Source: Candidatus Rokuibacteriota bacterium (GTDB lineage Bacteria > Methylomirabilota > Methylomirabilia > Rokubacteriales > CSP1-6). Taken from it: a stretch of 64,000 nt of DNA. Shown piece after piece: positions 1-64,000 of the stretch; the stretch's first letter is position 1; every line of letters starts with the position of its first letter. The DNA is taken from assembly GCA_016866775.1 (NCBI GenBank), contig VGLJ01000005.1, positions 62,001-126,000 on the forward strand. Reading direction: 5' to 3'. A model generated the notes under the pieces. The model saw only the letters and a list, made by a program, of their open reading frames with translations, had not been told where the DNA came from and made no database searches. A program made the translations under genes and the position numbers.

Positions 1-936
1 CGGCACGATCGACTCGAGATCGGCGAGCGGATACGCGGGCTCGGCCGGCGCGGCGACGCGGAAGAACGTCGGATCGTACCCGGGGAGCTGCGCCATCGCG
101 CCCTTCAGCGCGTCGAGCACCTGGGTCTCGGTGTCGAACACCGCGCGGAAGAAGCCGGTGACGTCGTGATGGACGCGCACGCTGCCGGGCGGCGCCTCCT
201 TGAACGCGCGCGTGGCGGTGATGATCTGCTCCGCGCTCTCCTCGTCGAAGCCGCCCTTCGGGCTCATGCCGCTCACGATGCCGGCGCCGCCCACGGCCAT
301 GTTCGCGTTCTTGTGCGCGAAGAGCATGGTCGGGCTGATGCTCTGGTAGCCGCCGCCCGCCGGGTTGGTGCCGTAGATCCCCGCGAGGATCGGAATGCCG
401 AGCTTCTCGAGCTCCGCGTGGCGGAAGAACGTGGTGCCGTGGCCGCGACGGTCCGCGTACACCTGGTCCTGCTCCGGCAGCTTCACGCCCGAGCAGTTCA
501 CGAGCCAGACGAGCGGGACGCGCAGGCGCTGCGCGAGGTCGGTCACGCGGAGCTGGTTCTCGGCCTGCCCCGCGATCCACGCGCCGGCGAGCACCTTGTT
601 GTCGAAGCCGATCAGCACGCACCACTTGCCGCGGATCCGCGCGAGCCCGTCGACGACGCCCGTGGTGCCTTCCTCGTTCTCCCGCGGGTCGTACAGCGTG
701 TGCAGCGGGCAGAAGCTGCCGGGATCGACGAGGTACTCGATGCGGTCCCACACCGTCATCTCGCCGCGCTCGCGGATCTTCTCGGCGGGGAGGCCGGCGT
801 TCTTCACGCGCCCGACCTCGGCGTCGAGCTCCTTCAGCATCGCCGCGACCTGCGCGCGGTTGTCCGCCATCTCGTCGAGCTCGAAGGGCTTGAGCGGCTT
901 GCCGAGCGCGTCCATCTTCTCGAAGTACTGGCGCAA
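1..936 (-). CDS. gcdA: Glutaconyl-CoA decarboxylase alpha (carboxyltransferase) subunit, C-terminus beyond window
   Basis: Carboxyltransferase subunit of a biotin-dependent Na+-translocating glutaconyl-CoA decarboxylase; it moves the carboxyl group of glutaconyl-CoA to biotin on the carrier protein, leaving crotonyl-CoA. The 312 visible residues are colinear with GcdA as I remember it from Acidaminococcus: RIEYLVDPGSFCPLHTLY near residue 65, GKWCVLIGFDNKVLAGAW near 105, IYGTNPAGGGYQSISPT near 190 and ANMAVGGAGIVSGMSPKGG near 215. The C-terminal half lies left of the window. I chose the TTG at 936 because AGGGAG sits 6 nt upstream and translation LRQYFEKMDALGKPL matches the family N-terminus; an ATG at 915 is the alternative. 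It lies downstream of the glutaryl-CoA dehydrogenase gene, separated by a G-rich hairpin element. A general propionyl/acetyl-CoA carboxylase beta subunit is less likely given the specific matches and the neighbours. Confidence 0.88.
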   Translation of the reverse strand, partial: MRQYFEKMDALGKPLKPFELDEMADNRAQVAAMLKELDAEVGRVKNAGLPAEKIRERGEMTVWDRIEYLVDPGSFCPLHTLYDPRENEEGTTGVVDGLARIRGKWCVLIGFDNKVLAGAWIAGQAENQLRVTDLAQRLRVPLVWLVNCSGVKLPEQDQVYADRRGHGTTFFRHAELEKLGIPILAGIYGTNPAGGGYQSISPTMLFAHKNANMAVGGAGIVSGMSPKGGFDEESAEQIITATRAFKEAPPGSVRVHHDVTGFFRAVFDTETQVLDALKGAMAQLPGYDPTFFRVAAPAEPAYPLADLESIVP

Positions 937-947
937 TTTGATCTCCC

Positions 948-978
948 TGGGGGGCTCCGGGCGCCCCCCAAGCCCCCC
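948..978 (-). repeat. G-rich hairpin element, copy R1
   Basis: A 31-bp segment identical (as reverse complement) to 15413-15443. On the minus strand it reads two G6 runs separated by CTT, then GCGCCCGG and AGCCCCCCA. GGGGGGCT at one end pairs with AGCCCCCC at the other. It ends immediately before the AGGGAG ribosome binding site of the gcdA-like gene. Confidence 0.8.
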
Positions 979-1020
979 GCGCTCCGCGCCCCGGCAAAGC
1001 CGTGGCGCTCCGCGAGCGCC

Positions 1021-2184
1021 CTAGCGATTCGCCTTTCTATAGCCGAGCTGGTCGAGCGCGATGATCATCTTGCAGATGTTCGCGGAGCCTTCGACCATGA
1101 AGTACGTCGGCGTGTCCCGGTAGAAGCGCGCGATCGGATACTCGGTCGAGTAGCCGTACGCGCCGAGGATGCGCATCGCGTAGTTCGCGGCCTTGCTGAC
1201 GACCTCGCCCGCGAGGTACTTCGCCTGCGCGACCTCCAGCGCGTTGCCGAGGTGGCCCTGGTCCTTCTGCCACGCCGCCTTGTAGACCAGCATCCGCGCG
1301 GCTTCGATCTCGGTCACCATCTGCGCGACCATGTCCTGGTTCATCTGGAACTGGCCGATCTTCTGGCCGAACTGCTCGCGCTCGTTGCAATACTTCGTCA
1401 CCTCGTCGAGACACGCCTGCGCGAGCCCGACGGCGCCCGCCGCGGCCTGCAGGCGCGTGTTGTTGAGCGAGCCGAACACGATCGCGGCGCCCTCGCCGGG
1501 CTTGCCGAGGATGTTCTCCTTGGGCACGCGCACGTTCTCGAGCGTGATGCCGCCGGTGGGCGAGAGGTACGCGCCGAGCTTGTCCCACTCCTCGGTGATG
1601 ACGCCCTCGGTGTTCTTCAGCTCGAGCACGAACGCGGAGAGGCCCTTGCCACGGGCGCCGCGCTCGGTGTGCGCGTAGTAGATGACGACGTCCGCGACGT
1701 TGGCGTTCGAGATCCAGCCCTTCGCGCCGTTGAGCAGCCAGTGGTCGCCCTTGTCCTCCGCGTGCGACTTCATCGAGATGACGTCCGAGCCCGCGGTCGC
1801 TTCCGTGATCGCGAAGCCGCCGAGGTACTCCCCGTTGACGAGCTTCGGGATGTACTTCTTCCTCAGCGCCTCGGAGCCGTGGCGCAGGATCGGGTGCGCG
1901 CAGCCCACCATCTCCATGTTGATCTGCACGCGCAGCGAGCTGCACGCGCGCGCGATCTCCTCGGTGACGAGCATGGTGGCGAGCCAGCCCATGTCGTTGC
2001 CGCCGTACTCCTCGGGGATCACCGTCCCGAGGAAGCCGAGCTCGGCCATCGGCTTGATGACCTCGCGGTAGGGGAAGTAGTGCTGCTGCTCCCACTCGTG
2101 CACGAACGGCGTGATCTTCTCGGCGGCGAACTCGCGCGCCACCTGCACGAGCGCCTTCAGCTCGTCCGTCAGCTCGAAGTGCAT
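1021..2184 (-). CDS. Glutaryl-CoA dehydrogenase, probably non-decarboxylating type
   Basis: FAD acyl-CoA dehydrogenase, 387 residues from ATG 2184 (a GTG at 2193 would add three). Predicted to oxidise glutaryl-CoA to glutaconyl-CoA and stop there, leaving decarboxylation to the adjacent biotin enzyme. The sequence closely follows the non-decarboxylating enzyme of Desulfococcus as I remember it, including VIPEEYGGNDMGWLATMLVT, the FAD/substrate stretch AITEATAGSDV, ERE-QFGQKIGQFQMNQDM and the C-terminus AMRILGAYGYSTEYPIARFY followed by the catalytic glutamate in YFMVEGSANICKMI. I could not verify the residues that separate the decarboxylating from the non-decarboxylating class, so that assignment rests on overall similarity and the neighbouring gcd genes. 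A TAGTGT -10 box lies 7 nt before the ATG inside the shared palindrome at 2195-2233. Confidence 0.85.
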   Translation of the reverse strand: MHFELTDELKALVQVAREFAAEKITPFVHEWEQQHYFPYREVIKPMAELGFLGTVIPEEYGGNDMGWLATMLVTEEIARACSSLRVQINMEMVGCAHPILRHGSEALRKKYIPKLVNGEYLGGFAITEATAGSDVISMKSHAEDKGDHWLLNGAKGWISNANVADVVIYYAHTERGARGKGLSAFVLELKNTEGVITEEWDKLGAYLSPTGGITLENVRVPKENILGKPGEGAAIVFGSLNNTRLQAAAGAVGLAQACLDEVTKYCNEREQFGQKIGQFQMNQDMVAQMVTEIEAARMLVYKAAWQKDQGHLGNALEVAQAKYLAGEVVSKAANYAMRILGAYGYSTEYPIARFYRDTPTYFMVEGSANICKMIIALDQLGYRKANR

Positions 2185-2191
2185 GGCGGAC

Positions 2192-2236
2192 ACACTATCA
2201 CGCGGTTTTGACTCCCCGCCGCCCGCGTGATAGAGA
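2192..2236. promoter_or_regulatory. Divergent promoter with 11-bp inverted repeat
   Basis: CTATCACGCGG at 2195-2205 is mirrored perfectly by CCGCGTGATAG at 2223-2233 with 17 bp between. On the plus strand TTGACT (2208-2213) is 17 bp from TAGAGA (2231-2236), which ends 7 nt before the ATG at 2244. On the minus strand TAGTGT (2192-2197) ends 7 nt before the ATG at 2184. Each arm overlaps a -10 box, the layout expected for an operator controlling both directions. That function is inference. Confidence 0.6.
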
Positions 2237-2243
2237 CTCCGCC

Positions 2244-2465
2244 ATGGCCGACGAGATCGTCGAAGCGCCCGCCCCGGGGAAGATCTTGCGCATCCACGCC
2301 GAGGCCGGAAAGCCGATCGGCAAGGGCGACCGGATCCTCATCATGGAAGCCCTGAAGATGGAATTGCCGATCGTGGCGCCGGTCGGCGGCACGCTGAAGT
2401 CGCTGAACGTGACCGCCGGCCAAACCGTCGAGGCCGGGGACACGCTCGCCGTCATCGTGAGCTGA
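2244..2465 (+). CDS. Biotin carrier protein of glutaconyl-CoA decarboxylase
   Basis: Small biotinyl-lipoyl domain protein of 73 residues. The biotinylation motif is EALKMELP (target lysine in ALKM), preceded by the usual turn GKGDRILIM and followed by the mirror half VEAGDTLAVIVS. It would carry the carboxyl group between the alpha carboxyltransferase and the membrane beta subunit. It is a free-standing carrier without the long Ala/Pro linker of the clostridial gamma subunits. The ATG at 2244 is used: the upstream in-frame start at 2208 would add residues falling in the promoter palindrome. First gene of the plus-strand half of the divergent locus. Confidence 0.85.
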   Translation: MADEIVEAPAPGKILRIHAEAGKPIGKGDRILIMEALKMELPIVAPVGGTLKSLNVTAGQTVEAGDTLAVIVS

Positions 2466-2480
2466 GCCGCCGGGCGGCCC

Positions 2481-2594
2481 GTGCTCAACGCCACCTGGTT
2501 CGTGCTGGCGGGCATGGGCATCGTGTTCGCCACCCTCGCCGCGCTGGTCGCCGTCATGACGCTCCTCAATCGCTGGCTGGGTCCCCGTGCCTGA
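2481..2594 (+). CDS. Small membrane subunit, OadG/GcdD-like (37 aa)
   Basis: GTG-initiated 37-residue protein, essentially one hydrophobic helix followed by a short basic end: AGMGIVFATLAALVAVM then NRWLGPRA. The spacing of the GMGIVF start of the helix resembles OadG-type small subunits that hold Na+-pumping decarboxylases together. It sits between the biotin carrier (stop 2465) and the beta subunit, overlapping the latter by 8 nt. Position, size and topology support the call; similarity alone is weak at this length. Confidence 0.6.
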   Translation: MLNATWFVLAGMGIVFATLAALVAVMTLLNRWLGPRA

Positions 2595-3723
2595 GAGCGA
2601 GCTGCTCGGCGTCTTCGCGCTGACGTGGCAGGCCGCGGTCATGCTCGGCCTCGGCGGGCTCCTGATCTATCTGGGCATCGCGCGTGAGATCGAGCCGCTG
2701 CTCCTCGTGCCGATCGGGATGGGCGTGCTGCTCGCGAACATTCCACTCGGCGGTCTCACCGAAGGACACGGCCTGCTCGCGCTGTTGAAGCAGTTCGGCA
2801 TCGACACCGAGCTGTTCCCGCTGCTGATCTTCATCGGCGTGGGCGCGATGATCGACTTCGGCTCGCTGCTCGAGCGGCCGTACACGATCTTCCTCGGCGC
2901 GGCCGCGCAGTTCGGCATCTTCGCGACGTTCTTCCTCGCGTACCTCGTGGGCGACGGCTGGCTGCGCGCGTTCGACTTCACCTTCACGGACGCCGTCTCC
3001 ATCGGGATCATCGGCTCCGCGGACGGGCCGACGTCGATCTACGTCGCGACGGTGCTCAGCTCGAAGTACGCGCCGGCCATCGTGGTCGCCGCGTACTCCT
3101 ACATGGCGCTGGTCCCGATCATCCAGCCGCCGATCATGCGCGCGCTCACGACCGATGCCGAGCGGCAGGTGAAGATGCCGGCGCGCGCGCGAAAGGTCTC
3201 GCGCCGGACGAAGATCCTGTTCCCGGTGGTGACGATCCTCATCACCGGCCTCATCGCCCCCAAGGCGACGCCGCTCATCGGTACGCTGATGTTCGGCAAC
3301 CTCCTGCGCGAGTCCGGCGTGCTCGAGCGGCTCTCGCAGGCGGCGCAGAACGAGATGGCGAACATCGTCACGATCCTGCTGGGCCTCGCCGTCGGCGGGA
3401 TGATGCTGGCCGACGATTTCCTGCGCCCGGAGACGATCATGATCTACGTCCTGGGCGTCGTCGCGTTCGCCGTCGGCACCGCGGCCGGCGTGCTCTTCGG
3501 CAAGGTGATGTATCTCGCGTCGGGGAAGAAGGTGAACCCGCTGATCGGCGCCGCCGGGATCTCGGCCTTCCCGATGGCGGCGCGCGTCGTCCAGAAGGTC
3601 GGTCTCGAAACGAATCCCAGCAACCACCTGATCATGCATGCGGCGGGCGCGAACACCGCGGGCCAGATCGCGTCCGTCATCGCCGGCGGCGCCGTCCTCA
3701 TGCTCGTGCCTTATTTCGTCTAG
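2587..3723 (+). CDS. gcdB: Na+-translocating glutaconyl-CoA decarboxylase beta subunit
   Basis: Integral membrane decarboxylase of 378 residues that releases CO2 from carboxybiotin and exports Na+. The diagnostic conserved patch GIIGSADGPTSIYVATVLS (about residues 138-156) carries the essential aspartate of the OadB/MmdB/GcdB family, and the C-terminal signature NHLIMHAAGANTAGQIAS is present near residue 345. About ten hydrophobic segments are visible. GTG start at 2587, overlapping the small subunit gene. The same family serves oxaloacetate and methylmalonyl-CoA decarboxylases; the GcdA-type partner and the glutaryl-CoA dehydrogenase make glutaconyl-CoA the likely substrate. The enzyme would link dicarboxylate or aromatic breakdown to a Na+ gradient. 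Confidence 0.85.
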   Translation: MPESELLGVFALTWQAAVMLGLGGLLIYLGIAREIEPLLLVPIGMGVLLANIPLGGLTEGHGLLALLKQFGIDTELFPLLIFIGVGAMIDFGSLLERPYTIFLGAAAQFGIFATFFLAYLVGDGWLRAFDFTFTDAVSIGIIGSADGPTSIYVATVLSSKYAPAIVVAAYSYMALVPIIQPPIMRALTTDAERQVKMPARARKVSRRTKILFPVVTILITGLIAPKATPLIGTLMFGNLLRESGVLERLSQAAQNEMANIVTILLGLAVGGMMLADDFLRPETIMIYVLGVVAFAVGTAAGVLFGKVMYLASGKKVNPLIGAAGISAFPMAARVVQKVGLETNPSNHLIMHAAGANTAGQIASVIAGGAVLMLVPYFV

Positions 3724-3732
3724 TCCGGGAGG

Positions 3733-5166
3733 ATGACGATGAGACCCCATCTACTTCGTTGCCTCGTCGGGCCACTCCCTGCGGCGTACTCGGAGTGCGC
3801 CTCAGTCGGGCCCTCCTCGGCGCCTCGTATCTGGGGCCTCCTCGTCGTCCTCCCTCTGCTGCTCTCGATCGCCGGGATTCTTGCGGCGCCTGCGGCGCCG
3901 GCCTTCGCGGCCAATGAAGTCGTCGTCCTCACGTCGTTCCCCAAGGAATTGTTCGAGACCTACAAGAAAGCGTTCGAAGCGGCCACGCCTGGAACCAAGG
4001 TCATCATCAAGCAGCAGCAAACCAATCAAGGCGTTACCTATCTCCGCGAGACGAAGGCGAGGCCCGACGCCGATATTTTTTGGGCCTCGTCCGTCGACGC
4101 GTTTCTGACGCTGAAGAACGACGGGCTGCTCGACAAGGTCATGCTGCCCGCGGACATCATGGCGCGCATTCCTCCGAAGGTCGCGGACTTCCCGATTCAC
4201 GACCCGGACGCGCACTACTTCGGCTTCGCGATCTCGGGCTACGGGCTCATGTGGAACACGCGCTATATGCAGGCGCACAAGCTCCCGGCGCCGAAGGAAT
4301 GGGTCGACCTCGTCAATCCCGCGTACTTCGGCCACCTCGTGATGAGCGCGCCGTCGCGCAGCGGCACCACCCATCTCACCGTCGAGGTGATCCTGCAGGC
4401 GTACGGCTGGGAGAAGGGCTGGGCGCTGCTGCTCAACGCGGGCGGCAACATGGCCACGATCACCGAGCGCAGCTTCGGCGCGCCCGAGGCCGTGATCTCG
4501 GGCCAGTCGGGCATCGGCGTCGTCATCGATTTCTTCGGGCTCAGCGCGATCGCCTCCGGGCAGCCCGTCGACTTCGTCTATCCGAGCCTCACCGCGGTCG
4601 TCCCCGCGAGCATCGCCAGGGTGAAGGGCGGCCCGAACGCCGAGAACGCGACGCGGTTCATCGCGTTCCTCCTCTCGGATCCCGGCCAGACCCTGCTCTT
4701 CAGCCAGGAGGTCGCGCGGCTCCCCGTCGTGCCCGCGCTCTACGCGAAAGGGCCGAAGGGCTATCCGAACCCGTTCCAGCTCAAGCTCGGCGGCGTGAAG
4801 TTCGACGCCAAGCTCTCCTCCTCGCGCGTGAACCTCGTCAACGCGCTCTTCGATCAGCTCGTCACGTTCCGTCACGCGGAGCTGAAGAGCGCGTGGAACG
4901 CGATCTACCAGGCGCAGGCGGCCGTCGCGAAAGCGAAGACGGGCGGCAAGAACGTCGAGCGCGCGGAGGGGCTCCTGCGCGAGGCGCGCACGGCCGCGAC
5001 CGTGATGCCGATCGACGACAAGAAGGCGGACAAGGCGCTGAACGACGCGTTCAAGGGCAAGGCTGAGGTGAAGGCGAAGCAGGAGGCGGAGTGGGACGCC
5101 TTCGCGAAGGCGGGCTACGCGAAGGCGCGCACGCTCGCGGAGCAGGCGCTCGCCGCCGCGCGCTGA
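3733..5166 (+). CDS. ABC transporter substrate-binding protein (Fe3+/polyamine type) with C-terminal extension
   Basis: Extracellular solute-binding protein, 477 residues, of the AfuA/FbpA-like type II fold. An unusually long N-terminal stretch (about 35 residues) precedes the hydrophobic signal ending APAFA before ANEVVVLTSFPKELFE. No start codon is available nearer the signal, so ATG 3733 (or 3739) is used. The binding domain runs to about residue 375 (DADIFWASSVDAFLTLKNDG, AISGYGLMWNTRYMQAHKLP, SGQSGIGVVIDFFG). The last roughly 100 residues are an Ala/Lys/Glu-rich extension likely to be helical or coiled, not part of the usual fold. First gene of a run with two flavoenzymes, a fused permease and an ATPase. 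The ligand is unknown; the flavoenzymes suggest an organic substrate rather than iron. Confidence 0.8.
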   Translation: MTMRPHLLRCLVGPLPAAYSECASVGPSSAPRIWGLLVVLPLLLSIAGILAAPAAPAFAANEVVVLTSFPKELFETYKKAFEAATPGTKVIIKQQQTNQGVTYLRETKARPDADIFWASSVDAFLTLKNDGLLDKVMLPADIMARIPPKVADFPIHDPDAHYFGFAISGYGLMWNTRYMQAHKLPAPKEWVDLVNPAYFGHLVMSAPSRSGTTHLTVEVILQAYGWEKGWALLLNAGGNMATITERSFGAPEAVISGQSGIGVVIDFFGLSAIASGQPVDFVYPSLTAVVPASIARVKGGPNAENATRFIAFLLSDPGQTLLFSQEVARLPVVPALYAKGPKGYPNPFQLKLGGVKFDAKLSSSRVNLVNALFDQLVTFRHAELKSAWNAIYQAQAAVAKAKTGGKNVERAEGLLREARTAATVMPIDDKKADKALNDAFKGKAEVKAKQEAEWDAFAKAGYAKARTLAEQALAAAR

Positions 5167-5171
5167 GCGGT

Positions 5172-7130
5172 ATGGCCCCGGCGTTTCCGCACGTCTTCTC
5201 GCCCGTCCGGATCGGCGCGCTCGAGTTGCGCAATCGCATCTTCGTGCCCGCGCACACCACCAACTACGGCGACGACCACCTGCCGAGCGAGCGCCACGTC
5301 CACTATCACGCCGAGAAGGCGCGCGGCGGCGTCGGACTGATCATCTTCGAGGCGATCCGCGTCCATCCGACGAGCATCGGCCGCGCGCAAGGCGTGATCG
5401 GCTACGACCCGCGCTGCGTGGCGCCGTTTCGCCGCGTCGCGGACGCCGTGCACGCGCACGGTGCCTCGCTCTTCGGGCAGATCGTTCACGTCGGCCGGCA
5501 CGCGGAAGGCTACTTCGGGCGCACCGCGACGTGGGGCGCCTCGCCGATCCCGTGGGCGCCGGGCGGGCCGATCCCGCACGAGATGAACGAGGACGACATG
5601 GCCGCCGTGATCGACGGCCACGTGGACTCCGCGCGTCACCTGCGGGAGGCCGGCTTCGACGGGCTCGAGGTCCACTTCGGCCATGGCCATCTGCTCCAGC
5701 AGTTCATGTCGCCCGCGTCGAACGTGCGCACCGACGCCTACGGCGGCAGCGAGGAGAACCGGCTGCGCTTTCCGCTGAAGGTGCTGGCGGCGGTGCGCGA
5801 GGCGATGGGGCAGGACTACCCGGTCGGCATTCGCATCAGCGCCGAGGAGTTCATGACGCCCGGCCTCTCGCTCGCGGACATGCAGCGGATCGTGCCGGTC
5901 ATCGCCGCCGCGACGCCGATCCACTTCGTGAACGTCTCGCACTCCGCGTATCACGCGAGCTTCTCGCTCGCCACGCAGATGGCGGACATGCATTTCCCGC
6001 GCGCCGCGTTTCGCTCGCTCCCCGCGGGGATCAAGGCCGCGGTGCCGCATCTCCCCGTCTTCGCCGTGTGTCGCTTCAACCGGCTGCAGCTCGCGGAGGA
6101 CGTGCTCGCGTCCGGTGAGGCCGACCTCGTCGGCATGGCGCGCGCGCACATCGCCGATCCGATGCTGCTGACGAAGGCGAGGGAGGGACGCCTCGACGAC
6201 GTACGTCCGTGCATCGCATGCAACCAGGGCTGCATCGCGATGGTCGAGCTGCACCAGCCGATCACCTGTCTGATGAATCCGACGGCGGGCCGTGAGGCCG
6301 AGTGGGGCGAGGGCACGCTGACGCCCGCGCCGGTGCGGCGGCGCGTGCTGGTGGTCGGCGGCGGGCCCGCGGGGCTGGAGGCCGCGCGCGTGGCCGCGCT
6401 GCGTGGCCACGACGTCACGCTGTGGGAGCGCGCGCCGGAGGTCGGCGGCCAGGTCAACGTCGCCGCGCGCATCGCCGGGCGGAGCGAGTTCACGTATGCG
6501 CGCACGTACTTCGAGGAGCAGTGCCGCACGCTCGAGGTCAGGATCGAGTGCGGCGTGGAGGCGACGGCGGAGCGCGTGGTGGCCTTCGGTGCCGACGCGG
6601 TCGTCCTGGCGACGGGCGCGCGCCCGAAGCCGGTCGCCATTCCCGGCGCGGACCGCGTCTTCACCGTCTGGGACGCGCTCCTCGAGCCCGACCGCATCGG
6701 GCGCACTGTCGCCGTGGTCGAGGCCGACGGCAACTGGCCGGGCGTGGCGACGGCGGAGCATCTCGCGGACCTCGGCAGGACCGTGACGCTCATCACGGGC
6801 GGCTCCGCGTACGGCGGGCGCATCACGATCTACAGCATGCTGGCCGTGCGCCAGCGGTTCCGCGACAAGCGGATCCGCGTGATGCCGCTCCGCGCGGTCC
6901 GTGCGGTCGAGCAGGGCACGCTCGTGCTCGAGGACGTGTCGACCGGCGCGCTCGAGCGGCTCGACGGCATCGACGCGATCGTCGCCGCCGCGGGCGGTGT
7001 GGCGGACGACGGGCTCGCGAACGCGCTGCGCGGCCGCGTCGCCGATCTCCGGATGGTCGGCGACTGCGTCGCGCCGCGCACGGCGCTCGAGGCGATCTTC
7101 GAAGGACACGCGGTGGGACGGGCCCTATGA
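5172..7130 (+). CDS. FMN/FAD iron-sulfur oxidoreductase, 2,4-dienoyl-CoA reductase / trimethylamine dehydrogenase family
   Basis: Three-domain flavoprotein of 652 residues: an Old-Yellow-Enzyme TIM barrel to about residue 345, a [4Fe-4S] site with spacing C-x2-C-x3-C-x11-C in CIACNQGC and ITC, then a Rossmann FAD/NAD domain starting RRVLVVGGGPAGLEAARVAA. The barrel motif usually read HGYLLxQFLSP is here HGHLLQQFMSP, so the tyrosine often used as proton donor is replaced by histidine. This fits neither classical dienoyl-CoA reductase nor plain OYE chemistry and hints at a different substrate such as an N-methylated amine. ATG 5172 lies 5 nt after the preceding stop; the 3' end overlaps the next gene (ATGA). 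Confidence 0.8.
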   Translation: MAPAFPHVFSPVRIGALELRNRIFVPAHTTNYGDDHLPSERHVHYHAEKARGGVGLIIFEAIRVHPTSIGRAQGVIGYDPRCVAPFRRVADAVHAHGASLFGQIVHVGRHAEGYFGRTATWGASPIPWAPGGPIPHEMNEDDMAAVIDGHVDSARHLREAGFDGLEVHFGHGHLLQQFMSPASNVRTDAYGGSEENRLRFPLKVLAAVREAMGQDYPVGIRISAEEFMTPGLSLADMQRIVPVIAAATPIHFVNVSHSAYHASFSLATQMADMHFPRAAFRSLPAGIKAAVPHLPVFAVCRFNRLQLAEDVLASGEADLVGMARAHIADPMLLTKAREGRLDDVRPCIACNQGCIAMVELHQPITCLMNPTAGREAEWGEGTLTPAPVRRRVLVVGGGPAGLEAARVAALRGHDVTLWERAPEVGGQVNVAARIAGRSEFTYARTYFEEQCRTLEVRIECGVEATAERVVAFGADAVVLATGARPKPVAIPGADRVFTVWDALLEPDRIGRTVAVVEADGNWPGVATAEHLADLGRTVTLITGGSAYGGRITIYSMLAVRQRFRDKRIRVMPLRAVRAVEQGTLVLEDVSTGALERLDGIDAIVAAAGGVADDGLANALRGRVADLRMVGDCVAPRTALEAIFEGHAVGRAL

Positions 7131-8305
7131 CGACGACAGCGGACGTGGTGATCATCGGCGGCGGCGCGACCGGAGCCAGCACCGCGTATCACCTCGCGAA
7201 GCGCGGGGTGAAGAACGTGGTGCTCCTCGAGAAGCAGTTCCTCGCCTCGGGGCCGACGGGCCGGAGCTCGGCGTGCGTGCGTCAGCATTACTCGACACCG
7301 GAGACGTGCCGCCTCGTGCTGAAGGCGCTGCGCTTCTTCGAGCGCTTCGAAGAGCTCACCGGCGGCCGCAGCGCCGGCTTCGTGCGCAGCGGCTATCTGC
7401 TCGGCGTCGACGATCGTCTGCGCAAGGCGATGGAGGCGTCGGTCCGGCTCCAGCAGTCGCAGGGCATCGACAGCCGGCTCATCACGCCCGCCGAGGCGCA
7501 GGCGATCGAGCCGCGCCTCGCCGTCGACGACATCACCGCCGCGTGCTACGAGCCGGAGGCGGGCTACGCCGATCCCGCGCAAACGACCGCGGGCTTCGCC
7601 GCCGCCGCGCGCGAGATGGGCGTCCGGATCATGGAGCAGACGACCGTGACCGGCATCCGCGCCGACGGCGATCGGATCGGCGCGGTCGACACGAGCGCCG
7701 GCCGCATCGAGACGCGGCAGCTCCTCAACGCGGCGGGGACGTGGGCGCACACCCTCGGCCGCATGGTCGGCGTCGACCTGCCGATCACCGTGTGCCGTCA
7801 CAAGATCGCGCTGGTGGGATGGCCCGAGGAGGCGCGCGGACCGCACCCGATGGTCTACGACTTCGTCACCAACATCTACACGCGGCCCGAGACGGGCGAC
7901 ATGATCCTCGTCGGTCCGCTCGACTCCGAGGAATTGACCGATCGCGCCGATCCCGACGCGTACCGCGAAGGGCTGAACCTCGACGAGAAGACCGACCTGC
8001 TCGCGCGCGCCGCGACGCGCTTCCCCGTGCTCGAGCGCGGCGCCGTGATGAAGGCCTACGCCGGGTGCTTCGACGTGACGCCGGACTGGCATCCGATCAT
8101 CGACACGACGGGGCCCGCCGGCTTCTCGATCGCCGCCGGGTTCTCCGGGCACGGGTTCAAGCTCTCGCCGGCGATCGGCGAGATGGTGGCGGCGCTCCTC
8201 ACGGACGGCAAGACGCCGAAGGACGACGTTCACGCGTTCCGGCTGTCCCGGTTCGCCGAGCGCAAACCGATCCGCGGGACGTACGGCGACTGGCTGATGT
8301 GCTGA
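7127..8305 (+). CDS. FAD-dependent oxidoreductase, sarcosine oxidase beta / DAO family
   Basis: Amine-oxidising FAD enzyme of 392 residues. N-terminal dinucleotide motif DVVIIGGGATGASTAYHLAK, then LLEKQFLASGPTGRSSACVR, the segment where sarcosine oxidase-like proteins attach or contact flavin. The C-terminus carries TPDWHPIIDTTGPAGFSIAA and GFSGHGFKLSPAIGEMVA, the usual substrate-domain closing motifs. Probably oxidises a secondary or N-methyl amino acid. It is translationally coupled on both sides (ATGA with the iron-sulfur flavoprotein, GTGCTGA with the permease), so the importer and the two flavoenzymes are made together. The precise substrate cannot be read from sequence. Confidence 0.8.
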   Translation: MTTTADVVIIGGGATGASTAYHLAKRGVKNVVLLEKQFLASGPTGRSSACVRQHYSTPETCRLVLKALRFFERFEELTGGRSAGFVRSGYLLGVDDRLRKAMEASVRLQQSQGIDSRLITPAEAQAIEPRLAVDDITAACYEPEAGYADPAQTTAGFAAAAREMGVRIMEQTTVTGIRADGDRIGAVDTSAGRIETRQLLNAAGTWAHTLGRMVGVDLPITVCRHKIALVGWPEEARGPHPMVYDFVTNIYTRPETGDMILVGPLDSEELTDRADPDAYREGLNLDEKTDLLARAATRFPVLERGAVMKAYAGCFDVTPDWHPIIDTTGPAGFSIAAGFSGHGFKLSPAIGEMVAALLTDGKTPKDDVHAFRLSRFAERKPIRGTYGDWLMC

Positions 8306-9966
8306 TCCGGCCCGGTCAAGCGGCGCTCTTCGTCGTCATCCTCGCGCTGCTCGTCGTCTTCATCGGCTATCCGCTCGCGCGCGTCCTGATCGTCGCCGTC
8401 TCGTCGGACGGCGGCTTCACGCTCGCGCACCTCGTCGCGTTCTTCCAGCGCGGGCTCTTCGTCGAGGCGCTCGTCAACACGCTCGTCGCCGGCGCGGCGG
8501 CGGTGGTGCTCGGCAGCGTCGTCGCGCTGCCGCTGGCGCTGCTGCTGGCACGTGTCGACTTCCCGGGACGCGGCATCGCCCAGACCCTCGCGCTGTTGCC
8601 GCTCGTGGTGCCGCCGTTCGTCGGTGCCGTCGCGTTCCAGCAGGTGCTCGGACGCAGCGGCGTGGTCAACCTCTTCCTGCTCGACACGTTCGGCACGACG
8701 GTGCCGTTCATGGAAGGCCTCACCGGCGTCATCCTCGTGCAGGCGCTCCACTACTTCCCGTTCATCCTCGTCAACACGGCGGCGTCGCTCGCGGGCATCG
8801 ATCCCGCGGCGGAGGAGGCGGCGCAGTCGCTCGGCTGCCACGGCGTCCGGCTCCTCTGGCGCGTGACGCTGCCGCTCGCGCTGCCCGGCTTCGGCGCGGG
8901 CGCGCTGCTCGCGTTCATCCGCGTGATCGACGACCTCGGCACGCCGCTGATGCTCAACTACACCAAGATGCTGGCGCCGCAGGCGTACCTGCGCGTGACG
9001 ACCGTCGGCATGAACGACGCCGACGGGTACGTGATCTGCGTGATCCTGGTTGCCCTGTCACTCGCAGCGCTCGTGGCAGCGAAGGCGCTGCTCGGCCGCG
9101 GCGACTGGGCCTCGCTCGCGCGCGGGCCGGAGCGGCATCCATCGCGGCTGCGCGGCGCGCGCGCGTGGGCCGCGTGGGCGCTCGTCGCCGTCCTCCTGAT
9201 TCCCGCGCTCGTCCCGCACCTCGGCATCGTCGCGCTCTCGGTGTCGAAGGTGTGGAGCTTCTCGTATCTGCCCACACGCTTCACGCTCGACAACTACGGC
9301 GAGATCCTCGTGCGCACGCCGCACTTCGTGTGGAACACCCTGCGCTACGCGCTGCTCGCCGCCGGCATCGACGTCGTGCTCGGCGCCGCGATCGCGTGGC
9401 TGCTCGTGCGCGGCCGCATGCCCGGGCGCGGCGTGCTCGACATGCTCGCCACGGTGCCGCTGGCGGTGCCCGGCGTCGTGCTCGCGATCGGCTATCTGCG
9501 CGTCTTCCACGACTGGGACGTGCCGGGCCTCGGCCAGCCGCTGACGGCGACGTGGCTGATCCTCGTCATCGCCTACGCCGCGCGGCGGTTGCCGTACACG
9601 GTGCGCGCGGCCTACGCGACGATGCAGCAGCTCCACGTGTCGATGGAGGAATCCGCGCAGAGCCTCGGCGCGCCGCCGGGCCGGACGTTCCTGCGCATCA
9701 CGCTGCCGCTGCTCACGCGCGGGCTCGTGGCCGGTGGCGTCGTCGCCTTCATCACCTCGGCCGTCGAGCTCGCGTCGACGATCCTGCTCGTGCCGCGGAT
9801 CGAGCTGGGCCCGCTCTCGTACGGGATCTACATCTACATGCAGTCGGCGGTGGGGCGCGGGCCGGGCGCGGCGCTGGGCGTGGTGGCGATCGTCCTCGTC
9901 GCGGTGGGCACGTGGGTGATCAACCGTCTCGCCGGGCGCAACGCCGGCGCGGCCTGGCGCTTGTGA
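8299..9966 (+). CDS. ABC transporter permease, fused double-domain (ThiP/FbpB type)
   Basis: Inner-membrane permease of 555 residues with two homologous halves of about six helices, each carrying the ATPase-contact loop: EEAAQSLGCHGVRLLWRVTLPLALPG in the first half and EESAQSLGAPP followed by RTFLRITLPLL in the second. This duplicated arrangement is typical of Fe3+, thiamine and polyamine-like importers that pair with an AfuA-like binding protein. GTG start at 8299 overlaps the upstream stop by 7 nt, and the 3' end overlaps the ATPase gene by 4 nt. Works with the products at 3733 and 9963. Confidence 0.85.
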   Translation: MLIRPGQAALFVVILALLVVFIGYPLARVLIVAVSSDGGFTLAHLVAFFQRGLFVEALVNTLVAGAAAVVLGSVVALPLALLLARVDFPGRGIAQTLALLPLVVPPFVGAVAFQQVLGRSGVVNLFLLDTFGTTVPFMEGLTGVILVQALHYFPFILVNTAASLAGIDPAAEEAAQSLGCHGVRLLWRVTLPLALPGFGAGALLAFIRVIDDLGTPLMLNYTKMLAPQAYLRVTTVGMNDADGYVICVILVALSLAALVAAKALLGRGDWASLARGPERHPSRLRGARAWAAWALVAVLLIPALVPHLGIVALSVSKVWSFSYLPTRFTLDNYGEILVRTPHFVWNTLRYALLAAGIDVVLGAAIAWLLVRGRMPGRGVLDMLATVPLAVPGVVLAIGYLRVFHDWDVPGLGQPLTATWLILVIAYAARRLPYTVRAAYATMQQLHVSMEESAQSLGAPPGRTFLRITLPLLTRGLVAGGVVAFITSAVELASTILLVPRIELGPLSYGIYIYMQSAVGRGPGAALGVVAIVLVAVGTWVINRLAGRNAGAAWRL

Positions 9967-11036
9967 CGTCGATCGAGCTGCGCGCGATCGGCAAGCGGTA
10001 CGGCGCGGCGTGGGCGCTGCGCGACGTCAGCCTGCGGGTCGAGCCCGGCGAGTTCTTCACGCTGCTCGGCCCCTCGGGCTGCGGCAAGACGACCGCGCTC
10101 CGCTTGATCGCCGGCTTCCTCGATCCCGACGAGGGCGAGATCCTCATCGACGGCGCGGACGTCAGGGGCGTCCCGCCGTGGCGGCGCGACCTCGGCCTGG
10201 TCTTCCAGAATTACGCGCTCTGGCCCCATCTCTCCGTCTTCGAGCACGTCGCGTTCGGCCTGCGCGAGCGGCACGTGCCGCGCGCGGAACGGACGGCGCG
10301 CGTGCGAGAGGCCCTCCGGCTCGTGAGCCTCGAGGGCTTCGAGCACCGTCGCCCGTCGCAGCTCTCCGGCGGCCAGCAGCAGCGCGTCGCGCTGGCGCGC
10401 ACGCTCGTCCTTCGCCCCCGCGCGCTGCTGCTCGACGAGCCGCTCTCGAACCTCGACGCGACGCTGCGTGCGCAGATGCGTATCGAGCTGCGGCGCCTCC
10501 ATCGCGAGCTCGGGATCACGACGGTGTTCGTCACGCACGACCAGGCGGAGGCCATGGCGCTCTCGACGCGCGTGGCCGTCTTCGATCGCGGCGCCGTCAT
10601 CCAGGTGGGTACGCCGGCCGAGGTCTATCGGCGCCCGCGCACGCGGTTCGTCGCCGAGTTCCTGGGCGCGGCGAATCTCCTGAGCGGCACCGTCCAGGGT
10701 GACACCGTGCGCGTGCACGGCGCGGAAGGACGCCGCGACGGTCTGCGCCTGCGCGTGGCGGATCCGGCCGCCGGTGACGGCGCGCCGGTGGTGTGCGTGG
10801 TCCGGCCCGAGGCGATCCAGCGCGTCGCTTCCGGCGCTGCCGTCGCCAATCGCCTGGACGCAACCGTCCTGACGGTCGTGTACCTCGGCGGCCGGCACGA
10901 GTGCGAGCTGGCGCTGGCCGGCGGCCTCACGCTGCGCGCGGAGCTCGCCACCCACGGCGGCGCGGAGGCGCCGAAGCCCGGCGAGCGCATCGTCGTCGCG
11001 ATCGCTCCCGAGGACGTCGTGCTCCTGATAGAGTGA
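9963..11036 (+). CDS. ABC transporter ATP-binding protein (PotA/FbpC family)
   Basis: Cytoplasmic ATPase of 357 residues. Walker A GPSGCGKTTALR, Q-loop in GLVFQNYALWPHLSV, signature LSGGQQQRVALAR, Walker B ALLLDEPLSNLD and H-loop VFVTHDQAEAMAL are all present. A C-terminal regulatory region of the TOBE type follows from about residue 235. GTG start at 9963 shares four bases with the permease stop. Energises the importer encoded just upstream. It is the last gene of the 3733-11036 run; the next gene starts 5 nt later and belongs to a different transporter family. Confidence 0.87.
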   Translation: MTSIELRAIGKRYGAAWALRDVSLRVEPGEFFTLLGPSGCGKTTALRLIAGFLDPDEGEILIDGADVRGVPPWRRDLGLVFQNYALWPHLSVFEHVAFGLRERHVPRAERTARVREALRLVSLEGFEHRRPSQLSGGQQQRVALARTLVLRPRALLLDEPLSNLDATLRAQMRIELRRLHRELGITTVFVTHDQAEAMALSTRVAVFDRGAVIQVGTPAEVYRRPRTRFVAEFLGAANLLSGTVQGDTVRVHGAEGRRDGLRLRVADPAAGDGAPVVCVVRPEAIQRVASGAAVANRLDATVLTVVYLGGRHECELALAGGLTLRAELATHGGAEAPKPGERIVVAIAPEDVVLLIE

Positions 11037-11041
11037 GCGCC

Positions 11042-12034
11042 ATGCCAATCGCCATCTTCGGGATGATCCTCCTCGCGTTCGCGACGGCGTTCGCGGCCGA
11101 TCCGTGTGCGCACCGCGGGAAGCTCGACACCCTCTACTGCGACGAGAACCGCGACGGCATCGCGGACCCGCCGAAGGACCCCGCGAAGCTCGCCAACCCG
11201 GACACGCTGGTCTACACCTACGCGCCCGTCGAGGATCCCGCGGTCTACGAAGGCGCGTGGAGCGACTTCATGAAGCACATCGAGAAGGTCACGGGCAAGA
11301 AGACGCGGTACTTCGGCCTGCAGAACTACGCCGCGCAGATCGAAGCCATGCGCTCCGGCCGGCTGCACATCTCCGCGTACTCGACCGGCAGCCTCGTCTA
11401 TGCCGTCCACATCGCGGGGGCGGTGCCGTTCGCGATCATGCGCGACGCGAAGGGGCCGTCCGGCTACCACCTCATCATCATGACGCAGGCGAAGAACGAC
11501 AAGATCAACAGCGTGGCGGATCTGAAGGGCAAGCGCGTCGCGCACGTCTCGCAGACGTCGAACTCGGGTCACCAGGCCCCGGTGTACTTCTTCTCGAGGA
11601 TGGGCGTGGTGCCGGGCAAGGACTATCAGATCGCGTTCTCCGGCAAGCACGACAACAGCGCGCTCGGCGTCGTCAACGGCGACTACGACGCGGCCGCGGT
11701 CGCGGACACCGTCGTCGAGCGCATGGTCGCGCGCGGCGTGATCAAGGCCAGCGACTACAAGGTCATCTACACCTCCCCCGTGTTCCCGACGGCGGGCTTC
11801 GCGTACAGCCACAACCTCGAGCCGAAGCTCGCGGAGAAGATCCGCGAGGCCTTCATGACCTTCAAGTTCGAGGGCACGAGCGTGGGGAAGGAATTCAAGG
11901 GCCGCACCGGCTTCATGCCGGTGAACTACCAGAAGGACTGGGACGCGGTCGTCGGCATCCTCGTGGCCAACGGCGCCGCGTTCACGAAGGACTCGCCGGA
12001 GTACAAGAAGCTCCAGCAGCGCGGCAGCGAGTAA
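11042..12034 (+). CDS. Phosphonate-type substrate-binding protein (PhnD family)
   Basis: Secreted solute-binding protein of 330 residues with signal peptide MPIAIFGMILLAFATAFA. The mature N-terminus carries a calcium-loop-like motif DENRDGIAD, then the PhnD/SsuA-like fold: LVYTYAPVEDP, ALGVVNGDYDAAAVADTVVE and the hinge region SDYKVIYTSPVFPTAGF. Such proteins bind phosphonate, phosphite or related oxyanions and feed PhnC/PhnE. The following ATPase and two PhnE-like permeases complete the importer. No C-P lyase or phosphonatase gene is visible, so the ligand could be another small anion. Confidence 0.8.
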   Translation: MPIAIFGMILLAFATAFAADPCAHRGKLDTLYCDENRDGIADPPKDPAKLANPDTLVYTYAPVEDPAVYEGAWSDFMKHIEKVTGKKTRYFGLQNYAAQIEAMRSGRLHISAYSTGSLVYAVHIAGAVPFAIMRDAKGPSGYHLIIMTQAKNDKINSVADLKGKRVAHVSQTSNSGHQAPVYFFSRMGVVPGKDYQIAFSGKHDNSALGVVNGDYDAAAVADTVVERMVARGVIKASDYKVIYTSPVFPTAGFAYSHNLEPKLAEKIREAFMTFKFEGTSVGKEFKGRTGFMPVNYQKDWDAVVGILVANGAAFTKDSPEYKKLQQRGSE

Positions 12035-12043
12035 CCGCGCGCG

Positions 12044-12799
12044 GTGCTCGAGGTCTCCGGGCTCGAGAAGACGTACCCGACCGGCGACCACGCGCTGCGC
12101 GGCGTGTCGTTCACCGTCGAGGGCCGCGACGCGGTCTTCGTGATCGGGCCGTCCGGCGCCGGAAAGTCCACGCTCCTTCGCTGCGTCAATCGTCTCGTCG
12201 AGCCCGATCGCGGTGTCGTCCGCCTCGACGGCCTCGACGTGACCGCGCTCGACACGCGCGCGCTCCGCGCGGCCCGCCGGCGCATGGGCATGATCTTCCA
12301 GGAGTTCAACCTCGTCGAGCGCCTGACGGTGATGGAGAACGTGCTCTCGGGGCGGCTCGGCTACGTCGGCCTCTGGCCCGCGTGGCGGCGGCGCTTCCCG
12401 CCCGACGACGTCGAGGCCGCCTATCGCACGCTCGCGCGCGTCGGTCTCGAGGGCTTCGAGAACAAGCGCGCGGACGAGCTCTCCGGCGGGCAGCGCCAGC
12501 GCGTCGGCATCGCGCGCGCGCTCGTGCAGCGGCCGCAGATCCTGCTCGTCGACGAGCCCACGTCGAGCCTCGATCCGCGGACGTCGGAGACGGTGATGGC
12601 GCTGATCACGGGCCTCGCCGCCGAGGACGGCATCCCCGCGCTGGTGAACATCCACGACGTGCCGCTCGCCCGCGCGTTCGCACGGCGCATCATCGGCCTC
12701 GCGGCCGGGCGGATCGTCTTCGACGGACCGCCGGCGATGCTCGACGAGCCGGCGCTCGAGAAGATTTACGGTGCGCGGCTGCACGAGGCGAACGCGTGA
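12044..12799 (+). CDS. phnC: Phosphonate-type ABC transporter ATPase (PhnC-like)
   Basis: ATPase of 251 residues starting at GTG 12044. Walker [17 protein letters not shown]-loop [20 protein letters not shown], signature [15 protein letters not shown], Walker [26 protein letters not shown] followed by VLSGRLG is characteristic of PhnC proteins. Stop TGA at 12797-12799 overlaps the ATG of the first permease. Together with the genes at 11042, 12799 and 13581 it forms a PhnDCEE importer. Confidence 0.85.
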
Positions 12800-13584
12800 T
12801 GGCACGCGCGTGGCAGCGGCCGTCGCCGTGGCCGCATCCGTGGATGGGACCGGCCGCGTGGACCTTGGGCCTGGCTTTTCTTGCATGGAACGTCGTGAGT
12901 CTCGACGTGGACCCGGCGCGGGTCGCACGCGGGCTCGGCCGGCTCGGCACCGTGCTCGCGCGCGCGGTTCCGCCGGACTTCAGCCGCACGGGCCTCATCG
13001 CGAGCGGCGTCATCGAGAGCATCGAGATCGCCACGCTGTCGACCGTCCTCGGCGTCTTGCTCGGCATTCCGGTGGCCGTCCTCGCGGCGCGCAACGTGGT
13101 GGCGCTGCCGGTGTACGCGGGTGGACGCGGCGTCGTCACGCTCGGCCGCACGCTGCACGAGCTGATCCTCGCGATCATCATCGTGAAGGCCGTGGGCTTC
13201 GGGCCGCTGGCCGGCGTGCTCACGCTCACCGTCGGCGCCGTCGCGTCGTTCGCGAAGCTGCTCGCGGAGCAGATCGAGACGATCGACCGCGGGCCGATCG
13301 AGGCGATCCGCGCGACCGGCGCCTCGCGCGGGGCGGTGCTGATCTACGGCGTGCTGCCGCAGGTGTTGCCGCGCATCATCGGGCTCTCGATCTATCAATG
13401 GGACGTGCACCTGCGTCACTCGACGATCATCGGCATCGTGGGCGCGGGCGGCATCGGCGCCACGCTCTACAACGCGTTCGCGCGGTACGACTACGACTTC
13501 GCGCTCGCGATCCTCATCATCATCGTCGCGATCGTCCTGGTGGGCGAGGGCGTCAGCGCGGCGGCGCGAGCGAAGGTGCAGTGA
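12799..13584 (+). CDS. phnE: Phosphonate-type ABC permease 1 (PhnE family)
   Basis: Membrane permease of 261 residues, about six helices. The EAA-type loop is IEAIRATGASRGAVLIYGVL, followed by the PhnE signature HSTIIGIVGAGGIGATLYNA. RTLHELILAIIIVKAVGFGP corresponds to the conserved PhnE mid-segment. ATG 12799 is used (TGATG junction with phnC). Its partner permease is the next gene, which has a distinct sequence, so the channel is probably a heterodimer. Confidence 0.83.
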   Translation: MARAWQRPSPWPHPWMGPAAWTLGLAFLAWNVVSLDVDPARVARGLGRLGTVLARAVPPDFSRTGLIASGVIESIEIATLSTVLGVLLGIPVAVLAARNVVALPVYAGGRGVVTLGRTLHELILAIIIVKAVGFGPLAGVLTLTVGAVASFAKLLAEQIETIDRGPIEAIRATGASRGAVLIYGVLPQVLPRIIGLSIYQWDVHLRHSTIIGIVGAGGIGATLYNAFARYDYDFALAILIIIVAIVLVGEGVSAAARAKVQ

Positions 13585-14390
13585 GCGTGGGCGACACCGC
13601 GGTCGGCGCTCGTGTCTGGCGCCGTTATTCGCCGGCGCAGACCGCCGCGCGGTGGAGCGCGGAGCTGGCGCTCGCCGTGGTGACGGCGCTGATGCTGTGG
13701 CACGTCGGCGTACGATGGGAATACCTCGCCGACGCGCCCGCGCAGGTCGGCGACCTCCTCGGCCGGATGCTGCCGCCCGAGTGGGCGTTCGCCGGCTCGC
13801 TGCTCCACCCGCTCGCGCAGACCATCAACATCGCGACGCTCGGCACCGCCGGCGCGATCGTGCTCTCGCTGCCGATCGCGTTCTTCGCCGCGCTCAACAC
13901 CACGCCCGGCCGCGTCGCCTACGCGCTGGCGCGGGTCGTGATCGTCGTCAGCCGCTCGGTGGACACGCTCATCTGGGCGCTGGTCTTCATCATCGTCGTG
14001 GGGCCGGGCTCGCTCGCCGGCACGCTCGCGGTGGCGATGCGCTCGATCGGCTTCCTCGCCAAGCTCTTCGCCGAGGGCATCGAGGAGATCGACCGCGGGC
14101 AGGTGGAGGCGGTGACGGCGACCGGCGCGAGCCGGCTCGCCACGCTGCTCTACGGCATCGTGCCCCAGGTGAAGCCGGTGTTCCTCGGCGTGTCGATCTA
14201 TCGCTGGGACATCAACATCCGCGAGTCGACGGTGCTCGGCCTCGTCGGCGCGGGCGGCATCGGCTTCACGCTGAACGACGCGATCCTCGGCCTCGAGTGG
14301 GCGCGCGTGGGCTTGATCATCCTCGTCGTCCTCGCGGTCGTGCTGCTGTCGGAAGCGGTGTCCGCGCTCGCGCGCCGCCGGGTGACGTGA
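13581..14390 (+). CDS. phnE: Phosphonate-type ABC permease 2 (PhnE family)
   Basis: Second PhnE-like permease, 269 residues, GTG start at 13581 with four-base overlap (GTGA). Conserved loop VEAVTATGASRLATLLYGIV and RESTVLGLVGAGGIGFTLND mirror the first permease. VVIVVSRSVDTLIWALVFII replaces the segment around RTLHELILAII. Stop overlaps the GTG of the downstream LLM oxidoreductase, which implies co-expression with that enzyme. Confidence 0.83.
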   Translation: MSVGDTAVGARVWRRYSPAQTAARWSAELALAVVTALMLWHVGVRWEYLADAPAQVGDLLGRMLPPEWAFAGSLLHPLAQTINIATLGTAGAIVLSLPIAFFAALNTTPGRVAYALARVVIVVSRSVDTLIWALVFIIVVGPGSLAGTLAVAMRSIGFLAKLFAEGIEEIDRGQVEAVTATGASRLATLLYGIVPQVKPVFLGVSIYRWDINIRESTVLGLVGAGGIGFTLNDAILGLEWARVGLIILVVLAVVLLSEAVSALARRRVT

Positions 14391-15370
14391 AGGTCGACCT
14401 CCGCGTCCCCGTCGGCGCGCCGCTGTCCGAGGTGGCCGACGTCATCGCGCGCGCGGAAGACGCGGGCTTCGACGGCGTCGGCGTGCACGATCATCCGCAC
14501 AGCGGCCGCGACGTCTACATGGCGCTCGCGCTCGCCGCGCAGCGCACGCGCCGCATCACGCTCTATCCGGCGACGTCGAGCCCCGCCGTCCGGCATCCGG
14601 TGCTGCTCGCGTCCGCCGCGCATTCGCTCGAGGAGATCGCGCCCGGCCGCGCCCGCCTCACGATCGCGCCGGGATTCCTCTCGGCGCGCAGTGTCGGGCG
14701 CCCTCGCGCGGGGGTGGCAGCGATGCGCGAAGCCATCGGCCAGATCCGCTCGCTTCTCGCCGGCAAGGCCGAATCCGTGGGCGCGACCGAGACGCGGCTG
14801 CGCAACGTCAGCGCACGGCCGGTGCCCGTCTTCCTGCTGGCGGCGGGGCCGCGCATGGTCGAGCTGGCCGGCGAGGTGGCGGATGGCGCCATGCTCTTCG
14901 TCGGACTCCACCGCGACGCGATCGCGGCGGCGCGCCGTCATCTGGAGATCGGCGCGCGCCGCGCCGGCCGCGTGCTCGCGGGCTTTCCGGTGATCTTCAT
15001 CGTGACGCTCGGGCTCGCGCCGACGATCGCGCAAGGTGCCGCGTGGATCCGCCGGTGGTTCGAGCCCGGCAAGCCGCTGCTGACGTACCCGAGTGCCGGC
15101 AACCTGCACTGGCTACGCGAGGCCGGCCTCCCGTTCGCCGACGACCTCGATCCGGCCGCGATCGACGACGAGCTCGCGCGCCGTGTCGCCGACGCGTTCG
15201 GCTGCTTCGGCCCGGCGGAGCACTGCGCGGAGCGACTCCTCCGCGCGAAGGAGGAGGCAGGCGTCGATCACGTCTTCTTCTTCCCCGCGCATGACCGGGA
15301 GGGCGGCTACGCGATGCCGACGGCGGAGATCGACGCGTTCGCGCGCGTCATGCGGAAGCGGCTGAGTTAG
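14387..15370 (+). CDS. LLM-class (luciferase-like) flavin/F420-dependent oxidoreductase
   Basis: TIM-barrel oxidoreductase of 327 residues in the bacterial luciferase superfamily; members use FMNH2 or F420H2. Features: RAEDAGFDGVGVHDHPHSGR near the N-terminus, the strand ITLYPATSSPAVRHPVLLAS that lines the cofactor pocket, and LLAAGPRMVELAGEVADGAM, the usual C-terminal cofactor-binding segment. Being the last gene of the PhnDCEE operon (GTGA overlap), it may act on the imported compound, for example oxidative cleavage of a C-P or C-S bond, as SsuD does for sulfonates. That role is inference from position only. Confidence 0.78.
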   Translation: MKVDLRVPVGAPLSEVADVIARAEDAGFDGVGVHDHPHSGRDVYMALALAAQRTRRITLYPATSSPAVRHPVLLASAAHSLEEIAPGRARLTIAPGFLSARSVGRPRAGVAAMREAIGQIRSLLAGKAESVGATETRLRNVSARPVPVFLLAAGPRMVELAGEVADGAMLFVGLHRDAIAAARRHLEIGARRAGRVLAGFPVIFIVTLGLAPTIAQGAAWIRRWFEPGKPLLTYPSAGNLHWLREAGLPFADDLDPAAIDDELARRVADAFGCFGPAEHCAERLLRAKEEAGVDHVFFFPAHDREGGYAMPTAEIDAFARVMRKRLS

Positions 15371-15390
15371 ACACCCGAGCGCGACGGCGG

Positions 15391-15807
15391 CTACGCCGAC
15401 GGCGCGCTCGTTGGGGGGCTTGGGGGGCGCCCGGAGCCCCCCATGTTCTCGATATAGAGCTCGATCTCGTGGCCGTCGGGGTCGCGGACGCAGAAGCCGC
15501 GCTCGTACTCGCCGAACGGCGTGAGGCCGTGGCTCTCCACCCAGCGGCGCGCGGCGGCGACGTCGTCGACCGCGAAGGCGATGTGATAGAGGCCGGGAAC
15601 ACCTTTCGGCTGCGGTCCGGGCCCGTCGGCGCGCGCGAGCTCGCACGAGAGGTCGTGGTGATGCACGCCGGCGGAGAAAAAGACGATGCGTCCCTGCTTG
15701 CCGGTGCCGGTTTCCGCGAGGCCGAGGATGTCGCGATAGAAGCGGCGTGTCGCGTCGAGATCGCGCACGAAAAGTGAGACGTGACCGAGCTCTCGAACGC
15801 GCAGCAT
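15391..15807 (-). CDS. VOC/glyoxalase-fold protein (extradiol dioxygenase-like)
   Basis: Protein of 138 residues with the paired beta-alpha-beta-beta-beta modules of the vicinal-oxygen-chelate superfamily. Probable metal ligands are His9 in GHVSLFV, the His in LYHIAFAVDD and the Glu in HEIELYIE. Function could be a small dioxygenase, isomerase or glutathione-type lyase. The fold ends at ELYIE; the remaining 18 residues (starting NMGGSGRPPSPP) are mostly encoded by hairpin element R2, so the element has replaced or extended the natural end of the gene. Divergent from the MFS gene over a shared promoter. Confidence 0.75.
   Translation of the reverse strand: MLRVRELGHVSLFVRDLDATRRFYRDILGLAETGTGKQGRIVFFSAGVHHHDLSCELARADGPGPQPKGVPGLYHIAFAVDDVAAARRWVESHGLTPFGEYERGFCVRDPDGHEIELYIENMGGSGRPPSPPTSAPSA
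15413..15443 (+). repeat. G-rich hairpin element, copy R2
   Basis: Identical over 31 bp to the reverse complement of 948-978 and followed by ATGTTC, as in copies R3 and R4. It lies inside the 3' end of the minus-strand VOC gene and is translated into the Gly/Pro-rich tail of that protein. Confidence 0.8.
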
Positions 15808-15819
15808 GAGGGGCGAGTT

Positions 15820-15829
15820 AGTGTACCAT
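15820..15829. promoter_or_regulatory. Overlapping divergent -10 boxes
   Basis: The decamer AGTGTACCAT contains TACCAT on the plus strand, 10 nt before the ATG at 15840, and TACACT on the minus strand, 12 nt before the ATG at 15807. The same arrangement (AGTGTACCCT) occurs at 53160-53169 between another divergent pair. Confidence 0.5.
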
Positions 15830-15839
15830 TGCGAGCGTC

Positions 15840-17066
15840 ATGGCTGATTCCAAGCCGGCGGCGCTCCAGGCCGCCGGACCGGTCCTCGCCGCCGAGGTAG
15901 GCTCCCGGGCGCGACCGAACGTCAAGCTCATCGGTCTGCTCGCGCTCGGTCACCTCGTCATCGACGTGAACGGCGGCGCGCTCTCCGCGCTCTTGCCGTT
16001 CCTCAAGGACGCGCACGGCCTCAGCTACGCGCAGGCGGCGACGATCGTGCTCGTGTCGACGCTGACGTCGTCGATCATCCAGCCGCTCTTCGGCTACCTC
16101 TCGGATCAGACCGGGCGGCGCTGGCTGCTGCCGGTGTCGATCGCGCTCGCCGGGCTCGGCTTCGGGCTCACCGGCGTCGCGCCGAGCTACGCCGCCATCC
16201 TGGCGCTCGTCGTGCTGAGCGGCATCGGCACCGCCGCGTTTCATCCCGAGGGCTACAAGACCGCGACGGGTGTCGCGGGCCCGAAGAAGGCGACGGCGAT
16301 CGGCTGGTTCTCGCTCGGCGGCAACGTCGGCTTCGCGCTCGGGCCGCCGGTGATGACGGTGCTCGTCATGAGCCTCGGCGTGGCGGGGACGCTCGGACTG
16401 CTGGCCCCCACGCTGGTGACCGCAGCGCTCTTCGCGATGATGCTGCCGCTCATCGCCCGGACGAGCGCGGCGCCGCGCCCGGCGGTCGCGTCGGCGCGTG
16501 CCGGCGTCAACATGCCGCGCGCGATGGCGCTGCTCATGCTCGTGGTGACGCTGCGCTCGTGGTCCACGCTCGGGTTCACGACGTTCGTACCGTTCTTCTA
16601 CATCGACGTCCTGAAGCAGGACCCGCGGCTCATCGGCCCGCTGCTCTTCGTGTTCCTCGGCAGCGGCGCGCTCGGCAGCGTGTTCGGCGGGCCCATCGCC
16701 GATCGCCTCGGCGCGCGCGCGTTCACCCGGTGGGTGCTCCTGGCGGCGCTGCCGTTCGGCGTCCTGTTCATGCTCACCGACGGGATCGTGCGCTTCGTGA
16801 TGCTCGGGATCTTCGGCGCGATCCTCACGGCGAGCTTCTCGGTGTCCGTGGTCCTCGCGCAGGCGTATCTGCCGAAGAACGCGGGCATGGCGTCGGGTCT
16901 CATCGTCGGGTTCGCCGTCGGCACCGGCGGGCTCGCCGTCACGCTGCTCGGCGTCGTGGCCGACCACTATGGTGTCGCGACGGCGTTGTGGATCAGCGCG
17001 CTGATGCCGCTCGCCGGCTTCGCGGCCGCGCGCACGCTGCCCGCGCCGCGCGCTTTCGCCCAGTGA
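15840..17066 (+). CDS. MFS transporter, fosmidomycin-resistance (Fsr)-like
   Basis: Major-facilitator protein of 408 residues with twelve predicted helices. The Fsr-type signature GIGTAAFHPEG lies in the first half, and the loop LFGYLSDQTGRRWLLP is the MFS A-motif between helices 2 and 3. The second half begins near residue 220 after a basic linker. Members export fosmidomycin or other small acids, but most are uncharacterised, so substrate and direction are unknown. Four-base overlap with the downstream tRNA methyltransferase gene is probably incidental operon packing. Confidence 0.8.
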   Translation: MADSKPAALQAAGPVLAAEVGSRARPNVKLIGLLALGHLVIDVNGGALSALLPFLKDAHGLSYAQAATIVLVSTLTSSIIQPLFGYLSDQTGRRWLLPVSIALAGLGFGLTGVAPSYAAILALVVLSGIGTAAFHPEGYKTATGVAGPKKATAIGWFSLGGNVGFALGPPVMTVLVMSLGVAGTLGLLAPTLVTAALFAMMLPLIARTSAAPRPAVASARAGVNMPRAMALLMLVVTLRSWSTLGFTTFVPFFYIDVLKQDPRLIGPLLFVFLGSGALGSVFGGPIADRLGARAFTRWVLLAALPFGVLFMLTDGIVRFVMLGIFGAILTASFSVSVVLAQAYLPKNAGMASGLIVGFAVGTGGLAVTLLGVVADHYGVATALWISALMPLAGFAAARTLPAPRAFAQ

Positions 17067-17908
17067 AAGACGCGACGGCGCTCCAGGACGGCGAGCAGAT
17101 CCTGCTCATCGACCAGCGCGGGAAGCGCCACCTCATCTTCCTGCGCAAGTCGGAGACGTTTCACTCCGACCGCGGCTGGGTGCCGCACGACGCGATCATC
17201 GGGCAGCCCGAAGGCAGCTGGGTGCGGAGCTCGATGGGGCTGCGCTACATCGCCGTGCGTCCCACGCTCGCCGAGTACGTGCTCGAGATGCCGCGCGGCG
17301 CGCAGGTCATCTATCCGAAGGACCTCGCGGTCATCCTCTTCTGGGCCGACATCTATCCCGGATGCCGCGTGCTCGAAGCGGGCATGGGCTCGGGCGCGCT
17401 CACGATGGCGCTGCTGCGCGCGGTCGGGCCCGACGGCCGCGTCATCACCTACGAGCAGCGCGACGAGTTCGCGCGCCGGGCGCTCGCGAACATCCACACG
17501 CGGATGGGCGAGGTCACGAACCTGATGGTGCGTCTGAGGCCCGTCGAGGACGGGCTTTCGGACGAAGACCCGGTCGACCGGGTCGTGCTCGACCTGCCGG
17601 AGCCGTGGCGGTTGACGAGCGAGCTGCCGAAGATCCTGCGGCCGGGCGGCATCTTCCTCTCGTACGTGCCGACGATCATCCAGTCGCACCAGACGTCGGA
17701 GGCCTTGCGGCGCGATCGGCACTGGGCGCTCGTCGAGACGTTCGAGACGCTCTTCCGTCCGTGGAACATCGAAGGGCAATCGGTGCGGCCGTTCCACCGC
17801 ATGGTCGCGCACACCGGGTTCATCACGGTCGCGCGACGGGTCGCGCCGGAGGAGCACGACGCGACGCCGCCGGGCGGGGTGATCCGCCGCGAGGACGAGG
17901 AGGAGTAG
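17063..17908 (+). CDS. trmI: tRNA (adenine-58-N1)-methyltransferase
   Basis: SAM-dependent methyltransferase of 281 residues that makes m1A58 in tRNA. The N-terminal beta domain is followed by the diagnostic block QVIYPKDLAVILFWADIYPG, SAM motif I VLEAGMGSGALTMALL, the acidic loop VITYEQRDEFARRALANI and motif IV VVLDLPEPW. GTG start at 17063 overlaps the MFS stop. Single TrmI proteins of this size are typical of actinobacteria, Thermus and related groups. Confidence 0.9.
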   Translation: MKDATALQDGEQILLIDQRGKRHLIFLRKSETFHSDRGWVPHDAIIGQPEGSWVRSSMGLRYIAVRPTLAEYVLEMPRGAQVIYPKDLAVILFWADIYPGCRVLEAGMGSGALTMALLRAVGPDGRVITYEQRDEFARRALANIHTRMGEVTNLMVRLRPVEDGLSDEDPVDRVVLDLPEPWRLTSELPKILRPGGIFLSYVPTIIQSHQTSEALRRDRHWALVETFETLFRPWNIEGQSVRPFHRMVAHTGFITVARRVAPEEHDATPPGGVIRREDEEE

Positions 17909-17917
17909 GGGCTCACG

Positions 17918-19816
17918 ATGATCACGCTCATGCGCCAGTACCGGCGCGTTCTGCAGGTCGGTCTGCTCGTCGTCATCGCCGCGTTCGTCATCACCTCGGT
18001 GGTCGTGTCCGGCTCCAACACGTTTCGCGGCGACGTCCCCGCCGACAGCGTGGCGACCGTCAACGGCGAGACGATCCCGGCCGATCGATTTCAGCGCCGT
18101 TACCAGGCGTATCTCGACGCATACGCGCAGGTCTATCGCGATCGCTTCACCCCCGAGCTCGCCGAACGGATGGGGCTGCCGCAGCAGGTCGTGAACGACC
18201 TCGTGCAGGAAACGCTCGTCGTTCAGCGCGCGCGCGCCGAAGGCCTGGAGGTCACGGACGTCGAGCTCAACGCGCAGATCCAGGCCATTCCGGCGTTCCA
18301 GGAGAACGGCCGCTTCACGATCAAGCGCTACCACGAGTTTCTGAGGCGCCGGGGACTCGGCGCGACCGCGTTCGAGGCCGACGTGCGCCGCGAGCTCACG
18401 CGCATGAAGGCCGAGACCACGATCCGGAGCGGCGTGAAGGTCGCCGAGTCGGAGGTCGAGCAGGCGTGGCGGCTCCGCAACGAAGGCGTGCGCGCGTCGT
18501 GGGCGCTGGTCGAGGTCACGCCGCTGATCGCCGGCGTGCAGGTCACCGACGCGGAGCTCGAGACGTACCTCAAGGCCCACGAGTCGGAGTACCGGCAGCC
18601 GGAGCGGCGGAAGGTCACGTACGTGCTGATCCCGATCCGGGACTACATCAAGCCGGTCTCGGAGGCGGACATCGAGAAGTTCTACACGGAGCGCGGCGGC
18701 GAGTTCGAGAAGCCGCCGCAAGTGCGGGCGGCGCACGTGCTCGTGCGCATTCCCGACACCGGCGGCAGCGAGGCCGAAGACAAGGCGCGCACGAAGATCG
18801 TCGACGTCATCAAGCGCGCGAAGGCCGGCGAGGACTTCGCGAAGCTCGCGCGCGAGATCTCCGAGGATCCCGGCTCCAAGGCCAACGGCGGCGATCTCGG
18901 CCTCGTGCGCAAGGGCGAGATGGTGCCGCAGTTCGAGCAGGCGGCGTTCGCGATGAAAGCCGGCGAGATCTCCGCCGAGCCCGTCCGCACGCCGTTCGGC
19001 TGGCACGCGATCAAGGTCACGGAAGTCCAGCCCGGCGGGAAGACGCCGCTGAAGGACGTCATCGGGCAGATCCGCGATCGCCTCAGCGCCGAGGCCGCCG
19101 ATCGCGCGGCCAAGGCCAAGGCCGACGAGGTGCGCGCGAAGCTGCAGGGCGCCGCGGACTTCGGCGCGGAAGCGAAGACGCTCGGGCTGAGCCCGCTCGA
19201 CACGACGTTGCCCAGGATCGATCCCGCGCCCGGCGCTCCGTCGGACGTGATGGCGGACACCGCGTTCGCGCTCGCGCCCGACGGCGTCTCGGCGCCGGTG
19301 AAGACGCCGGCCGGCTGGATCGTGATGAAGGGCCGCGAGACGCTGCCGGCGGCCGTGCCGCCGCTCGCCGAGATCAAGGACCGCGTGAGCGCCGCGCTCA
19401 AGCGCGAGCGCGCGGAAGGCGTCGCGCTCGAGCGCGCGAAGCAGCTCACGACCGAAGCGAAGGCCGGCGACTTCGCGGCGGCGGCGAAGAAGGCCGGGGC
19501 GACGACGGGCGAGACGCCGCGGTTCTCGCTGCAAAATCCGGCTTCGAGCATTCCGGGCGACGCGATGCTGAAGGCGTTCCAGACGCCGCTCGGCGGCACG
19601 ACCGATCCCGTGAAGACGCAGCAGGGCTTCTACGTGATGAAGGTGCTCGAGCGCACGCCGGCCGAGCCGGGCGGCTTCGCCGCCGACAAGGAGCGCGTCA
19701 CGCGCGAGGTGCTCTCGCAGAAGCAGAGCCAGGCGTGGCAGGCGTGGATCGAGGCCGCGCGCACCGGCGCCAAGATCGACGTCGCGCCGAAGCCGCCCGC
19801 GCCGCGCCGCGGCTAG
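17918..19816 (+). CDS. Membrane-anchored peptidyl-prolyl isomerase, PpiD/SurA-like
   Basis: Periplasmic foldase of 632 residues anchored by one N-terminal helix ([20 protein letters not shown]), followed by a SurA-N-type chaperone region beginning [21 protein letters not shown] parvulin domain lies at about residues 268-370 ([42 protein letters not shown]). A second, degenerate parvulin-like segment appears from about residue 440. The size and anchor match PpiD, which helps newly exported proteins fold at the translocon. An 8-nt gap precedes it. Confidence 0.85.
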
Positions 19817-19827
19817 CGCCGGCCCCG

Positions 19828-20265
19828 ATGTACCTGGACGACTTCAAGGCCGGCGACGAGTTCCATTCCGCCGGCATCACCGTCACCGAAGCACAGATCA
19901 TCGATTTCGCGCTGCGGTTCGATCCGCAGCCGATCCATCTCGACGTCACCGCCGCGGTCGCGGGGCCCTTCGGCGGCCTCATCGCGAGCGGCTTTCACAC
20001 CGCCGCGCTGACGTTTCGTCTGTTCTGGCAGACGGGGACCCTCGGCGCGGAGAGCCTCGGCTCGCCGGGTCTCGAGGAGCTGCGTTGGCTCAAGCCGGTC
20101 CGTCCCGGCGACACGCTGCGCGTCGTCGCGAAGGTCGTGGAGGTGAGGCGCTCGACGTCGAAGCCCGACCGCGGCGTGGTCAGGATGGCGTACACGACGC
20201 TCAATCAGCACGGCGACGCGGTGATGACGCTCGTCGGGAATCAGCTCGTCAAAGCCCGCGGCTGA
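19828..20265 (+). CDS. MaoC-family hotdog dehydratase
   Basis: Single hotdog protein of 145 residues. The MaoC hydratase motif appears as FALRFDPQPIHLDV, with the catalytic Asp/His pair, followed by GGLIASGFHTAALTFRLFWQ. Probable enoyl-CoA hydratase; the substrate is unknown. It starts 11 nt after the PpiD-like gene. Two other free-standing MaoC proteins occur in the window (27736, 54273), so these are not redundant copies of one operon. Confidence 0.78.
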   Translation: MYLDDFKAGDEFHSAGITVTEAQIIDFALRFDPQPIHLDVTAAVAGPFGGLIASGFHTAALTFRLFWQTGTLGAESLGSPGLEELRWLKPVRPGDTLRVVAKVVEVRRSTSKPDRGVVRMAYTTLNQHGDAVMTLVGNQLVKARG

Positions 20266-20292
20266 GGCTCCGGGGCCCCCGAGGCGCCGTGT

Positions 20293-20298
20293 TAACGT
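20293..20298 (+). promoter_or_regulatory. -10 box of greA, leaderless arrangement
   Basis: TAACGT followed by AACGCC and then the ATG at 20305, so the predicted transcript starts at or next to the start codon. The same AACGCC spacer follows the -10 box at 53164. Confidence 0.4.
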
Positions 20299-20304
20299 AA
20301 CGCC

Positions 20305-20790
20305 ATGTCCGTGCAGCGCACCCCGATGACGCGCCCCGGCTACGAGAAGCTCAGCGCCGAGCTCGATCGGCTCAAGCGCGTCGACCGGCCGGCCATCGTG
20401 AAGGCCATCGCGGAAGCGCGCGCGCACGGCGACCTCAGCGAGAACGCGGAGTATCATGCCGCCCGCGAGAAGCAGGGCTTCATCGAGGGACGCATCAACG
20501 AGCTCGAGGCCAAGGTGGGCGGCGCCGAGGTGATCGATCCGCCGACGGGCGGCGAGCGCATCACGTTCGGCTCCTCCGTGCTCCTCGAGGACGAAGGCGG
20601 CAAGGAAGTGCGCTACCAGATCGTCGGCTCCGACGAAGCCGAGCCGGCGAACGGGCGGATCTCGATCCTCTCGCCGCTCGCGCGCACGCTGATCGGCAAG
20701 CGCGTCGGCGAGACCGTGACCGCGCAGCTGCCCGGCGGCAAGAAAACCTTCGACGTGTTGCAGGTGAACTTCCCATGGCCCACGCCGTAG
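20305..20790 (+). CDS. greA: Transcription elongation factor GreA
   Basis: GreA/GreB family cleavage factor of 161 residues that rescues backtracked RNA polymerase. N-terminal coiled coil with the conserved tip [20 protein letters not shown], containing the DLSENAEY acidic tip. C-terminal FKBP-like domain with [20 protein letters not shown] and the closing strand TFDVLQVNF. Normal length. The last 16 nt overlap the following hydrolase gene. Confidence 0.95.
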
Positions 20791-21662
20791 TCAACGGAGT
20801 CCGGCTGTACTACGAGGAGGCGGGGCAGGGCCTCCCGATGATCTTCGTTCACGAGTTCGCGGGCGAGGCCGCGAGCTGGGCGCCGCAGATGCGGTTCTTC
20901 TCGCGGCGCTACCGCGTGATCGCGTACAACGCCCGCGGCTATCCGCCGTCGGACGTGCCCGAGGATGAGGCCGCGTACTCGCAGCAGCAGGCGGCGGACG
21001 ACATCCGCGGGATGCTCGACGCGCTGAGGATCGACAAGGCGCACGTCGTCGGCCTGTCGATGGGCGGCTACGCGACGCTGCACTTCGGGCTCACGTATCC
21101 CACTCGCGCGCTGTCACTCGTGGTCGCGGGCGCGGGCTACGGCTCGAAGGTCGAGGAGCGCGAGGGCTTCAAGCGCGACTCCGCCACCATCGTGGAGCGC
21201 TTCGAGCGCGAGGGCATGGCGAAGGTGGCCGAGACGTACTCGATGGGGCCGACGCGCGTGCAGTTCCGCGACAAGGACCCGCTCGGCTGGCAGGAGTTCC
21301 GCGACCTGCTGGCGAAGCAGTCGGCGAAGGGCCACGCGCTGACGATGCGCGGTGTCCAGATGCAGCGGCCGTCGGTCTACGAGCTCACCGACCGCATGGC
21401 GAAGCTCGAGGTGCCGACGCTCGTCATGACGGGCGACGAGGACGAGCCGTGCCTCGAGCCCTCGATCCACATGAAGCGCACGATCCCGACGGCCGGGCTC
21501 GTGATCCTCCCGAAGGCCGGACATACCATCAACCTCGAGGACCCCGACGCGTTCAACCGGGCCGTGCTCGACTTCGTCGCCGCGGTGGACGCGGGACGCT
21601 GGGCGCGGCGCAACCCGGACTCGATCAGCAGCTCGGCGATCCTCCAAACCAGGAAACCATGA
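20775..21662 (+). CDS. Alpha/beta hydrolase
   Basis: Alpha/beta-hydrolase fold of 295 residues. Oxyanion strand [12 protein letters not shown], nucleophile elbow [11 protein letters not shown] with the catalytic Ser, acid residue in [10 protein letters not shown] and catalytic His in [12 protein letters not shown]. Could be an esterase, a lactonase or a ring-cleavage product hydrolase. It precedes and is coupled (ATGA) to a class III CoA-transferase gene, which suggests work on a small carboxylic substrate. ATG 20775 overlaps greA by 16 nt. Confidence 0.8.
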
Positions 21663-22825
21663 CACTTCCGCTCGACGGCGTCTCGATCATCGACCTCACG
21701 CGCGCGCGCGCCGGGCCCACCGCCGTGCGCCAGCTCGCCGACATGGGCGCTTCCGTCATCAAGGTGGAGTCGCGCGACGATCCCGACCAGACGTTCGCGC
21801 GCCACGGGTTCGACTTCCAGAACCTCCACCGCAACAAGCGCTCGCTCACGCTCGATCTGAAGAAGCCGGAGGGCGTGGCGATCCTCAAGAAGCTGGTGGC
21901 GAAGGTGGACGTGGTCGTCGAGAACTACCGGCCGGACGTGAAGCGCCGGCTGGGGATCGATTACGAGACGCTGTCGGCGATCAATCCGCGCCTGATCTAC
22001 GGGTCGATCTCCGGGTTCGGTCAGTCTGGTCCGTATCGCGATCGTCCGGGCTACGACCAGATCGCGCAGGGGCTCGGCGGGCTGATGTCGATCACCGGCC
22101 TGCCGGGGCAAGGCCCGGTGCGCGTCGGCATTCCCATCGCCGACCTCACCGCGGGCATCTTCCTCGCGCAGGGCATTCTCGTCGCGCTCTACGAGCGCAC
22201 GAAGTCCGGCAAGGGGCAGTGGGTGCACACCTCGCTCCTCGAAGCGCAGGTGACGATGCTCGACTTCCAGGCGGCGCGCTGGCTCATCGGCAAGGAGATT
22301 CCGCCCCAGGCCGGCAACGATCACCCGACCGGCATTCCGACGGGCGTCTTCAAGACGAAGGACGGGTACATCAACATCGCGGCGTCAGGGCAGCAGATGT
22401 TCCGGCGGCTGTGCGAGGCGCTGGGGACCGAGCCGCTCATCGACGCCCCGCGCTTCAAGACGCCGCCCGATCGCTCGAAGAACCGCCACGAGCTCACCGC
22501 GGAGCTGGAGAAGGCGACGAGCCGGAAGACGAGCGCGGAGCTCGTCGAGGCGTTGAACAGAGCGAGCGTGCCCTCCGGCCCGATCCTCAACGTGAAGGAA
22601 GTGTTCGAGAACGAGCAGGTGCAGCATCTCGGGCTCGCCGTGCCGGTGAAGTCGCCGAAGCTCGGCGACCTGCTCGTCCAGCGCGTGCCGTCGACGCTGT
22701 CGCGGACGCCGGGCTCCGTGCGCCTGCCGACGCCCGAGGCCGGCGAGCACAACGACGAGATCCTGCGGGACCTCGGCTACAGCGCGGACGAGATCACGCG
22801 CCTGCGAAAAGAGGAGACCATTTAG
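21659..22825 (+). CDS. Class III CoA-transferase (CaiB/BaiF family)
   Basis: Family III CoA-transferase of 388 residues, which moves CoA between carboxylic acids through an aspartyl intermediate. N-terminal Rossmann segment DLTRARAGPTAVRQLADMGA with VIKVES, then NKRSLTLDLKKPEG, and SGFGQSGPYRDRPGYDQIAQ. The probable catalytic Asp is in GIPIADLTAGIFLAQG. C-terminus AGEHNDEILRDLGYSADEI is typical of the family. The substrate cannot be deduced. The gene ends 4 nt before hairpin element R3. Confidence 0.85.
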   Translation: MTLPLDGVSIIDLTRARAGPTAVRQLADMGASVIKVESRDDPDQTFARHGFDFQNLHRNKRSLTLDLKKPEGVAILKKLVAKVDVVVENYRPDVKRRLGIDYETLSAINPRLIYGSISGFGQSGPYRDRPGYDQIAQGLGGLMSITGLPGQGPVRVGIPIADLTAGIFLAQGILVALYERTKSGKGQWVHTSLLEAQVTMLDFQAARWLIGKEIPPQAGNDHPTGIPTGVFKTKDGYINIAASGQQMFRRLCEALGTEPLIDAPRFKTPPDRSKNRHELTAELEKATSRKTSAELVEALNRASVPSGPILNVKEVFENEQVQHLGLAVPVKSPKLGDLLVQRVPSTLSRTPGSVRLPTPEAGEHNDEILRDLGYSADEITRLRKEETI

Positions 22826-22829
22826 ACGT

Positions 22830-22869
22830 GGGGGCTTGGGGGTCCTCAGTTGTGGGGCCCCCATGTTCA
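22830..22869 (+). repeat. G-rich hairpin element, copy R3
   Basis: A 40-bp element that differs from the reverse complement of 40198-40237 at two positions. It contains GGGGGCTTGGGGGTCCT, then AGTTGTGGGGCCCCC and ATGTTCA. GGGGGC pairs with GCCCCC. It fills most of the gap between the CoA-transferase and CBS genes and runs directly into the CAGGGAG ribosome binding site of the latter. Confidence 0.85.
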
Positions 22870-22880
22870 GGGAGTGTGAC

Positions 22881-23405
22881 ATGAGCGAGTTCGACGACGA
22901 GTACTCCGAATCGCTCGAGACCGAGTTCCGCGAGCTCGCAGGCTCGCTCCTCGAAGACACGGTGCGGCTGCTCGCCCCCAGCGAGCCGCTGCGCCTGAAG
23001 GCGGATCAGAGCGTCGCGCGCGCGATCACCGCGATGGTCCAGAACCGCCGCGCCGCCGTGGTGATCGTCGACGAGGCCGACCGCCTCATCGGCATCTTCA
23101 CGGAGCGCGACGTGCTGACGCGCGTGATGGGCGCCGGGCGCGTCGCGCGCGACACGCTGCTGGCCGACGTGATGACGCCGGACCCGGAATCGCTCCGGCC
23201 GGACGATCGGATCGGCTACGCCATCAACCGCATGCACGCCGGCGGCTTCCGGAGCCTGCCGCTCGTGGACGAGGCACACCGGCCGATCGGCATCATCACC
23301 GTCAACGACGTCGTGCGCTGGCTGGCGGAGATCTTCCCGGAGGCCGTCCTGAACCTCCGGCCGGGGGATAAGCTCAAGAATCCCGAGCAGATAGACGCGG
23401 GCTGA
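22881..23405 (+). CDS. CBS-domain pair protein
   Basis: Protein of 174 residues consisting of a short N-terminal helix region and two CBS motifs (about residues 40-95 and 105-160): AAVVIVDEADRLIGIFTERD and FRSLPLVDEAHRPIGIITVN. CBS pairs bind adenine nucleotides and act as energy sensors. ATG 22881 is preceded by CAGGGAG at 8 nt; an upstream in-frame start at 22836 would lie inside the hairpin element and is rejected. Partner unknown. Confidence 0.85.
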   Translation: MSEFDDEYSESLETEFRELAGSLLEDTVRLLAPSEPLRLKADQSVARAITAMVQNRRAAVVIVDEADRLIGIFTERDVLTRVMGAGRVARDTLLADVMTPDPESLRPDDRIGYAINRMHAGGFRSLPLVDEAHRPIGIITVNDVVRWLAEIFPEAVLNLRPGDKLKNPEQIDAG

Positions 23406-23447
23406 GGGCTCAACTCAGCGCCCCTTCGGGCCGATAACGTGGGCGTC

Positions 23448-24320
23448 ATGTCTACCCGCGTGCGTCCTGTCATCGCCGATCTCAAGCGCCTGTCCAAGCT
23501 TCCGCCGCTGTCGCCCGTCGTCGCCCAGCTCACGGCGACGCTGAGTGGCGACGACGTGGACTTCCGCGACCTCGAGCGCATCATCCGCCGCGATCCGGTG
23601 ATCACGGCGCGAGTGATCGGCGCCGCGAACGCCGCCGCCTACGCGGGCCACGCGCCGACCACCTCGATCCACGCGTCGGTCATGCGGCTCGGCGTGCTGG
23701 CGGTGCGCCGGCTCGCGTTCCTGCTGAGCCTCTACAACGCCGTTCCGGTCGAGCCCGCGGAGCGCAAGGCGTTCTGGCGCCACAGCCTCGCGGTCGCGTA
23801 CGCCGCCGACGTCGTCACGCGCCACGTCCCGACGTGGTCGGCGGGGACGCAGATGGAACAGGCGTTCCTGGCCGCGCTGCTCCACGACCTCGGCCTCCTG
23901 GCACTCGGCCGTCACTATCCGAAGGAGAACGAGATGGTGATGGCGCGCGTGGCGGAGGATCGCGTGGCGCGCTCGCACGTCGAGCGCGAGATCTTCGGCG
24001 TCGACCACGCCGAGATCGGCGCGCGACTGGCCATGCACTGGGCGTTCCCGAAGACGATCACGCCGGTCATCGCCTGCCACCACGACTTCGCGTCGGCGCC
24101 CGAGGAGGCGCAGTGGCTCTCCGCGGTGGTCGCGCTCGCCGACGCGCTCTGCAACGAGGACGAGACCTCGGCGATGGGCGAGGGCTCGCGCGTCGGCACG
24201 ATCGAGGAGGCGATCGCGCTCCTCGGTCTGGCACCGGACGCGCTCGCCCAGATCGTGGACCAGACGCGCGCCGACTCCGCGCGTGACCTGCTCGTGCTGG
24301 AGACGATCGGCGGGTACTAG
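23448..24320 (+). CDS. HDOD-domain protein
   Basis: Signalling-type HDOD protein of 290 residues. LKRLSKLPPLSPVVAQLTAT opens the domain, followed by IIRRDPVITARVIGAANAAA and SVMRLGVLAVRRLAFLLSLY. The central FLAALLHDLGLLALGRHYP keeps an HD pair, and IACHHDFASAPEEAQWLSAV follows. HDOD proteins usually regulate chemotaxis, motility or cell cycle by protein interaction. ATG 23448 is chosen over GTG 23439. A hairpin (GCTTGAG/CTCAAGC, 24330-24351) lies just after the stop. Confidence 0.82.
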   Translation: MSTRVRPVIADLKRLSKLPPLSPVVAQLTATLSGDDVDFRDLERIIRRDPVITARVIGAANAAAYAGHAPTTSIHASVMRLGVLAVRRLAFLLSLYNAVPVEPAERKAFWRHSLAVAYAADVVTRHVPTWSAGTQMEQAFLAALLHDLGLLALGRHYPKENEMVMARVAEDRVARSHVEREIFGVDHAEIGARLAMHWAFPKTITPVIACHHDFASAPEEAQWLSAVVALADALCNEDETSAMGEGSRVGTIEEAIALLGLAPDALAQIVDQTRADSARDLLVLETIGGY

Positions 24321-24611
24321 TGTCGGGAAGCTTGAGCAAGCGTACTCAAGCGTCCGCCGCTCTTCCTCAGTCACGTACTTCAGATAGGAGAGGCTCGCCG
24401 CGACTTTCTTGAAAGTTCCCTCGCCATCTTCCGCCGCGATTACGCGGAAGGCTTTCATGTCTCCAGCTGCAGTGTCGAGGCGAATCACGCATCCCATGGC
24501 ACGAGTTACGAGCTGGAAGCGACCGACTGAGCGAATGTCGATGGGATGTGTCTGCTCAGCGCGGTACTCGTTGCCCCGCGCGGGAATCTCACCGCGACGC
24601 GATCGAGTCAA
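24321..24611 (-). pseudogene. Possible gene remnant, unknown family
   Basis: This stretch between the HDOD and DGQHR genes has visibly lower G+C than its surroundings. The minus strand reads protein-like sequence from ATG 24611: GEIPARGNEYRAEQTHPIDI, GRFQLVTRAMGCVIRLDTAA, MKAFRVIAAEDGEGTFKKVA and YLKYVTEEERRTLEYACSSF. No stop is met before it runs antisense through the HDOD gene, so the original 3' end appears to have been lost. I do not recognise the family. It could also be a chance open frame. Confidence 0.3.
24330..24351. terminator. Hairpin after the HDOD gene
   Basis: GCTTGAG (24330-24336) pairs with CTCAAGC (24345-24351) around an 8-nt loop, starting 10 nt after the HDOD stop. No T-run follows, so factor-independent termination is not assured. 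Confidence 0.35.
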
Positions 24612-24618
24612 TATTCGA

Positions 24619-24707
24619 GCGCGGGCTTTGCCCGCGCAATCCTGAGGGGAGGCAGCGACGAACCGGCGAAGCCGGTGAGGAGCGTCGGAAGGGGAGCGAA
24701 GCTCCCC
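24619..24707. repeat. Cluster of three stable hairpins
   Basis: GCGCGGGC/GCCCGCGC (24619-24637, TTT loop), ACCGGC/GCCGGT (24662-24676, GAA loop) and GGGGAGC/GCTCCCC (24691-24707, GAA loop). The middle hairpin is enclosed by CGACG (24656) and CGTCG (24683). The cluster lies directly downstream of the DGQHR gene on the minus strand and may act as terminator or RNA-stabilising end. Confidence 0.55.
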
Positions 24708-24716
24708 TCCGAGGAA

Positions 24717-25856
24717 CTAGCGGAGGGCGTCCCGCAATTCGCGGGACAGGACCTCGACCGTGCCGCGCGTGCCGCCGGCGAGCTTCAGCTTCCACTCGCC
24801 CTCGGTCTCGAAGCGGCGGTCGCGCAGACGCTCACCCCAGGGCTTGATCGCCTCGCGGATGGCGTTGAGGTCGAACGGGTCGCGGCGCAGCTCTTTCGCG
24901 CGCGCCATCACGTCCGGCGCGACGCGGATGAACGCGCGGAGCGCGGCGCCGGTCTTGATCGAATACTTCCGGCCGACCCACGCCTGCGGGAACGTGTTCG
25001 ACAGCGCCTTCATGTAGTTCAGGAAGAAGCGCTTCGCGCCGCTGCGGATCTCGGACAGGCGCGCGCCGCCGCCCAGCTTCTCCACCGTCTCGAGGAAGTC
25101 GACGATCTCCTCGGCGAGCGGCGCCTGGCTCACGCGGCCGCGGCCCGTGCCGAGCATCTTGATCTCGCCCGAGAGCGGCGACGAGTCGTCCTCGTTGAGC
25201 GAGCGGATCACGTCGTGCGCCAGCGCCTGGTTCGGATCCGGGTAGAGCTTGCGGCCCGCGAGGCTGATGATGTGCGACGGGTTGAGCCGCGTGTGCTTGG
25301 CGTTGATCGTCACGAACAGCTCGACGATCTGCCGCGCGTCGAGCGAGTCGAACAGCACCGCGGGCACCTCGATGCCGACGTTCTCGCCCTGCTGGTTCAG
25401 CGAGTGCAGCGCGAGGAGGCGATGCTGACCGTCGAGCACGCGCAGCACGCCGTGCTCTTCGGGAATCTGCAAGAGCCCGAGATCGTGGTGGCCGGCCACC
25501 GGCGTGAACGTGAAGCGCTTCTCCGAGGTGATGATGACCGCGCCGGGGATCGCGGGCAGCGTCGCCGCGTCCTTGCACTCGCGGTAGTACGCGGCGAGCT
25601 CGTCGATCTTCTTGCGGATGACCGGCCGCTGGTACGCGCTCTCGCTCTCGCCGATCCGCTTCTCGAGGCTGTCCCAGTTCACGCGTCCGCGCACGCTGGC
25701 CTTCACCTTGGTGGGCTTCGGCGGCGCCTGGTGGTCGTTCCCGGAGTACCCGAGGACCTCGAACTTCACGAGGCGATCGATGTCCTTCGCGGAAAGACCC
25801 GCCTGGTAGAACTCCACGCCGAACTGCTTGATGCGGCGGGCGGGCACGGTGATCAT
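24717..25856 (-). CDS. DGQHR-domain protein (DndB-like)
   Basis: Protein of 379 residues built around LRVLDGQHRLLALHSLNQQG (about residues 137-156), the DGQHR motif of the ParB-like family that includes DndB and related phage- or island-encoded proteins. Around it are AYQRPVIRKKIDELAAYYRE, which recalls the usual N-terminal element, and VELFVTINAKHTRLNPSHII, a typical companion segment. No dnd, restriction or methylase genes flank it, so it is an orphan copy. It has a consensus-like promoter (25866-25894) and AAGGA before the ATG. A role in DNA modification control or phage defence is possible but unproven. Confidence 0.75.
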   Translation of the reverse strand: MITVPARRIKQFGVEFYQAGLSAKDIDRLVKFEVLGYSGNDHQAPPKPTKVKASVRGRVNWDSLEKRIGESESAYQRPVIRKKIDELAAYYRECKDAATLPAIPGAVIITSEKRFTFTPVAGHHDLGLLQIPEEHGVLRVLDGQHRLLALHSLNQQGENVGIEVPAVLFDSLDARQIVELFVTINAKHTRLNPSHIISLAGRKLYPDPNQALAHDVIRSLNEDDSSPLSGEIKMLGTGRGRVSQAPLAEEIVDFLETVEKLGGGARLSEIRSGAKRFFLNYMKALSNTFPQAWVGRKYSIKTGAALRAFIRVAPDVMARAKELRRDPFDLNAIREAIKPWGERLRDRRFETEGEWKLKLAGGTRGTVEVLSRELRDALR

Positions 25857-25865
25857 GGTCCTTAC

Positions 25866-25894
25866 ATGCTAACCGCCACGCAAACCCCTGTCAA
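25866..25894 (-). promoter_or_regulatory. Sigma70-type promoter of the DGQHR gene
   Basis: On the minus strand TTGACA (25889-25894) is separated by exactly 17 bp from TAGCAT (25866-25871), followed by AAGGA and the ATG at 25856. It is the only perfect TTGACA box I found upstream of a gene in the window. Confidence 0.65.
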
Positions 25895-25917
25895 TAGAGG
25901 CTTTTTCGGTACAGCGC

Positions 25918-25958
25918 AACGGGTAGCGTGAGCGTCGCGGCGCGCCCTACAACCCGTT
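25918..25958. terminator. Palindrome at the end of lhgO
   Basis: AACGGGT (25918-25924) pairs with ACCCGTT (25952-25958), and the arms contain further complementary GC-rich sequence. One arm begins at the TAA stop of the oxidase gene. Likely a transcription end or a REP-like unit; there is no clear U-tract. Confidence 0.45.
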
Positions 25959-27165
25959 AGGTCAGACCAAATCGCTCCGTGGCGAGGCCGGCGATGTGGC
26001 GCCCGATCGACAGCGACGCGGTCGCGCCGGGCGACGGCGCGTTGAGCACGTGGATGCCCGTGGCGTCGCCGACGACGCGGAAATCGTCCACGAGCGAGCC
26101 GTCCGGAGCGACGGCCTGCGCACGAATGCCGGCGCCGCCACGCTCGACGTCTTGCGGCTGAATCTCGGGGACGAGCCGCTGCAGCGCCTTCACGAACGCT
26201 TTCTTCGAGAGCGAGCGGTAGACCTCGTAGCCGCCGGTCTTCCAGTACTTCCGCGCCATGTGCCACATGCCCGAGTAGCCGAGCGTGTGGCCGAGCTCCA
26301 CCGGGCGCACCTTCCAGAACGTGTAGCCCTCGCGCGCGAACGCGAGCACCGCGTTCGGCCCCGCTTCGACCTCGCCGTGCACGGTGTTGGTGAAGTGGAC
26401 GCCCAGGAACGGGAACTCGGGATCGGGCACGGGATAGATCAACGTGCGCACGAGGTGACGGCGCTCGGGCCGCACCATGTAGTACTCGCCGCGGAACGGG
26501 ACGATCTGCACGTCGGGCGCGGCGCCCGCCATGCGCGCGACGACGTCGGAATAGAGGCCGGCGCAGTTGATCAGGCGTTTCGCGAGCACCGCGCGGCGCG
26601 TGGCCCAGAGATCGACGCCGTCACCCGTGCGCGCGATGTTGCTCACGCCCGCGGAGGTCTCGATCTCGACGCCGCGCTGACGGAGATCGCGCGCCATCGC
26701 CTCGGCGACCTCGACGTAGTCGACGATCGCGGTCGTCGGTGACCAGATCGCGCGGATGCCCGCGGCGTGCGGCTCGATCTCGCGCAGCCGCTCCGGCTCG
26801 ATCATCTCGACGGGCACGCCGTTCGCCTGGCCGCGCTCGTAGAGCGTCTGCAGGCGCGGCAGCTCCTCCGGGGTCGTCGCGACGATCACCTTGCCGCAGT
26901 CGACGATCTTGATCGCGTGCTTCTCGCAGAACTGCCGCATCAGGCCCTTGCCCTCGACGCACTGCCGCGCCTTGTAGGAGCCGGGCTTGTAGTAGATGCC
27001 GGAGTGGATGACGCCGGAGTTGTGCCCGGTCTGGTGCGCGGCGATCGTCGCTTCCTTGTCGAGCATGACCACGCGCAGCCGTGGAAACCGCTCCGTGAGC
27101 CCGAGCGCGGTCGCCAGCCCGACGATGCCCGTGCCGATGATCGCGATGTCGTACCTGTCCGCCAC
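25957..27165 (-). CDS. lhgO: L-2-hydroxyglutarate oxidase
   Basis: FAD oxidoreductase of 402 residues that converts L-2-hydroxyglutarate to 2-oxoglutarate at the membrane. N-terminal YDIAIIGTGIVGLATALGLT, then VVMLDKEATIAAHQTGHNSG and VIHSGIYYKPGS, which is the LhgO signature. C-terminal block GGAGIRAQAVAPDGSLVDDF and HVLNAPSPGATASLSIGRHI also match. GTG at 27165 follows AGGAGG at good spacing and is preferred to longer starts. The upstream phosphoesterase frame runs into this gene without a stop. Confidence 0.88.
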   Translation of the reverse strand: MADRYDIAIIGTGIVGLATALGLTERFPRLRVVMLDKEATIAAHQTGHNSGVIHSGIYYKPGSYKARQCVEGKGLMRQFCEKHAIKIVDCGKVIVATTPEELPRLQTLYERGQANGVPVEMIEPERLREIEPHAAGIRAIWSPTTAIVDYVEVAEAMARDLRQRGVEIETSAGVSNIARTGDGVDLWATRRAVLAKRLINCAGLYSDVVARMAGAAPDVQIVPFRGEYYMVRPERRHLVRTLIYPVPDPEFPFLGVHFTNTVHGEVEAGPNAVLAFAREGYTFWKVRPVELGHTLGYSGMWHMARKYWKTGGYEVYRSLSKKAFVKALQRLVPEIQPQDVERGGAGIRAQAVAPDGSLVDDFRVVGDATGIHVLNAPSPGATASLSIGRHIAGLATERFGLT

Positions 27166-27679
27166 GTCGGCTCCTCCTCGTGGCCGCGATGATAGCACCG
27201 CGCGCGCGAGACTTCGGCGGCGCCACCGCGAGGGGCACGATGCGCGCGCGGGCTCGGCCACGTGACGCGTCGACTCGCGCGATGGTCACGGGCAGGGTGA
27301 ATCGTCGCGGCCCCGCACTGCCGGGGTTCAGGAACGTGACGCCGTCGCGCGTCTCGACCTTCGGCTGGTGCGAGTGGCCCGCAATCACCATCGCGACGCC
27401 CGACTCCGCGGGATCGATCGCGAGCTTCTTCACGTCGTGAACGACGTGGATGCGCGCGCCGGCGACGGTCAGCGTCTCGGTCTCGCGCAGCGCGCGCGCC
27501 CAGGCGCCCCGATCGTTGTTCCCGCGCACGGCGGTCACCGGTGCGATCGCGCGCAAGCCCTCCAGCACCTCCGGGGCTCCGACATCGCCCGCGTGGATGA
27601 TGCGGTCGACGCCGCGCAGCGCGCGGAGGGCCTCGGGCCGCAGGAGACCGTGCGTGTCCGAGATGACGCCGATGCGCAT
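26621..27679 (-). CDS. YfcE-type metallophosphoesterase, frame runs into lhgO
   Basis: Residues 1-160 form a compact phosphodiesterase of the YfcE/MJ0936 type: IGVISDTHGLLRPEALRAL, IIHAGDVGAPEVLEGL, VRGNNDRGAW, MVIAGHSHQPKVE and FLNPGSAGPRR, giving all metal-binding D-x-H, GD, GN-(N)D and GHSH motifs. The domain should end near 27190, but no stop exists in any minus-strand frame through the junction, and the same frame stays open to 26621, about 545 nt inside lhgO. The last 190 residues are therefore probably not meaningful. Either a stop codon was lost or the sequence has an error. GATAAT lies 6 nt before the ATG (leaderless pattern). Confidence 0.7.
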   Translation of the reverse strand: MRIGVISDTHGLLRPEALRALRGVDRIIHAGDVGAPEVLEGLRAIAPVTAVRGNNDRGAWARALRETETLTVAGARIHVVHDVKKLAIDPAESGVAMVIAGHSHQPKVETRDGVTFLNPGSAGPRRFTLPVTIARVDASRGRARARIVPLAVAPPKSRARGAIIAATRRSRRGGQVRHRDHRHGHRRAGDRARAHGAVSTAARGHARQGSDDRRAPDRAQLRRHPLRHLLQARLLQGAAVRRGQGPDAAVLREARDQDRRLRQGDRRDDPGGAAAPADALRARPGERRARRDDRAGAAARDRAARRGHPRDLVTDDRDRRLRRGRRGDGARSPSARRRDRDLRGREQHRAHG

Positions 27680-27685
27680 GAGGCG

Positions 27686-27691
27686 ATTATC
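27686..27691 (-). promoter_or_regulatory. -10 box of the phosphoesterase gene
   Basis: GATAAT on the minus strand ends 6 nt before the ATG at 27679, leaving no room for a leader with a ribosome binding site. Confidence 0.4.
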
Positions 27692-27735
27692 GGACGTACA
27701 CTACGCCGCGACGAAGCCCGGATCGGAGGAGCGCG

Positions 27736-28188
27736 ATGGCCGGCAAGTACTACGAAGAGCTCACGGTGGGGCTGACGTTCCAGCACCAGCCGGGGCGCAC
27801 GGTGACCGAGGCGGACAACGTCCTGTTCTCCTGTCTCACCATGAATCCGCAGCCGCTGCACGTCGACTTCCACGCGGCGTCGAAGGCCGAGTTCGGCAAG
27901 CCGCTGGTCAACAGCCTCTTCACGCTCGGCGTCGTGATCGGCCTCTCCGTCGGCGAGACCACGCTCGGCACCACCGTCGGCAACCTCGGCTTCGAGAAGA
28001 CCGAGTTCCCGAAGCCCGTGTTCCACGGCGACACGATCTACTCGGAGACCGAGGTGATCGACCGGCGCGAGTCGAAGTCGCGGCCGCAGTGGGGCATCGT
28101 CACGTTCGAGCACCGCGGCAAGAACCAGCACGGCGACCTCGTGGTGCGGTGCGTGCGGCAGGCGATGATGCGAAAGAAGCCCGCGTGA
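27736..28188 (+). CDS. MaoC-family dehydratase, mesaconyl-CoA hydratase-like
   Basis: Hotdog hydratase of 150 residues: FSCLTMNPQPLHVDFHAASK holds the catalytic region, followed by FGKPLVNSLFTLGVVIGLSV and GNLGFEKTEFPKPVFHGDTI. This layout matches the MaoC proteins that accompany CitE-like lyases in C5 branched dicarboxylate pathways (mesaconyl-CoA or methylfumaryl-type hydratases). The adjacent gene is exactly such a lyase, joined by a TGATG junction. RBS GGAGGAG lies upstream of ATG 27736. Substrate assignment is inference. Confidence 0.78.
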   Translation: MAGKYYEELTVGLTFQHQPGRTVTEADNVLFSCLTMNPQPLHVDFHAASKAEFGKPLVNSLFTLGVVIGLSVGETTLGTTVGNLGFEKTEFPKPVFHGDTIYSETEVIDRRESKSRPQWGIVTFEHRGKNQHGDLVVRCVRQAMMRKKPA

Positions 28189-29063
28189 TGGCCCGGCGGC
28201 GCTCGCTCCACTTCGTGCCCGGCGGCAACGAGCGGATGATCGCGAAGGCGCTGACGCTGCCCGCCGACGGCCTCATCCTCGATCTCGAGGACGCGGTGCC
28301 GCCGGATCGCAAGGCCGCGACGCGTCCGATCGTGCGCGAGTGGCTGCAGAAGCTCGACTTCGGCGGCCGCGAGCGGTGGGTCCGGATGAATCCGATCTTC
28401 ACCGACCTCGCCGTGGCCGATCTCGACGAGACGATCGCGGGCCGACCGGAAGGCTACGTCGTGCCGAAGCCACGGAACGCGCGCGACATCCACGAGATCG
28501 TCCATCAGCTCGAACGGCTCGAGCATCGCCACCGCCTGCCCGCAGGAAGCACGAAGCTCGTGGTGATCGCGACGGAGACGCCGCAGGGCCTGCTGAACAT
28601 CGGCGAGGTCGCCGCCGCGAGCCCGCGCATCGTCGCGATCTCGTGGGGCGTCGAAGATCTGGGGGCGGCGATGGGCCTGCCGCGCGTGCGCGACGCGCGG
28701 AACCAGTATCTCGACATCGCGCGGTACGCGCGGGTGATGTGCGCGGTCGCCGCGTCGGCTGCGGGCGTGGACTGGATCGACACCGTGTACACCGACATCG
28801 CCGATCTCGTCGGCCTGCGGCGCGAGTGCGAGGACGGCGTGGCGATGGGCTACAGCGGAAAGATCTCGATCCATCCGAGCCAGATCGAGGTGATCAACGC
28901 GGCGTTCACGCCGTCGGCCGAGGAGCTGGCGGACGCGCGCGAGCTCGTCGCGCAGTTCGACGAGCACGCGAAGCGCGGGCTCTTCGCGTTCCGCTTCAAG
29001 GGCCAGATGGTCGACGCGCCGCACCTCGCCCTCGCCCGCAAGGTCATCGCGCGCGCCGGCTAG
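28188..29063 (+). CDS. HpcH/HpaI aldolase-citrate lyase family protein (CitE-like, citramalyl/malyl-CoA lyase)
   Basis: TIM-barrel C-C lyase of 291 residues. RSLHFVPGGNERMIAKALTL and GLILDLEDAVPPDRKAATRP give the CitE N-terminus with the Mg-binding LDLEDAV, then VVIATETPQGLLNIGEV holds the catalytic Glu, and ISWGVEDLGAAMGLPR the second acidic cluster. KISIHPSQIEVINAAFTPSA is the C-terminal signature. Probably cleaves a malyl-, methylmalyl- or citramalyl-CoA. The hydratase in front and the dehydrogenase behind (one-base overlaps on both sides) suggest a three-step unit. Confidence 0.82.
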   Translation: MARRRSLHFVPGGNERMIAKALTLPADGLILDLEDAVPPDRKAATRPIVREWLQKLDFGGRERWVRMNPIFTDLAVADLDETIAGRPEGYVVPKPRNARDIHEIVHQLERLEHRHRLPAGSTKLVVIATETPQGLLNIGEVAAASPRIVAISWGVEDLGAAMGLPRVRDARNQYLDIARYARVMCAVAASAAGVDWIDTVYTDIADLVGLRRECEDGVAMGYSGKISIHPSQIEVINAAFTPSAEELADARELVAQFDEHAKRGLFAFRFKGQMVDAPHLALARKVIARAG

Positions 29064-30091
29064 TGCGCGCCTTCGCCGTTCGCGAGCAGGCGCCGATCGA
29101 AGCCGCGCCGCTCGTGCGCGAAGCGCGCGCGCTGCCATCACCGGGGGCCGGCGAGGTGCTCGTCCGCGTGACCGCGTGCGGCATCTGCCGCACCGACCTG
29201 CACGTCGTCGAAGGCGATCTCCCGCTCGTCACCGTGCCGCTCGTGCCGGGCCACCAGATCGTCGGCACGGTCGAACGCGTCGGCACAATGCGAGGTGGCC
29301 GGCCGCGATTTCGGGCGGGCGCGCGCATCGGCGCGGCGTGGCTGCGCGCGACGTGCGGAGCGTGCGCGTACTGCGCGAGCGGCCGAGAGAACCTCTGCGA
29401 GCGCGCGCGGTTCACGGGGTGGCATGCGGACGGCGGCTTCGCGGACTACGCGGTCGTGCCCGAGGCGTTCGCCTACGCGTTGCCCGACACACTCGGGGAC
29501 GCGGAGGCAGCGCCGCTGCTGTGCGCGGGGATCATCGGCTATCGCGCGCTGCGGCTGAGCGGCGTTGCCGGCGACGCCCGCGGCGGCCGCGGTACCGGCG
29601 GTCGACTCGGCATCTACGGCTTCGGATCGTCGGCGAGCGTGACGATCCAGGTCGCGCGCGCGCGAGGCTCGGACGTCTTCGTCTGCACGCGCGAGCCGTC
29701 CCATCGCGAGCTGGCGCGCGCGCTGGGCGCGTCTTGGGTTGGCGCCACCACGGACGCGATGCCCGAGCCCGTCGACGGGGCGATCATCTTCGCGCCGGCG
29801 GGCGAGTTGGTGCCGATCGCGCTCCGGAGCCTCGCGCGGGGCGGGACGCTGGCGCTCGCCGGCATCCACATGAGCCGGATCCCGCCGCTCGAGTACGCGG
29901 ACCTCTTCAACGAGAAGCGCATCGTGACGGTCACGGCCAACACGCGTGCCGACGGCGAAGAGCTGCTGGCGGAGGCCGCGCGGATCCCGATCCGGCCGGC
30001 GGTGACGACCTTCCCGCTCGAAGAGGCCAACGGCGCCCTGTTGGCCCTGAAACGAGGTGCCTTTGCGGGCTCCGGCGTCTTGCTTCCCTGA
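29063..30091 (+). CDS. Zinc-dependent alcohol dehydrogenase family protein
   Basis: Medium-chain dehydrogenase of 342 residues, GTG start at 29063. Catalytic zinc ligands Cys and His in CGICRTDLHVVEGD and VPGHQIVGTVERVG; structural zinc cysteines in ATCGACAYCASGRENLC. The Rossmann part is RLGIYGFGSSASVTIQVARA, which resembles AdhA-type NAD enzymes. Could oxidise an alcohol or reduce an aldehyde released by the neighbouring lyase. C-terminus ALKRGAFAGSGVLLP ends normally. Confidence 0.85.
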   Translation: MRAFAVREQAPIEAAPLVREARALPSPGAGEVLVRVTACGICRTDLHVVEGDLPLVTVPLVPGHQIVGTVERVGTMRGGRPRFRAGARIGAAWLRATCGACAYCASGRENLCERARFTGWHADGGFADYAVVPEAFAYALPDTLGDAEAAPLLCAGIIGYRALRLSGVAGDARGGRGTGGRLGIYGFGSSASVTIQVARARGSDVFVCTREPSHRELARALGASWVGATTDAMPEPVDGAIIFAPAGELVPIALRSLARGGTLALAGIHMSRIPPLEYADLFNEKRIVTVTANTRADGEELLAEAARIPIRPAVTTFPLEEANGALLALKRGAFAGSGVLLP

Positions 30092-30104
30092 AGGCGGCAG
30101 AGTG

Positions 30105-30110
30105 TATAAT
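30105..30110 (+). promoter_or_regulatory. TATAAT -10 box upstream of the aminotransferase gene
   Basis: A perfect TATAAT about 37 nt before the ATG at 30148; no convincing -35 box at 17 bp (TTGCTT is present at a 19-bp spacing). It separates this gene from the dehydrogenase operon. Confidence 0.5.
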
Positions 30111-30147
30111 CCCGCAACTTTCCGGTCCGGCAGGACACCGAGGTCCA

Positions 30148-31440
30148 ATGGCAGAAGCGAATCCTGAGCTCGTCGAGCGTGCGGCGCGCGTCCTCCCCGG
30201 CGGGGTGCTCGGCAGCCACAAGCACGGCCCGGGGCTCGAGTTCGTCGTCAAGGATGCGCGCGGCGCGTACCTCTGGGACACGAGCGGCAAGCGCTATCTC
30301 GACTATCTCCTCGGCTCCGGTCCGATGGTGCTCGGCCACGCGCATCCGGCGGTGGTCGAGGCGGTGCAGAAGCAGGTCCCCCACGGCTCCACGTTCATGC
30401 TGCTCAACGAGCCGATCATCGAGCTGACCGAGGAAGTCGTCCGCGCGGTGCCCTGCGCCGAACAGGTGCGGTACACCTCCAGCGGCAGCGAAGCGACGTT
30501 CTTCGCGCTGCGCGTGGCGCGCGCGTTCCGCGGACGCGACAAGGTGATGAAGTTCGAGGGCGGCTTCCACGGCACGCACGACTACGCGCTCATGAGCGTG
30601 ACGCCGCGCACGCCGAAGGCGTTTCCCGCGGCCGTCCGCGACTCGGGCGGGATCCCGCACGCGATCGAAGACACGATGTTGATCGCGCCGTACAACGACC
30701 TCGCGACGACCGAGGCCCTGATCGCGGCCCACCACCAGGAGCTCGCCGCCGTCATCCTCGAGCCCTACCAGCGCGTGATCGTGCCCGACCGCCAGTTCCT
30801 GAAAGGGCTCCGTGAGGTCACGCGCCGGTACGACGTGCCGCTCGTCTTCGACGAGATCGTGACCGGCTTTCGCTTCGCGTACGGCGGCGCGCAGGAGTAC
30901 TACGGCGTCGTCCCGGACATCGCCGCGTTCGGCAAGATCCTCGCGGGCGGCTTTCCCCTGGGCTGCGTCGCCGGTCCGGCGCACATCATGCGCCACTTCG
31001 ATCCGGCGCTCGAGGGCTCGCCCGAGCACGTGTGGCAGGCGGGGACGCTCAACGGCAATCCCGTCGCCGCCGTCGCGGGCCTCGCCACGCTCGCGGAGCT
31101 GCGCAAGCCCGGGCAGTACGAGAAGCTGCATCGCACCGGGAACCGGCTGAAGGATGGCCTGACGCGTCTCGCGGCGAAGCACGAGATACCCGCGCGCGTC
31201 TCCGGTGAAGCGCCGGTGTTCGACATCATCTTCACCGACCAGGACGTCGTCGACTACCGCGCAACGCTCACCGCCGACCGCCGCCGCATCGCGCTGTTCA
31301 ACGAGGAGTGCGTGCGCCGTGGCGTGGTGAAGGCCGTCAACAAGATCTACGTGTCGCTCGCCCACACCGACGCCGATGTCGACGAGACGCTCGGCATCTT
31401 CGACGAAGCCCTGGCCGCCGTGAGGCGCCGGACTGCTTAA
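30148..31440 (+). CDS. Class III aminotransferase, glutamate-1-semialdehyde 2,1-aminomutase-like
   Basis: PLP enzyme of 430 residues. VLPGGVLGSHKHGPGLEFVV and YLDYLLGSGPMVLGHAHPAV open the fold, YTSSGSEATFFALRVARAFR binds the PLP phosphate, LVFDEIVTGFRFAYGGAQEY contains the PLP-ring Asp, and AFGKILAGGFPLGCVAG carries the Schiff-base lysine. It resembles HemL but lies next to a peptide-type importer instead of haem genes, and such paralogues often act as transaminases on other amino acids. Treat the aminomutase name as family level only. Confidence 0.8.
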   Translation: MAEANPELVERAARVLPGGVLGSHKHGPGLEFVVKDARGAYLWDTSGKRYLDYLLGSGPMVLGHAHPAVVEAVQKQVPHGSTFMLLNEPIIELTEEVVRAVPCAEQVRYTSSGSEATFFALRVARAFRGRDKVMKFEGGFHGTHDYALMSVTPRTPKAFPAAVRDSGGIPHAIEDTMLIAPYNDLATTEALIAAHHQELAAVILEPYQRVIVPDRQFLKGLREVTRRYDVPLVFDEIVTGFRFAYGGAQEYYGVVPDIAAFGKILAGGFPLGCVAGPAHIMRHFDPALEGSPEHVWQAGTLNGNPVAAVAGLATLAELRKPGQYEKLHRTGNRLKDGLTRLAAKHEIPARVSGEAPVFDIIFTDQDVVDYRATLTADRRRIALFNEECVRRGVVKAVNKIYVSLAHTDADVDETLGIFDEALAAVRRRTA

Positions 31441-31458
31441 CCTTCAAAGGAGATCTCC

Positions 31459-33090
31459 ATGGCCCTGAGCCGTCGTGAGCTTCTGATCGCCGGTGGACTC
31501 GCCACCACCGGCGCCGTGATCGTCCCGTCGATCGTGCGCGCGCAGGCTCCGAAGCGCGGCGGCACGCTCAACCTGCGCCTGTGGGATCCGCCGCACTTCG
31601 ACCTCCACGCCGCGGGCGGGCTCTCGTACAAGCTCCACATCCCGATGACGTTCACGCACAGCCGGCTCGTGCGCCACAGGACCGGCCCGTCCGTCACGCC
31701 GGGCACGTTCCAGTTCGAGCCCGACCTCGCCGAGTCGTGGACGCAGCCGAACGAGAACACCTACATCTTCAAGCTGCGGCGCGGCGTGCGCTGGCACAAC
31801 AAGCCGCCGGCGAACGGCCGCGAGTTCGTCGCCGACGACGTCGTGTACACGATCAGCCGCTTCCAGACCACGAAGGGCCACGCCAACGCGCACATGCTGA
31901 AGGCGGTGGAAAAGGTCGAGGCGGTCGACAAGTACACGGTGAAGTTCACGCTCAAGGAGCCGTCGGCCTGGTTCCTCGACACGCTGGCGAGCCCGATGGT
32001 CGTCGGCATGGTGAACAAGGAGACGTCGGAGAAGTTCGGCGACCTGAAGAAGCCGGAGTCGTTCATCGGCACCGGCCCGTGGATGTTCGACAGCTACCGC
32101 CCGAACCAGGGCTACACGCTCGTGCGCAACCCGAACTACTTCATGCCGGGCCTGCCCCACATCGACCGCATCGAAGTCTTCGTCGACGAGGACAACGCCT
32201 CGCGTACCGCGTCGTTCATGGCGGGGAAGTACGACCTCGGCTGGGAGTTCCCCGGCCAGATCAACCGGACCGACTGGGTGCAGATCAAGGACAACCTCAA
32301 GACGAAGCGTCCAAATCTCAAGACCGTCGAGTTCCCCGCGAACGTCATGAGCCACATCTCGATGCGTACCGACCAGAAGCCGTTCAGCGACGTCCGCGTG
32401 CGGCAGGCCATCTCGCACGCGATCGACCGCCAGGGGATCATCGAAGCGGTCGCCGAGGGTGTCGGCGTGTTCAACGCGGCCGTGCCCAACGCGCTCAAGG
32501 ACTGGTCGGTGCAGGTGAACCAGCTCGGCGAGGGCGCAAAGTACTTCAAGTACGATCCCGCCGAGGCCAAGCGCCTCCTCGCCGCGGCCGGCTATCCCAG
32601 CGGCTTCCAGGGCACGGTCTGCTTCACGACGTACGGCTCGACCGTGCTGGTCGACTCGACGCAGATCATCCTGAAGAACCTGAAGGACGTCGGCATCGAC
32701 GCGAAGCTCGACACGAAGGAGTACGGCGCGTACATCACGAGCTGCTTCTACGGGAAGTTCGACTCGATGACGTACGGGCCGCAGACGCCGTTCCTCGAGC
32801 CCGACAGCTTCCTCTACGGCCAGTACTACCCCGACGAGCCGCGCAACCAGAGCCACATCAAGGACCCGGTGCTCGCCGACATGCTCGTGCGCCAGCGCCG
32901 CACGTTCGACGTCCCGAAGCGCAAGGAGCAGATCGCCGAGATCCAGCGTTACCTGGCGAAGCAGCAGTACTACGTGACCACGAACTCCGGCGTCTACGTC
33001 GCGGTGTGGGACGGGGCGCTGCAGAACTACGGCCCGAACATCGGTTACGACTACGGCGGCCGGCTGATGGCCGCGTGGCTGAATCGGTAG
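31459..33090 (+). CDS. ABC transporter substrate-binding protein, family 5 (Dpp/Opp)
   Basis: Peptide/nickel-type binding protein of 543 residues. Twin-arginine style leader SRRELLIAGGLATTGAVIVP ending VRA before QAPKRGG. Mature protein shows LAESWTQPNENTYIFKLRRG, RFQTTKGHANAHMLKAVEKV, FIGTGPWMFDSYRPNQGYTL and FSDVRVRQAISHAIDRQGII, the family 5 signature. AAGGAG precedes ATG 31459. It opens the importer completed by the two permeases; no ATPase gene follows, so DppD/F-like subunits must be encoded elsewhere. Confidence 0.87.
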   Translation: MALSRRELLIAGGLATTGAVIVPSIVRAQAPKRGGTLNLRLWDPPHFDLHAAGGLSYKLHIPMTFTHSRLVRHRTGPSVTPGTFQFEPDLAESWTQPNENTYIFKLRRGVRWHNKPPANGREFVADDVVYTISRFQTTKGHANAHMLKAVEKVEAVDKYTVKFTLKEPSAWFLDTLASPMVVGMVNKETSEKFGDLKKPESFIGTGPWMFDSYRPNQGYTLVRNPNYFMPGLPHIDRIEVFVDEDNASRTASFMAGKYDLGWEFPGQINRTDWVQIKDNLKTKRPNLKTVEFPANVMSHISMRTDQKPFSDVRVRQAISHAIDRQGIIEAVAEGVGVFNAAVPNALKDWSVQVNQLGEGAKYFKYDPAEAKRLLAAAGYPSGFQGTVCFTTYGSTVLVDSTQIILKNLKDVGIDAKLDTKEYGAYITSCFYGKFDSMTYGPQTPFLEPDSFLYGQYYPDEPRNQSHIKDPVLADMLVRQRRTFDVPKRKEQIAEIQRYLAKQQYYVTTNSGVYVAVWDGALQNYGPNIGYDYGGRLMAAWLNR

Positions 33091-33094
33091 ACCG

Positions 33095-34039
33095 ATGCTG
33101 CGACGGTACCTCGCGAAGCGATTGGTGGTGGCGATCCCGTCGCTGCTGATCGCTTCGCTCATCGTCTTCACGCTGCCGCGGCTCATCCCCGGCGACGTGG
33201 TGGCGATGATGCTCGAGGAGAAGGCGTACGCGAAGGACCTCGAGGAGCTGCGCGCCAAGCTCGGCCTCGACCGGCCGATCTACGTGCAGTACTTCGAGTG
33301 GCTGGGGCGCGCCGTCGCGGGCGATCTGGGCGAGTCGCTGTGGACGCGGCGGCCGGTGCTCGAGGAGATCGGGCAGCGGCTGCCGATCACGCTGGAGCTC
33401 GCGCTGCTCTCGCTCGTGGTCGGGATCCTGATCGCGGTCCCCATCGGCGTGATCGCGGCGGCGCGCCAGGACACCGTGCAGGACTACACGTTCCGCAGCG
33501 CCGCGATCCTCGGATTGTCGGTGCCCGGCTTCTGGCTCGCCACGCTCGTGATCGTGCTGCCCGCCATCTGGTGGGGCTGGCGTCCGCTCACGGGCTACGT
33601 CGAGATCGGCAAGGACGTCGTGGGCCACATCACGCAGATGCTGCTGCCCGCCGTCATCCTCGGCATCGCCTTTGCGGCGGCGATGATGCGGCTCACGCGC
33701 GGGATGCTGCTCGAGGTGCTCCGTCAGGACTACGTGCGCACCGCCTGGTCGAAGGGGCTGCGCGAGCGCGTCATCATCCTCAAGCACGGCCTGCGCAACG
33801 CGATCATCCCGGTCATCACGTACATCGGCACGCAGCTCCCGCAAGTCATCGGCGGCACCGTCGTCATCGAGACCATCTTCGGTCTGCCGGGCATGAGCCG
33901 CTTCCTGTTCGACGCGATCAACCAGCGCGACTATCCGGTGATCCAGGGCGTGAACCTGGTGGTCGTGTCGTTCATCGTCGCGATCAACCTCGTCGTGGAC
34001 GCGCTCTACGCCGTCCTCGATCCTCGCATCCGTTATTAA
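33095..34039 (+). CDS. Dpp/Opp-type ABC permease, first subunit (DppB-like)
   Basis: Six-helix permease of 314 residues: MLRRYLAKRLVVAIPSLLIA at the start, LGLDRPIYVQYFEWLGRAVA in the large first periplasmic loop, the ATPase loop VLRQDYVRTAWSKGLRERVI and the closing NLVVDALYAVLDPRIRY, all characteristic of DppB. ATG lies 4 nt after the binding-protein stop. Confidence 0.88.
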   Translation: MLRRYLAKRLVVAIPSLLIASLIVFTLPRLIPGDVVAMMLEEKAYAKDLEELRAKLGLDRPIYVQYFEWLGRAVAGDLGESLWTRRPVLEEIGQRLPITLELALLSLVVGILIAVPIGVIAAARQDTVQDYTFRSAAILGLSVPGFWLATLVIVLPAIWWGWRPLTGYVEIGKDVVGHITQMLLPAVILGIAFAAAMMRLTRGMLLEVLRQDYVRTAWSKGLRERVIILKHGLRNAIIPVITYIGTQLPQVIGGTVVIETIFGLPGMSRFLFDAINQRDYPVIQGVNLVVVSFIVAINLVVDALYAVLDPRIRY

Positions 34040-34054
34040 CCCCCCAGGTGGATT

Positions 34055-34073
34055 GCGGCGGCGAAGCCGCCGC
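34055..34073. repeat. Hairpin between the two permease genes
   Basis: GCGGCGGC (34055-34062) and GCCGCCGC (34066-34073) pair around a GAA loop, the same triloop as two hairpins near 24670 and 24700. Located just after the first permease stop, possibly tuning relative expression. Confidence 0.55.
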
Positions 34074-34094
34074 GCGAACGTGTGGAGGAATGTG

Positions 34095-35024
34095 GTGGCC
34101 GGTAACGCCGTTGCGCAGGCCGGATCCGCACTCGACAGTCGCCGCGAACTCGCGCGGCGGCCGGAGCGGTCGCGCGGAGCCGCGATCGCGCGGGCGCTGT
34201 GGCTGTTCGCCCGGCGCAAGCCGATCGGGGCGATCAGCGGCCTGATCGTCATCGCGATGCTCGTGATGACGCTGTTCGCGGAGCAGATCGCGCCGTACGG
34301 CTACGACGAGACCATCCGTGGGGCGCGCATGAAGCCCCCGGGCGCCGCGCACTGGCTCGGGACGGACAACCTGAGCCGGGACATCTGGAGCCGCATCGTC
34401 TACGGCGCGCGCGTGTCGATCACCATCGGCTTCGCGACCATCGCGCTCGGGACCGCGGCGGCGGCGGCACTCGGGGTGTCGAGCGGCTACTTCGGCGGCA
34501 AGTACGACCTCGTCGTCCAGCGCATCGTGGATGCGTGGATGTCCTTCCCCTATCTCGTCATCATCCTGTCGGTCATGGCGGTGCTGGGGCCGGGACTCCT
34601 CAACGTCGTGCTCTCGCTGTCGATCATCGTGGCCGCGACGGGCTCGCGCGTCATCCGCGGCGCGACGATCGCCGTCGCGCAGCACGCCTACGTCGAGGCC
34701 GCGCGCGCGATGGGCTGCGGCCACGCGCGCATCGTGCTGCGCCACATCCTCCCGAACGTGGCCGCGACGATCATCATCCTCTCCACCATCGGCCTCGGCG
34801 GCATCATCCTCGCTGAGTCCGCGCTGTCGTTCCTCGGCTTCGGCGTGCCGCCGCCGTATCCGTCGTGGGGCTCGATGCTCTCGGGCTCGGGGCGCACGTA
34901 CATGTATCGCGCGCCGTGGATGGCGGTGTGGCCCGGCGTCGCGATCTCGCTCGCGGTGTTCGCGTTCAACATGCTCGGCGACGCGCTTCGCGACGTGCTC
35001 GACCCGCGTCTGCGAGGGGCTTGA
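34095..35024 (+). CDS. Dpp/Opp-type ABC permease, second subunit (DppC-like)
   Basis: Permease of 309 residues with a basic N-terminal tail, DppC motifs HWLGTDNLSRDIWSRIVYGA, the ATPase loop YVEAARAMGCGHARIVLRHI and SALSFLGFGVPPPYPSWGSM. GTG 34095 is chosen because GGAGG ends 6 nt upstream; an open frame back to 34053 would place the start inside the hairpin. Forms the channel with the preceding subunit. The operon appears to end here. Confidence 0.86.
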   Translation: MAGNAVAQAGSALDSRRELARRPERSRGAAIARALWLFARRKPIGAISGLIVIAMLVMTLFAEQIAPYGYDETIRGARMKPPGAAHWLGTDNLSRDIWSRIVYGARVSITIGFATIALGTAAAAALGVSSGYFGGKYDLVVQRIVDAWMSFPYLVIILSVMAVLGPGLLNVVLSLSIIVAATGSRVIRGATIAVAQHAYVEAARAMGCGHARIVLRHILPNVAATIIILSTIGLGGIILAESALSFLGFGVPPPYPSWGSMLSGSGRTYMYRAPWMAVWPGVAISLAVFAFNMLGDALRDVLDPRLRGA

Positions 35025-35314
35025 CGAGACTCCGCGGCGGGCGTAGAGAGGGGTTGATGGGGGAGAGGCAATCTGTACCGCAGCTCTCCCATCGTGGCCG
35101 AGACTCCGATCCAGGAGGTGTGGATGGAGCAGACGCCACCGGACTCCGAGATCGCGTCGCGCGGCGCTAGCTAGCAGCTCCGGGCGACGCCGTAGGGGTC
35201 GAGTCGTACCAAGAGCCCGGCGCACGCCGGGCCGCGCAGCAGGTGCTGCGCAGTAATAGAGGGGTGGATCGTGGGCGGCGCGCAAGACGCCGCCCACCCC
35301 CCCGAACTGACCGG
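35025..35314. other. Intergenic region with several strong hairpins
   Basis: 290 bases without a convincing gene. GATGGG...CTCTCCCATC-type pairing occurs around 35056-35094, then three consecutive perfect hairpins: GCCCGGC/GCCGGGC (35215-35232), GCGCAGCA/TGCTGCGC (35234-35251) and GTGGGCGGCG/CGCCGCCCAC (35271-35297). This may be the operon terminator followed by a structured RNA, or the remnant of a palindromic element. No T-run follows the last stem. Confidence 0.45.
35271..35297. terminator. Perfect 10-bp-stem hairpin between the Dpp operon and a convergent small gene
   Basis: GTGGGCGGCG and CGCCGCCCAC enclose CGCAAGA. It lies between the plus-strand permease and the minus-strand ORF ending at 35315, so it could end transcription in both directions. 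Confidence 0.45.
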
Positions 35315-35524
35315 TCACTTCTGCCCTTCGATCCTCACGCGCGTCATCGCTGCCTGCAGCAGCCCCGCGTACCAGTCGCACGTCTCGATCACCAGCGCGA
35401 TCGCCATCCCGCGCTGCACCGTGAAGTGATAGACCCTCGGCTCGGCGGGCGCTTCCTTGTCGAAGTCCGGCGCGGGGAGCATGCCTTCGCAAGGTGCAAC
35501 GGGGGTGCCACGCATGCACGCCAT
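35315..35524 (-). CDS. Small hypothetical protein
   Basis: 69 residues from ATG 35524, no recognised family. The second half (VYHFTVQRGMAIALVIETCD and YAGLLQAAMTRVRIEG) reads like a genuine soluble alpha/beta protein, whereas the first 25 residues are less convincing. It is convergent with the Dpp operon and divergent from the C39-like gene. Confidence is limited by its length. Confidence 0.4.
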   Translation of the reverse strand: MACMRGTPVAPCEGMLPAPDFDKEAPAEPRVYHFTVQRGMAIALVIETCDWYAGLLQAAMTRVRIEGQK

Positions 35525-35720
35525 CGGCGGCTTCGTTCCCGTGCAGGATGACGGCCGAGAAGGAAACAGAACGCTGGTTCAGGTCATGGGCGCTCCTTTC
35601 GAAGGTGGACCGGGGAGGTGCAAGCGATGTGCCGCGAGCGCGTGCGTGAAGAACCAGGGACTTCGTGCCGCGCTCATCGACGCGCGTGGTATTTTCTTGC
35701 CGTTATTGGCGAGTTCCTCC

Positions 35721-36737
35721 GTGACTGACCTCTTCGTGGTCCCCGCGCGCCTCGAGACCGGCGCCATCCGCGACGCGATTCCTCCGTCGGTCCTGAGACC
35801 GTTCGACCCCGTGCCCGTGCCGCATCGCGATGGCGACGACGTGATTCTCGATTTCGGTCCATGGACGCCGCGTGCCCCGGCGCGTCACCTGCTGCCTTCG
35901 TTCGCCGCGCTGGTGCCGCGTCCGCCGGCGGTGCGATTCGAGCTCTCGGGCCGACGCGGCGACGCCTGGTCGCCGTGGGTGACGACGGTGACGCTGGGCG
36001 ACGCCGCGTTCAGCGCACTGCCCGCGTTCGCCGACGGGATCACCGTCGACGTCGACGAGATCACCGCCACGCCCCCGCTCGATGCCGTGCGGCTGCGCAT
36101 CCGTGTGCAACGCTCTGACGCGGACGCGCTGAACGTTGCACCGTGGCTCGCGACGATGTCCGCGTGGGACGGGAGTGCGCCGGCGTCCGGGCACGACGCC
36201 GGTTTCGCGGGCCAGGGCGCCACGGCGCGTCTCCGCGTGCCGCCTCGCACGCAGATGAACGAGCCCGCGGCGGTCCGCTTGCACGTCTGCTCGCCGACCA
36301 GCGTCGGGATGGCGCTCGCCTTCCACGGGTGCGACGTGCCGACGATGACACTCGCCGAGGAGATCTTTCACCGCGAGACCAATCGCTACGGGATCTGGCC
36401 GGCGGCGGTGCGCGCGGCCGCCGCGCATGGTGTGCCCGGCTATCTCTTGCGCTTCCCGGACTGGGACACGGCAGCGTGGTGTCTGTCTCACGGGCTCCCG
36501 ATCGTCGCGTCGATCGGGTACGCCGACGGCGAGCTGGCGAACGCGCCGGTCCCGCAGACGACGGGCCACCTGATCGTGATCACCGGCCTCGACGGGAACG
36601 ACGTGCTCGTCAATGATCCCGCCGCGCCGACTGCCGCCGAGGTCCCTCGCCGCTATCGTCGCGCGGACATGACGCGCGCCTGGCTCGAGCGTAACGGCGT
36701 CGGCTACGTGTTCCTGCCGCGACTAGAGGTGCGTTGA
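35721..36737 (+). CDS. C39-like cysteine peptidase domain protein
   Basis: Protein of 338 residues. The C-terminal half resembles the peptidase C39 family: Cys in VRLHVCSPTSVGMALAFHGC, His in TTGHLIVITGLDGNDVLVND, and the following Asp in NDPAAP, a papain-like Cys-His-Asp order. The N-terminal half is beta-rich (VRFELSGRRGDAWSPWVTTV) and may bind carbohydrate or cell wall. No clear signal peptide is seen from GTG 35721; earlier starts at 35586 or 35457 add low-quality sequence. Likely a peptidase or amidase of unknown target. Confidence 0.7.
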   Translation: MTDLFVVPARLETGAIRDAIPPSVLRPFDPVPVPHRDGDDVILDFGPWTPRAPARHLLPSFAALVPRPPAVRFELSGRRGDAWSPWVTTVTLGDAAFSALPAFADGITVDVDEITATPPLDAVRLRIRVQRSDADALNVAPWLATMSAWDGSAPASGHDAGFAGQGATARLRVPPRTQMNEPAAVRLHVCSPTSVGMALAFHGCDVPTMTLAEEIFHRETNRYGIWPAAVRAAAAHGVPGYLLRFPDWDTAAWCLSHGLPIVASIGYADGELANAPVPQTTGHLIVITGLDGNDVLVNDPAAPTAAEVPRRYRRADMTRAWLERNGVGYVFLPRLEVR

Positions 36738-37400
36738 GCGTTCGCGGGCGGGCGGGGTGTCGCGCCGGAGGCGCCGCTCCAGCAATTCGCGCGCGACGCG
36801 GCCGCCGCCGAGGCCGAAGGCGAGCGCGAGCGCGAAGACGAGGCCGCCGAACGTGATGCCGAAGGCCACCAGCACCATCTCCTTGCCGATGCCGAGGTGC
36901 GTGAGCGCGGTCGCGGCGGCGAAGAGCAGCACGCCCCAGTGCACCGCGCGCGCGCGCAGCCGCGCCTCGGGGAAGCCGCGGTTCACGGCGGCGATCAGGA
37001 GGCCTGGCTCAGGAAGTTGGCGACCAGCCATCCGACGATGAGGATGAGCACCGCGGCGAAGAGCGGCGGCACGAACGCGAGGAGGAAGGCGCTCGCGCCG
37101 CCGAACCCGAGCGAGTCGATACCGAGGCTCGCGAAGACCACGAAGGTCGTCCAGAAGAAGATGAGGCCGAGGACGTCCGACGGCGCGCGGAGGACGCCGG
37201 CGCCGCGGAGCGACGCGCCAAGCCCGAGGCGCTCGACGTGCCGGTCGAAACCGATCGCGTGCACGAGACGGCTGACGATGACGCGCAGGAGGCCGCCGAG
37301 GAGCAGGCCCAGCGCCACCAGCGTGATCATGATGAGCACGGTGGGCGCGACGACGGCCAGACGCTCACCCAGCGCCCCGAGCGCGCCCCACCTGCCTTCT
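36723..37400 (-). pseudogene. Mechanosensitive-channel-like TM-helix protein, frameshifted
   Basis: Two minus-strand frames together encode one membrane protein with conserved TM-helix repeats: upstream part APTVLIMITLVALGLLLGGL ... AAVLILIVGWLVANFLSQA, then a stop at 36995; downstream part LLIAAVNRGFPEARLRARAV ... MVLVAFGITFGGLVFALALA to 36723. Continuity requires one extra base around 37003 (CAGGCCTCCTG would be CAGGCNCTCCTG). No good start codon is found for the first frame either, so its left limit is approximate. Either a recent pseudogene or a one-base assembly error. Confidence 0.65.
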
Positions 37401-37449
37401 CCCCATCGGCTTCCCGTCGGCGAACTCCTTGTCCAGCGTACACCCGGGG

Positions 37450-37455
37450 TACAAT
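37450..37455 (+). promoter_or_regulatory. -10 box of the lipoprotein gene
   Basis: TACAAT ends 10 nt before the ATG at 37466; TTGTCC lies about 15 bp upstream as a possible weak -35. Confidence 0.4.
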
Positions 37456-37465
37456 CGCGCCCGTC

Positions 37466-37729
37466 ATGCGACGGACCGCCCTCCTCCTGACCGTGTTCTC
37501 CGGTCTCGCGATCGCGGGCTGCGGCGCCACCGACGACCGCGAGTGGATGAAGGTGGGCACACATTATACGAAGACGGATTTCCAGCGCGATCACAGGGAG
37601 TGCTCGCGCAAGGGTGACCTGGACGAGGCCTGCATGCGCCAGCGCGGCTGGGTCGCCGTCAACCCGTCGAAGTCCGAGCCGCCGAAGCCCACCGATCCGC
37701 TCGGGCGGTCGCGTGGCGGCCGCTACTAG
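37466..37729 (+). CDS. Small lipoprotein, unknown function
   Basis: 87 residues with a lipoprotein signal peptide MRRTALLLTVFSGLAIAGC (lipobox IAGC, lipidated Cys19). The mature part is short, charged and contains two more cysteines in HRECSRKGDLDEACMRQRGW, which could form a disulfide, and ends in a Pro/Gly/Arg tail. Resembles small periplasmic lipoproteins often found as singletons. No function can be assigned. Confidence 0.7.
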   Translation: MRRTALLLTVFSGLAIAGCGATDDREWMKVGTHYTKTDFQRDHRECSRKGDLDEACMRQRGWVAVNPSKSEPPKPTDPLGRSRGGRY

Positions 37730-37753
37730 CGCCGAGCCCTCCGCGCCGCGCGC

Positions 37754-38755
37754 GTGAACGTCCAGCAGCGCTTCACGGTCCTCCTCGCCCTGCTCCTCGG
37801 CGTCACGGTCTTCGGCACCGTCGGCTACGTCGTCATCGAGGGCTGGTCGGTGTTCGACGCGCTCTACATGACCGTCATCACGCTGGCGTCGGTCGGGTAT
37901 GGCGAGACCAATCCGCTGACCACTCCGGGCCGCGCGTTCACGATCGTCCTGATCGTCGGCGGCCTCGGGGTCGTTGCCTACGGACTCTCGACGATGACCG
38001 CGCTCATCGTCGAGGGCAATCTTTCGCACCTCTGGGAGAAGCGACGCATGGAGCGACAGATCCACGAGCTCCGGGACCACATCGTCGTGTGCGGCGGTGG
38101 CGAGACGGGGCGGCACATCGTTCGGGAGCTCGCCGCCACCCATACGCCCTTCGTGTGCGTCGAGCTCGACGCCGCGCACGGCGAAGCGCTGCGCCGCGCG
38201 ATCCCCAACGTTCCCTGCGTCGCGGGCGACGCGACGGAGTCCGACGTGCTGCGTGCCGCCGGCGTCGAGCGCGCGCGCGGGCTGATCCTCACCATGCCGG
38301 CCGACAAGGACAACCTCTTCGCGCTGCTCACGGCACGCGAGCTCAATCCGGGACTGCGGATCGTCACCCGCGTGTCGACGGACGAGGCGCGCGCGCGTCT
38401 GCTGAAGGCCGGCGCGGACGCCGTCGTCTCCAACAAGGCGATCGGCGCGCTGCGGCTCGCGTCGGAGATGCTGCGGCCGCACGTCGTCAGCGTGCTCGAC
38501 GCGATGCTGCGCGAGCCCAGCGACGTGCGCGTGCAGGAGATTCCGGTCGGCCCGTCCGCGGCGGGCACGTCGCTCGCGCGCCTGAACCTGCAGGAGCGGG
38601 CCGGGGTGATCGTGTTCGCGATGCGCGAGGGCGCCACCGGCCGTCACGTGTTCAATCCCGCCGCCGACCGCCCGCTCTCGGCCGGCGACGTGCTCATCGC
38701 GTGCGCCGACGCGCCGCAGCTGGCGACCGCGCGGCGCATCACCATGGAGGGTTGA
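37754..38755 (+). CDS. Potassium channel with TrkA (RCK) domains
   Basis: Two-helix channel of 333 residues: helix at about 8-30, pore with selectivity filter TLASVGYGE, second helix about 65-85, then a TrkA-N domain starting HIVVCGGGETGRHIVRELAA and a TrkA-C domain from about residue 245. Similar to MthK/Kch-type ligand-gated K+ channels, whose cytoplasmic ring binds Ca2+ or nucleotides. GTG start at 37754. Confidence 0.87.
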   Translation: MNVQQRFTVLLALLLGVTVFGTVGYVVIEGWSVFDALYMTVITLASVGYGETNPLTTPGRAFTIVLIVGGLGVVAYGLSTMTALIVEGNLSHLWEKRRMERQIHELRDHIVVCGGGETGRHIVRELAATHTPFVCVELDAAHGEALRRAIPNVPCVAGDATESDVLRAAGVERARGLILTMPADKDNLFALLTARELNPGLRIVTRVSTDEARARLLKAGADAVVSNKAIGALRLASEMLRPHVVSVLDAMLREPSDVRVQEIPVGPSAAGTSLARLNLQERAGVIVFAMREGATGRHVFNPAADRPLSAGDVLIACADAPQLATARRITMEG

Positions 38756-38756
38756 G

Positions 38757-39692
38757 ATGAAGTTCGCGCTGTTCGTCGGACTCGGGGGAACGACGTGGGA
38801 CGGTGTCTCGAGCCTCACGCGCCACGCCGAGGCGACGGGCTGGGACGCCGCGTGTCTCACCGATCACTTCATGCCGAACACGCCGGAAGCGGCCGGCGAC
38901 AACCTCGAATGCCTCGGGACGCTGGCGGCGCTCGCCGCCGTGGTGCCGCGGATTCGGCTCGGCAGCATCGTGCTCGGAAACACGTACCGTCATCCCGCCG
39001 TGCTCGCCAAGACGCTCACCACCATCGACGTCATCTCCGGCGGGCGCCTCGTGGCGGGCCTCGGCGGCGCGTGGCAACAGAACGAGCACCAGAAGTACGG
39101 GATCCCGTTCTACACGGTCGGCGAGCGGCTCGCGCGCCTCGACGAGGCCTGCCAGGTGCTGAAGGCGCTGTGGACGCAGGACCGGGCGAACTTCAAGGGA
39201 CGCTTCTACCAGCTCGACGACGCCCCGGCGAGTCCCAAGCCCGTGCAGAAGCCGCATCCCGAGCTGCTGATCGGCGGCGGGGGCGAGAAGGTCACGATGA
39301 AGATCGCGGCGAAGTACGCGGACCACTGGAACACGTGGGGCGGCCCGCGCATCCTGCGGCACAAGAGCGCGATCCTCGACCAGCACTGCGCGGCGGTGGG
39401 GCGCGATCCAAAGCAGGTCCTCCGCTCGGCCGTCATGCCGCTCGTCATCAGCGACGACAGGGCCGACGTCGAGAAGGTGCGTCAGGCGTCGATGCGGCGC
39501 ATGGGCTTCGACGAGGCGCGCGCGCAGGACACCATCCTCGGCGGCTCGGTCGCGCAGGTGCAGGACACGCTCGGCGCGATGCGGGAGGCCGGCGTCGGCC
39601 AGCTCTTCGTGCCGACGATGTTCTTCCCGAAGGACCCGCGCCCGCTGCTCGACAGGTTCATGAGCGACGTGGCGCCCGCGCTCCGGCGCTAG
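38757..39692 (+). CDS. LLM-class F420-dependent oxidoreductase
   Basis: Luciferase-like TIM barrel of 311 residues. MKFALFVGLGGTTWDG opens the barrel, CLTDHFMPNTPEAAGDNLEC and IRLGSIVLGNTYRHPAVLAK are the typical cofactor strands, and ISGGRLVAGLGGAWQQNEHQ closes the core. ATG 38757 follows GGAGGG and starts right after the channel stop. The substrate is unknown. Use of F420 rather than FMN is inferred from similarity to actinobacterial members. Confidence 0.8.
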   Translation: MKFALFVGLGGTTWDGVSSLTRHAEATGWDAACLTDHFMPNTPEAAGDNLECLGTLAALAAVVPRIRLGSIVLGNTYRHPAVLAKTLTTIDVISGGRLVAGLGGAWQQNEHQKYGIPFYTVGERLARLDEACQVLKALWTQDRANFKGRFYQLDDAPASPKPVQKPHPELLIGGGGEKVTMKIAAKYADHWNTWGGPRILRHKSAILDQHCAAVGRDPKQVLRSAVMPLVISDDRADVEKVRQASMRRMGFDEARAQDTILGGSVAQVQDTLGAMREAGVGQLFVPTMFFPKDPRPLLDRFMSDVAPALRR

Positions 39693-39693
39693 G

Positions 39694-40185
39694 CTACGCC
39701 TGCCCGGCGATCGCCCGCCGGAGCTGGTCGAGGTGGTTGTCGTCGTGCCAGCACATCAGGCTGAGGAAGTCGTCGAATGTCATGCGGCCGCGCTGCGGAT
39801 GCGTGCCGCCGCGCTTCCACTGCTCGGGCGTCAGCGTCCGGAACGTCTCGAGGCTCTCCGCGCGGCGCGCGCGGAACGCCTCGATGGCTTCGCCGGCGTC
39901 GCAGCGGAGGTATTGCCGGTCGACCGCGATGCGGTCGGTGTCGATCGGCAGCAGCTTCACGTCCTCCATCGCGAGGAACATCTGGAAGCGGCCGCCGAAC
40001 GACTCCTCGGCGTCGCGCAGGTGGCAGATGACCTCCACGCCCGCCCAGTTCTTCGCGTCCGGCCGCTTCGCGAGCACGGCGGCTGACTGGCCGCGGATCG
40101 CCGCGGCGAGCTCGTCGGGCGCGCGCTCCAGACGCTTCAGGCGGTCTGTGACCGGCTGCTTCGCGTACTCCTCCATGGTCGGCAT
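39694..40185 (-). CDS. DinB-family protein
   Basis: Four-helix-bundle protein of 163 residues. Metal-binding histidines of DinB/YfiT proteins appear in VICHLRDAEESFGGRF and LMCWHDDNHLDQLRRAI. Such proteins may be thiol-dependent transferases. AAGGAG precedes ATG 40185, directly after element R4. Its sequence is closely related to the C-terminal half of the next gene (shared WHDDNHLDQLRRA), so the two are tandem paralogues. Confidence 0.82.
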   Translation of the reverse strand: MPTMEEYAKQPVTDRLKRLERAPDELAAAIRGQSAAVLAKRPDAKNWAGVEVICHLRDAEESFGGRFQMFLAMEDVKLLPIDTDRIAVDRQYLRCDAGEAIEAFRARRAESLETFRTLTPEQWKRGGTHPQRGRMTFDDFLSLMCWHDDNHLDQLRRAIAGQA

Positions 40186-40197
40186 CACGGGTCTCCT

Positions 40198-40237
40198 TGA
40201 ACATGGGGGCCCCACAACTCAGGACCCCCAATCCCCC
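40198..40237 (-). repeat. G-rich hairpin element, copy R4
   Basis: Minus-strand sequence differs from copy R3 at two of 40 positions. It supplies the TGA stop (40219-40221) and last residues of the upstream fusion gene and ends 4 nt from the AAGGAG of the downstream DinB gene. Confidence 0.85.
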
Positions 40238-41235
40238 TTCAACGCACGGCGGAGCTGATCCAGGTGGTTGTCATCGTGCCACGCCATCAGGCTCAGCAGG
40301 CGATCGATGCTCACGCGGCCCATGCGCGCGTGGCGGCCGCTCTCTTCCCACTGCTTCGGCGTCAACGCGCGAAGCAGCGCGAGCGTCTCGTCACGGCGCC
40401 GCCCGAAGGCGTCCCACGCCGCGCCGGCGTGCTGGCGCGCGTACTGCCGGTCCACCGCCCAGCGCGCGACCGTGCCCGCTTCGACGAGGACCGGATCGTC
40501 GTTGAACAGGATCAGCGCCATCCATCCCCCGAGATGCTCCTCCGCGTCCCGGGCGTGGCACATCACTTCCTTGGCGGACCACGCCTCGGGCGCGGGCCGG
40601 CGTGACAACGCGGCGTCGCTCTGGCCGCGCATGAGCCGCGCCAGCTCCGTCGGCGTCCGCTCGAGCCGCTCGAGCCGCTCGGCTACGGGAAACGCCGCCC
40701 ACTCGTCCACCGGTCGAACGGCGGACTGCGCTTCGGGACGTGTCGCTTCGGGCACGAGCTGGTAGAAGAGGCTCGACTCGCGCTTGTAGAAGCCCTCGGT
40801 GTGGAACGAGTCGGGGAGCCGGAGCAGCACGTAGTCGATGTGATGGCCGACCTCGTGCAGCAGAGTCCGCATGTAGGTGCGGAACGCGACCACGCGCTTC
40901 TGCTTCGCCGTGCGCATCCAGAGCTGGATCTTCGGCGTCTTGCCGCGTTCCGCGGTGTAGAGCCCGTGCAGCTCGCCCCACTTCGCGTGCGGCCGTGCCG
41001 CGAGCACCTCGACCTTGACGGACGGGATCGCGAGCGCGTCGGTGAGCCCGCGGATGAGGCGGTCGCTGGCGCGCTGCGTGTCGACGCGGTCCTCGGTGCG
41101 CAACGCGGTGTCCAGCGCGCCGACGAGCGGATGGAGATCCGCCGGGCGCGGCAGCCGGACGTCGGTGATGGAGTCGCTCTTGCGGTAGACGGCCTGCTGC
41201 GCGCGAGTCAGCCGCGCGTAGTACGCGAACGGCAT
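40219..41235 (-). CDS. Zinc-metalloprotease-like domain fused to a DinB domain
   Basis: Protein of 338 residues. The N-terminal half has a gluzincin-type motif HEVGHHIDYVLLRLPDSFHT in a helix, preceded by KIQLWMRTAKQKRVVAFRTY, resembling small SprT/WLM-like zinc peptidases. The C-terminal half (from about residue 178) is a DinB bundle with MCHARDAEEHLGGWM and MAWHDDNHLDQLRRAL. I know of no standard protein with this pairing. The DinB half is a near duplicate of the neighbour at 39694, so the fusion probably arose by tandem duplication. The last residues DWGS and the stop come from element R4. Confidence 0.7.
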   Translation of the reverse strand: MPFAYYARLTRAQQAVYRKSDSITDVRLPRPADLHPLVGALDTALRTEDRVDTQRASDRLIRGLTDALAIPSVKVEVLAARPHAKWGELHGLYTAERGKTPKIQLWMRTAKQKRVVAFRTYMRTLLHEVGHHIDYVLLRLPDSFHTEGFYKRESSLFYQLVPEATRPEAQSAVRPVDEWAAFPVAERLERLERTPTELARLMRGQSDAALSRRPAPEAWSAKEVMCHARDAEEHLGGWMALILFNDDPVLVEAGTVARWAVDRQYARQHAGAAWDAFGRRRDETLALLRALTPKQWEESGRHARMGRVSIDRLLSLMAWHDDNHLDQLRRALKGDWGS

Positions 41236-41236
41236 C

Positions 41237-42022
41237 TCACTTGCCGGTCCACCGTGGCTTCCGCTTCTCGAGGAACGCCTTCGCGCCTTCCAGCCGGTCG
41301 TCGGTCGTGCGCAGCAGCGTCGAGAGATCGCCCTCGAGGCGCAGCCCGTCTTCCAGCGACATGCCGACGCCCTTGACGACGGCCTCCTTCGCGTAGCGCA
41401 GCGCGATCGGCGCCTTCTCGGCGATCGTCCGCGCGAGCTCCGTCGCGGCCTTGAGCGCCTCGCCGGCGGGGACCACGCGCTCGACGAGCCCGATGCGCAG
41501 CGCCTCGGCGGCGGGGATGCGGGCGCCGGTGAGGATCATCTCGAGCGCCTTGCCCTTGCCGATCAGCCGCGGCAGGCGCTGCGTGCCGCCGCCGCCCGGG
41601 ATGATCGCGAGGTTGATCTCGGTGAGGCCGAGCGTGGCGTTCTCGGCGGCGATGCGGAGGTCGCAGGCGAGCGCCAGCTCGAGGCCGCCGCCGAGCGCGA
41701 AGCCGTTGATCGCCGCGATGATCGGCTGCGCGCAGCGGTCCATCATCGCGCGGTACTCGATGCGCTTGCGCCGCTCGCGGAGCTGCGTGGGCGAGGCCGG
41801 CGCGACGAATTCCCGGATGTCCGCGCCCGCGCTGAACGCACGCTCGCCGGCGCCGGTCACGACGATGACCTTCACGTCGTCGTCGACGCTCAGCGCGGCG
41901 AACACGTCGTACATCTCGCGGCGCAGCGTGTCGTTCTGCGCGTTGTGCACGTCGGGCCGGTTGAGCGTGACCGTCGCGACCTGCTCCTCGACCTGGTAGA
42001 GGATCGTCTCGTAGGACTTCAT
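41237..42022 (-). CDS. Enoyl-CoA hydratase/isomerase (crotonase family)
   Basis: Crotonase of 261 residues. Oxyanion-hole segment AFSAGADIREF, then IAAINGFALGGGLELALACD with the first catalytic Glu, and GLTEINLAIIPGGGGTQRLP with the second, so both hydratase glutamates are kept. C-terminus ends FLEKRKPRWTGK. The ATG shares four bases with the stop of the CoA-transferase upstream. Last gene of a beta-oxidation-like operon that starts at 45492. Confidence 0.9.
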   Translation of the reverse strand: MKSYETILYQVEEQVATVTLNRPDVHNAQNDTLRREMYDVFAALSVDDDVKVIVVTGAGERAFSAGADIREFVAPASPTQLRERRKRIEYRAMMDRCAQPIIAAINGFALGGGLELALACDLRIAAENATLGLTEINLAIIPGGGGTQRLPRLIGKGKALEMILTGARIPAAEALRIGLVERVVPAGEALKAATELARTIAEKAPIALRYAKEAVVKGVGMSLEDGLRLEGDLSTLLRTTDDRLEGAKAFLEKRKPRWTGK

Positions 42023-43158
42023 CTCAGCACTCCCCGGTTGCGGAGGTCCGCGATGGCGGCGTCGTCGTAGCCGAGCTCGTGCAGGATCGCCTCGGTGTGC
42101 TCGCCGAGCGTGGGCGGACGTCCCGGATCCTTCGTCGGCGTGTCCGAGAGCACGATCGGAGTTCCGACCATGCGCAGCTTGCCGCGCTCGGGATGGTCGT
42201 ACTCGCGCACGAGGTCGTGATGGCGCACGGCCGGATCGTTCGCCATGAACTCCGTCAGCGTCTGCACGGGCGCGGCGGGGACGTCGTGCTGCGCGAGCAG
42301 CGCGAGCCAGTGCGCGCGCGACGCCGTGCGGAAGCGCGCTTCCAGCAGCGGCATCAGATCGGCGGCGTTGTCGTTGCGCAAGAGCCACGAGGCGAAGCGC
42401 GGGTCGTGCGCGAGGTCGTCGAGGCCGAGCGCCCTGCAGAGCCGCACCCAGATCGGCTGGTTGCCGCAGGCGAGGAAGAACCATTGCTCGTCTCCCGCCT
42501 GGTAGAGCCGGTACGCCGGGCTCGGGCGGAAGCCGGTCGGCTTTCCCGCGTACTCCACGGTGTTGCCCGACTGGAGCGACAAGGATCCATGGAGCAGCGA
42601 CGTCTCCACGCGCTGTCCGCGGCCGGTGCGCTCGCGCACGAAGAGCCCGGTGAGCATCGCCTGCGCGGCGAGCGACGCGGTGTAGTAGTCGGTCACCGCG
42701 ATCCGGAGATACTGCGGAGGCCCGCCGAAGCCCTGCAGCGCCATCATCCCCGACATCGCCTGCAGCAGCGGATCGAAGCCGGGCCGGTCGGCGTACGGGC
42801 CCGTCGAGCCGAACGCGGTCACCGAGCAGTAGACGAGCCTCGGGTTGATCGTCGCCAGCTTCTCGTAGCCGAGGCCGAGGCGGTCCGCGACACCGGCGCG
42901 CATGTTCTCGAGGAACACGTCGCCGTCGCGCACGAGCTGCTCGACGACCGTGATCCCTTCGGGAGATTTCAGGTTGAGCGCGATCGAGCGCTTGCCGCGG
43001 TTCCACGCGTAGAAGCCAGGCAGCTCGCGGAACGCTTCGCCCTCGAGCGGCTCGACCTTGACGACCGAGGCGCCGAGGTCGGCGAGCATCATCCCGGCGT
43101 ACGCGCCGGCGATGTACCCGGAGCAGTCGACGACGCGAATGCCTTCGAGCGGTGTCAC
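42019..43158 (-). CDS. Class III CoA-transferase (CaiB/BaiF family)
   Basis: CoA-transferase of 379 residues, GTG start at 43158. EGIRVVDCSGYIAGAYAGMM and ADLGASVVKVEPLEGE form the Rossmann start, NRGKRSIALNLKSPEG follows, and the probable active-site Asp is in YLRIAVTDYYTASLAAQAML. EHTEAILHELGYDDAAIADL closes the protein. It could activate the acid fed to the two dehydrogenases that precede it in the operon. Four-base overlaps on both sides. Confidence 0.86.
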   Translation of the reverse strand: MTPLEGIRVVDCSGYIAGAYAGMMLADLGASVVKVEPLEGEAFRELPGFYAWNRGKRSIALNLKSPEGITVVEQLVRDGDVFLENMRAGVADRLGLGYEKLATINPRLVYCSVTAFGSTGPYADRPGFDPLLQAMSGMMALQGFGGPPQYLRIAVTDYYTASLAAQAMLTGLFVRERTGRGQRVETSLLHGSLSLQSGNTVEYAGKPTGFRPSPAYRLYQAGDEQWFFLACGNQPIWVRLCRALGLDDLAHDPRFASWLLRNDNAADLMPLLEARFRTASRAHWLALLAQHDVPAAPVQTLTEFMANDPAVRHHDLVREYDHPERGKLRMVGTPIVLSDTPTKDPGRPPTLGEHTEAILHELGYDDAAIADLRNRGVLR

Positions 43159-44273
43159 GCGGTGACGCGCCTCGTGATCAGCTCGCGGTGGTAGTCCGCG
43201 TCGCCGTACTGCACCTCGAGCGCCTTCGCGCGCTTGAAGTAGAGATGGAGGTCGTACTCCCACGTGAAGCCGATGCCGCCATGCACCTGGATGGCTTCAC
43301 CGCAGACCTTGCGGCTGGCGTCGCCCGCATAGGCTTTCGCGACCGACGCCGCGAGGTCGGCGTCGTCCGCGCCCGCATCGAGCGCCCAGGCGGCGTAGTA
43401 GACGGCGGCGTGCGTGTTCTCGACCTCGAGCAGCATCTCGGCGCACTTGTGCCGGATCGCCTGGAACGAGCCGATCGGCTGTCCGAACTGCTCGCGCACC
43501 TTCGCGTACTCGACGGCCATGTCGAGGCAGCGCCGCCCGGCGCCGAGCATCTCCGCGGCCGCGCCGACGGCACCCATCCGAAGCATGGACTCCAGCACGC
43601 CCTGACCCTTGCCGAGCCCGCCGAGCACCGCGTCGAGGCCGACCGGCACACCGTCGAGCGTGAGGTTCACCCACCGCGTCGCGAGGTCCATGCCCGTGAC
43701 CGGCGTTTGCTTGATGCCGGGGGAGGCGGGGTCGACGAGGAACACCGTGGTGCCTTCGGCCCCGCGCGCGGGGACGAGGAGCACGTCGGCCAGGTGCGCC
43801 CATGCCACGAACGGCTTGGTGCCGGAGAGCTTCCATCCGGTGCCGGCGCTCGAAGCGCGCGTCGTGATCGCCTCCGGCGACCACGACAGCTCGCCGTCGA
43901 GCAGCGCGACGGCGCCCCGCGCACTGCCCGAGCTCACCGCCGGCAGCCAGCGGCCCTTCTGCGCGTCGGTGCCCACGCGGTTGATCGCCGTCGCGACGAG
44001 CATGGTCGGCAGGTACGGCCCCGGATAGCTCGCGCGGCCGAGCTCTTCCAGCAGCAGCGCCGTCTCGACCATGCCGAGGTCGCTCCCGCCGTGCGCCTCG
44101 GGCAGCGCGAGGCCGAGCCAGCCGAGCTGCGCCATCTCCTTCCACATCGCGTCGCTCGCGCCGCGCGCGTCTTCCCACAGCAGGCGCACGGCGGCGGGCT
44201 TGCAGCGCTCGTCGAGGAACGCGCGCGCGGAGCTCTTCAGGAGCTGCTGGTCGGACGTGAACGCGAAGTCCAT
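43155..44273 (-). CDS. Acyl-CoA dehydrogenase, small subunit type (PimD-like)
   Basis: FAD acyl-CoA dehydrogenase of 372 residues. MDFAFTSDQQLLKSSARAFL at the start, LALPEAHGGSDLGMVETALL, YAKVREQFGQPIGSFQAIRH and AIQVHGGIGFTWEYDLHLYF. It lacks an obvious catalytic Glu at the usual C-terminal site, typical of one partner of heteromeric enzymes such as pimeloyl-CoA or steroid side-chain dehydrogenases. The paired gene is directly upstream. Confidence 0.83.
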   Translation of the reverse strand: MDFAFTSDQQLLKSSARAFLDERCKPAAVRLLWEDARGASDAMWKEMAQLGWLGLALPEAHGGSDLGMVETALLLEELGRASYPGPYLPTMLVATAINRVGTDAQKGRWLPAVSSGSARGAVALLDGELSWSPEAITTRASSAGTGWKLSGTKPFVAWAHLADVLLVPARGAEGTTVFLVDPASPGIKQTPVTGMDLATRWVNLTLDGVPVGLDAVLGGLGKGQGVLESMLRMGAVGAAAEMLGAGRRCLDMAVEYAKVREQFGQPIGSFQAIRHKCAEMLLEVENTHAAVYYAAWALDAGADDADLAASVAKAYAGDASRKVCGEAIQVHGGIGFTWEYDLHLYFKRAKALEVQYGDADYHRELITRRVTA

Positions 44274-44277
44274 GGCG

Positions 44278-45492
44278 CTAGCCCTTCATCCGGTCGGCGC
44301 GCACTTCCTTCGGCAGGCCGAGCACGCGTTCCCCGATCACGTTCTTCTGGATCTCCGACGATCCGGAGTAGATGGTCCCCGCCCGCGACCACAGGTACGC
44401 GGTGGCGAACGTGCCCGGCTCGCCGGAGGACGTCGACATTTCCTCCACCACGTCGTCGGGCGAGCCCGGCATGAGCTGGCCCCACGGCCCGAGGATCTCG
44501 ACGCCGAGCTCGAAGAAGCGCTTCTCGAACTCCGTGTACGAGAGCTTGGTGATCGACGAGGCCGCGCTGATCGGCTCGCCTTTCGAGAGCGCCGAGAGCA
44601 CGCGCAATGCCGCGTAGCGCTGGACCTCGAGCTCGGTGAAGATCTTGCCGAGCTTCGCCCGCACCACCGGGTCGTCGATCAGCGCCTTGCCGTTGCGCTT
44701 GAGCTCCTTGACCATCCGCACCAGGTGGTGGAACGCCGTGAGATAGCGCGTCACGCGCCCGAGCGAGTTCGCGCCGCGCTCGTAGCCGAGCGTGGTCTGC
44801 GCGATCTCCCAGCCGCCGTTCAGCTTCCCGATCAGGTCGGATTTCTCGGCGCGCGCGCCGGTCATGAACACTTCGGAGAAGAGCGAGCTGCCGGTGATCT
44901 GCTTGAGCGGCCGCACGTCCACGCCGGGCTGCCGCATGTTGAAGAGGAAGCACGAGATGCCCTTGTGCTTCGGCACCTTCGAGTCGGTGCGCGCGAGGAG
45001 GATGCCCCAGTCGGCGATCGGGCCGCTCGACGTCCAGATCTTCTGGCCGCTGATGACGAAAAAGTCGTCGCCGGCGTCCTCGGCGCGTGTTTTCAGTCCG
45101 GCCAGATCGGACCCTGCATTTGGTTCTGAATACAGCTGGCACCAAATTTCTTCGGCCGTCAGCATTTTTTGCAGATATCTCTGCTTCTGCGCCTCGGTGC
45201 CGTGCACGATGATCGTCGGGCCGATGAAGCCGATGCCGAGCCCGTTGATCGGCGGCGGCGCCTCCGCGCGCGCCATCTCGTCCTGCACGATGGCCTGCTG
45301 CATCGGCGTCGCGCCGCGCCCGCCGTACTCCTTCGGCCACAGCATCCCGACGTAGCCGGCGTCGTACATGGTGCGATGCCACGCCTTGCGCTCGGCGAGC
45401 GTCTTCGGCTCCACCTTCGGCGTGTTCGCCTGGAACCAGCGGCGGGTGGCCTCGCGAAACGCGCGATCTTCGGGGGCGTAGTTCAGATCCAT
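44278..45492 (-). CDS. Acyl-CoA dehydrogenase, large subunit type (PimC-like)
   Basis: Acyl-CoA dehydrogenase of 404 residues: MDLNYAPEDRAFREATRRWF, GMLWPKEYGGRGATPMQQAI, the FAD loop CQLYSEPNAGSDLAGLKTRA, IWTSSGPIADWGILLARTDS and the C-terminal SRAGTIYSGSSEIQKNVIGE. Length and N-terminus recall PimC, large subunit of pimeloyl-CoA dehydrogenase, and the following gene recalls PimD. Together they would oxidise a dicarboxylyl- or bulky acyl-CoA; the exact substrate is inferred only. A short drop in G+C (45100-45180) within the gene is visible. Confidence 0.83.
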   Translation of the reverse strand: MDLNYAPEDRAFREATRRWFQANTPKVEPKTLAERKAWHRTMYDAGYVGMLWPKEYGGRGATPMQQAIVQDEMARAEAPPPINGLGIGFIGPTIIVHGTEAQKQRYLQKMLTAEEIWCQLYSEPNAGSDLAGLKTRAEDAGDDFFVISGQKIWTSSGPIADWGILLARTDSKVPKHKGISCFLFNMRQPGVDVRPLKQITGSSLFSEVFMTGARAEKSDLIGKLNGGWEIAQTTLGYERGANSLGRVTRYLTAFHHLVRMVKELKRNGKALIDDPVVRAKLGKIFTELEVQRYAALRVLSALSKGEPISAASSITKLSYTEFEKRFFELGVEILGPWGQLMPGSPDDVVEEMSTSSGEPGTFATAYLWSRAGTIYSGSSEIQKNVIGERVLGLPKEVRADRMKG

Positions 45493-45510
45493 GGGGAGAC
45501 CTCCAGACAG

Positions 45511-46332
45511 CTAAGCGGGCGCCGGGAGACGGTAGATCGCGGAGTGGAGCACGTGCGCGACGGGCTTGCCGTTCGCGAGGATCGCGATGTCGAGCTCGAC
45601 GAAATCGCGCCCCTTCTTGTCCCACAGCGATCGCACGCGGGCGCGCGCCGCGAGCGCGTCGCCGATCCGCGGGGCGCCGAGGTGGCGCACGACGCTGCCG
45701 ACGTGGATCCACGGCCCGATGAGGACGTTCGCGCGCAGGCACCGATTGCCGAGGTGCGTGTAGAAGGCCGGATGCACCGCGCCGCTGCCCGAAGGGCGAT
45801 AGAGCGGCAGCGCGTCGGACACGGAGGCGACGTACTCCTCGGCCACCGCGGCGTCGTAGCGGACGGCGAACGTGCCGAGCACGGGATGCGCGTCGAAATA
45901 CTCGCGAGTGCCCGGCGTGCGCTCGGCCGGTAGCGGCGCCTCGGCGTACATCGCCATGTTCAGCGGCGTCGGCGAGCCGGCCGGGATCGTCGCGTTCAGC
46001 ACGGCGCACTCGCCGGTGCTCGCGGTGGTCGCGCGCACGGTCGCGGTGATGCCGCCCTGCGGATCGCGCGCGGTGACCTCGCCGCTCACGTGCACGTCCT
46101 CGCCGTCGAGCACCGGCTTCACGAACTTCACGCTGGCCGTGCCGCGCTGGACCCACGCGTGCCCGAAGGCGACCGCGAGCGGCTGCGTCAGGTACGCGTA
46201 GACCGTGACGCCGGGCACGAGCCCGCCGGCGAAGCCGTAGCGGCGGGCCGTCGCGTCGTCGTGGATCTTGTTCTCGCTGTCCGACGACGTGTTGACCGCT
46301 TTGACGCGATAGTCCGGGAGCGCCTCCGGCAT
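45511..46332 (-). CDS. Hotdog-fold MaoC-like protein
   Basis: Protein of 273 residues with two hotdog-like halves. The first contains DDATARRYGFAGGLVPGVTV and VQRGTASVKFVKPVLDGEDV; the second has VHPAFYTHLGNRCLRANVLI and APRIGDALAARARVRSLWDK. It is probably an acyl-CoA hydratase or thioesterase. It precedes the acyl-CoA dehydrogenase operon by 18 nt and may provide its hydration step. TACACT lies 7 nt before the ATG, a leaderless arrangement. Confidence 0.72.
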   Translation of the reverse strand: MPEALPDYRVKAVNTSSDSENKIHDDATARRYGFAGGLVPGVTVYAYLTQPLAVAFGHAWVQRGTASVKFVKPVLDGEDVHVSGEVTARDPQGGITATVRATTASTGECAVLNATIPAGSPTPLNMAMYAEAPLPAERTPGTREYFDAHPVLGTFAVRYDAAVAEEYVASVSDALPLYRPSGSGAVHPAFYTHLGNRCLRANVLIGPWIHVGSVVRHLGAPRIGDALAARARVRSLWDKKGRDFVELDIAILANGKPVAHVLHSAIYRLPAPA

Positions 46333-46339
46333 GGGGCGG

Positions 46340-46345
46340 AGTGTA
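46340..46345 (-). promoter_or_regulatory. -10 box of the hotdog gene
   Basis: TACACT on the minus strand ends 7 nt before ATG 46332. Confidence 0.4.
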
Positions 46346-46369
46346 CCGCAGGCGCGTCCGCGCGCGCTC

Positions 46370-46721
46370 TCAGCCCCGCCCGCGGGCGAGGGTGCCCACG
46401 AGGCGCGCGAGCTCCCACGGATCGACCGGCTTGCGCACGTGGCCGTTGAAGCCGGCGGGCAGGGTGCGCGCGGCCGGGTGGACGTCGTCGAATCCCGTCA
46501 CGGCGACGACGGGGAGGGACGCGCCCCACTGCGTCGCGCGCAGCGCGGAGAGCAGCCAGTACCCGTCGTGCGACGCCATCATGATGTCGCAGACGACCAC
46601 GTCGGGAAGCACGCGGGAGAGGCTCGCCAGGCCCGCGTCCGCGGAGGCCGCTGTCGTCATCGATGACGAGGACCTGGGTGCCGACCAGGCTCTCGCGCGG
46701 AAGGGGATCGCGGCGGCCCAT
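46370..46721 (-). pseudogene. Response-regulator receiver domain with internal deletion and frameshift
   Basis: From ATG 46721 the frame reads GRRDPLPRESLVGTQVLVID and DDS, a receiver start, then becomes nonsense. A second frame, down to 46370, continues AASADAGLASLSRVLPDVVV with CDIMMASHDGYWLLSALRAT and FNGHVRKPVDPWELARLVGT, including the phosphoacceptor region and the conserved Lys. Between the acidic triad and the phosphoacceptor about 18 residues are missing compared with a normal receiver, so the gene has lost sequence and frame. It overlaps the next receiver stop by one base. Confidence 0.65.
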
Positions 46722-47119
46722 CAGCCCGAGGCGAGGAGCGCTGAGATCTCGCCGCAGAGCTCCCACGGATTGAGCGGCTCGCGCAAGTGGAGGTTGACGC
46801 CTTCGAGCACGACGTCGCCCGCGCCCTCGCGCAACACCACCACGATCGGCGCGTTGCCGCCGTCCTCGGGCTTGCGGCCGCGTTCCCGGCGCGGAAGCCC
46901 CGCGGCAGGACTGCCGGGGCCGACGGTGATGACGAGCACGTCGGGCTTCACCTGGTCCATCGCGGCGAGCGCTTCTTCCGGCGTGGCGAACGCCGTCACC
47001 AGCGAGCGGCAGTACCGCAGGAGGGAAACGAGCACCTCGCGGAACGAGGCATCGTCGTCGACCACAAGGACGTGGACGCTGGAGAGCGAATCGACGGCGA
47101 AGAATCCGCCCCGTGACAT
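46721..47119 (-). CDS. Degenerate (pseudo-)receiver protein
   Basis: 132 residues resembling a stand-alone receiver domain: SSVHVLVVDDDASFREVLVS carries the acidic pocket, but the phosphorylation site region reads KPDVLVITVGPGSPAAGLPR with no Asp at the expected place, and the conserved Lys-Pro is Arg-Glu-Pro in LHLREPLNPWEL. It therefore probably cannot be phosphorylated normally and may act as a constitutive or ligand-type receiver, or be decaying. It is coupled to the broken receiver gene just downstream. No histidine kinase is nearby. Confidence 0.65.
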   Translation of the reverse strand: MSRGGFFAVDSLSSVHVLVVDDDASFREVLVSLLRYCRSLVTAFATPEEALAAMDQVKPDVLVITVGPGSPAAGLPRRERGRKPEDGGNAPIVVVLREGAGDVVLEGVNLHLREPLNPWELCGEISALLASG

Positions 47120-47237
47120 GGCCGCCGGACACTATCGTCGAAAACCCCTCCGGGGGACAGAGGCATGTAGTTCTTCCGCCCCGATCGGGCGCTCTGGCCT
47201 CGACATCCGGCCAGTCCTCGGGCGCGCGGCTCGCAGC

Positions 47238-47243
47238 TATAAT
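47238..47243 (+). promoter_or_regulatory. TATAAT -10 box of the LemA gene
   Basis: Perfect TATAAT ending 7 nt before the GTG at 47251, predicting transcription from the start codon itself. No -35 match is seen. Confidence 0.5.
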
Positions 47244-47250
47244 CACGAGC

Positions 47251-47844
47251 GTGAGCCGCGGACTGATCGTCGGCATCGTGGTGCTGGTCCTCCTCATCGG
47301 CGTCGCCGTGTGGGGCATCGGCATCAACAACCAGCTCGTCGGCCTCGACCAGCAGGTGAACGCCGCCTGGGCACAGGTGCAGAACCAGTATCAGCGGCGC
47401 GCGGACCTCATTCCGAACCTCGTCGAGACCGTGAAAGGCTTTGCAGCACAGGAGCGCGGCGTCCTCGAGAGCGTGACGCAGGCGCGGGCGCGCGCGACGG
47501 GCGTGCAGCTCACGCCGGAAGCGTTGAACGATCCGCGGGCGATGGAGCGCTTCCAGGCCGCGCAGCGCGAGCTGTCCGGAGCGCTGAGCCGGCTGCTCGT
47601 CACCGTCGAGCGCTACCCCGAGCTGAAGTCGAATCAGAACTTCCTCGATCTGCAGAAGCAGCTCGAGGGCACCGAGAACCGCATCGCGGTCGAGCGTAAG
47701 CGTTTCAACGACGCCGTGGCGGCGTACAACACGCGGCTCCGGCTGTTCCCCGGCAGCATCGTCGCGCGCGTGGCGGGCTTCGCGCCGAAGTCGTTCTTCG
47801 AGGCCGCGCCCGACGCGGCGACGCCTCCGCGCGTGAAGTTCTAG
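47251..47844 (+). CDS. lemA: LemA family protein
   Basis: Membrane-anchored protein of 197 residues: one N-terminal helix (LIVGIVVLVLLIGVAVWGIG), then a helical domain with VNAAWAQVQNQYQRRADLIP and NLVETVKGFAAQE, the LemA signature, and ELKSNQNFLDLQKQLEGTEN in the third helix. Ends normally at PRVKF. LemA proteins are commonly encoded next to TPM-domain proteins, as here. Their role at the envelope is poorly understood. GTG start. Confidence 0.9.
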   Translation: MSRGLIVGIVVLVLLIGVAVWGIGINNQLVGLDQQVNAAWAQVQNQYQRRADLIPNLVETVKGFAAQERGVLESVTQARARATGVQLTPEALNDPRAMERFQAAQRELSGALSRLLVTVERYPELKSNQNFLDLQKQLEGTENRIAVERKRFNDAVAAYNTRLRLFPGSIVARVAGFAPKSFFEAAPDAATPPRVKF

Positions 47845-47908
47845 CCTGCTTCTCGGCACCCTGCTCGTCGTCCTCGGCCTCGTCGTCCCGCCGGCGCCGA
47901 CCGTTCGT

Positions 47909-48583
47909 GTGAACGACTACGCCGGCGCGCTGGCCGCCGGCGCGCGGGCACGGCTCGAGAACGTGCTGGCCGAGGGCGAGCGGGCGACCGGCGCGCAGGT
48001 CGTCATCGCGATCTTTCCGTCGCTCGAGGGTGAGAGCTTCGAGGACTTCTCGATCCGTCTGGCCGAGCGCTGGCGCGTCGGCCGCAAGGGGCTCGACGAC
48101 GGTGCCATCGTCGTCGTCTTCCTGAAGGAGCGGCGCGTGCGCATCGAGGTCGGCTACGGCCTCGAGGGCGCGATTCCGGACGTCGAAGCGTCGCGCATCA
48201 TCCGCGAGACCATCGCGCCGCGGTTCCGCGAGGGCCGCTACGACGCCGGCCTCGAGGCGTCGGCGCGCGCGCTCTACGCGCGTGTCGAGACGAAGGCGCC
48301 GGCCGAGCGGCGCGGCACCCGCAAGCGGGGCGGCAATTTCCCGTTCTGGGGCGTCGTCGGCTTCTTCGCGATCCTGGCCGTGATCGCGGTGATGCTCTAC
48401 CGCGAGGCGGCGGGAACGCGCGGCCTCGCGCGCGGCTACACCGCGGGCCGGCGCGGATGGGGCGTGCCGCCGATCGTCATCCTGCCGCCGTTCGGCGGAG
48501 GCTGGGGCCGCGGCGGAGGTGGTGGCGGCTTCAGCGCCGGCGGCGGAGACTTCGGCGGCGGCGGCGCGAGCGGAGAGTGGTGA
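47909..48583 (+). CDS. TPM-domain membrane protein (YgcG family)
   Basis: TPM-domain protein: NDYAGALAAGARARLENVLA, AQVVIAIFPSLEGESFEDFS, KGLDDGAIVVVFLKERRVRI and EVGYGLEGAIPDVEASRIIR, then one transmembrane helix (WGVVGFFAILAVIAVMLY) and a Gly-rich C-terminus (GGGGGGFSAGGGDFGGGGAS), the typical YgcG layout. GTG 47909 is the first standard start, but codons from CTG 47846 encode a good signal peptide (LLLGTLLVVLGLVVPPAP) in the same frame, so translation probably begins upstream at a non-standard codon. Follows lemA. Confidence 0.85.
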   Translation: MNDYAGALAAGARARLENVLAEGERATGAQVVIAIFPSLEGESFEDFSIRLAERWRVGRKGLDDGAIVVVFLKERRVRIEVGYGLEGAIPDVEASRIIRETIAPRFREGRYDAGLEASARALYARVETKAPAERRGTRKRGGNFPFWGVVGFFAILAVIAVMLYREAAGTRGLARGYTAGRRGWGVPPIVILPPFGGGWGRGGGGGGFSAGGGDFGGGGASGEW

Positions 48584-49038
48584 TGGCGCATCCGGCGTGG
48601 GTCCGCACGATATTCAGTGACGCCGATCTCGACGCGATCGCGGCCGCGGTTCGCCGCGCGGAGGCCACGACGACCGCGGAGCTGCGCGTCCATCTCGAGC
48701 AGCGCGTGCCGAAGGGCCGCGAGCCGCTCGGCCGCGCGCAGGAAGTGTTCCGGCGCCTGCGCATGCATCGCACCCGCCAGCGCAACGGCGTCCTGATCTA
48801 CCTGGCGCTCGACGACCGGAAGCTCGCGATCGTGGGCGACGCCGGCATTCACGCACGCGTGGGCGACGCGTACTGGACGTCGATGCGCGACCTGATGGTC
48901 TCGCACCTCCGCGCCCGGGCCGCGCGCGACGCGATCGTGCGGGCGGTCGAGGATCTGGGACGTGTGCTGGCCGAACATTTCCCCCGGCGGCCCGGTGACG
49001 ATCCCAACGAGCTCGCCGACGAAGTCAGCACGAGCTGA
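48583..49038 (+). CDS. Second TPM-domain protein
   Basis: Soluble TPM-domain protein of 151 residues without signal peptide or anchor: FSDADLDAIAAAVRRAEATT, AELRVHLEQRVPKGREPLGR, GVLIYLALDDRKLAIVGDAG and IHARVGDAYWTSMRDLMVSH. It overlaps the first TPM gene (TGATG). LemA with a long and a short TPM protein is a recurring three-gene arrangement. Function unknown. Confidence 0.82.
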   Translation: MAHPAWVRTIFSDADLDAIAAAVRRAEATTTAELRVHLEQRVPKGREPLGRAQEVFRRLRMHRTRQRNGVLIYLALDDRKLAIVGDAGIHARVGDAYWTSMRDLMVSHLRARAARDAIVRAVEDLGRVLAEHFPRRPGDDPNELADEVSTS

Positions 49039-49086
49039 CGCGCGCGGGTGTACCCTGAATTCGAGGGGCGCAGGAGGGATGCGAGC

Positions 49087-49413
49087 ATGAAGCCGACGAT
49101 CATTCTGGGTGTGGCGATCCTCAGCGCGACGCTTCCCGTGGTCGCGGCGGCGCAGTCGAAGCCGCCGGCGGGCAGTGGCGACCTCGAGCTGCAGCGCAAG
49201 CAAAAGCGCTCCGTCGTCCTTCCGAAGCAGACATCCGGGCAGGTGCGCACCGAGGCCGACCGCGCGGTGAGCGACTACGCAGCCGCGCGTCCCACGGGCC
49301 GGATCGTGCGTGAGACGTCGCCGGTGCGTCCGTCCGCGCGCCCGGATCTCGATTACGACGTGAGGACCGGCATCCAGTCCCAGCGCGTCGGCGACGCCCT
49401 CAAAGGTCGCTAA
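49087..49413 (+). CDS. Secreted hypothetical protein
   Basis: 108 residues, signal peptide MKPTIILGVAILSATLPVVA with likely cleavage after AAA before QSKPPAG. The mature part is highly basic and disordered-looking (LQRKQKRSVVLPKQ, YDVRTGIQSQRVGDALKGR). AGGAGG lies upstream of ATG 49087. No recognised family. It follows the LemA/TPM cluster by 48 nt and has its own possible -10 (TACCCT, 49051). Confidence 0.6.
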   Translation: MKPTIILGVAILSATLPVVAAAQSKPPAGSGDLELQRKQKRSVVLPKQTSGQVRTEADRAVSDYAAARPTGRIVRETSPVRPSARPDLDYDVRTGIQSQRVGDALKGR

Positions 49414-49446
49414 TCTGCTCCGAAGGGGGCAGACAGAGCCACAAAG

Positions 49447-49797
49447 CTAGCGAGCCCCGTTCGCGTCGACGAGGGCGAGGATCTTACCCACTGTTTCCTG
49501 CAACACATCCGCCGGCAGCATGCCAATGCGCCTCGCCTTTCGGACGCGCCAATCAAGGCTCTTGATCTGATCCGCGAGGATTGCTCCCTCCACGCCAAGT
49601 TCCGGCGGGAGGCGGACTTCGAAAGGGTATCCCTTCACCTGGGAGGTGACGGGGCAGCAGAGAGCCAGCCCCACGCGGCGATTGTACGAGCTCGGTGAGA
49701 TCACCACGGCGGGGCGACGGCCGGCCTGCTCGTGACCCGCCTGGGGATTGAATTGCAGCCAGATCACCTCCCCGCGCGCGGGGACATAGGCGGCCAC
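49447..49797 (-). CDS. mazF: Type II toxin, MazF/PemK family endoribonuclease
   Basis: 116-residue toxin: YVPARGEVIWLQFNPQAGHE, QAGRRPAVVISPSSYNRRVG, LALCCPVTSQVKGYPFEVRL and AILADQIKSLDWRVRKARRI match the PemK/ChpB fold with the conserved RPAVV and TS elements. As a sequence-specific mRNA interferase it would be neutralised by the upstream antitoxin; the ATG overlaps the antitoxin stop by one base. Confidence 0.9.
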   Translation of the reverse strand: MAAYVPARGEVIWLQFNPQAGHEQAGRRPAVVISPSSYNRRVGLALCCPVTSQVKGYPFEVRLPPELGVEGAILADQIKSLDWRVRKARRIGMLPADVLQETVGKILALVDANGAR

Positions 49798-50048
49798 TAC
49801 CAGGCCTCGCGGCCAACTGCTCTACCCGTCGAGATCTCGCCGTGCAGGTTTCGCCGGCTCACTTTTCGGAGAAGGGCATTCAAGGAGTATTTGCGCATTC
49901 GAAGCGGACGGACCAAGAGTCGACCGTCCTCTACCGATAAATCTACGGCGGCCCCTTCTTCCACCTGGGCCTCCGCAGCAAAGGACCTCGGAATCCGCAG
50001 CCCGAGGCTGTTCCCCCACTTCTGGATCTTCGTCTGGATACCCACCAC
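49797..50048 (-). CDS. mazE: MazE-type antitoxin (AbrB-like)
   Basis: 83-residue antitoxin beginning with an AbrB/MazE swapped-hairpin DNA-binding domain: IQTKIQKWGNSLGLRIPRSF, then EEGAAVDLSVEDGRLLVRPL. The C-terminal tail (YSLNALLRKVSRRNLHGEIS) would wrap the toxin. GTG start at 50048 follows GGGGAGG. Usually autoregulates its own promoter. Confidence 0.87.
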   Translation of the reverse strand: MVGIQTKIQKWGNSLGLRIPRSFAAEAQVEEGAAVDLSVEDGRLLVRPLRMRKYSLNALLRKVSRRNLHGEISTGRAVGREAW

Positions 50049-50064
50049 CTCCCCGGATATACAA

Positions 50065-50094
50065 TGAATACACGGCGCGGTCTCTCGCGGTCAA
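50065..50094 (-). promoter_or_regulatory. Promoter of mazEF
   Basis: On the minus strand TTGACC (50089-50094) and TATTCA (50065-50070) are 18 bp apart, followed by GGGGAGG and the GTG at 50048. TGTATA just downstream of TATTCA is an alternative -10. Confidence 0.5.
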
Positions 50095-50201
50095 GTCGTC
50101 AGTTCAGCCATCTGGTCTCGCTGGAACGTTGCGGTCAGCGGCCGGGGCGCGAGCATCGCGAGCCCCCGGTCCGTTGAAGCGCGATGTTGGGCAGCGTGAA
50201 A

Positions 50202-51194
50202 TCATTCAATGACCTGATCCGCGCGGGCCAGCAGCGGCGGCGGAACAGTGAGCCCCGGCGCGTTCGCGGTTTTCATATTGATGACGAGCTCGAACGTCGT
50301 GGGTTGTTGAACGGGCAGCTCGCTGGGCTTGGCACCCTTCAGAATCTTGTCGACATACATCGCGGCGCCGCGAAACGACGCCGAGAGCGGGACCGAATAC
50401 GACATGAGGCCGCCGACCCGCACAAACTCGGCGGCGCTGTACATGGTGGCGAGCTTGTGTTGGGCGGCGAGTCGGACGATTCGTTCGCGCTTGACGAGGG
50501 TGAGAGGGTCGGCTCTGACAAAGAGCGCATCAACGCGCTCGCGCGCCGCCAGGGCGAACGCTGACTCGATGTGCTCGGGACGGCGCACGTCGAGAGGCCG
50601 GAGCGTCAGGCCCAGGTGTTCGCCGGCCGTCTGCGCCTCGCTCCAAATCACGTCGCTGAACGGCAAGGCGGCGTTCCAGAGGAAACCAACACGGGCGCGC
50701 GGGGAGACCAGCTCCTTGAGCAGTTCCAATCCCTTCGCGGTGACGTCCTGCATGATGAGCGTGACACCCGTCACGGTGCCGCCAGGTCGGGCAAGACTCC
50801 CGACCGGACCGTACCGTAGGGCGTCGCCGACGCCCGCCATCACGATCGGGACCGCGCTCGTGGCCTTCCGGGCGGCCAGGGCCGCGGGGTGCGAGGCGAC
50901 GACCAGGACGTCAACGCGAAGACGAATGAGTTCGCCAGCGAGCTCCTCGAACCGCTCCACTCGCCCTTCCGCGTACCGACGCTCGAAGACCATGTTCTGA
51001 CCTTCGACCCAGCCCCCTTCACGGAGCGCGTCAAGGAAAGCAGTCCAGATCGGCGCCATCTCCGGAGCGGTCAGCGGGGTACTCCTCAGGTAGCCAATTC
51101 GGGAGAGTTTCTTGGCTTGCTGCCCCTCGGCCGCCAGCGGCGCGACGAGAAGGCTCGCGCTCACGGTCCCGAGGAACCGGCGACGGGTCAGCAT
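50202..51194 (-). CDS. Orphan ABC substrate-binding protein (ABC_sub_bind, type 1 fold)
   Basis: Secreted binding protein of 330 residues. Leader LTRRRFLGTVSASLLVAPLA has a twin-arginine pattern. IGYLRSTPLTAPEMAPIWTA, VEGQNMVFERRYAEGRVERF, LIRLRVDVLVVASHPAALAA and GTVTGVTLIMQDVTAKGLEL are characteristic of the tryptophan/purine-like ABC_sub_bind family. No permease or ATPase is adjacent, a common situation for this family. TACCAT lies 8 nt before ATG 51194, predicting a leaderless transcript. The gene lies between the MazEF module and the TGGATGC repeat array. Confidence 0.8.
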   Translation of the reverse strand: MLTRRRFLGTVSASLLVAPLAAEGQQAKKLSRIGYLRSTPLTAPEMAPIWTAFLDALREGGWVEGQNMVFERRYAEGRVERFEELAGELIRLRVDVLVVASHPAALAARKATSAVPIVMAGVGDALRYGPVGSLARPGGTVTGVTLIMQDVTAKGLELLKELVSPRARVGFLWNAALPFSDVIWSEAQTAGEHLGLTLRPLDVRRPEHIESAFALAARERVDALFVRADPLTLVKRERIVRLAAQHKLATMYSAAEFVRVGGLMSYSVPLSASFRGAAMYVDKILKGAKPSELPVQQPTTFELVINMKTANAPGLTVPPPLLARADQVIE

Positions 51195-51202
51195 GGCGCC
51201 TG

Positions 51203-51208
51203 ATGGTA
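51203..51208 (-). promoter_or_regulatory. -10 box of the orphan binding-protein gene
   Basis: TACCAT on the minus strand, ending 8 nt before the ATG at 51194. Confidence 0.4.
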
Positions 51209-51349
51209 CTCCGCTGCGGCGAAGTTGGACGAGCAGGGCGGCGGACATTCGAGAGACCGTTCGATTGCCATCAAATTGCGCCGTGCACACCATTGGTCTG
51301 CCCAACTATTATTCGACTGCTCGGGCGACCGCGCGATCGCATACACCGG

Positions 51350-51464
51350 TGGATGCTAGACATCCAGACCTGGATGCCGGCATCACTGTATGGATGCCGC
51401 GGCGGTATCTGCATCTGGATGCTTCTTTTTCGAGGCCGTCGCATCCAGTTCTGGATGCGACGGC
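51350..51464. repeat. Array of TGGATGC motifs with nested palindromes
   Basis: Five direct copies of TGGATGC begin at 51350, 51371, 51391, 51416 and 51452. Inverted arms make hairpins: CATCCAG/CTGGATG (51361-51376), the self-complementary GATGCCGGCATC near 51373, and GCCGTCGCATCCAG / CTGGATGCGACGGC (51435-51464, 14 bp with a TT loop). The array overlaps the 3' end of the minus-strand gene 51383-51808. Confidence 0.75.
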
Positions 51465-51808
51465 GCAACGATCCGACGCCTCAAGCCGAGAGACACAACA
51501 CGGTCGTAGCGCAGGTGCCAGACCTTCCGGTCAGGATTCCACGCACCGCCGGCGTGCTTCACGCGCGCTCGGGTCGCACTATCGGCGAACGCGACCTGGA
51601 CGGCGACGATCTCGTCAGCGGCGAAGCCGGGCTGCCAGTCCGACTCGGCGACGACCAGCTCGATGGTCTTGATGCGCTTTTTCCGCGCGGAGTCATAGCG
51701 GTAGCGCACGCACATCAAGCGAGCTCCATACTCCTCGACGAGCCGCTTTGTTCCCTTCTGGCCCGGTTTGAGATGAAGCCCGACAGGTGCGGAGGCAAGA
51801 CGCGGCAC
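51383..51808 (-). CDS. Small protein of unknown family next to palindrome array
   Basis: 141 residues, no signal or membrane segment, very basic. The ordered core is LHLKPGQKGTKRLVEEYGAR, LMCVRYRYDSARKKRIKTIE, LVVAESDWQPGFAADEIVAV, and DSATRARVKHAGGAWNPDRK with VWHLRYDRVVSLGLRRRIV; the pattern AGG-x-WNPDRKVW-x-L looks like a conserved small-domain signature I cannot name. The last 30 residues are encoded within the TGGATGC array and may not be part of the fold. TGGATGC and GATGCG/CGCATC hairpins also lie upstream (51821-51889). Possibly a DNA-binding or mobility protein acting on its own flanking repeats. Confidence 0.6.
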   Translation of the reverse strand: MPRLASAPVGLHLKPGQKGTKRLVEEYGARLMCVRYRYDSARKKRIKTIELVVAESDWQPGFAADEIVAVQVAFADSATRARVKHAGGAWNPDRKVWHLRYDRVVSLGLRRRIVAPSHPELDATASKKKHPDADTAAASIQ

Positions 51809-51889
51809 CGGGTAAGGGCGCTTCCGCTCGTGGAGCGCTCACGTGGATGCGGCGTCGCATCGCGACGGCACCGGGTACTGGAGCGGAAG
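51803..51889. repeat. Upstream palindrome block: direct and inverted repeats
   Basis: CGGCACCGGGTA occurs at 51803-51814 and 51866-51877. CTTCCGCTC (51821-51829) faces GAGCGGAAG (51881-51889). Inside lies GATGCG/CGCATC (51846-51861), with one more TGGATGC at 51844. This mirrors the array at the other end of the small gene. Confidence 0.65.
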
Positions 51890-51989
51890 TTCCACGGAAC
51901 GCTTGTCACGACCTCGCTCCGCCTCGCTCAGTCGGGACGATAATCCAGCGGGCTTTCTTCACACAAGTGTCTGTTCCGATACAGAGCGC

Positions 51990-53150
51990 TTAGCCCAGCA
52001 GATACTCCTGCGCGGCGGCGAGGCCGGCGCCGAGGCGGATCGGCACGCCGAAATCCTTCAGCATCATCTCCACACCCGCGAGCGCGCCCAGCAGCTCCAG
52101 CTCGTTGAGGCTGCCGAGGTGGCCGATGCGGAAGACCTTGCCCTTCACCGCGCCGAGGCCGACACCGAGCGAGAAGTTCAGCGTGTCGTAGGCGTGGCGG
52201 ACGAGCGCGCCCGAGTCGAAGCCCGGCGGCATCACGACCGCGGTGAGCGTGTTCGAGTACTCGGCGGGATTGCGGCAGAGGATCTCGAGATCGAGCGCGC
52301 GCACCGCCCGGCGACACGCCTCGGCGAGCCGCGCGTGGCGCGCGAACACGTGATCGAGACCTTCCTCCTCGAGCATCGCCAGCGCTTCGCGGAGCCCGAA
52401 GAGGAGCAGCGTCGCGGGCGTGTACGGGAACTCGCCGCGCTTGTTGCGCTCGAGCACCGGCTGCCAGTCCCAGAACGAGCGCGGGCACTTCGCCTTCTCA
52501 CTGGCCGCGAGCGCCTTGTCGCTGATCGCGAGGATCGCCATGCCCGGCGGCAGCATCAGGCCCTTCTGCGGGCCCGTGAGCGTGACGTCCACGCGCCAGT
52601 CGTCGTGACGGAACTCGATCGACGCGAGCGACGACACGGTGTCGACGAGCAGCAGCGCGGGATGGCGCGTGCGATCGAGGGCCTCGCGCACGCCGGACAC
52701 GTTCGACGTCACGCCCGTCGACGTCTCGTTGTGCACCACGAGCACCGCGCGGAGCTCGTGCGCCGTGTCCGCTGCGAGGCGCGCCTCGACGTCGGCGACC
52801 GGGACGCCCGCGCCGTACGGAACGTCGATGCGCTCGACGTCGATGCCGTACGCGCCGGCCGTCTTCGCGAAGCCCGTGGAGAAGTGCCCGTTGATGACCG
52901 CCAGCACGCGATCGCCCGGCGAGAGCGTGTTCACGATCGCCGCCTCCCACGCACCGGTCCCCGAGCCCGGGTACAGGACGATGTGGCCGCGATCGGCCCG
53001 GAAGACCCGCGCGAGGCCGGCGAGGCATTCCTTCACCAGCGCCCCGAACTTCGGCCCGCGGTGGTCGATGATCGGCTGCGCCATCGCGCGCGTGATGCGC
53101 TCCGGCACGAGCGTGGGACCGGGAATCGAGAGGAACGGACGTCCCGACAT
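51990..53150 (-). CDS. Class V aminotransferase, alanine/serine/aspartate-glyoxylate type
   Basis: PLP aminotransferase of 386 residues. FLSIPGPTLVPERITRAMAQ and IIDHRGPKFGALVKECLAGL form the start, LYPGSGTGAWEAAIVNTLSP binds PLP phosphate, LLVDTVSSLASIEFRHDDWR holds the PLP Asp, and DVTLTGPQKGLMLPPGMAIL the Schiff-base lysine. The family covers serine-glyoxylate, alanine-glyoxylate and aspartate-glyoxylate (BhcA) aminotransferases. Divergent from an aldolase-like gene over a shared 10-bp promoter core, which supports a glyoxylate/glycine function. Confidence 0.85.
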   Translation of the reverse strand: MSGRPFLSIPGPTLVPERITRAMAQPIIDHRGPKFGALVKECLAGLARVFRADRGHIVLYPGSGTGAWEAAIVNTLSPGDRVLAVINGHFSTGFAKTAGAYGIDVERIDVPYGAGVPVADVEARLAADTAHELRAVLVVHNETSTGVTSNVSGVREALDRTRHPALLLVDTVSSLASIEFRHDDWRVDVTLTGPQKGLMLPPGMAILAISDKALAASEKAKCPRSFWDWQPVLERNKRGEFPYTPATLLLFGLREALAMLEEEGLDHVFARHARLAEACRRAVRALDLEILCRNPAEYSNTLTAVVMPPGFDSGALVRHAYDTLNFSLGVGLGAVKGKVFRIGHLGSLNELELLGALAGVEMMLKDFGVPIRLGAGLAAAQEYLLG

Positions 53151-53159
53151 CGCGCGGGG

Positions 53160-53169
53160 AGTGTACCCT
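53160..53169. promoter_or_regulatory. Overlapping divergent -10 boxes
   Basis: AGTGTACCCT contains TACCCT (plus), 6 nt before ATG 53176, and TACACT (minus), 9 nt before ATG 53150. Matches the arrangement at 15820-15829. Confidence 0.5.
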
Positions 53170-53175
53170 AACGCC

Positions 53176-54276
53176 ATGACCCGCGACGACATCCCCACAC
53201 CGGCGCTGCTCCTCGACGCCGACCGCTTCGAGCGGAACCTCGCGCGCATGCGCGACCACGTCCGCGCCGCCGGCAAGAACTATCGCCCGCACGCGAAGAC
53301 GCACCGCTGTCCCGAGATCGCGCGCCGCCAGGTCGAGGCCGGCGCGCTCGGCGTCGCCTGCGCCAAGCTCGGCGAGGCGGAAGTGATGGCGGGCGCCGGC
53401 GTGCGCGGGCTCCTGATCACGACGGAGATCGTGACGCCGGCTGCGATGTTCCGCCTCGTCCGGCTGCTGGAGCGCGCGCCCGACACCATGGTCGTCGTCG
53501 ACAATCCGGAGAACGTCGACGCGCTCGGGCGCGCGATGAGCGCGCGCGGCCTCACGCTCGACGTGATGGTCGACATCGACGTCGGCGGGCGGCGCACGGG
53601 CGCGCAGCCCGGGGACCCGGCGCTCGCGCTTGCGCGCGCCATCGGCGAGCACAAGTCCCTGCGCCTGCGCGGGCTCCAGGGCTACGCCGGCCATTGCGCC
53701 CACGTGATGGGCTGGGCGGCTCGGCGCGAGGCGTCGCTGAGGGCGATGGCGCCCTTGATGGACACACGCCGGCTCTTCGAAGCGTCGGGAATCCCCGTCG
53801 AGATCGTCGCCGGCGGGTCGACGGGCACGCACGACATCGACGTCGAGCTCGACGGCCTCACGGAGCTGCAGAGCGGCTCCTATTGCGTGATGGACCTCGA
53901 CTACCGTCGCATCGGCGGCAGGAACGGTGAGCTGCTCACGGACTTCGAGATGGCGCTGACGGTGACCGCGACCGTGGTGAGCGTGCCGACGGCGGACCGC
54001 GCGATGGTCGACGCGGGACTCAAAGCCTTCTCGACGGACAAGCCGTTTCCGCCCGAGCCCGTGGAGCGCCCCGGCATCACGTACGGCTTCGCCGGCGACG
54101 AGCACGGGCGGCTGACGATCACCGACCCATCGCGCGCGCCGAAGCTCGGCGAGCGCATCGAGTTCTTCCCGCCGCACTGCGACCCGACGATCAACCTCTA
54201 CGACCGGATCTACATCGTGCGCGGGCAGGCGGTCGAGAGCGTCTGGGAGATCTCGGCGCGCGGACGGAGCGACTAG
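53176..54276 (+). CDS. D-threonine aldolase / 3-hydroxyaspartate aldolase family protein
   Basis: Fold-type III PLP enzyme of 366 residues (alanine racemase N-domain barrel followed by a beta domain). TPALLLDADRFERNLARMRD and NYRPHAKTHRCPEIARRQVE carry the PLP lysine; GLQGYAGHCAHVMGWAARRE and IVAGGSTGTHDID follow; FFPPHCDPTINLYDRIYIVR provides the His/Cys metal pair of this family. These enzymes split beta-hydroxy amino acids into glycine plus an aldehyde or glyoxylate. The partner aminotransferase is divergently transcribed. Confidence 0.83.
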   Translation: MTRDDIPTPALLLDADRFERNLARMRDHVRAAGKNYRPHAKTHRCPEIARRQVEAGALGVACAKLGEAEVMAGAGVRGLLITTEIVTPAAMFRLVRLLERAPDTMVVVDNPENVDALGRAMSARGLTLDVMVDIDVGGRRTGAQPGDPALALARAIGEHKSLRLRGLQGYAGHCAHVMGWAARREASLRAMAPLMDTRRLFEASGIPVEIVAGGSTGTHDIDVELDGLTELQSGSYCVMDLDYRRIGGRNGELLTDFEMALTVTATVVSVPTADRAMVDAGLKAFSTDKPFPPEPVERPGITYGFAGDEHGRLTITDPSRAPKLGERIEFFPPHCDPTINLYDRIYIVRGQAVESVWEISARGRSD

Positions 54277-54722
54277 CTCGGCCGATACCTGATCAGGTAC
54301 TTGTGCTGGCCTTCGAGGATCGTCTCGCCGCGCTGGTTCGTCAGCGTCACCTTGAGCGTGAGGAGGCCGGCCGACCGTTTGCGCTCGAGGGCGACGACCT
54401 CGTGGCGCGGCTTGATCGTGTCGCCGACGAACGCCGGCGCGAGGAACCGCATCGTCTGCTCCACGAAGGCGACCAGCGAGTGGTCCGTCAGCGGCGACAG
54501 CGTCGACGCGCCGACCGCGGTCATCGACGTGAGCAGGAGGCCGTGGGTGAGGCGGCGCCCGAAGCGCGTGCCCTTGGCGTACTCGTCGTCGTAGTGGATC
54601 GGGTGCGCGTCGCCCGTGAGACCGGCGAAGAACATGAAGTGCGCGTCGTTCAGCGTTTTGGACGGGCTCTCGAACGCGTCGCCGACCTTGAAGTCCTCGA
54701 ACCAGTGCGGCTCGCTCACCAT
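54273..54722 (-). CDS. MaoC-family hotdog dehydratase
   Basis: 149 residues: WFEDFKVGDAFESPSKTLND, FFAGLTGDAHPIHYDDEYAK with the catalytic Asp and His, GRRLTHGLLLTSMTAVGAST and YLIRYRPS at the end. Probable enoyl-CoA hydratase. Its 3' end overlaps the aldolase stop region by four bases (convergent), and its 5' end overlaps the Dus gene by 7 nt. Confidence 0.82.
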   Translation of the reverse strand: MVSEPHWFEDFKVGDAFESPSKTLNDAHFMFFAGLTGDAHPIHYDDEYAKGTRFGRRLTHGLLLTSMTAVGASTLSPLTDHSLVAFVEQTMRFLAPAFVGDTIKPRHEVVALERKRSAGLLTLKVTLTNQRGETILEGQHKYLIRYRPS

Positions 54723-55618
54723 AAGCTCCAGAAGAGGTCGAGCACCTCCGCTGCGTCGCGCGCCTCGAACAGCCGCTGACGCAGCTGCGCCATCCCCGGC
54801 CGCTCGACCGCGTACCACGCGAGATGCTTCTTGAGCTGCACCAGCGCGACGCGCGGCGACAGGTGCGCGTCAATGAGATCGAGGTGCCGGCGGATGATGC
54901 GCCGGCGCTCGTCGCGGTCGACGTCGACGCCGCGGAAGATCCACGGCCGGCCGAGCGCACCGCGCCCGATCATCACCGCCGCGCAACCGGTGTGGGCGCG
55001 CATCGCGTGCGCGTCCGCGAGCGACCGCACGTCGCCGTTGCCCGTCACCGGAATCGCCACGGCGTCGACGACGCTCGCGATGACGTCCCAGGGCGCCTGG
55101 CCGGTGTACTGCTGCGCCCGCGTGCGCGGATGAACGGTGATGCCGTCGACGCCTTCGGCCTCGGCCAGTCGCGCGATCTCGGGCGCGTTGATCGTGTGCT
55201 CGTCCCACCCGCCGCGGATCTTGATCGTGAACGCGCCCTGCACGGCCTTCCGCAGCGTGCGGAACACCACGGCGGCGCCGAGCGAATCGCGCATGAGCGC
55301 GGCGCCCTGGCCCTTGCTCACGATCTTGGCGACGGGGCAGCCCATGTTGAGGTCGATGCCGTCGGCGCCGGTGGCCTCGAGCCGGCGTGCGGCTTCCGCG
55401 AGCACGTCGGGATCGTTGCCGAGGAGCTGCAGCGAGATCGGCCGCTCTTCCGGCAGGAACCGCGCGAGGTCCAGCGTCTTGTCGTCGCCGTGGAGCACTG
55501 CGCGCGCGTCGAGCTCTTCGCTCGTGAGCCGCCCGGCGCCGCACTCGCGCGCGACGAGCCGGAACGGCGCGTTGGTGACGGCGGCCATGGGCGCCAGCCG
55601 GAGGTCGATCACGGTCAT
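54716..55618 (-). CDS. dus: tRNA-dihydrouridine synthase (Dus)
   Basis: FMN enzyme of 300 residues that reduces uridines in tRNA D-loops. LRLAPMAAVTNAPFRLVARE is the N-terminal signature, GADGIDLNMGCPVAKIVSKG carries the catalytic Cys, IKIRGGWDEHTINAPEIARL and ITVHPRTRAQQYTGQAPWDV follow, and AVMIGRGALGRPWIF completes the barrel. It belongs to the DusB-like group by length; I do not assign the exact paralogue. Confidence 0.92.
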   Translation of the reverse strand: MTVIDLRLAPMAAVTNAPFRLVARECGAGRLTSEELDARAVLHGDDKTLDLARFLPEERPISLQLLGNDPDVLAEAARRLEATGADGIDLNMGCPVAKIVSKGQGAALMRDSLGAAVVFRTLRKAVQGAFTIKIRGGWDEHTINAPEIARLAEAEGVDGITVHPRTRAQQYTGQAPWDVIASVVDAVAIPVTGNGDVRSLADAHAMRAHTGCAAVMIGRGALGRPWIFRGVDVDRDERRRIIRRHLDLIDAHLSPRVALVQLKKHLAWYAVERPGMAQLRQRLFEARDAAEVLDLFWSLW

Positions 55619-55641
55619 GCGTCCATCATCGCACGCTCGCC

Positions 55642-56313
55642 TCAGTCGACCATCGCGATTGCGCGGACCGGCGAGCCGTCCGCGCCTTCGATCTTCAGCG
55701 GCAGCGCCCAGAACCGGCAGCGCGCGGCGCCGATCTGGTCGAGGTTCGTGAGGTACTCGATCACGGTGATCCCGGCCGGGAAAAAGCTCGCGTGCGTCGT
55801 GTACTCGTCGCGGCGAGGCGTGCGGCGCCGCGGCGTGGTGACCGTGTCGCGGACGCAGTAATCGGGTGGGTAGTCGTAGCCGACGGCCTTGACCCGCTTC
55901 GCGATCAGCCAGTCGCAGCCCGAGGGGCCGGTGTACGGGCCGCGGCTCCAGAACTCCTCGCGCTCGACGCTCATCTTGCGCGGCCAGTCGGTGCGCAGCA
56001 GCACGATGTCGCCGGCGCGCACGTGGCCGGCGTGCTTCTCGAGCTCCGCGGCGGTGACCTCGCCGTCCTCGCCGAGGTGCGTGAGGTCGACGACCGCCGC
56101 GTCGCCGATCCACTGGTCGAGCGGCATCCCGGCGATGTCCCGCCCGTCCGGCAGGAAGTGCAGGGGCGCGTCCACGTGGGTGTACGCGTGGCAGGAGATC
56201 GTCATCACCGTCGACTGCAGCGGATCGCCCGCGGCGTGCGTGGCCGGCCGCTCGGAGAGCGCCTTCCACCGGAAGTGCGGCTTGATCGAGAAGCTGAGGT
56301 CGATGAGCTTCAT
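55642..56313 (-). CDS. Cyclase family / kynurenine formamidase-like hydrolase
   Basis: Metal-dependent hydrolase of 223 residues. MKLIDLSFSIKPHFRWKALS opens the protein and SCHAYTHVDAPLHFLPDGRD contains the HxxTHxDxPxH zinc motif. YLTNLDQIGAARCRFWALPL is the C-terminal conserved part. Homologues include arylformamidase and isatin hydrolase. The start overlaps the methyltransferase stop (ATGA). Confidence 0.85.
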   Translation of the reverse strand: MKLIDLSFSIKPHFRWKALSERPATHAAGDPLQSTVMTISCHAYTHVDAPLHFLPDGRDIAGMPLDQWIGDAAVVDLTHLGEDGEVTAAELEKHAGHVRAGDIVLLRTDWPRKMSVEREEFWSRGPYTGPSGCDWLIAKRVKAVGYDYPPDYCVRDTVTTPRRRTPRRDEYTTHASFFPAGITVIEYLTNLDQIGAARCRFWALPLKIEGADGSPVRAIAMVD

Positions 56314-57074
56314 GGTTTCCTCGCGGCGAGCACGGCGATCGGATAGCCGAAGCGGATCTGATCCACGACCATGCGCGCGCCGAGCCCAAGATCGTCATGC
56401 TTCACGGAGTCGCAAAAGATCCGGCGAATCGTCTCTTCATCGCCGGGCTTCGGAAACGAGCGCGCGATCAGTCCTTCGAGCTCCGCCTCCAGCCGGTAGC
56501 CGGTGACACGCGGCACCGGAAGCCCGACGTCGCGGAACAGGTGGATCAGCTCCTCCTCGGGCATGGCGCGGACGTGCGAAGGGTCGCGCAGGAGCTCCAC
56601 CCGGTTGAGCGCATCGGCCTTGTCGGGCGCCGGCGCGCTGTCGATCACGAGGACTCCGCCCCCGGGCGCGCACACGCGCGTCATCTCGGCGAGCACGGCC
56701 TTCGGATCGAGGAAGTGGTGGAACGCAAAACGACAGCTGACCATGCTGAAGCTCGCGTCGGGGTAAGGAAGCGGAAGCACGTCGCCCTGACGCCACGTCA
56801 CGTTCGTCAGACCGCGCTCCTCCTGCAGCAGGCGGGCGCGATCGAGCATCGCCGGCGTGATGTCGATGCCGGTGACGTGCTTCGCGACGCGCGCGAACGC
56901 GCACGCGAGGATGCCGGGCCCGCACGCGACGTCGAGGACGGTGTCGCTCGGCCCGACCCTGGAGAAGTCGACGACGAGCGTCAGCGCGGCCTCGTCCTTG
57001 ATGCCGGGCGACGTGGCGAACGGCACCGCCTGCCGGGTGAACTGGTCGAGGATCGCGTCCCGATGCGTGGTCAT
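56310..57074 (-). CDS. SAM-dependent methyltransferase (UbiE/class I)
   Basis: Class I methyltransferase of 254 residues. Motif I is VLDVACGPGILACAFARVAK, followed by VTGIDITPAMLDRARLLQEE, LPYPDASFSMVSCRFAFHHF and AVLAEMTRVCAPGGGVLVID. Similar to UbiE/MenG-like and small-molecule methyltransferases. Neighbours (cyclase-type hydrolase, amidohydrolase) give no clear substrate. Confidence 0.85.
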   Translation of the reverse strand: MTTHRDAILDQFTRQAVPFATSPGIKDEAALTLVVDFSRVGPSDTVLDVACGPGILACAFARVAKHVTGIDITPAMLDRARLLQEERGLTNVTWRQGDVLPLPYPDASFSMVSCRFAFHHFLDPKAVLAEMTRVCAPGGGVLVIDSAPAPDKADALNRVELLRDPSHVRAMPEEELIHLFRDVGLPVPRVTGYRLEAELEGLIARSFPKPGDEETIRRIFCDSVKHDDLGLGARMVVDQIRFGYPIAVLAARKP

Positions 57075-57082
57075 ACCGTCCT

Positions 57083-58318
57083 TCAGAGCGTCCGCTTGTA
57101 CGTGCGGCCGCCCTTCATGATCACGCGCAGGTTGTCCTGGTTCTGGAAGACGCGCAGGTTCTTCAGCGGGTTGCCGTTCACCACGATGAGGTCCGCGTAC
57201 TTGCCGGGCTCGACGGTGCCGATCTTGTCGGACATCTTGAAGAGCGCGGCATTGACCTTCGTCGCGGAGAGCAGCACCTCCATCGGCTTCATCACTTCCG
57301 CCTTCAGCTCGAGCTCCACGGTGCGCTGCGCCGCCATGTCGCCCAGCAGGTCCGAGCCCGAGCCGATCTGGCAGCCCGCCTTGTAGGCGTACTCGAGGCC
57401 CTTCAGGCTCTGCTCCCGCGCGAGATTGATCTTCGCGATCTGGTGATCGCCGATGCCGTACTTCTTGCCCTCGCGATAGATCGCCTCGTACGTGACCATC
57501 GTGGGGACGAGGAACGCGTCCGCGTCCTTGATGGCCTTCGCCGCCGCTTCGCGGATCAGGTTGCCGTGCTCGATCGAGCGCACGCCGGCCGTGATGGCGT
57601 TGCGCACCGCCGTGTCCGAGTACGCGTGGGCGAGCACGTACGTGCCGACGGCCTGCGCTTCCTCCACCGCCGCCCGCATCTCCGCCACCGTGTACTGCGT
57701 GGTGTCGAGCTCGTCGGCCGGCGACATCGCGCCGCCCGACGCCATGATCTTGATCTGGTTGGCGGAGCGGCGGAGGTTCTCGCGCGCCGCGCGCCGCACC
57801 TCGTCCGGACCGTCGGCGATGAACCCGACCATCCCGACGCAGCAGTCGATCGGCTCGATCCATTCCGAATGCCGCCGCTTGTCGCCGTGGCCGCCGGTCT
57901 GCGAGATGTACCGCCCGGAGACGAGCAGGCGCGGCCCGATGAAGTGGCCCTCCTCGAGCACCATGCGGAAGCCGTAGTCGGCGCCGCCGGCGTCGCGCGC
58001 GGTCGTGAAGCCCTGCATCAGGCACTCTTCGGCGCGCTTCATCGCGCGCGCCGCGATGTACGACGGCGGATACCAGCGATGCTGGTCGGTGATGTTCTCG
58101 GTCACCGCGCAGATGTGGACGTGCGCGTCGGTGAGGCCGGGCATCAGCGTGGCGCCCTTGAGGTCGAGCGTCGTGACCGGGCCGGGCAGCGCGCCGACGT
58201 CGCCCCTGGGCAGGACGTCCTTGATCCGCTCGTCTTCGACCACGACCGCGGCGCCCTCGACCGGATCGCCGCCGGTGCAGTCGATCAGGAACGCGTTCGT
58301 GAATACCGTCAGGCTCAT
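57083..58318 (-). CDS. Amidohydrolase family protein
   Basis: Metal-dependent hydrolase of 411 residues with the imidazolonepropionase/prolidase-like architecture: beta-sandwich from both termini (FTNAFLIDCTGGDPVEGAAV, GKYADLIVVNGNPLKNLRVF) around a TIM barrel. Metal ligands in LMPGLTDAHVHICAV, AHAYSDTAVRNAITAG, SIEHGNLI and the Asp in IGSGSDLLGDMA. Substrates may be cyclic imides, peptides or aromatic amides. It lies directly before a peptide-type importer gene on the same strand. Confidence 0.85.
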   Translation of the reverse strand: MSLTVFTNAFLIDCTGGDPVEGAAVVVEDERIKDVLPRGDVGALPGPVTTLDLKGATLMPGLTDAHVHICAVTENITDQHRWYPPSYIAARAMKRAEECLMQGFTTARDAGGADYGFRMVLEEGHFIGPRLLVSGRYISQTGGHGDKRRHSEWIEPIDCCVGMVGFIADGPDEVRRAARENLRRSANQIKIMASGGAMSPADELDTTQYTVAEMRAAVEEAQAVGTYVLAHAYSDTAVRNAITAGVRSIEHGNLIREAAAKAIKDADAFLVPTMVTYEAIYREGKKYGIGDHQIAKINLAREQSLKGLEYAYKAGCQIGSGSDLLGDMAAQRTVELELKAEVMKPMEVLLSATKVNAALFKMSDKIGTVEPGKYADLIVVNGNPLKNLRVFQNQDNLRVIMKGGRTYKRTL

Positions 58319-58329
58319 GCCGCTTCTCC

Positions 58330-59898
58330 TCAGCGCGCGACGACTTTCGCCTCGTACATCCACACTTTCTCGTCGGCGCGCGGCGACCACTCGATGTGGC
58401 TCGCGACCCCGTAGAGATCGTGCTGCTGCCAGAGGAAGACCCACGCCGCCTCGTCGCGGATCAGCTTCTGCAGCTCGGCGTACGCGTCGGCGCGCGCCTT
58501 CGGGTCGATCAGCGTGACCGCGCGCGCGATCTTGTCGTCGACGACCTTGTTGTTGCCGTACGACGCGTACGTCTGGTCGCCGCGGAACAGCGGCTGCATC
58601 GTGCCCTGGCCCCAGAGCGCCGGGCCCCATCCGAGGAAGAAGAGGTCGCCCGTGTTCCGGTTCTTGATCTTGTCCAGGTGCGTGCCCCACTCGTTCACGA
58701 CCACGTTGGTCTTGACACCGAGCCGCTGGAGCTGCGCGGCGATCGCCAGCGACACGTCCTTGTCGAGGGGATACCGGCCGGACGGCGTGTCGAGCGTGAG
58801 GCTCAGCTTCGCCGGGTCGACGCCCGCCTCCTTGAACAGCGCCTGCGCGCGTGCCGGGTCGTGCTTGTAGCACTCGGCGGGCGAGTAATCGACGTTGGCG
58901 GGTGCCAGCGGACCGCACATGCGCGTGGCGTTGCCGCGCAGCACCTGCTTGATCAGCTCGTCGACGTCGAGCGCGTGGTTCATCGCGCGACGCACCCGGA
59001 CGTCCTGCATGGGCCCGGGCTTCAGGTTCACGAGCGCCAGGTAGTTGATCCGCGACGACACCGTCGACCGGATCTTCGCGCGCCCCGACCGCTCGACGGG
59101 GTCGAGCGCGTGCGGCGGGACGTCCTTCATGATGTCGATCTCACCGGAGAGCAGCGCCGCGAGCCGCGCGCTGAACTCCGGGATGAAGCGGAACGTCACC
59201 TTCGAGACGTCCGAGGGGCCCTGCCAGTAATCCGGGTTGCGCTCGAGGACGAGCCGCTCGTCGCGCTTCCACTCCACGAACTTGAACGGGCCCGTGCCGA
59301 TCGGCTTCTCCGCGAGCTTCTGCGGGCCGAGCTCCTTCAGCGCCTTCGCCGGCATGATGAGCGAGTTGGTGAGCGAGGCGTGGTCGATCAGGTTCGGCCA
59401 CGGCGCCTTCGTGACGATGCGCACGGTGAGGTCGTTGACGACCTGCACTTCCTTGATCGAGCCCCAGTACGCGGCGGCGGCATAGTGGCTCTTGTTCGCC
59501 GGGTCGAGGGCGTAGTCGAACGTCGCCTTGACCGCGTGAGCGTTGAACGGCTCGCCGTTGTGGAACTTCACGTTCGGGCGCAGCGTGAGCTCCCACGTGG
59601 TGTCGTTGACGGTCTTCCAGCCGGTGGCGAGCATCGGCCTCGGCTTGTACGTCTTCGCGTCGCGATCGAGCAGCCGGTCGTAGATGTGCTCGATCATGTT
59701 GTTGGTCGTCCAGTCGACGATCGTCATGCCGAGCATGGTCCGCGGCTCCGCGCCGAGGCCGATGACGATCTCTTTCGTCCGCGCGCGATCTTGCGCCTCC
59801 GCGGGTGTGAGCGGTGCCACCGCTAGCAGCGGCACCATCGAAACGACGAGGGTGACAACGACGAGCGTGGCGACCTTCACGCAACGCAAGGCGCGCAT
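58330..59898 (-). CDS. ABC transporter substrate-binding protein, family 5 (Dpp/Opp)
   Basis: Binding protein of 522 residues, signal peptide MRALRCVKVATLVVVTLVVS extending to AEAQ. LDRDAKTYKPRPMLATGWKT, WELTLRPNVKFHNGEPFNAH, PIGTGPFKFVEWKRDERLVL and QDVRVRRAMNHALDVDELIK are family 5 signatures. The matching permeases are at 60563-62277, separated by a broken DinB gene. GGAAGA lies before ATG 59898. Ligand unknown; a peptide or similar oligomer. Confidence 0.86.
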   Translation of the reverse strand: MRALRCVKVATLVVVTLVVSMVPLLAVAPLTPAEAQDRARTKEIVIGLGAEPRTMLGMTIVDWTTNNMIEHIYDRLLDRDAKTYKPRPMLATGWKTVNDTTWELTLRPNVKFHNGEPFNAHAVKATFDYALDPANKSHYAAAAYWGSIKEVQVVNDLTVRIVTKAPWPNLIDHASLTNSLIMPAKALKELGPQKLAEKPIGTGPFKFVEWKRDERLVLERNPDYWQGPSDVSKVTFRFIPEFSARLAALLSGEIDIMKDVPPHALDPVERSGRAKIRSTVSSRINYLALVNLKPGPMQDVRVRRAMNHALDVDELIKQVLRGNATRMCGPLAPANVDYSPAECYKHDPARAQALFKEAGVDPAKLSLTLDTPSGRYPLDKDVSLAIAAQLQRLGVKTNVVVNEWGTHLDKIKNRNTGDLFFLGWGPALWGQGTMQPLFRGDQTYASYGNNKVVDDKIARAVTLIDPKARADAYAELQKLIRDEAAWVFLWQQHDLYGVASHIEWSPRADEKVWMYEAKVVAR

Positions 59899-59935
59899 AG
59901 CGTCTTCCTTTCGATCGAGGGTCCGGAGTTGACGA

Positions 59936-60552
59936 TCATATCCCGAGTCCATAGCCGCCGAGCGAGCGAACCGTCACGGCCTCGCCGATGTGCCCGGAGT
60001 TGTGTCGGATGGCCGAGCTGCCGAGCTGGTCACCGCGCGTGTGTCCCTGCCACGGGGGATGGCCCATACCGCTGATCCACAGGTCATTCGGTCCGAACGC
60101 GCCCACGTCGGCGGCCCGCCGGGTGTCATCGAGACTGAGGATCTCGTCCCACGTGCCCGGACGCAGGGCCGCGACGATCTCGCGGGTGCGCCTGCCGACG
60201 GCCGAGCGATAGGCTCGGACGCCGGCCACGTCTGCGCGCTCGGAGGGTCCGCGACCTCTTCCTCCGTCATTCCGGACCCCATCTGCACGTGCGGAATGTT
60301 CATGCGCCGGCTCCACGCCTCGTCGAAGACCTGGGGTCGCGCAGCGACGATCAGGTTCACGGCGACGTCTTCGGTGCGCGCCATGTGCCACAAGAGCCAC
60401 ACGATCGAGTTCAGGCCTTTGCCCGGCCGGACGCGCAGCTGAGCGTCGGAGAGGCCCGCAAGCCAGCGGTCGGCGCCCGGCGTCCGACCATCGGAGACGT
60501 CACCCGTGTGCGTCGCGGCATGACAGCCGAAGAAGAAGCGCGTCAGCTCCAT
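59936..60552 (-). pseudogene. DinB-family gene with frameshift
   Basis: From ATG 60552 the product reads MELTRFFFGCHAATHTGDVS, LNSIVWLLWHMARTEDVAVN and MNIPHVQMGSGMTEEEVADP, then loses frame. The continuation in another frame is DVAGVRAYRSAVGRRTREIV, AALRPGTWDEILSLDDTRRA and SSAIRHNSGHIGEAVTVRSL to 59936. One missing base near 60235-60245 (GACCCTCCGAG where GACCTCTCCGAG would restore frame) explains it. Complete otherwise. It sits inside the importer operon. Confidence 0.7.
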
Positions 60553-60562
60553 GGCGGACCTC

Positions 60563-61363
60563 CTACACGCGGAGCTTCGGATCGAGCGTGTCGCGGAGCC
60601 AGTCACCGACGAGGTTCACGCCGAGCGCCGTGAGCGCGAGCGCGGCGCCCGGAAACGCCGCCAGCCACCACGCGATGTAGAGGAAGTCGCGGCTCTCCGA
60701 CAGCATGCTGCCCCATGCCGGCGTGGGCGGCTGCACGCCGAAGCCGAGGAAGCTGATCGCCGCCTCCGCGACGATGAACTGCGAGAACTGCAGGCTCGCG
60801 ACCACGATGATCGACGGCGCCACGTTCGGCAGGATGTGCCGGAAGAGGAGGCGCCAGCGACTCATGCCGAGCGCCGCGGCGGCGTGGACGAACTCGCGCT
60901 GCTTCACGCTCAGGACTTCCCCGCGGACCACGCGCGCGTAGATGACCCACCCGGCGGCGGAGAGGCTGATGATGATGTTGCGAAGCCCGAGGCCGACGAT
61001 CGCGTTGATGGTCAGCGCGAGCAGGATGAACGGAAACGAGAGCTGCACGTCCGCCAGGCGCATCAAGGCCGTCGACGGCCAGCGCTCGACGAAGCCCGCG
61101 ATCAGGCCGAGCGTGCCGCCGACGAGTGCCGTGATCACCACCGTGCACGCGCCGATGAACAGCGCGAGGCGCGCGCCGTGCAGCACGCGCGCGAGCAGGT
61201 CGCGCCCGAGCTGGTCGGTGCCGAGCGGATGGCCGGGCGTTCCGGGCGGCTTGAGGAACGCCGCGAAGTTCGCGCTCAGCGGATCGTGGGACGCGAGCCA
61301 CGGCGCGAACGCGGCCGCGAGCACTGCGGCGAGCGTGAGCCCCAGCCCGAGCCACGCCTTCAC
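60563..61363 (-). CDS. Dpp/Opp-type ABC permease, second subunit (DppC-like)
   Basis: Permease of 266 residues from GTG 61363: ASHDPLSANFAAFLKPPGTP and GHPLGTDQLGRDLLARVLHG are the DppC entry motif, FVHAAAALGMSRWRLLFRHI the ATPase-contact loop, AAISFLGFGVQPPTPAWGSM the signature near the end. GTGA overlap with the first permease. Confidence 0.87.
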   Translation of the reverse strand: MKAWLGLGLTLAAVLAAAFAPWLASHDPLSANFAAFLKPPGTPGHPLGTDQLGRDLLARVLHGARLALFIGACTVVITALVGGTLGLIAGFVERWPSTALMRLADVQLSFPFILLALTINAIVGLGLRNIIISLSAAGWVIYARVVRGEVLSVKQREFVHAAAALGMSRWRLLFRHILPNVAPSIIVVASLQFSQFIVAEAAISFLGFGVQPPTPAWGSMLSESRDFLYIAWWLAAFPGAALALTALGVNLVGDWLRDTLDPKLRV

Positions 61364-62277
61364 GCGCGGCGCACCCGCGGATCCAGCCAGCCGTAAAGCA
61401 GATCGACGACGAGGTTCATGAGCGTGTAGATGATCGACGTGAACGACACCGCCGCGAGCACGACGGGGAAGTCTCGATTCAGCAGCGCCTGGACCGTGAG
61501 GCGGCCGAGGCCCGGCCACGCGAAGATCGTCTCGGTGACGACCGCGCCGCCGAGGAGCTGGCCGGCTTCCAGCCCGGCGAGCGTCACGATCGGGATCGCG
61601 GAGTTGCGCAGGGTGTGCTTGCCGATCACGCGCGTCTCCGCGAGGCCCTTCGCGCGCGCGGTGAGGATGTACTCCTCGTTCAGCACGTCCAGCACGGCCG
61701 AGCGCGTGAGCCGTGCCACGCGCGCCGAGTAGAACGCCGCGAGGACGATCGACGGCATCACGAGGTGGCTCGGCGTGCCGATGCCGCCGGTCGGAAGCCA
61801 GCGGAGCTGCACGGCGAAGACGTAGATCAGCATCAGCCCGAGCCAGAACCCCGGCACCGCCTGGCCGAGCACGGTCACCACGGTGCCGGCGTGATCGAAG
61901 AGCCCGTCACGGCGCACGGCCGACAGCACGCCGAGCGGAACGGCGACGACGAACGTGAGCGCGAGCGCGGTGCCGGCCAGCAGCATCGTCGCCGGCAGGC
62001 GCTCGAGCACGAGGCCCAGCGCGTCGCGCCTGTACCGGAGGGACTCGCCGAAGTCGCCGCGCGCCGCGCCCGCGATGAAGCGCGCGTACTGCACGCCGAG
62101 CGGGTCGTTGAAGCCGAGCCGCTGGCGAAACTCGTTGACGTCCTTCGCCTGGATGTCCATGGGCATGAACAGCGTGACCGGATCGCCCGAGAGACGAACC
62201 ATGAGGAAGACGGCCGACAGCGACAGGAAGACGACGAGCGCCGTCTGCGCGAGGCGCGCGACGAGATAGCGTCGCAT
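61360..62277 (-). CDS. Dpp/Opp-type ABC permease, first subunit (DppB-like)
   Basis: Permease of 305 residues: MRRYLVARLAQTALVVFLSL, FRQRLGFNDPLGVQYARFIA, VLNEEYILTARAKGLAETRV and VVTETIFAWPGLGRLTVQAL match DppB/GsiC. Six helices. It begins 5 nt after the TerC gene on the same strand, so the importer operon reads TerC, DppB, DppC, (DinB remnant), binding protein, amidohydrolase. Confidence 0.87.
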   Translation of the reverse strand: MRRYLVARLAQTALVVFLSLSAVFLMVRLSGDPVTLFMPMDIQAKDVNEFRQRLGFNDPLGVQYARFIAGAARGDFGESLRYRRDALGLVLERLPATMLLAGTALALTFVVAVPLGVLSAVRRDGLFDHAGTVVTVLGQAVPGFWLGLMLIYVFAVQLRWLPTGGIGTPSHLVMPSIVLAAFYSARVARLTRSAVLDVLNEEYILTARAKGLAETRVIGKHTLRNSAIPIVTLAGLEAGQLLGGAVVTETIFAWPGLGRLTVQALLNRDFPVVLAAVSFTSIIYTLMNLVVDLLYGWLDPRVRRA

Positions 62278-62282
62278 CGCTC

Positions 62283-63026
62283 CTAGCGGCTCTCGAACCG
62301 GTGGTGCAGCGTCACGGGCCGCTGGCGCCGCCGGTACCGCAGGTTCAAGAGCTCGACGGCGAGCGAGAAGGCCATCGCGAAATAGATGTAGCCCTTCGGC
62401 ACGTGCTGGCCCATGCCCTCCGCCACGAGCATGACGCCGATCAGGAGCAGGAACGACAGCGCGAGGATCTTGACGCTCGGATGGCGGTCGACGAATCCGC
62501 TGATGGCGCGGGCCGACACGAGCATGACGACCATGGCGATGACCATCGCGATCACCATGATCGCGATCTGCTGCGCCATCCCGACGGCGGTGATGACCGA
62601 GTCCAGCGAGAACACGATGTCCAGCAGCAGGATCTGCGCGAGGACCCACGTGAAACTCGCGCGGCCGCCCGCGCCCGAGGCCTCGGTGTGATCGGCCTCG
62701 AGCTTGTCGTAGATCTCCCACGTCGCCTTGAAGATGAGGAAGAGGCCGCCGCCGAGGAGGATGAGGTCGCGGCCCGAGAACGCGTGGCCGACGAGGCTGA
62801 AGAGCGGCGCCGTGAGCCCCATCATCCAGGAGATCGCGAAGAGCAGGCCGATCCGGATGACGAGCGCGAGCGTCAGGCCGACGCGCCGCGCGATCGCCTG
62901 CTGCGCGGCGGGCAGGCGGGCGACGAGGATCGCGATGAAGACGACGTTGTCGATCCCGAGGACGATCTCCATCGCGGACAACGTGAGGAGGGCGACGAGC
63001 GCGTCGCCCGTGAGGAGCTGATCCAT
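62283..63026 (-). CDS. TerC-family integral membrane protein
   Basis: Membrane protein of 247 residues with about seven helices. SAMEIVLGIDNVVFIAILVA and LLLDIVFSLDSVITAVGMAQ contain the paired acidic motifs (EIVLGIDN, DIVFSLDS) of TerC/Alx proteins, implicated in metal (Mn2+) handling. GYIYFAMAFSLAVELLNLRY ends the last helix. The family name from tellurite resistance does not imply that phenotype here. Confidence 0.88.
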   Translation of the reverse strand: MDQLLTGDALVALLTLSAMEIVLGIDNVVFIAILVARLPAAQQAIARRVGLTLALVIRIGLLFAISWMMGLTAPLFSLVGHAFSGRDLILLGGGLFLIFKATWEIYDKLEADHTEASGAGGRASFTWVLAQILLLDIVFSLDSVITAVGMAQQIAIMVIAMVIAMVVMLVSARAISGFVDRHPSVKILALSFLLLIGVMLVAEGMGQHVPKGYIYFAMAFSLAVELLNLRYRRRQRPVTLHHRFESR

Positions 63027-63106
63027 TGAGAGGTCTCCCGCGCGGCGATGAGCCCGCGCGGGCGCGATCGTATCAGGCGCGCGGGTTATGCGCCCTCGGC
63101 GCGTTC

Positions 63107-64000
63107 CTACGCGCCCGCGGCGTCCTCCAGCGTGCGGCGGTACCACGGAGCGTCGGGGAAGGTGATCGGGCGGATCGCGGGCAGCGTGACGCCCGCGGCG
63201 CGGTAGGCGTCCACGTACGCGCGGCACGTCGCGCGGTCGCCGATCGCGCCGAGCGCGCCCACGAGCGCGTCGTCCGCGGGCTGGCCCGCGTCGAAGCGCT
63301 TGATCGAGGCGCCGTGGCCGCTCGCTTCGAGCATCGCGCGATAGAACGGGAGCGACAGGTAGCGCGCGAGCTCGCCGCGAAACGCGTCGCGCGCCTTCGC
63401 CGGCTCGTCGGTCACCGCGAGCGGAACGGCCGCGACGATCTCGAAGCCCTCGAGCGCCTTGCCCGCGCGGCGCCGGCCGCGCTCGAGCGCCGGCACGGCG
63501 ACGGTCTTGATATAGCGCGGGTCGCAGAGCCACAGCACGACGCCGTCGGCGATCTCGCCCGCGAGCTCCAGCATCTTCGCGGACAGGCCCGCGAGGTAGA
63601 TCGGCGGCGCGGGCAGGCGGCCCGGCAGCGCCATGCTCCACTGCACGCGATAGTGGCGGCCCTCGAAGCGCGCGCCGTCGCCGAACGCGCCGCGCAGCAC
63701 GGCCACGTATTCGCGCGTCACGCCGAGCGGGTCGTCGAGCTTCAGGCCGAGCTGCTGCTCCATCGACGCCTTGTGGCTGACGCCGAGGCCGAGGATGTAT
63801 CGCCCGCCGGTCTGTTCCGAGAGCGTGAGCGCGGCCTGCGCGGTGGTGACCGGGTGACGCGGATAGATCGGAAGCACGCCGACGCCGACGCGGACGCGCG
63901 GCGCCGCCGCGGCGTACGCCGCGAGCACGAGGAAGGAGTCGCGGCCGAGCCCGTGCGTGACCCAGACGCTGTCGTAGCCGAGCGCGTCGGCGCGTCGCGC
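63107..64000 (-). CDS. LLM-class F420-dependent oxidoreductase, N-terminus beyond window
   Basis: Luciferase-like protein; 297 residues are visible and the start lies right of the window (frame open to the last base: ADALGYDSVWVTHGLGRDSF). VRVGVGVLPIYPRHPVTTAQ and GGRYILGLGVSHKASMEQQL are the classical F420-binding strands, and APPIYLAGLSAKMLELAGEI the C-terminal cofactor segment. Third LLM protein in the window; it resembles mycobacterial F420-dependent families, but F420 use is inferred. Confidence 0.8.
   Translation of the reverse strand, partial: ARRADALGYDSVWVTHGLGRDSFLVLAAYAAAAPRVRVGVGVLPIYPRHPVTTAQAALTLSEQTGGRYILGLGVSHKASMEQQLGLKLDDPLGVTREYVAVLRGAFGDGARFEGRHYRVQWSMALPGRLPAPPIYLAGLSAKMLELAGEIADGVVLWLCDPRYIKTVAVPALERGRRRAGKALEGFEIVAAVPLAVTDEPAKARDAFRGELARYLSLPFYRAMLEASGHGASIKRFDAGQPADDALVGALGAIGDRATCRAYVDAYRAAGVTLPAIRPITFPDAPWYRRTLEDAAGA

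Follow-up and report, generated by a model that had tools for sequence, protein, structure and literature searches.

Integrons are a major natural system of gene capture. A small gene, here called X, and the array of palindromes at its 3' end constitute, with a probability that we put at roughly 55%, an accessory module found in one class of chromosomal integrons, where protein X would bind the array and act on attI in cassette capture or in array transcription. The genomic association of X with integrons is solid, and the X unit is at home on the attI side of integrons. The adjacency of gene and array, their order, the conserved spacing of the palindromes, the concerted change of their words and the GTT ends of the units are all observed. 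X is apparently an undescribed family beside the gene-capture site of bacterial integrons, and it suggests a hitherto unreported control protein for gene capture.

Gene X and the palindromes of the window

The window, the whole stretch of 64,000 nucleotides that was analysed, belongs to contig C5 in a genome of 5.13 Mb whose closest relatives with a name are Candidatus Rokubacteria, and its gene X (Table 1) is the 141-residue minus-strand frame that the first-pass annotation had described as bracketed on both sides by TGGATGC palindromes. The five TGGATGC copies reported at its 3' end are in place, with plus-strand starts at 51350, 51371, 51391, 51416 and 51452 (start-to-start distances of 21, 20, 25 and 36 bp) and a GCATCCA at 51441, as is the perfect 14-bp stem at 51435-51464; the repeats do reach into the coding 3' end, the last codons of X overlapping the start of the array. 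Five 18-bp palindromes are built on this word, in the spacing series 36-25-20-21 followed by 41 bp to a GTT (51304-51306) within which the crossover of the unit would lie. Against a template of palindromes spaced 25-20-20(±1), derived from homologues, this 3' flank scores 21/28, the best of 5,000 shuffles being 20. The window contains 15 copies of TGGATGC where 8.0 would be expected, a count attained by 2 of 100 shuffles, and seven of the 15 copies are concentrated in these 500 bp.

On the 5' side, a further TGGATGC (51844), the nested inverted repeats CTTCCGCTC/GAGCGGAAG (51821-51829/51881-51889) and the duplicated CGGCACCGGGTA (51803 and 51866) are also present as reported. Repeats thus exist on both sides of X in the window, but the family keeps the 3' array only, no array being found upstream of 90 homologues, and the 5' bracket seems to be a local duplication. 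The doubled CGGCACCGGGTA and inverted CTTCCGCTC of window positions 51803-51889 are absent from the relatives compared by eye.

Protein X of the window has no match in Pfam, NCBIfam or the defence library PADLOC, unlike 23 of 30 related proteins, which give weak matches (best E 6e-6) to DUF5710 (PF18974), a family without assigned function. The motif LKPGQKGT is invariant across the X alignment. No transposase motif had been recognised in the first reading, and X indeed matches no transposase family at E up to 1, nor do 30 members of its own family at 0.1. A fold search with two models returned nothing similar from the PDB, as did a search by sequence, and recognised no known DNA-binding fold.

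Table 1. Features of the X unit in the window
Feature	Position	Strand	Description
Gene X	51383..51808	minus	141 aa, GTG start, LKPGQKGT family; open frame, homologues and alignment
Palindrome P1	51441..51458	minus	GCATCCAGAACTGGATGC, 7/7 arm pairs; centre of the 14-bp stem 51435-51464
Palindrome P2	51405..51422	minus	GCATCCAGATGCAGATAC, 4/7 arm pairs; 36 bp from P1
Palindrome P3	51380..51397	minus	GCATCCATACAGTGATGC, 5/7 arm pairs; 25 bp from P2
Palindrome P4	51360..51377	minus	GCATCCAGGTCTGGATGT, 6/7 arm pairs; 20 bp from P3
Palindrome P5	51339..51356	minus	GCATCCACCGGTGTATGC, 6/7 arm pairs; 21 bp from P4; centre 41 bp from GTT core
attI-like right end of X unit	51304..51320	minus	GCAGTCGAATAATAGTT; same end in Rokubacterial copies and likeness to attI cores beside Rokubacterial integrases
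5' part of X unit	51809..51985	minus	homologous to leader of other Rokubacterial copies; aligned over 51823-51931, further match by eye; left end approximate

Homologues, integrases and attI

Among relatives the distribution of X is patchy: 14 of 99 genomes have it, in as many as 4 copies each, many of them truncated, and the relatives searched included no second genome from the window's genus. Eighty further X loci are spread over Rokubacteria, Geobacter with other Desulfuromonadales, Nitrospirae, Nitrospinaceae, an Acidobacterium, Gammaproteobacteria and some additional groups; X is scarce in the class of Thiorhodococcus (11 genomes of 369 sampled), and the queries used found no homologue in plasmid and phage collections. 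That homologues should carry palindromes beside them was borne out in most cases and in several phyla, on the downstream side: at 74 loci, perfect palindromes numbered 1.6 per locus downstream, 0.65 upstream and 0.5 in shuffled sequence, about three times the shuffle level downstream and no excess upstream, and palindromes of the 7-4-7 form numbered 2.5 vs 0.4.

X adjoins an integron-type integrase, whole or fragmentary, in 42 of the 80 fetched loci, and all ten tested integrases beside X match TIGR02249, nine above the cut-off and one as a fragment. Of 117 genomes sampled evenly across the Geobacter order, 48 have intI. Long integrases (n=45; about 300-362 bits, frames mostly 400-530 aa) were counted by hand from coordinates; four lie at contig ends, and among the 41 assessable 30 have a divergent X within about 0.6 kb and 11 have none, while X stands beside 0 of 12 ordinary integrases. 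At the loci of this order X pairs with N-terminally extended integrases and not with ordinary ones. X is divergent from the long integrase in Desulfobacterota and Nitrospirota, and codirectional behind the integrase in a few other lineages; at L033, L056 and L093 it follows the integrase codirectionally after a gap of only tens of bp. Integrases of 450-500 aa at L070:2476-3876 (minus strand), L232, L235 and other Geobacter-order loci carry about 150 additional conserved residues at the N-terminus (WLRYYLDFCxKY...), ahead of the SAM-like domain.

Arrays of the Geobacter type end in forms such as CCGGTNAATAACGA followed by GTTRRRY, an ORF often beginning soon after, and at the X-bearing loci checked clear attI cores stand after X and its array, with none between intI and X. 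Six of the 11 X-less long-intI integrons have an attI core, CAATAACGA followed by GTT, near intI (searched as CAATAACGAGTTG with at most 2 mismatches); read outward from intI, 0 of the 11 have an array, their template scores of 14-18/28 being at background level. Since the same core lies near intI where X is missing, the site after the array is attI, which places X with its array between intI and attI. X is not essential, because these 11 of 41 long-intI integrons do without it. Sites of attC type were found in the arrays of L016 and L056 and, by eye, of L127 and L070; a simple attC scan with R and L boxes found none at the X arrays.

Many X copies, that of the window included, have no neighbouring integrase. 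The integrases of the window's own genome are on contigs C66 and C14, not on C5; one is full-length and one partial (G000:C66:21826-22770 and G000:C14:51602-52363), and both are without an adjacent X. Across Rokubacteria, X and intI co-occur no more often than expected (7/13 vs 19/44). Rokubacterial X copies form a common unit of about 763 bp with sharp ends and unrelated DNA outside, the left end usually being GTTCGGC and the right end GCAGTCSAATAGTA followed by GTT. Several have a GTT core at both ends, the left end of the window copy being only approximate, and the right end resembles the cores beside Rokubacterial integrases (GTCGAATTCTA followed by GTTAGGC, GGATAATAGTA by GTTAGAC, GCCGAATGATA by GTTCGGC). 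Beyond the GTT of the window unit, the DNA begins with GTTGGGCAGACCAATGG, which resembles the start of DNA at attI elsewhere (GTTGGGCAGACCAATTGC, L190). A second X unit of the same genome (G000:C84:13239-13430, L002) is truncated, with palindromes at distances of 142 and 41 bp from the GTT. For the window copy, the most fitting reading is a solo X unit that moved or was left behind without an integrase.

Three further observations concern individual loci. In two species (L127:13274 and L128:385-411) an X unit occupies the same position 3' of a branched-chain amino-acid permease-like gene, and no integrase was found there. The sequence GAACTAAACCGCT occurs to the right of GTT at L018, L185, L063 and L150, which comprise a Rokubacterial X unit, a Rokubacterial integrase and Geobacter loci, and is possibly a cassette start shared by the four. 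A Geomonas locus (L052:7558-8107) has a 21-bp tandem repeat downstream, in about 18 or more copies.

The solo copies bear on the idea that X is ordinary cassette cargo which tends to sit first, its palindromes being the unusual attC of that cassette. Such a cassette would account for solo copies that have GTT ends and are followed by cassette-like ORFs, and for a sharply bounded Rokubacterial unit with an attI-like left neighbour: at L027 and L127 this neighbour resembles a different attI type, the one that in the window's genome comes shortly after the C66 integrase and is followed there by other DNA. It accords poorly with the core near intI in X-less integrons of the same type, which makes the site after the array attI, and with the intI-X gap of tens of bp at L033, L056 and L093. 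Furthermore, single-strand folding of the 3' region did yield stems, but these were many alternative ones, since pairing between different palindromes is possible, and no consistent attC-like fold was seen. We consider that X is improbable as mere cargo.

Array geometry and concerted change of the palindromes

When 5,376 triples of spacings between 18-bp palindromes were scanned, 25-20-20 was the best, with 10 loci at 23/28 or more (99.9th percentile of triples, 2.6). A template score of at least 20 was reached by 34 of 91 X loci, by 0 of 90 upstream regions and by no shuffles. The array typically ends about 30-41 bp from the GTTRRRY crossover, and in Desulfobacterota the distances to GTT cluster at 33, 43, 53, 63, 73 and 98 bp, those of Rokubacteria clustering at 50, 95 and 130 bp. 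A helical phasing of the palindromes relative to attI looked strong and was rejected, as the 25-bp spacings break strict phase and related loci are non-independent; our claim is that the palindromes hold fixed positions relative to attI, rather than a fixed phase.

This spacing is kept between phyla while the letters of the palindromes shift in step with the protein. The palindrome word is specific to the X clade (for example GCATCTAATATTAGATGC, GTTTATANNNNTATAAAC and TTTCCTATATAGGAAA), paralogous X genes in one genome also have distinct characteristic words, and 3' k-mer similarity tracks protein identity (Mantel r 0.67, 0 of 1,000 permutations). Arm identity is 0.79 inside arrays vs 0.53-0.57 between arrays whose X proteins are less than 60% identical, the latter range holding for same and different positions alike; where the proteins are more than 75% identical position counts, with 0.92 for the same position vs 0.77. 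The sites of one array change in concert, as expected if one protein reads them all. Concerted words could also arise without a binding protein, through a homogenising repeat process.

Palindromes so closely linked to a protein, present in several and partly decayed copies per genome, might also be those of a selfish element of the REP/RAYT or IS200/IS605 kind that accumulates at integrons by chance. X does share small palindromes adjoining the gene with REP-associated tyrosine transposases and IS200/IS605 elements, and the first-pass annotation had suggested on this model that the gene may act on, or spread with, its palindromes. The part of that suggestion which treats gene and palindromes as one unit stands, the two being kept together across phyla, with word and protein clade varying together; the part that likens them to a REP- or IS200-like system does not. 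No transposase family is matched, Y1/HUH included, and the hairpins are not dispersed: within the 5.13 Mb a perfect GCATCCANNNNTGGATGC occurs just twice, each time in an X unit. The ends of the unit are integron GTT cores, and most long integrases carry an X copy at the same place. We give a selfish origin very little credence.

Predicted role and comparison with known systems

In the mechanism that we propose, with a home order of intI, X, palindrome array, attI and cassettes, X would bind the 18-bp palindromes as an oligomer, probably on duplex DNA because the spacings are fixed, and the edge of the X-array complex would stand about 30-41 bp from the attI crossover. The complex would then govern attI, most likely in cassette recombination, where it could help, limit or orient insertion, and possibly in transcription into the array. 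Binding, oligomerisation and the effect at attI are predictions made from sequence. In Rokubacteria the unit, which ends in an attI-like site, may also move without an integrase, by recombination at GTT. Recombination control is ranked above transcription control because the sites lie 3' of X at a near-fixed distance from the crossover, and because the promoter signal 5' of X, visible by eye in some loci, is barely above that of shuffles (8.34 vs 8.01).

In an alternative reading X has no recombination role and regulates transcription into the cassettes, binding the palindromes as DNA or as leader-RNA hairpins and repressing or antiterminating. Lying between X and the first cassette and in the same direction, the array would be transcribed ahead of the cassettes, which speaks for such a regulator; a fixed 25-20-20 spacing and a near-fixed crossover distance would, however, be unnecessary for RNA hairpins, and the faintness of the promoter signal also counts against it. 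A regulator of this kind is unlikely in our view, although it deserves serious weighing. Within the accessory-module reading, we tentatively suggest that X and its fast-changing but rigidly spaced array form an attI switch that sets the timing or direction of cassette capture, and that the two can move by themselves as a unit bearing attI. If true, this switch would be an extra layer of gene-capture control present in several phyla. As a conserved addition to the platform, X and its array would allow direct tests of how chromosomal integrons control cassette capture. Furthermore, X-palindrome pairs, several per genome and with differing words, offer a natural series for the joint change of a DNA-binding protein and its sites.

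Described integron platforms usually consist of an integrase, attI and a promoter. The loci reported here share with them a TIGR02249 integrase and attI, between which X stands, and GTTRRRY cores, here behind the array; they differ in having a gene and palindrome array between intI and attI, for which the papers searched gave no counterpart. An extra gene and site array beside attI in most long-integrase integrons of an order would be a missing platform component. Titles and abstracts of the open full-text literature, with subscription papers outside this scope, gave no recognised account of such an arrangement, and the Geobacter passages of two integron surveys (PMC2426708, PMC3108266) mention no such gene or array; the novelty of the X-array module is likely, not certain. 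Among the accessory factors of tyrosine recombinases, phage lambda Xis offers an analogy only: it too is small and basic and has a series of sites next to a recombination core, whereas X has no sequence or fold relation to it that we could see, and the putative sites of X are known from their geometry.
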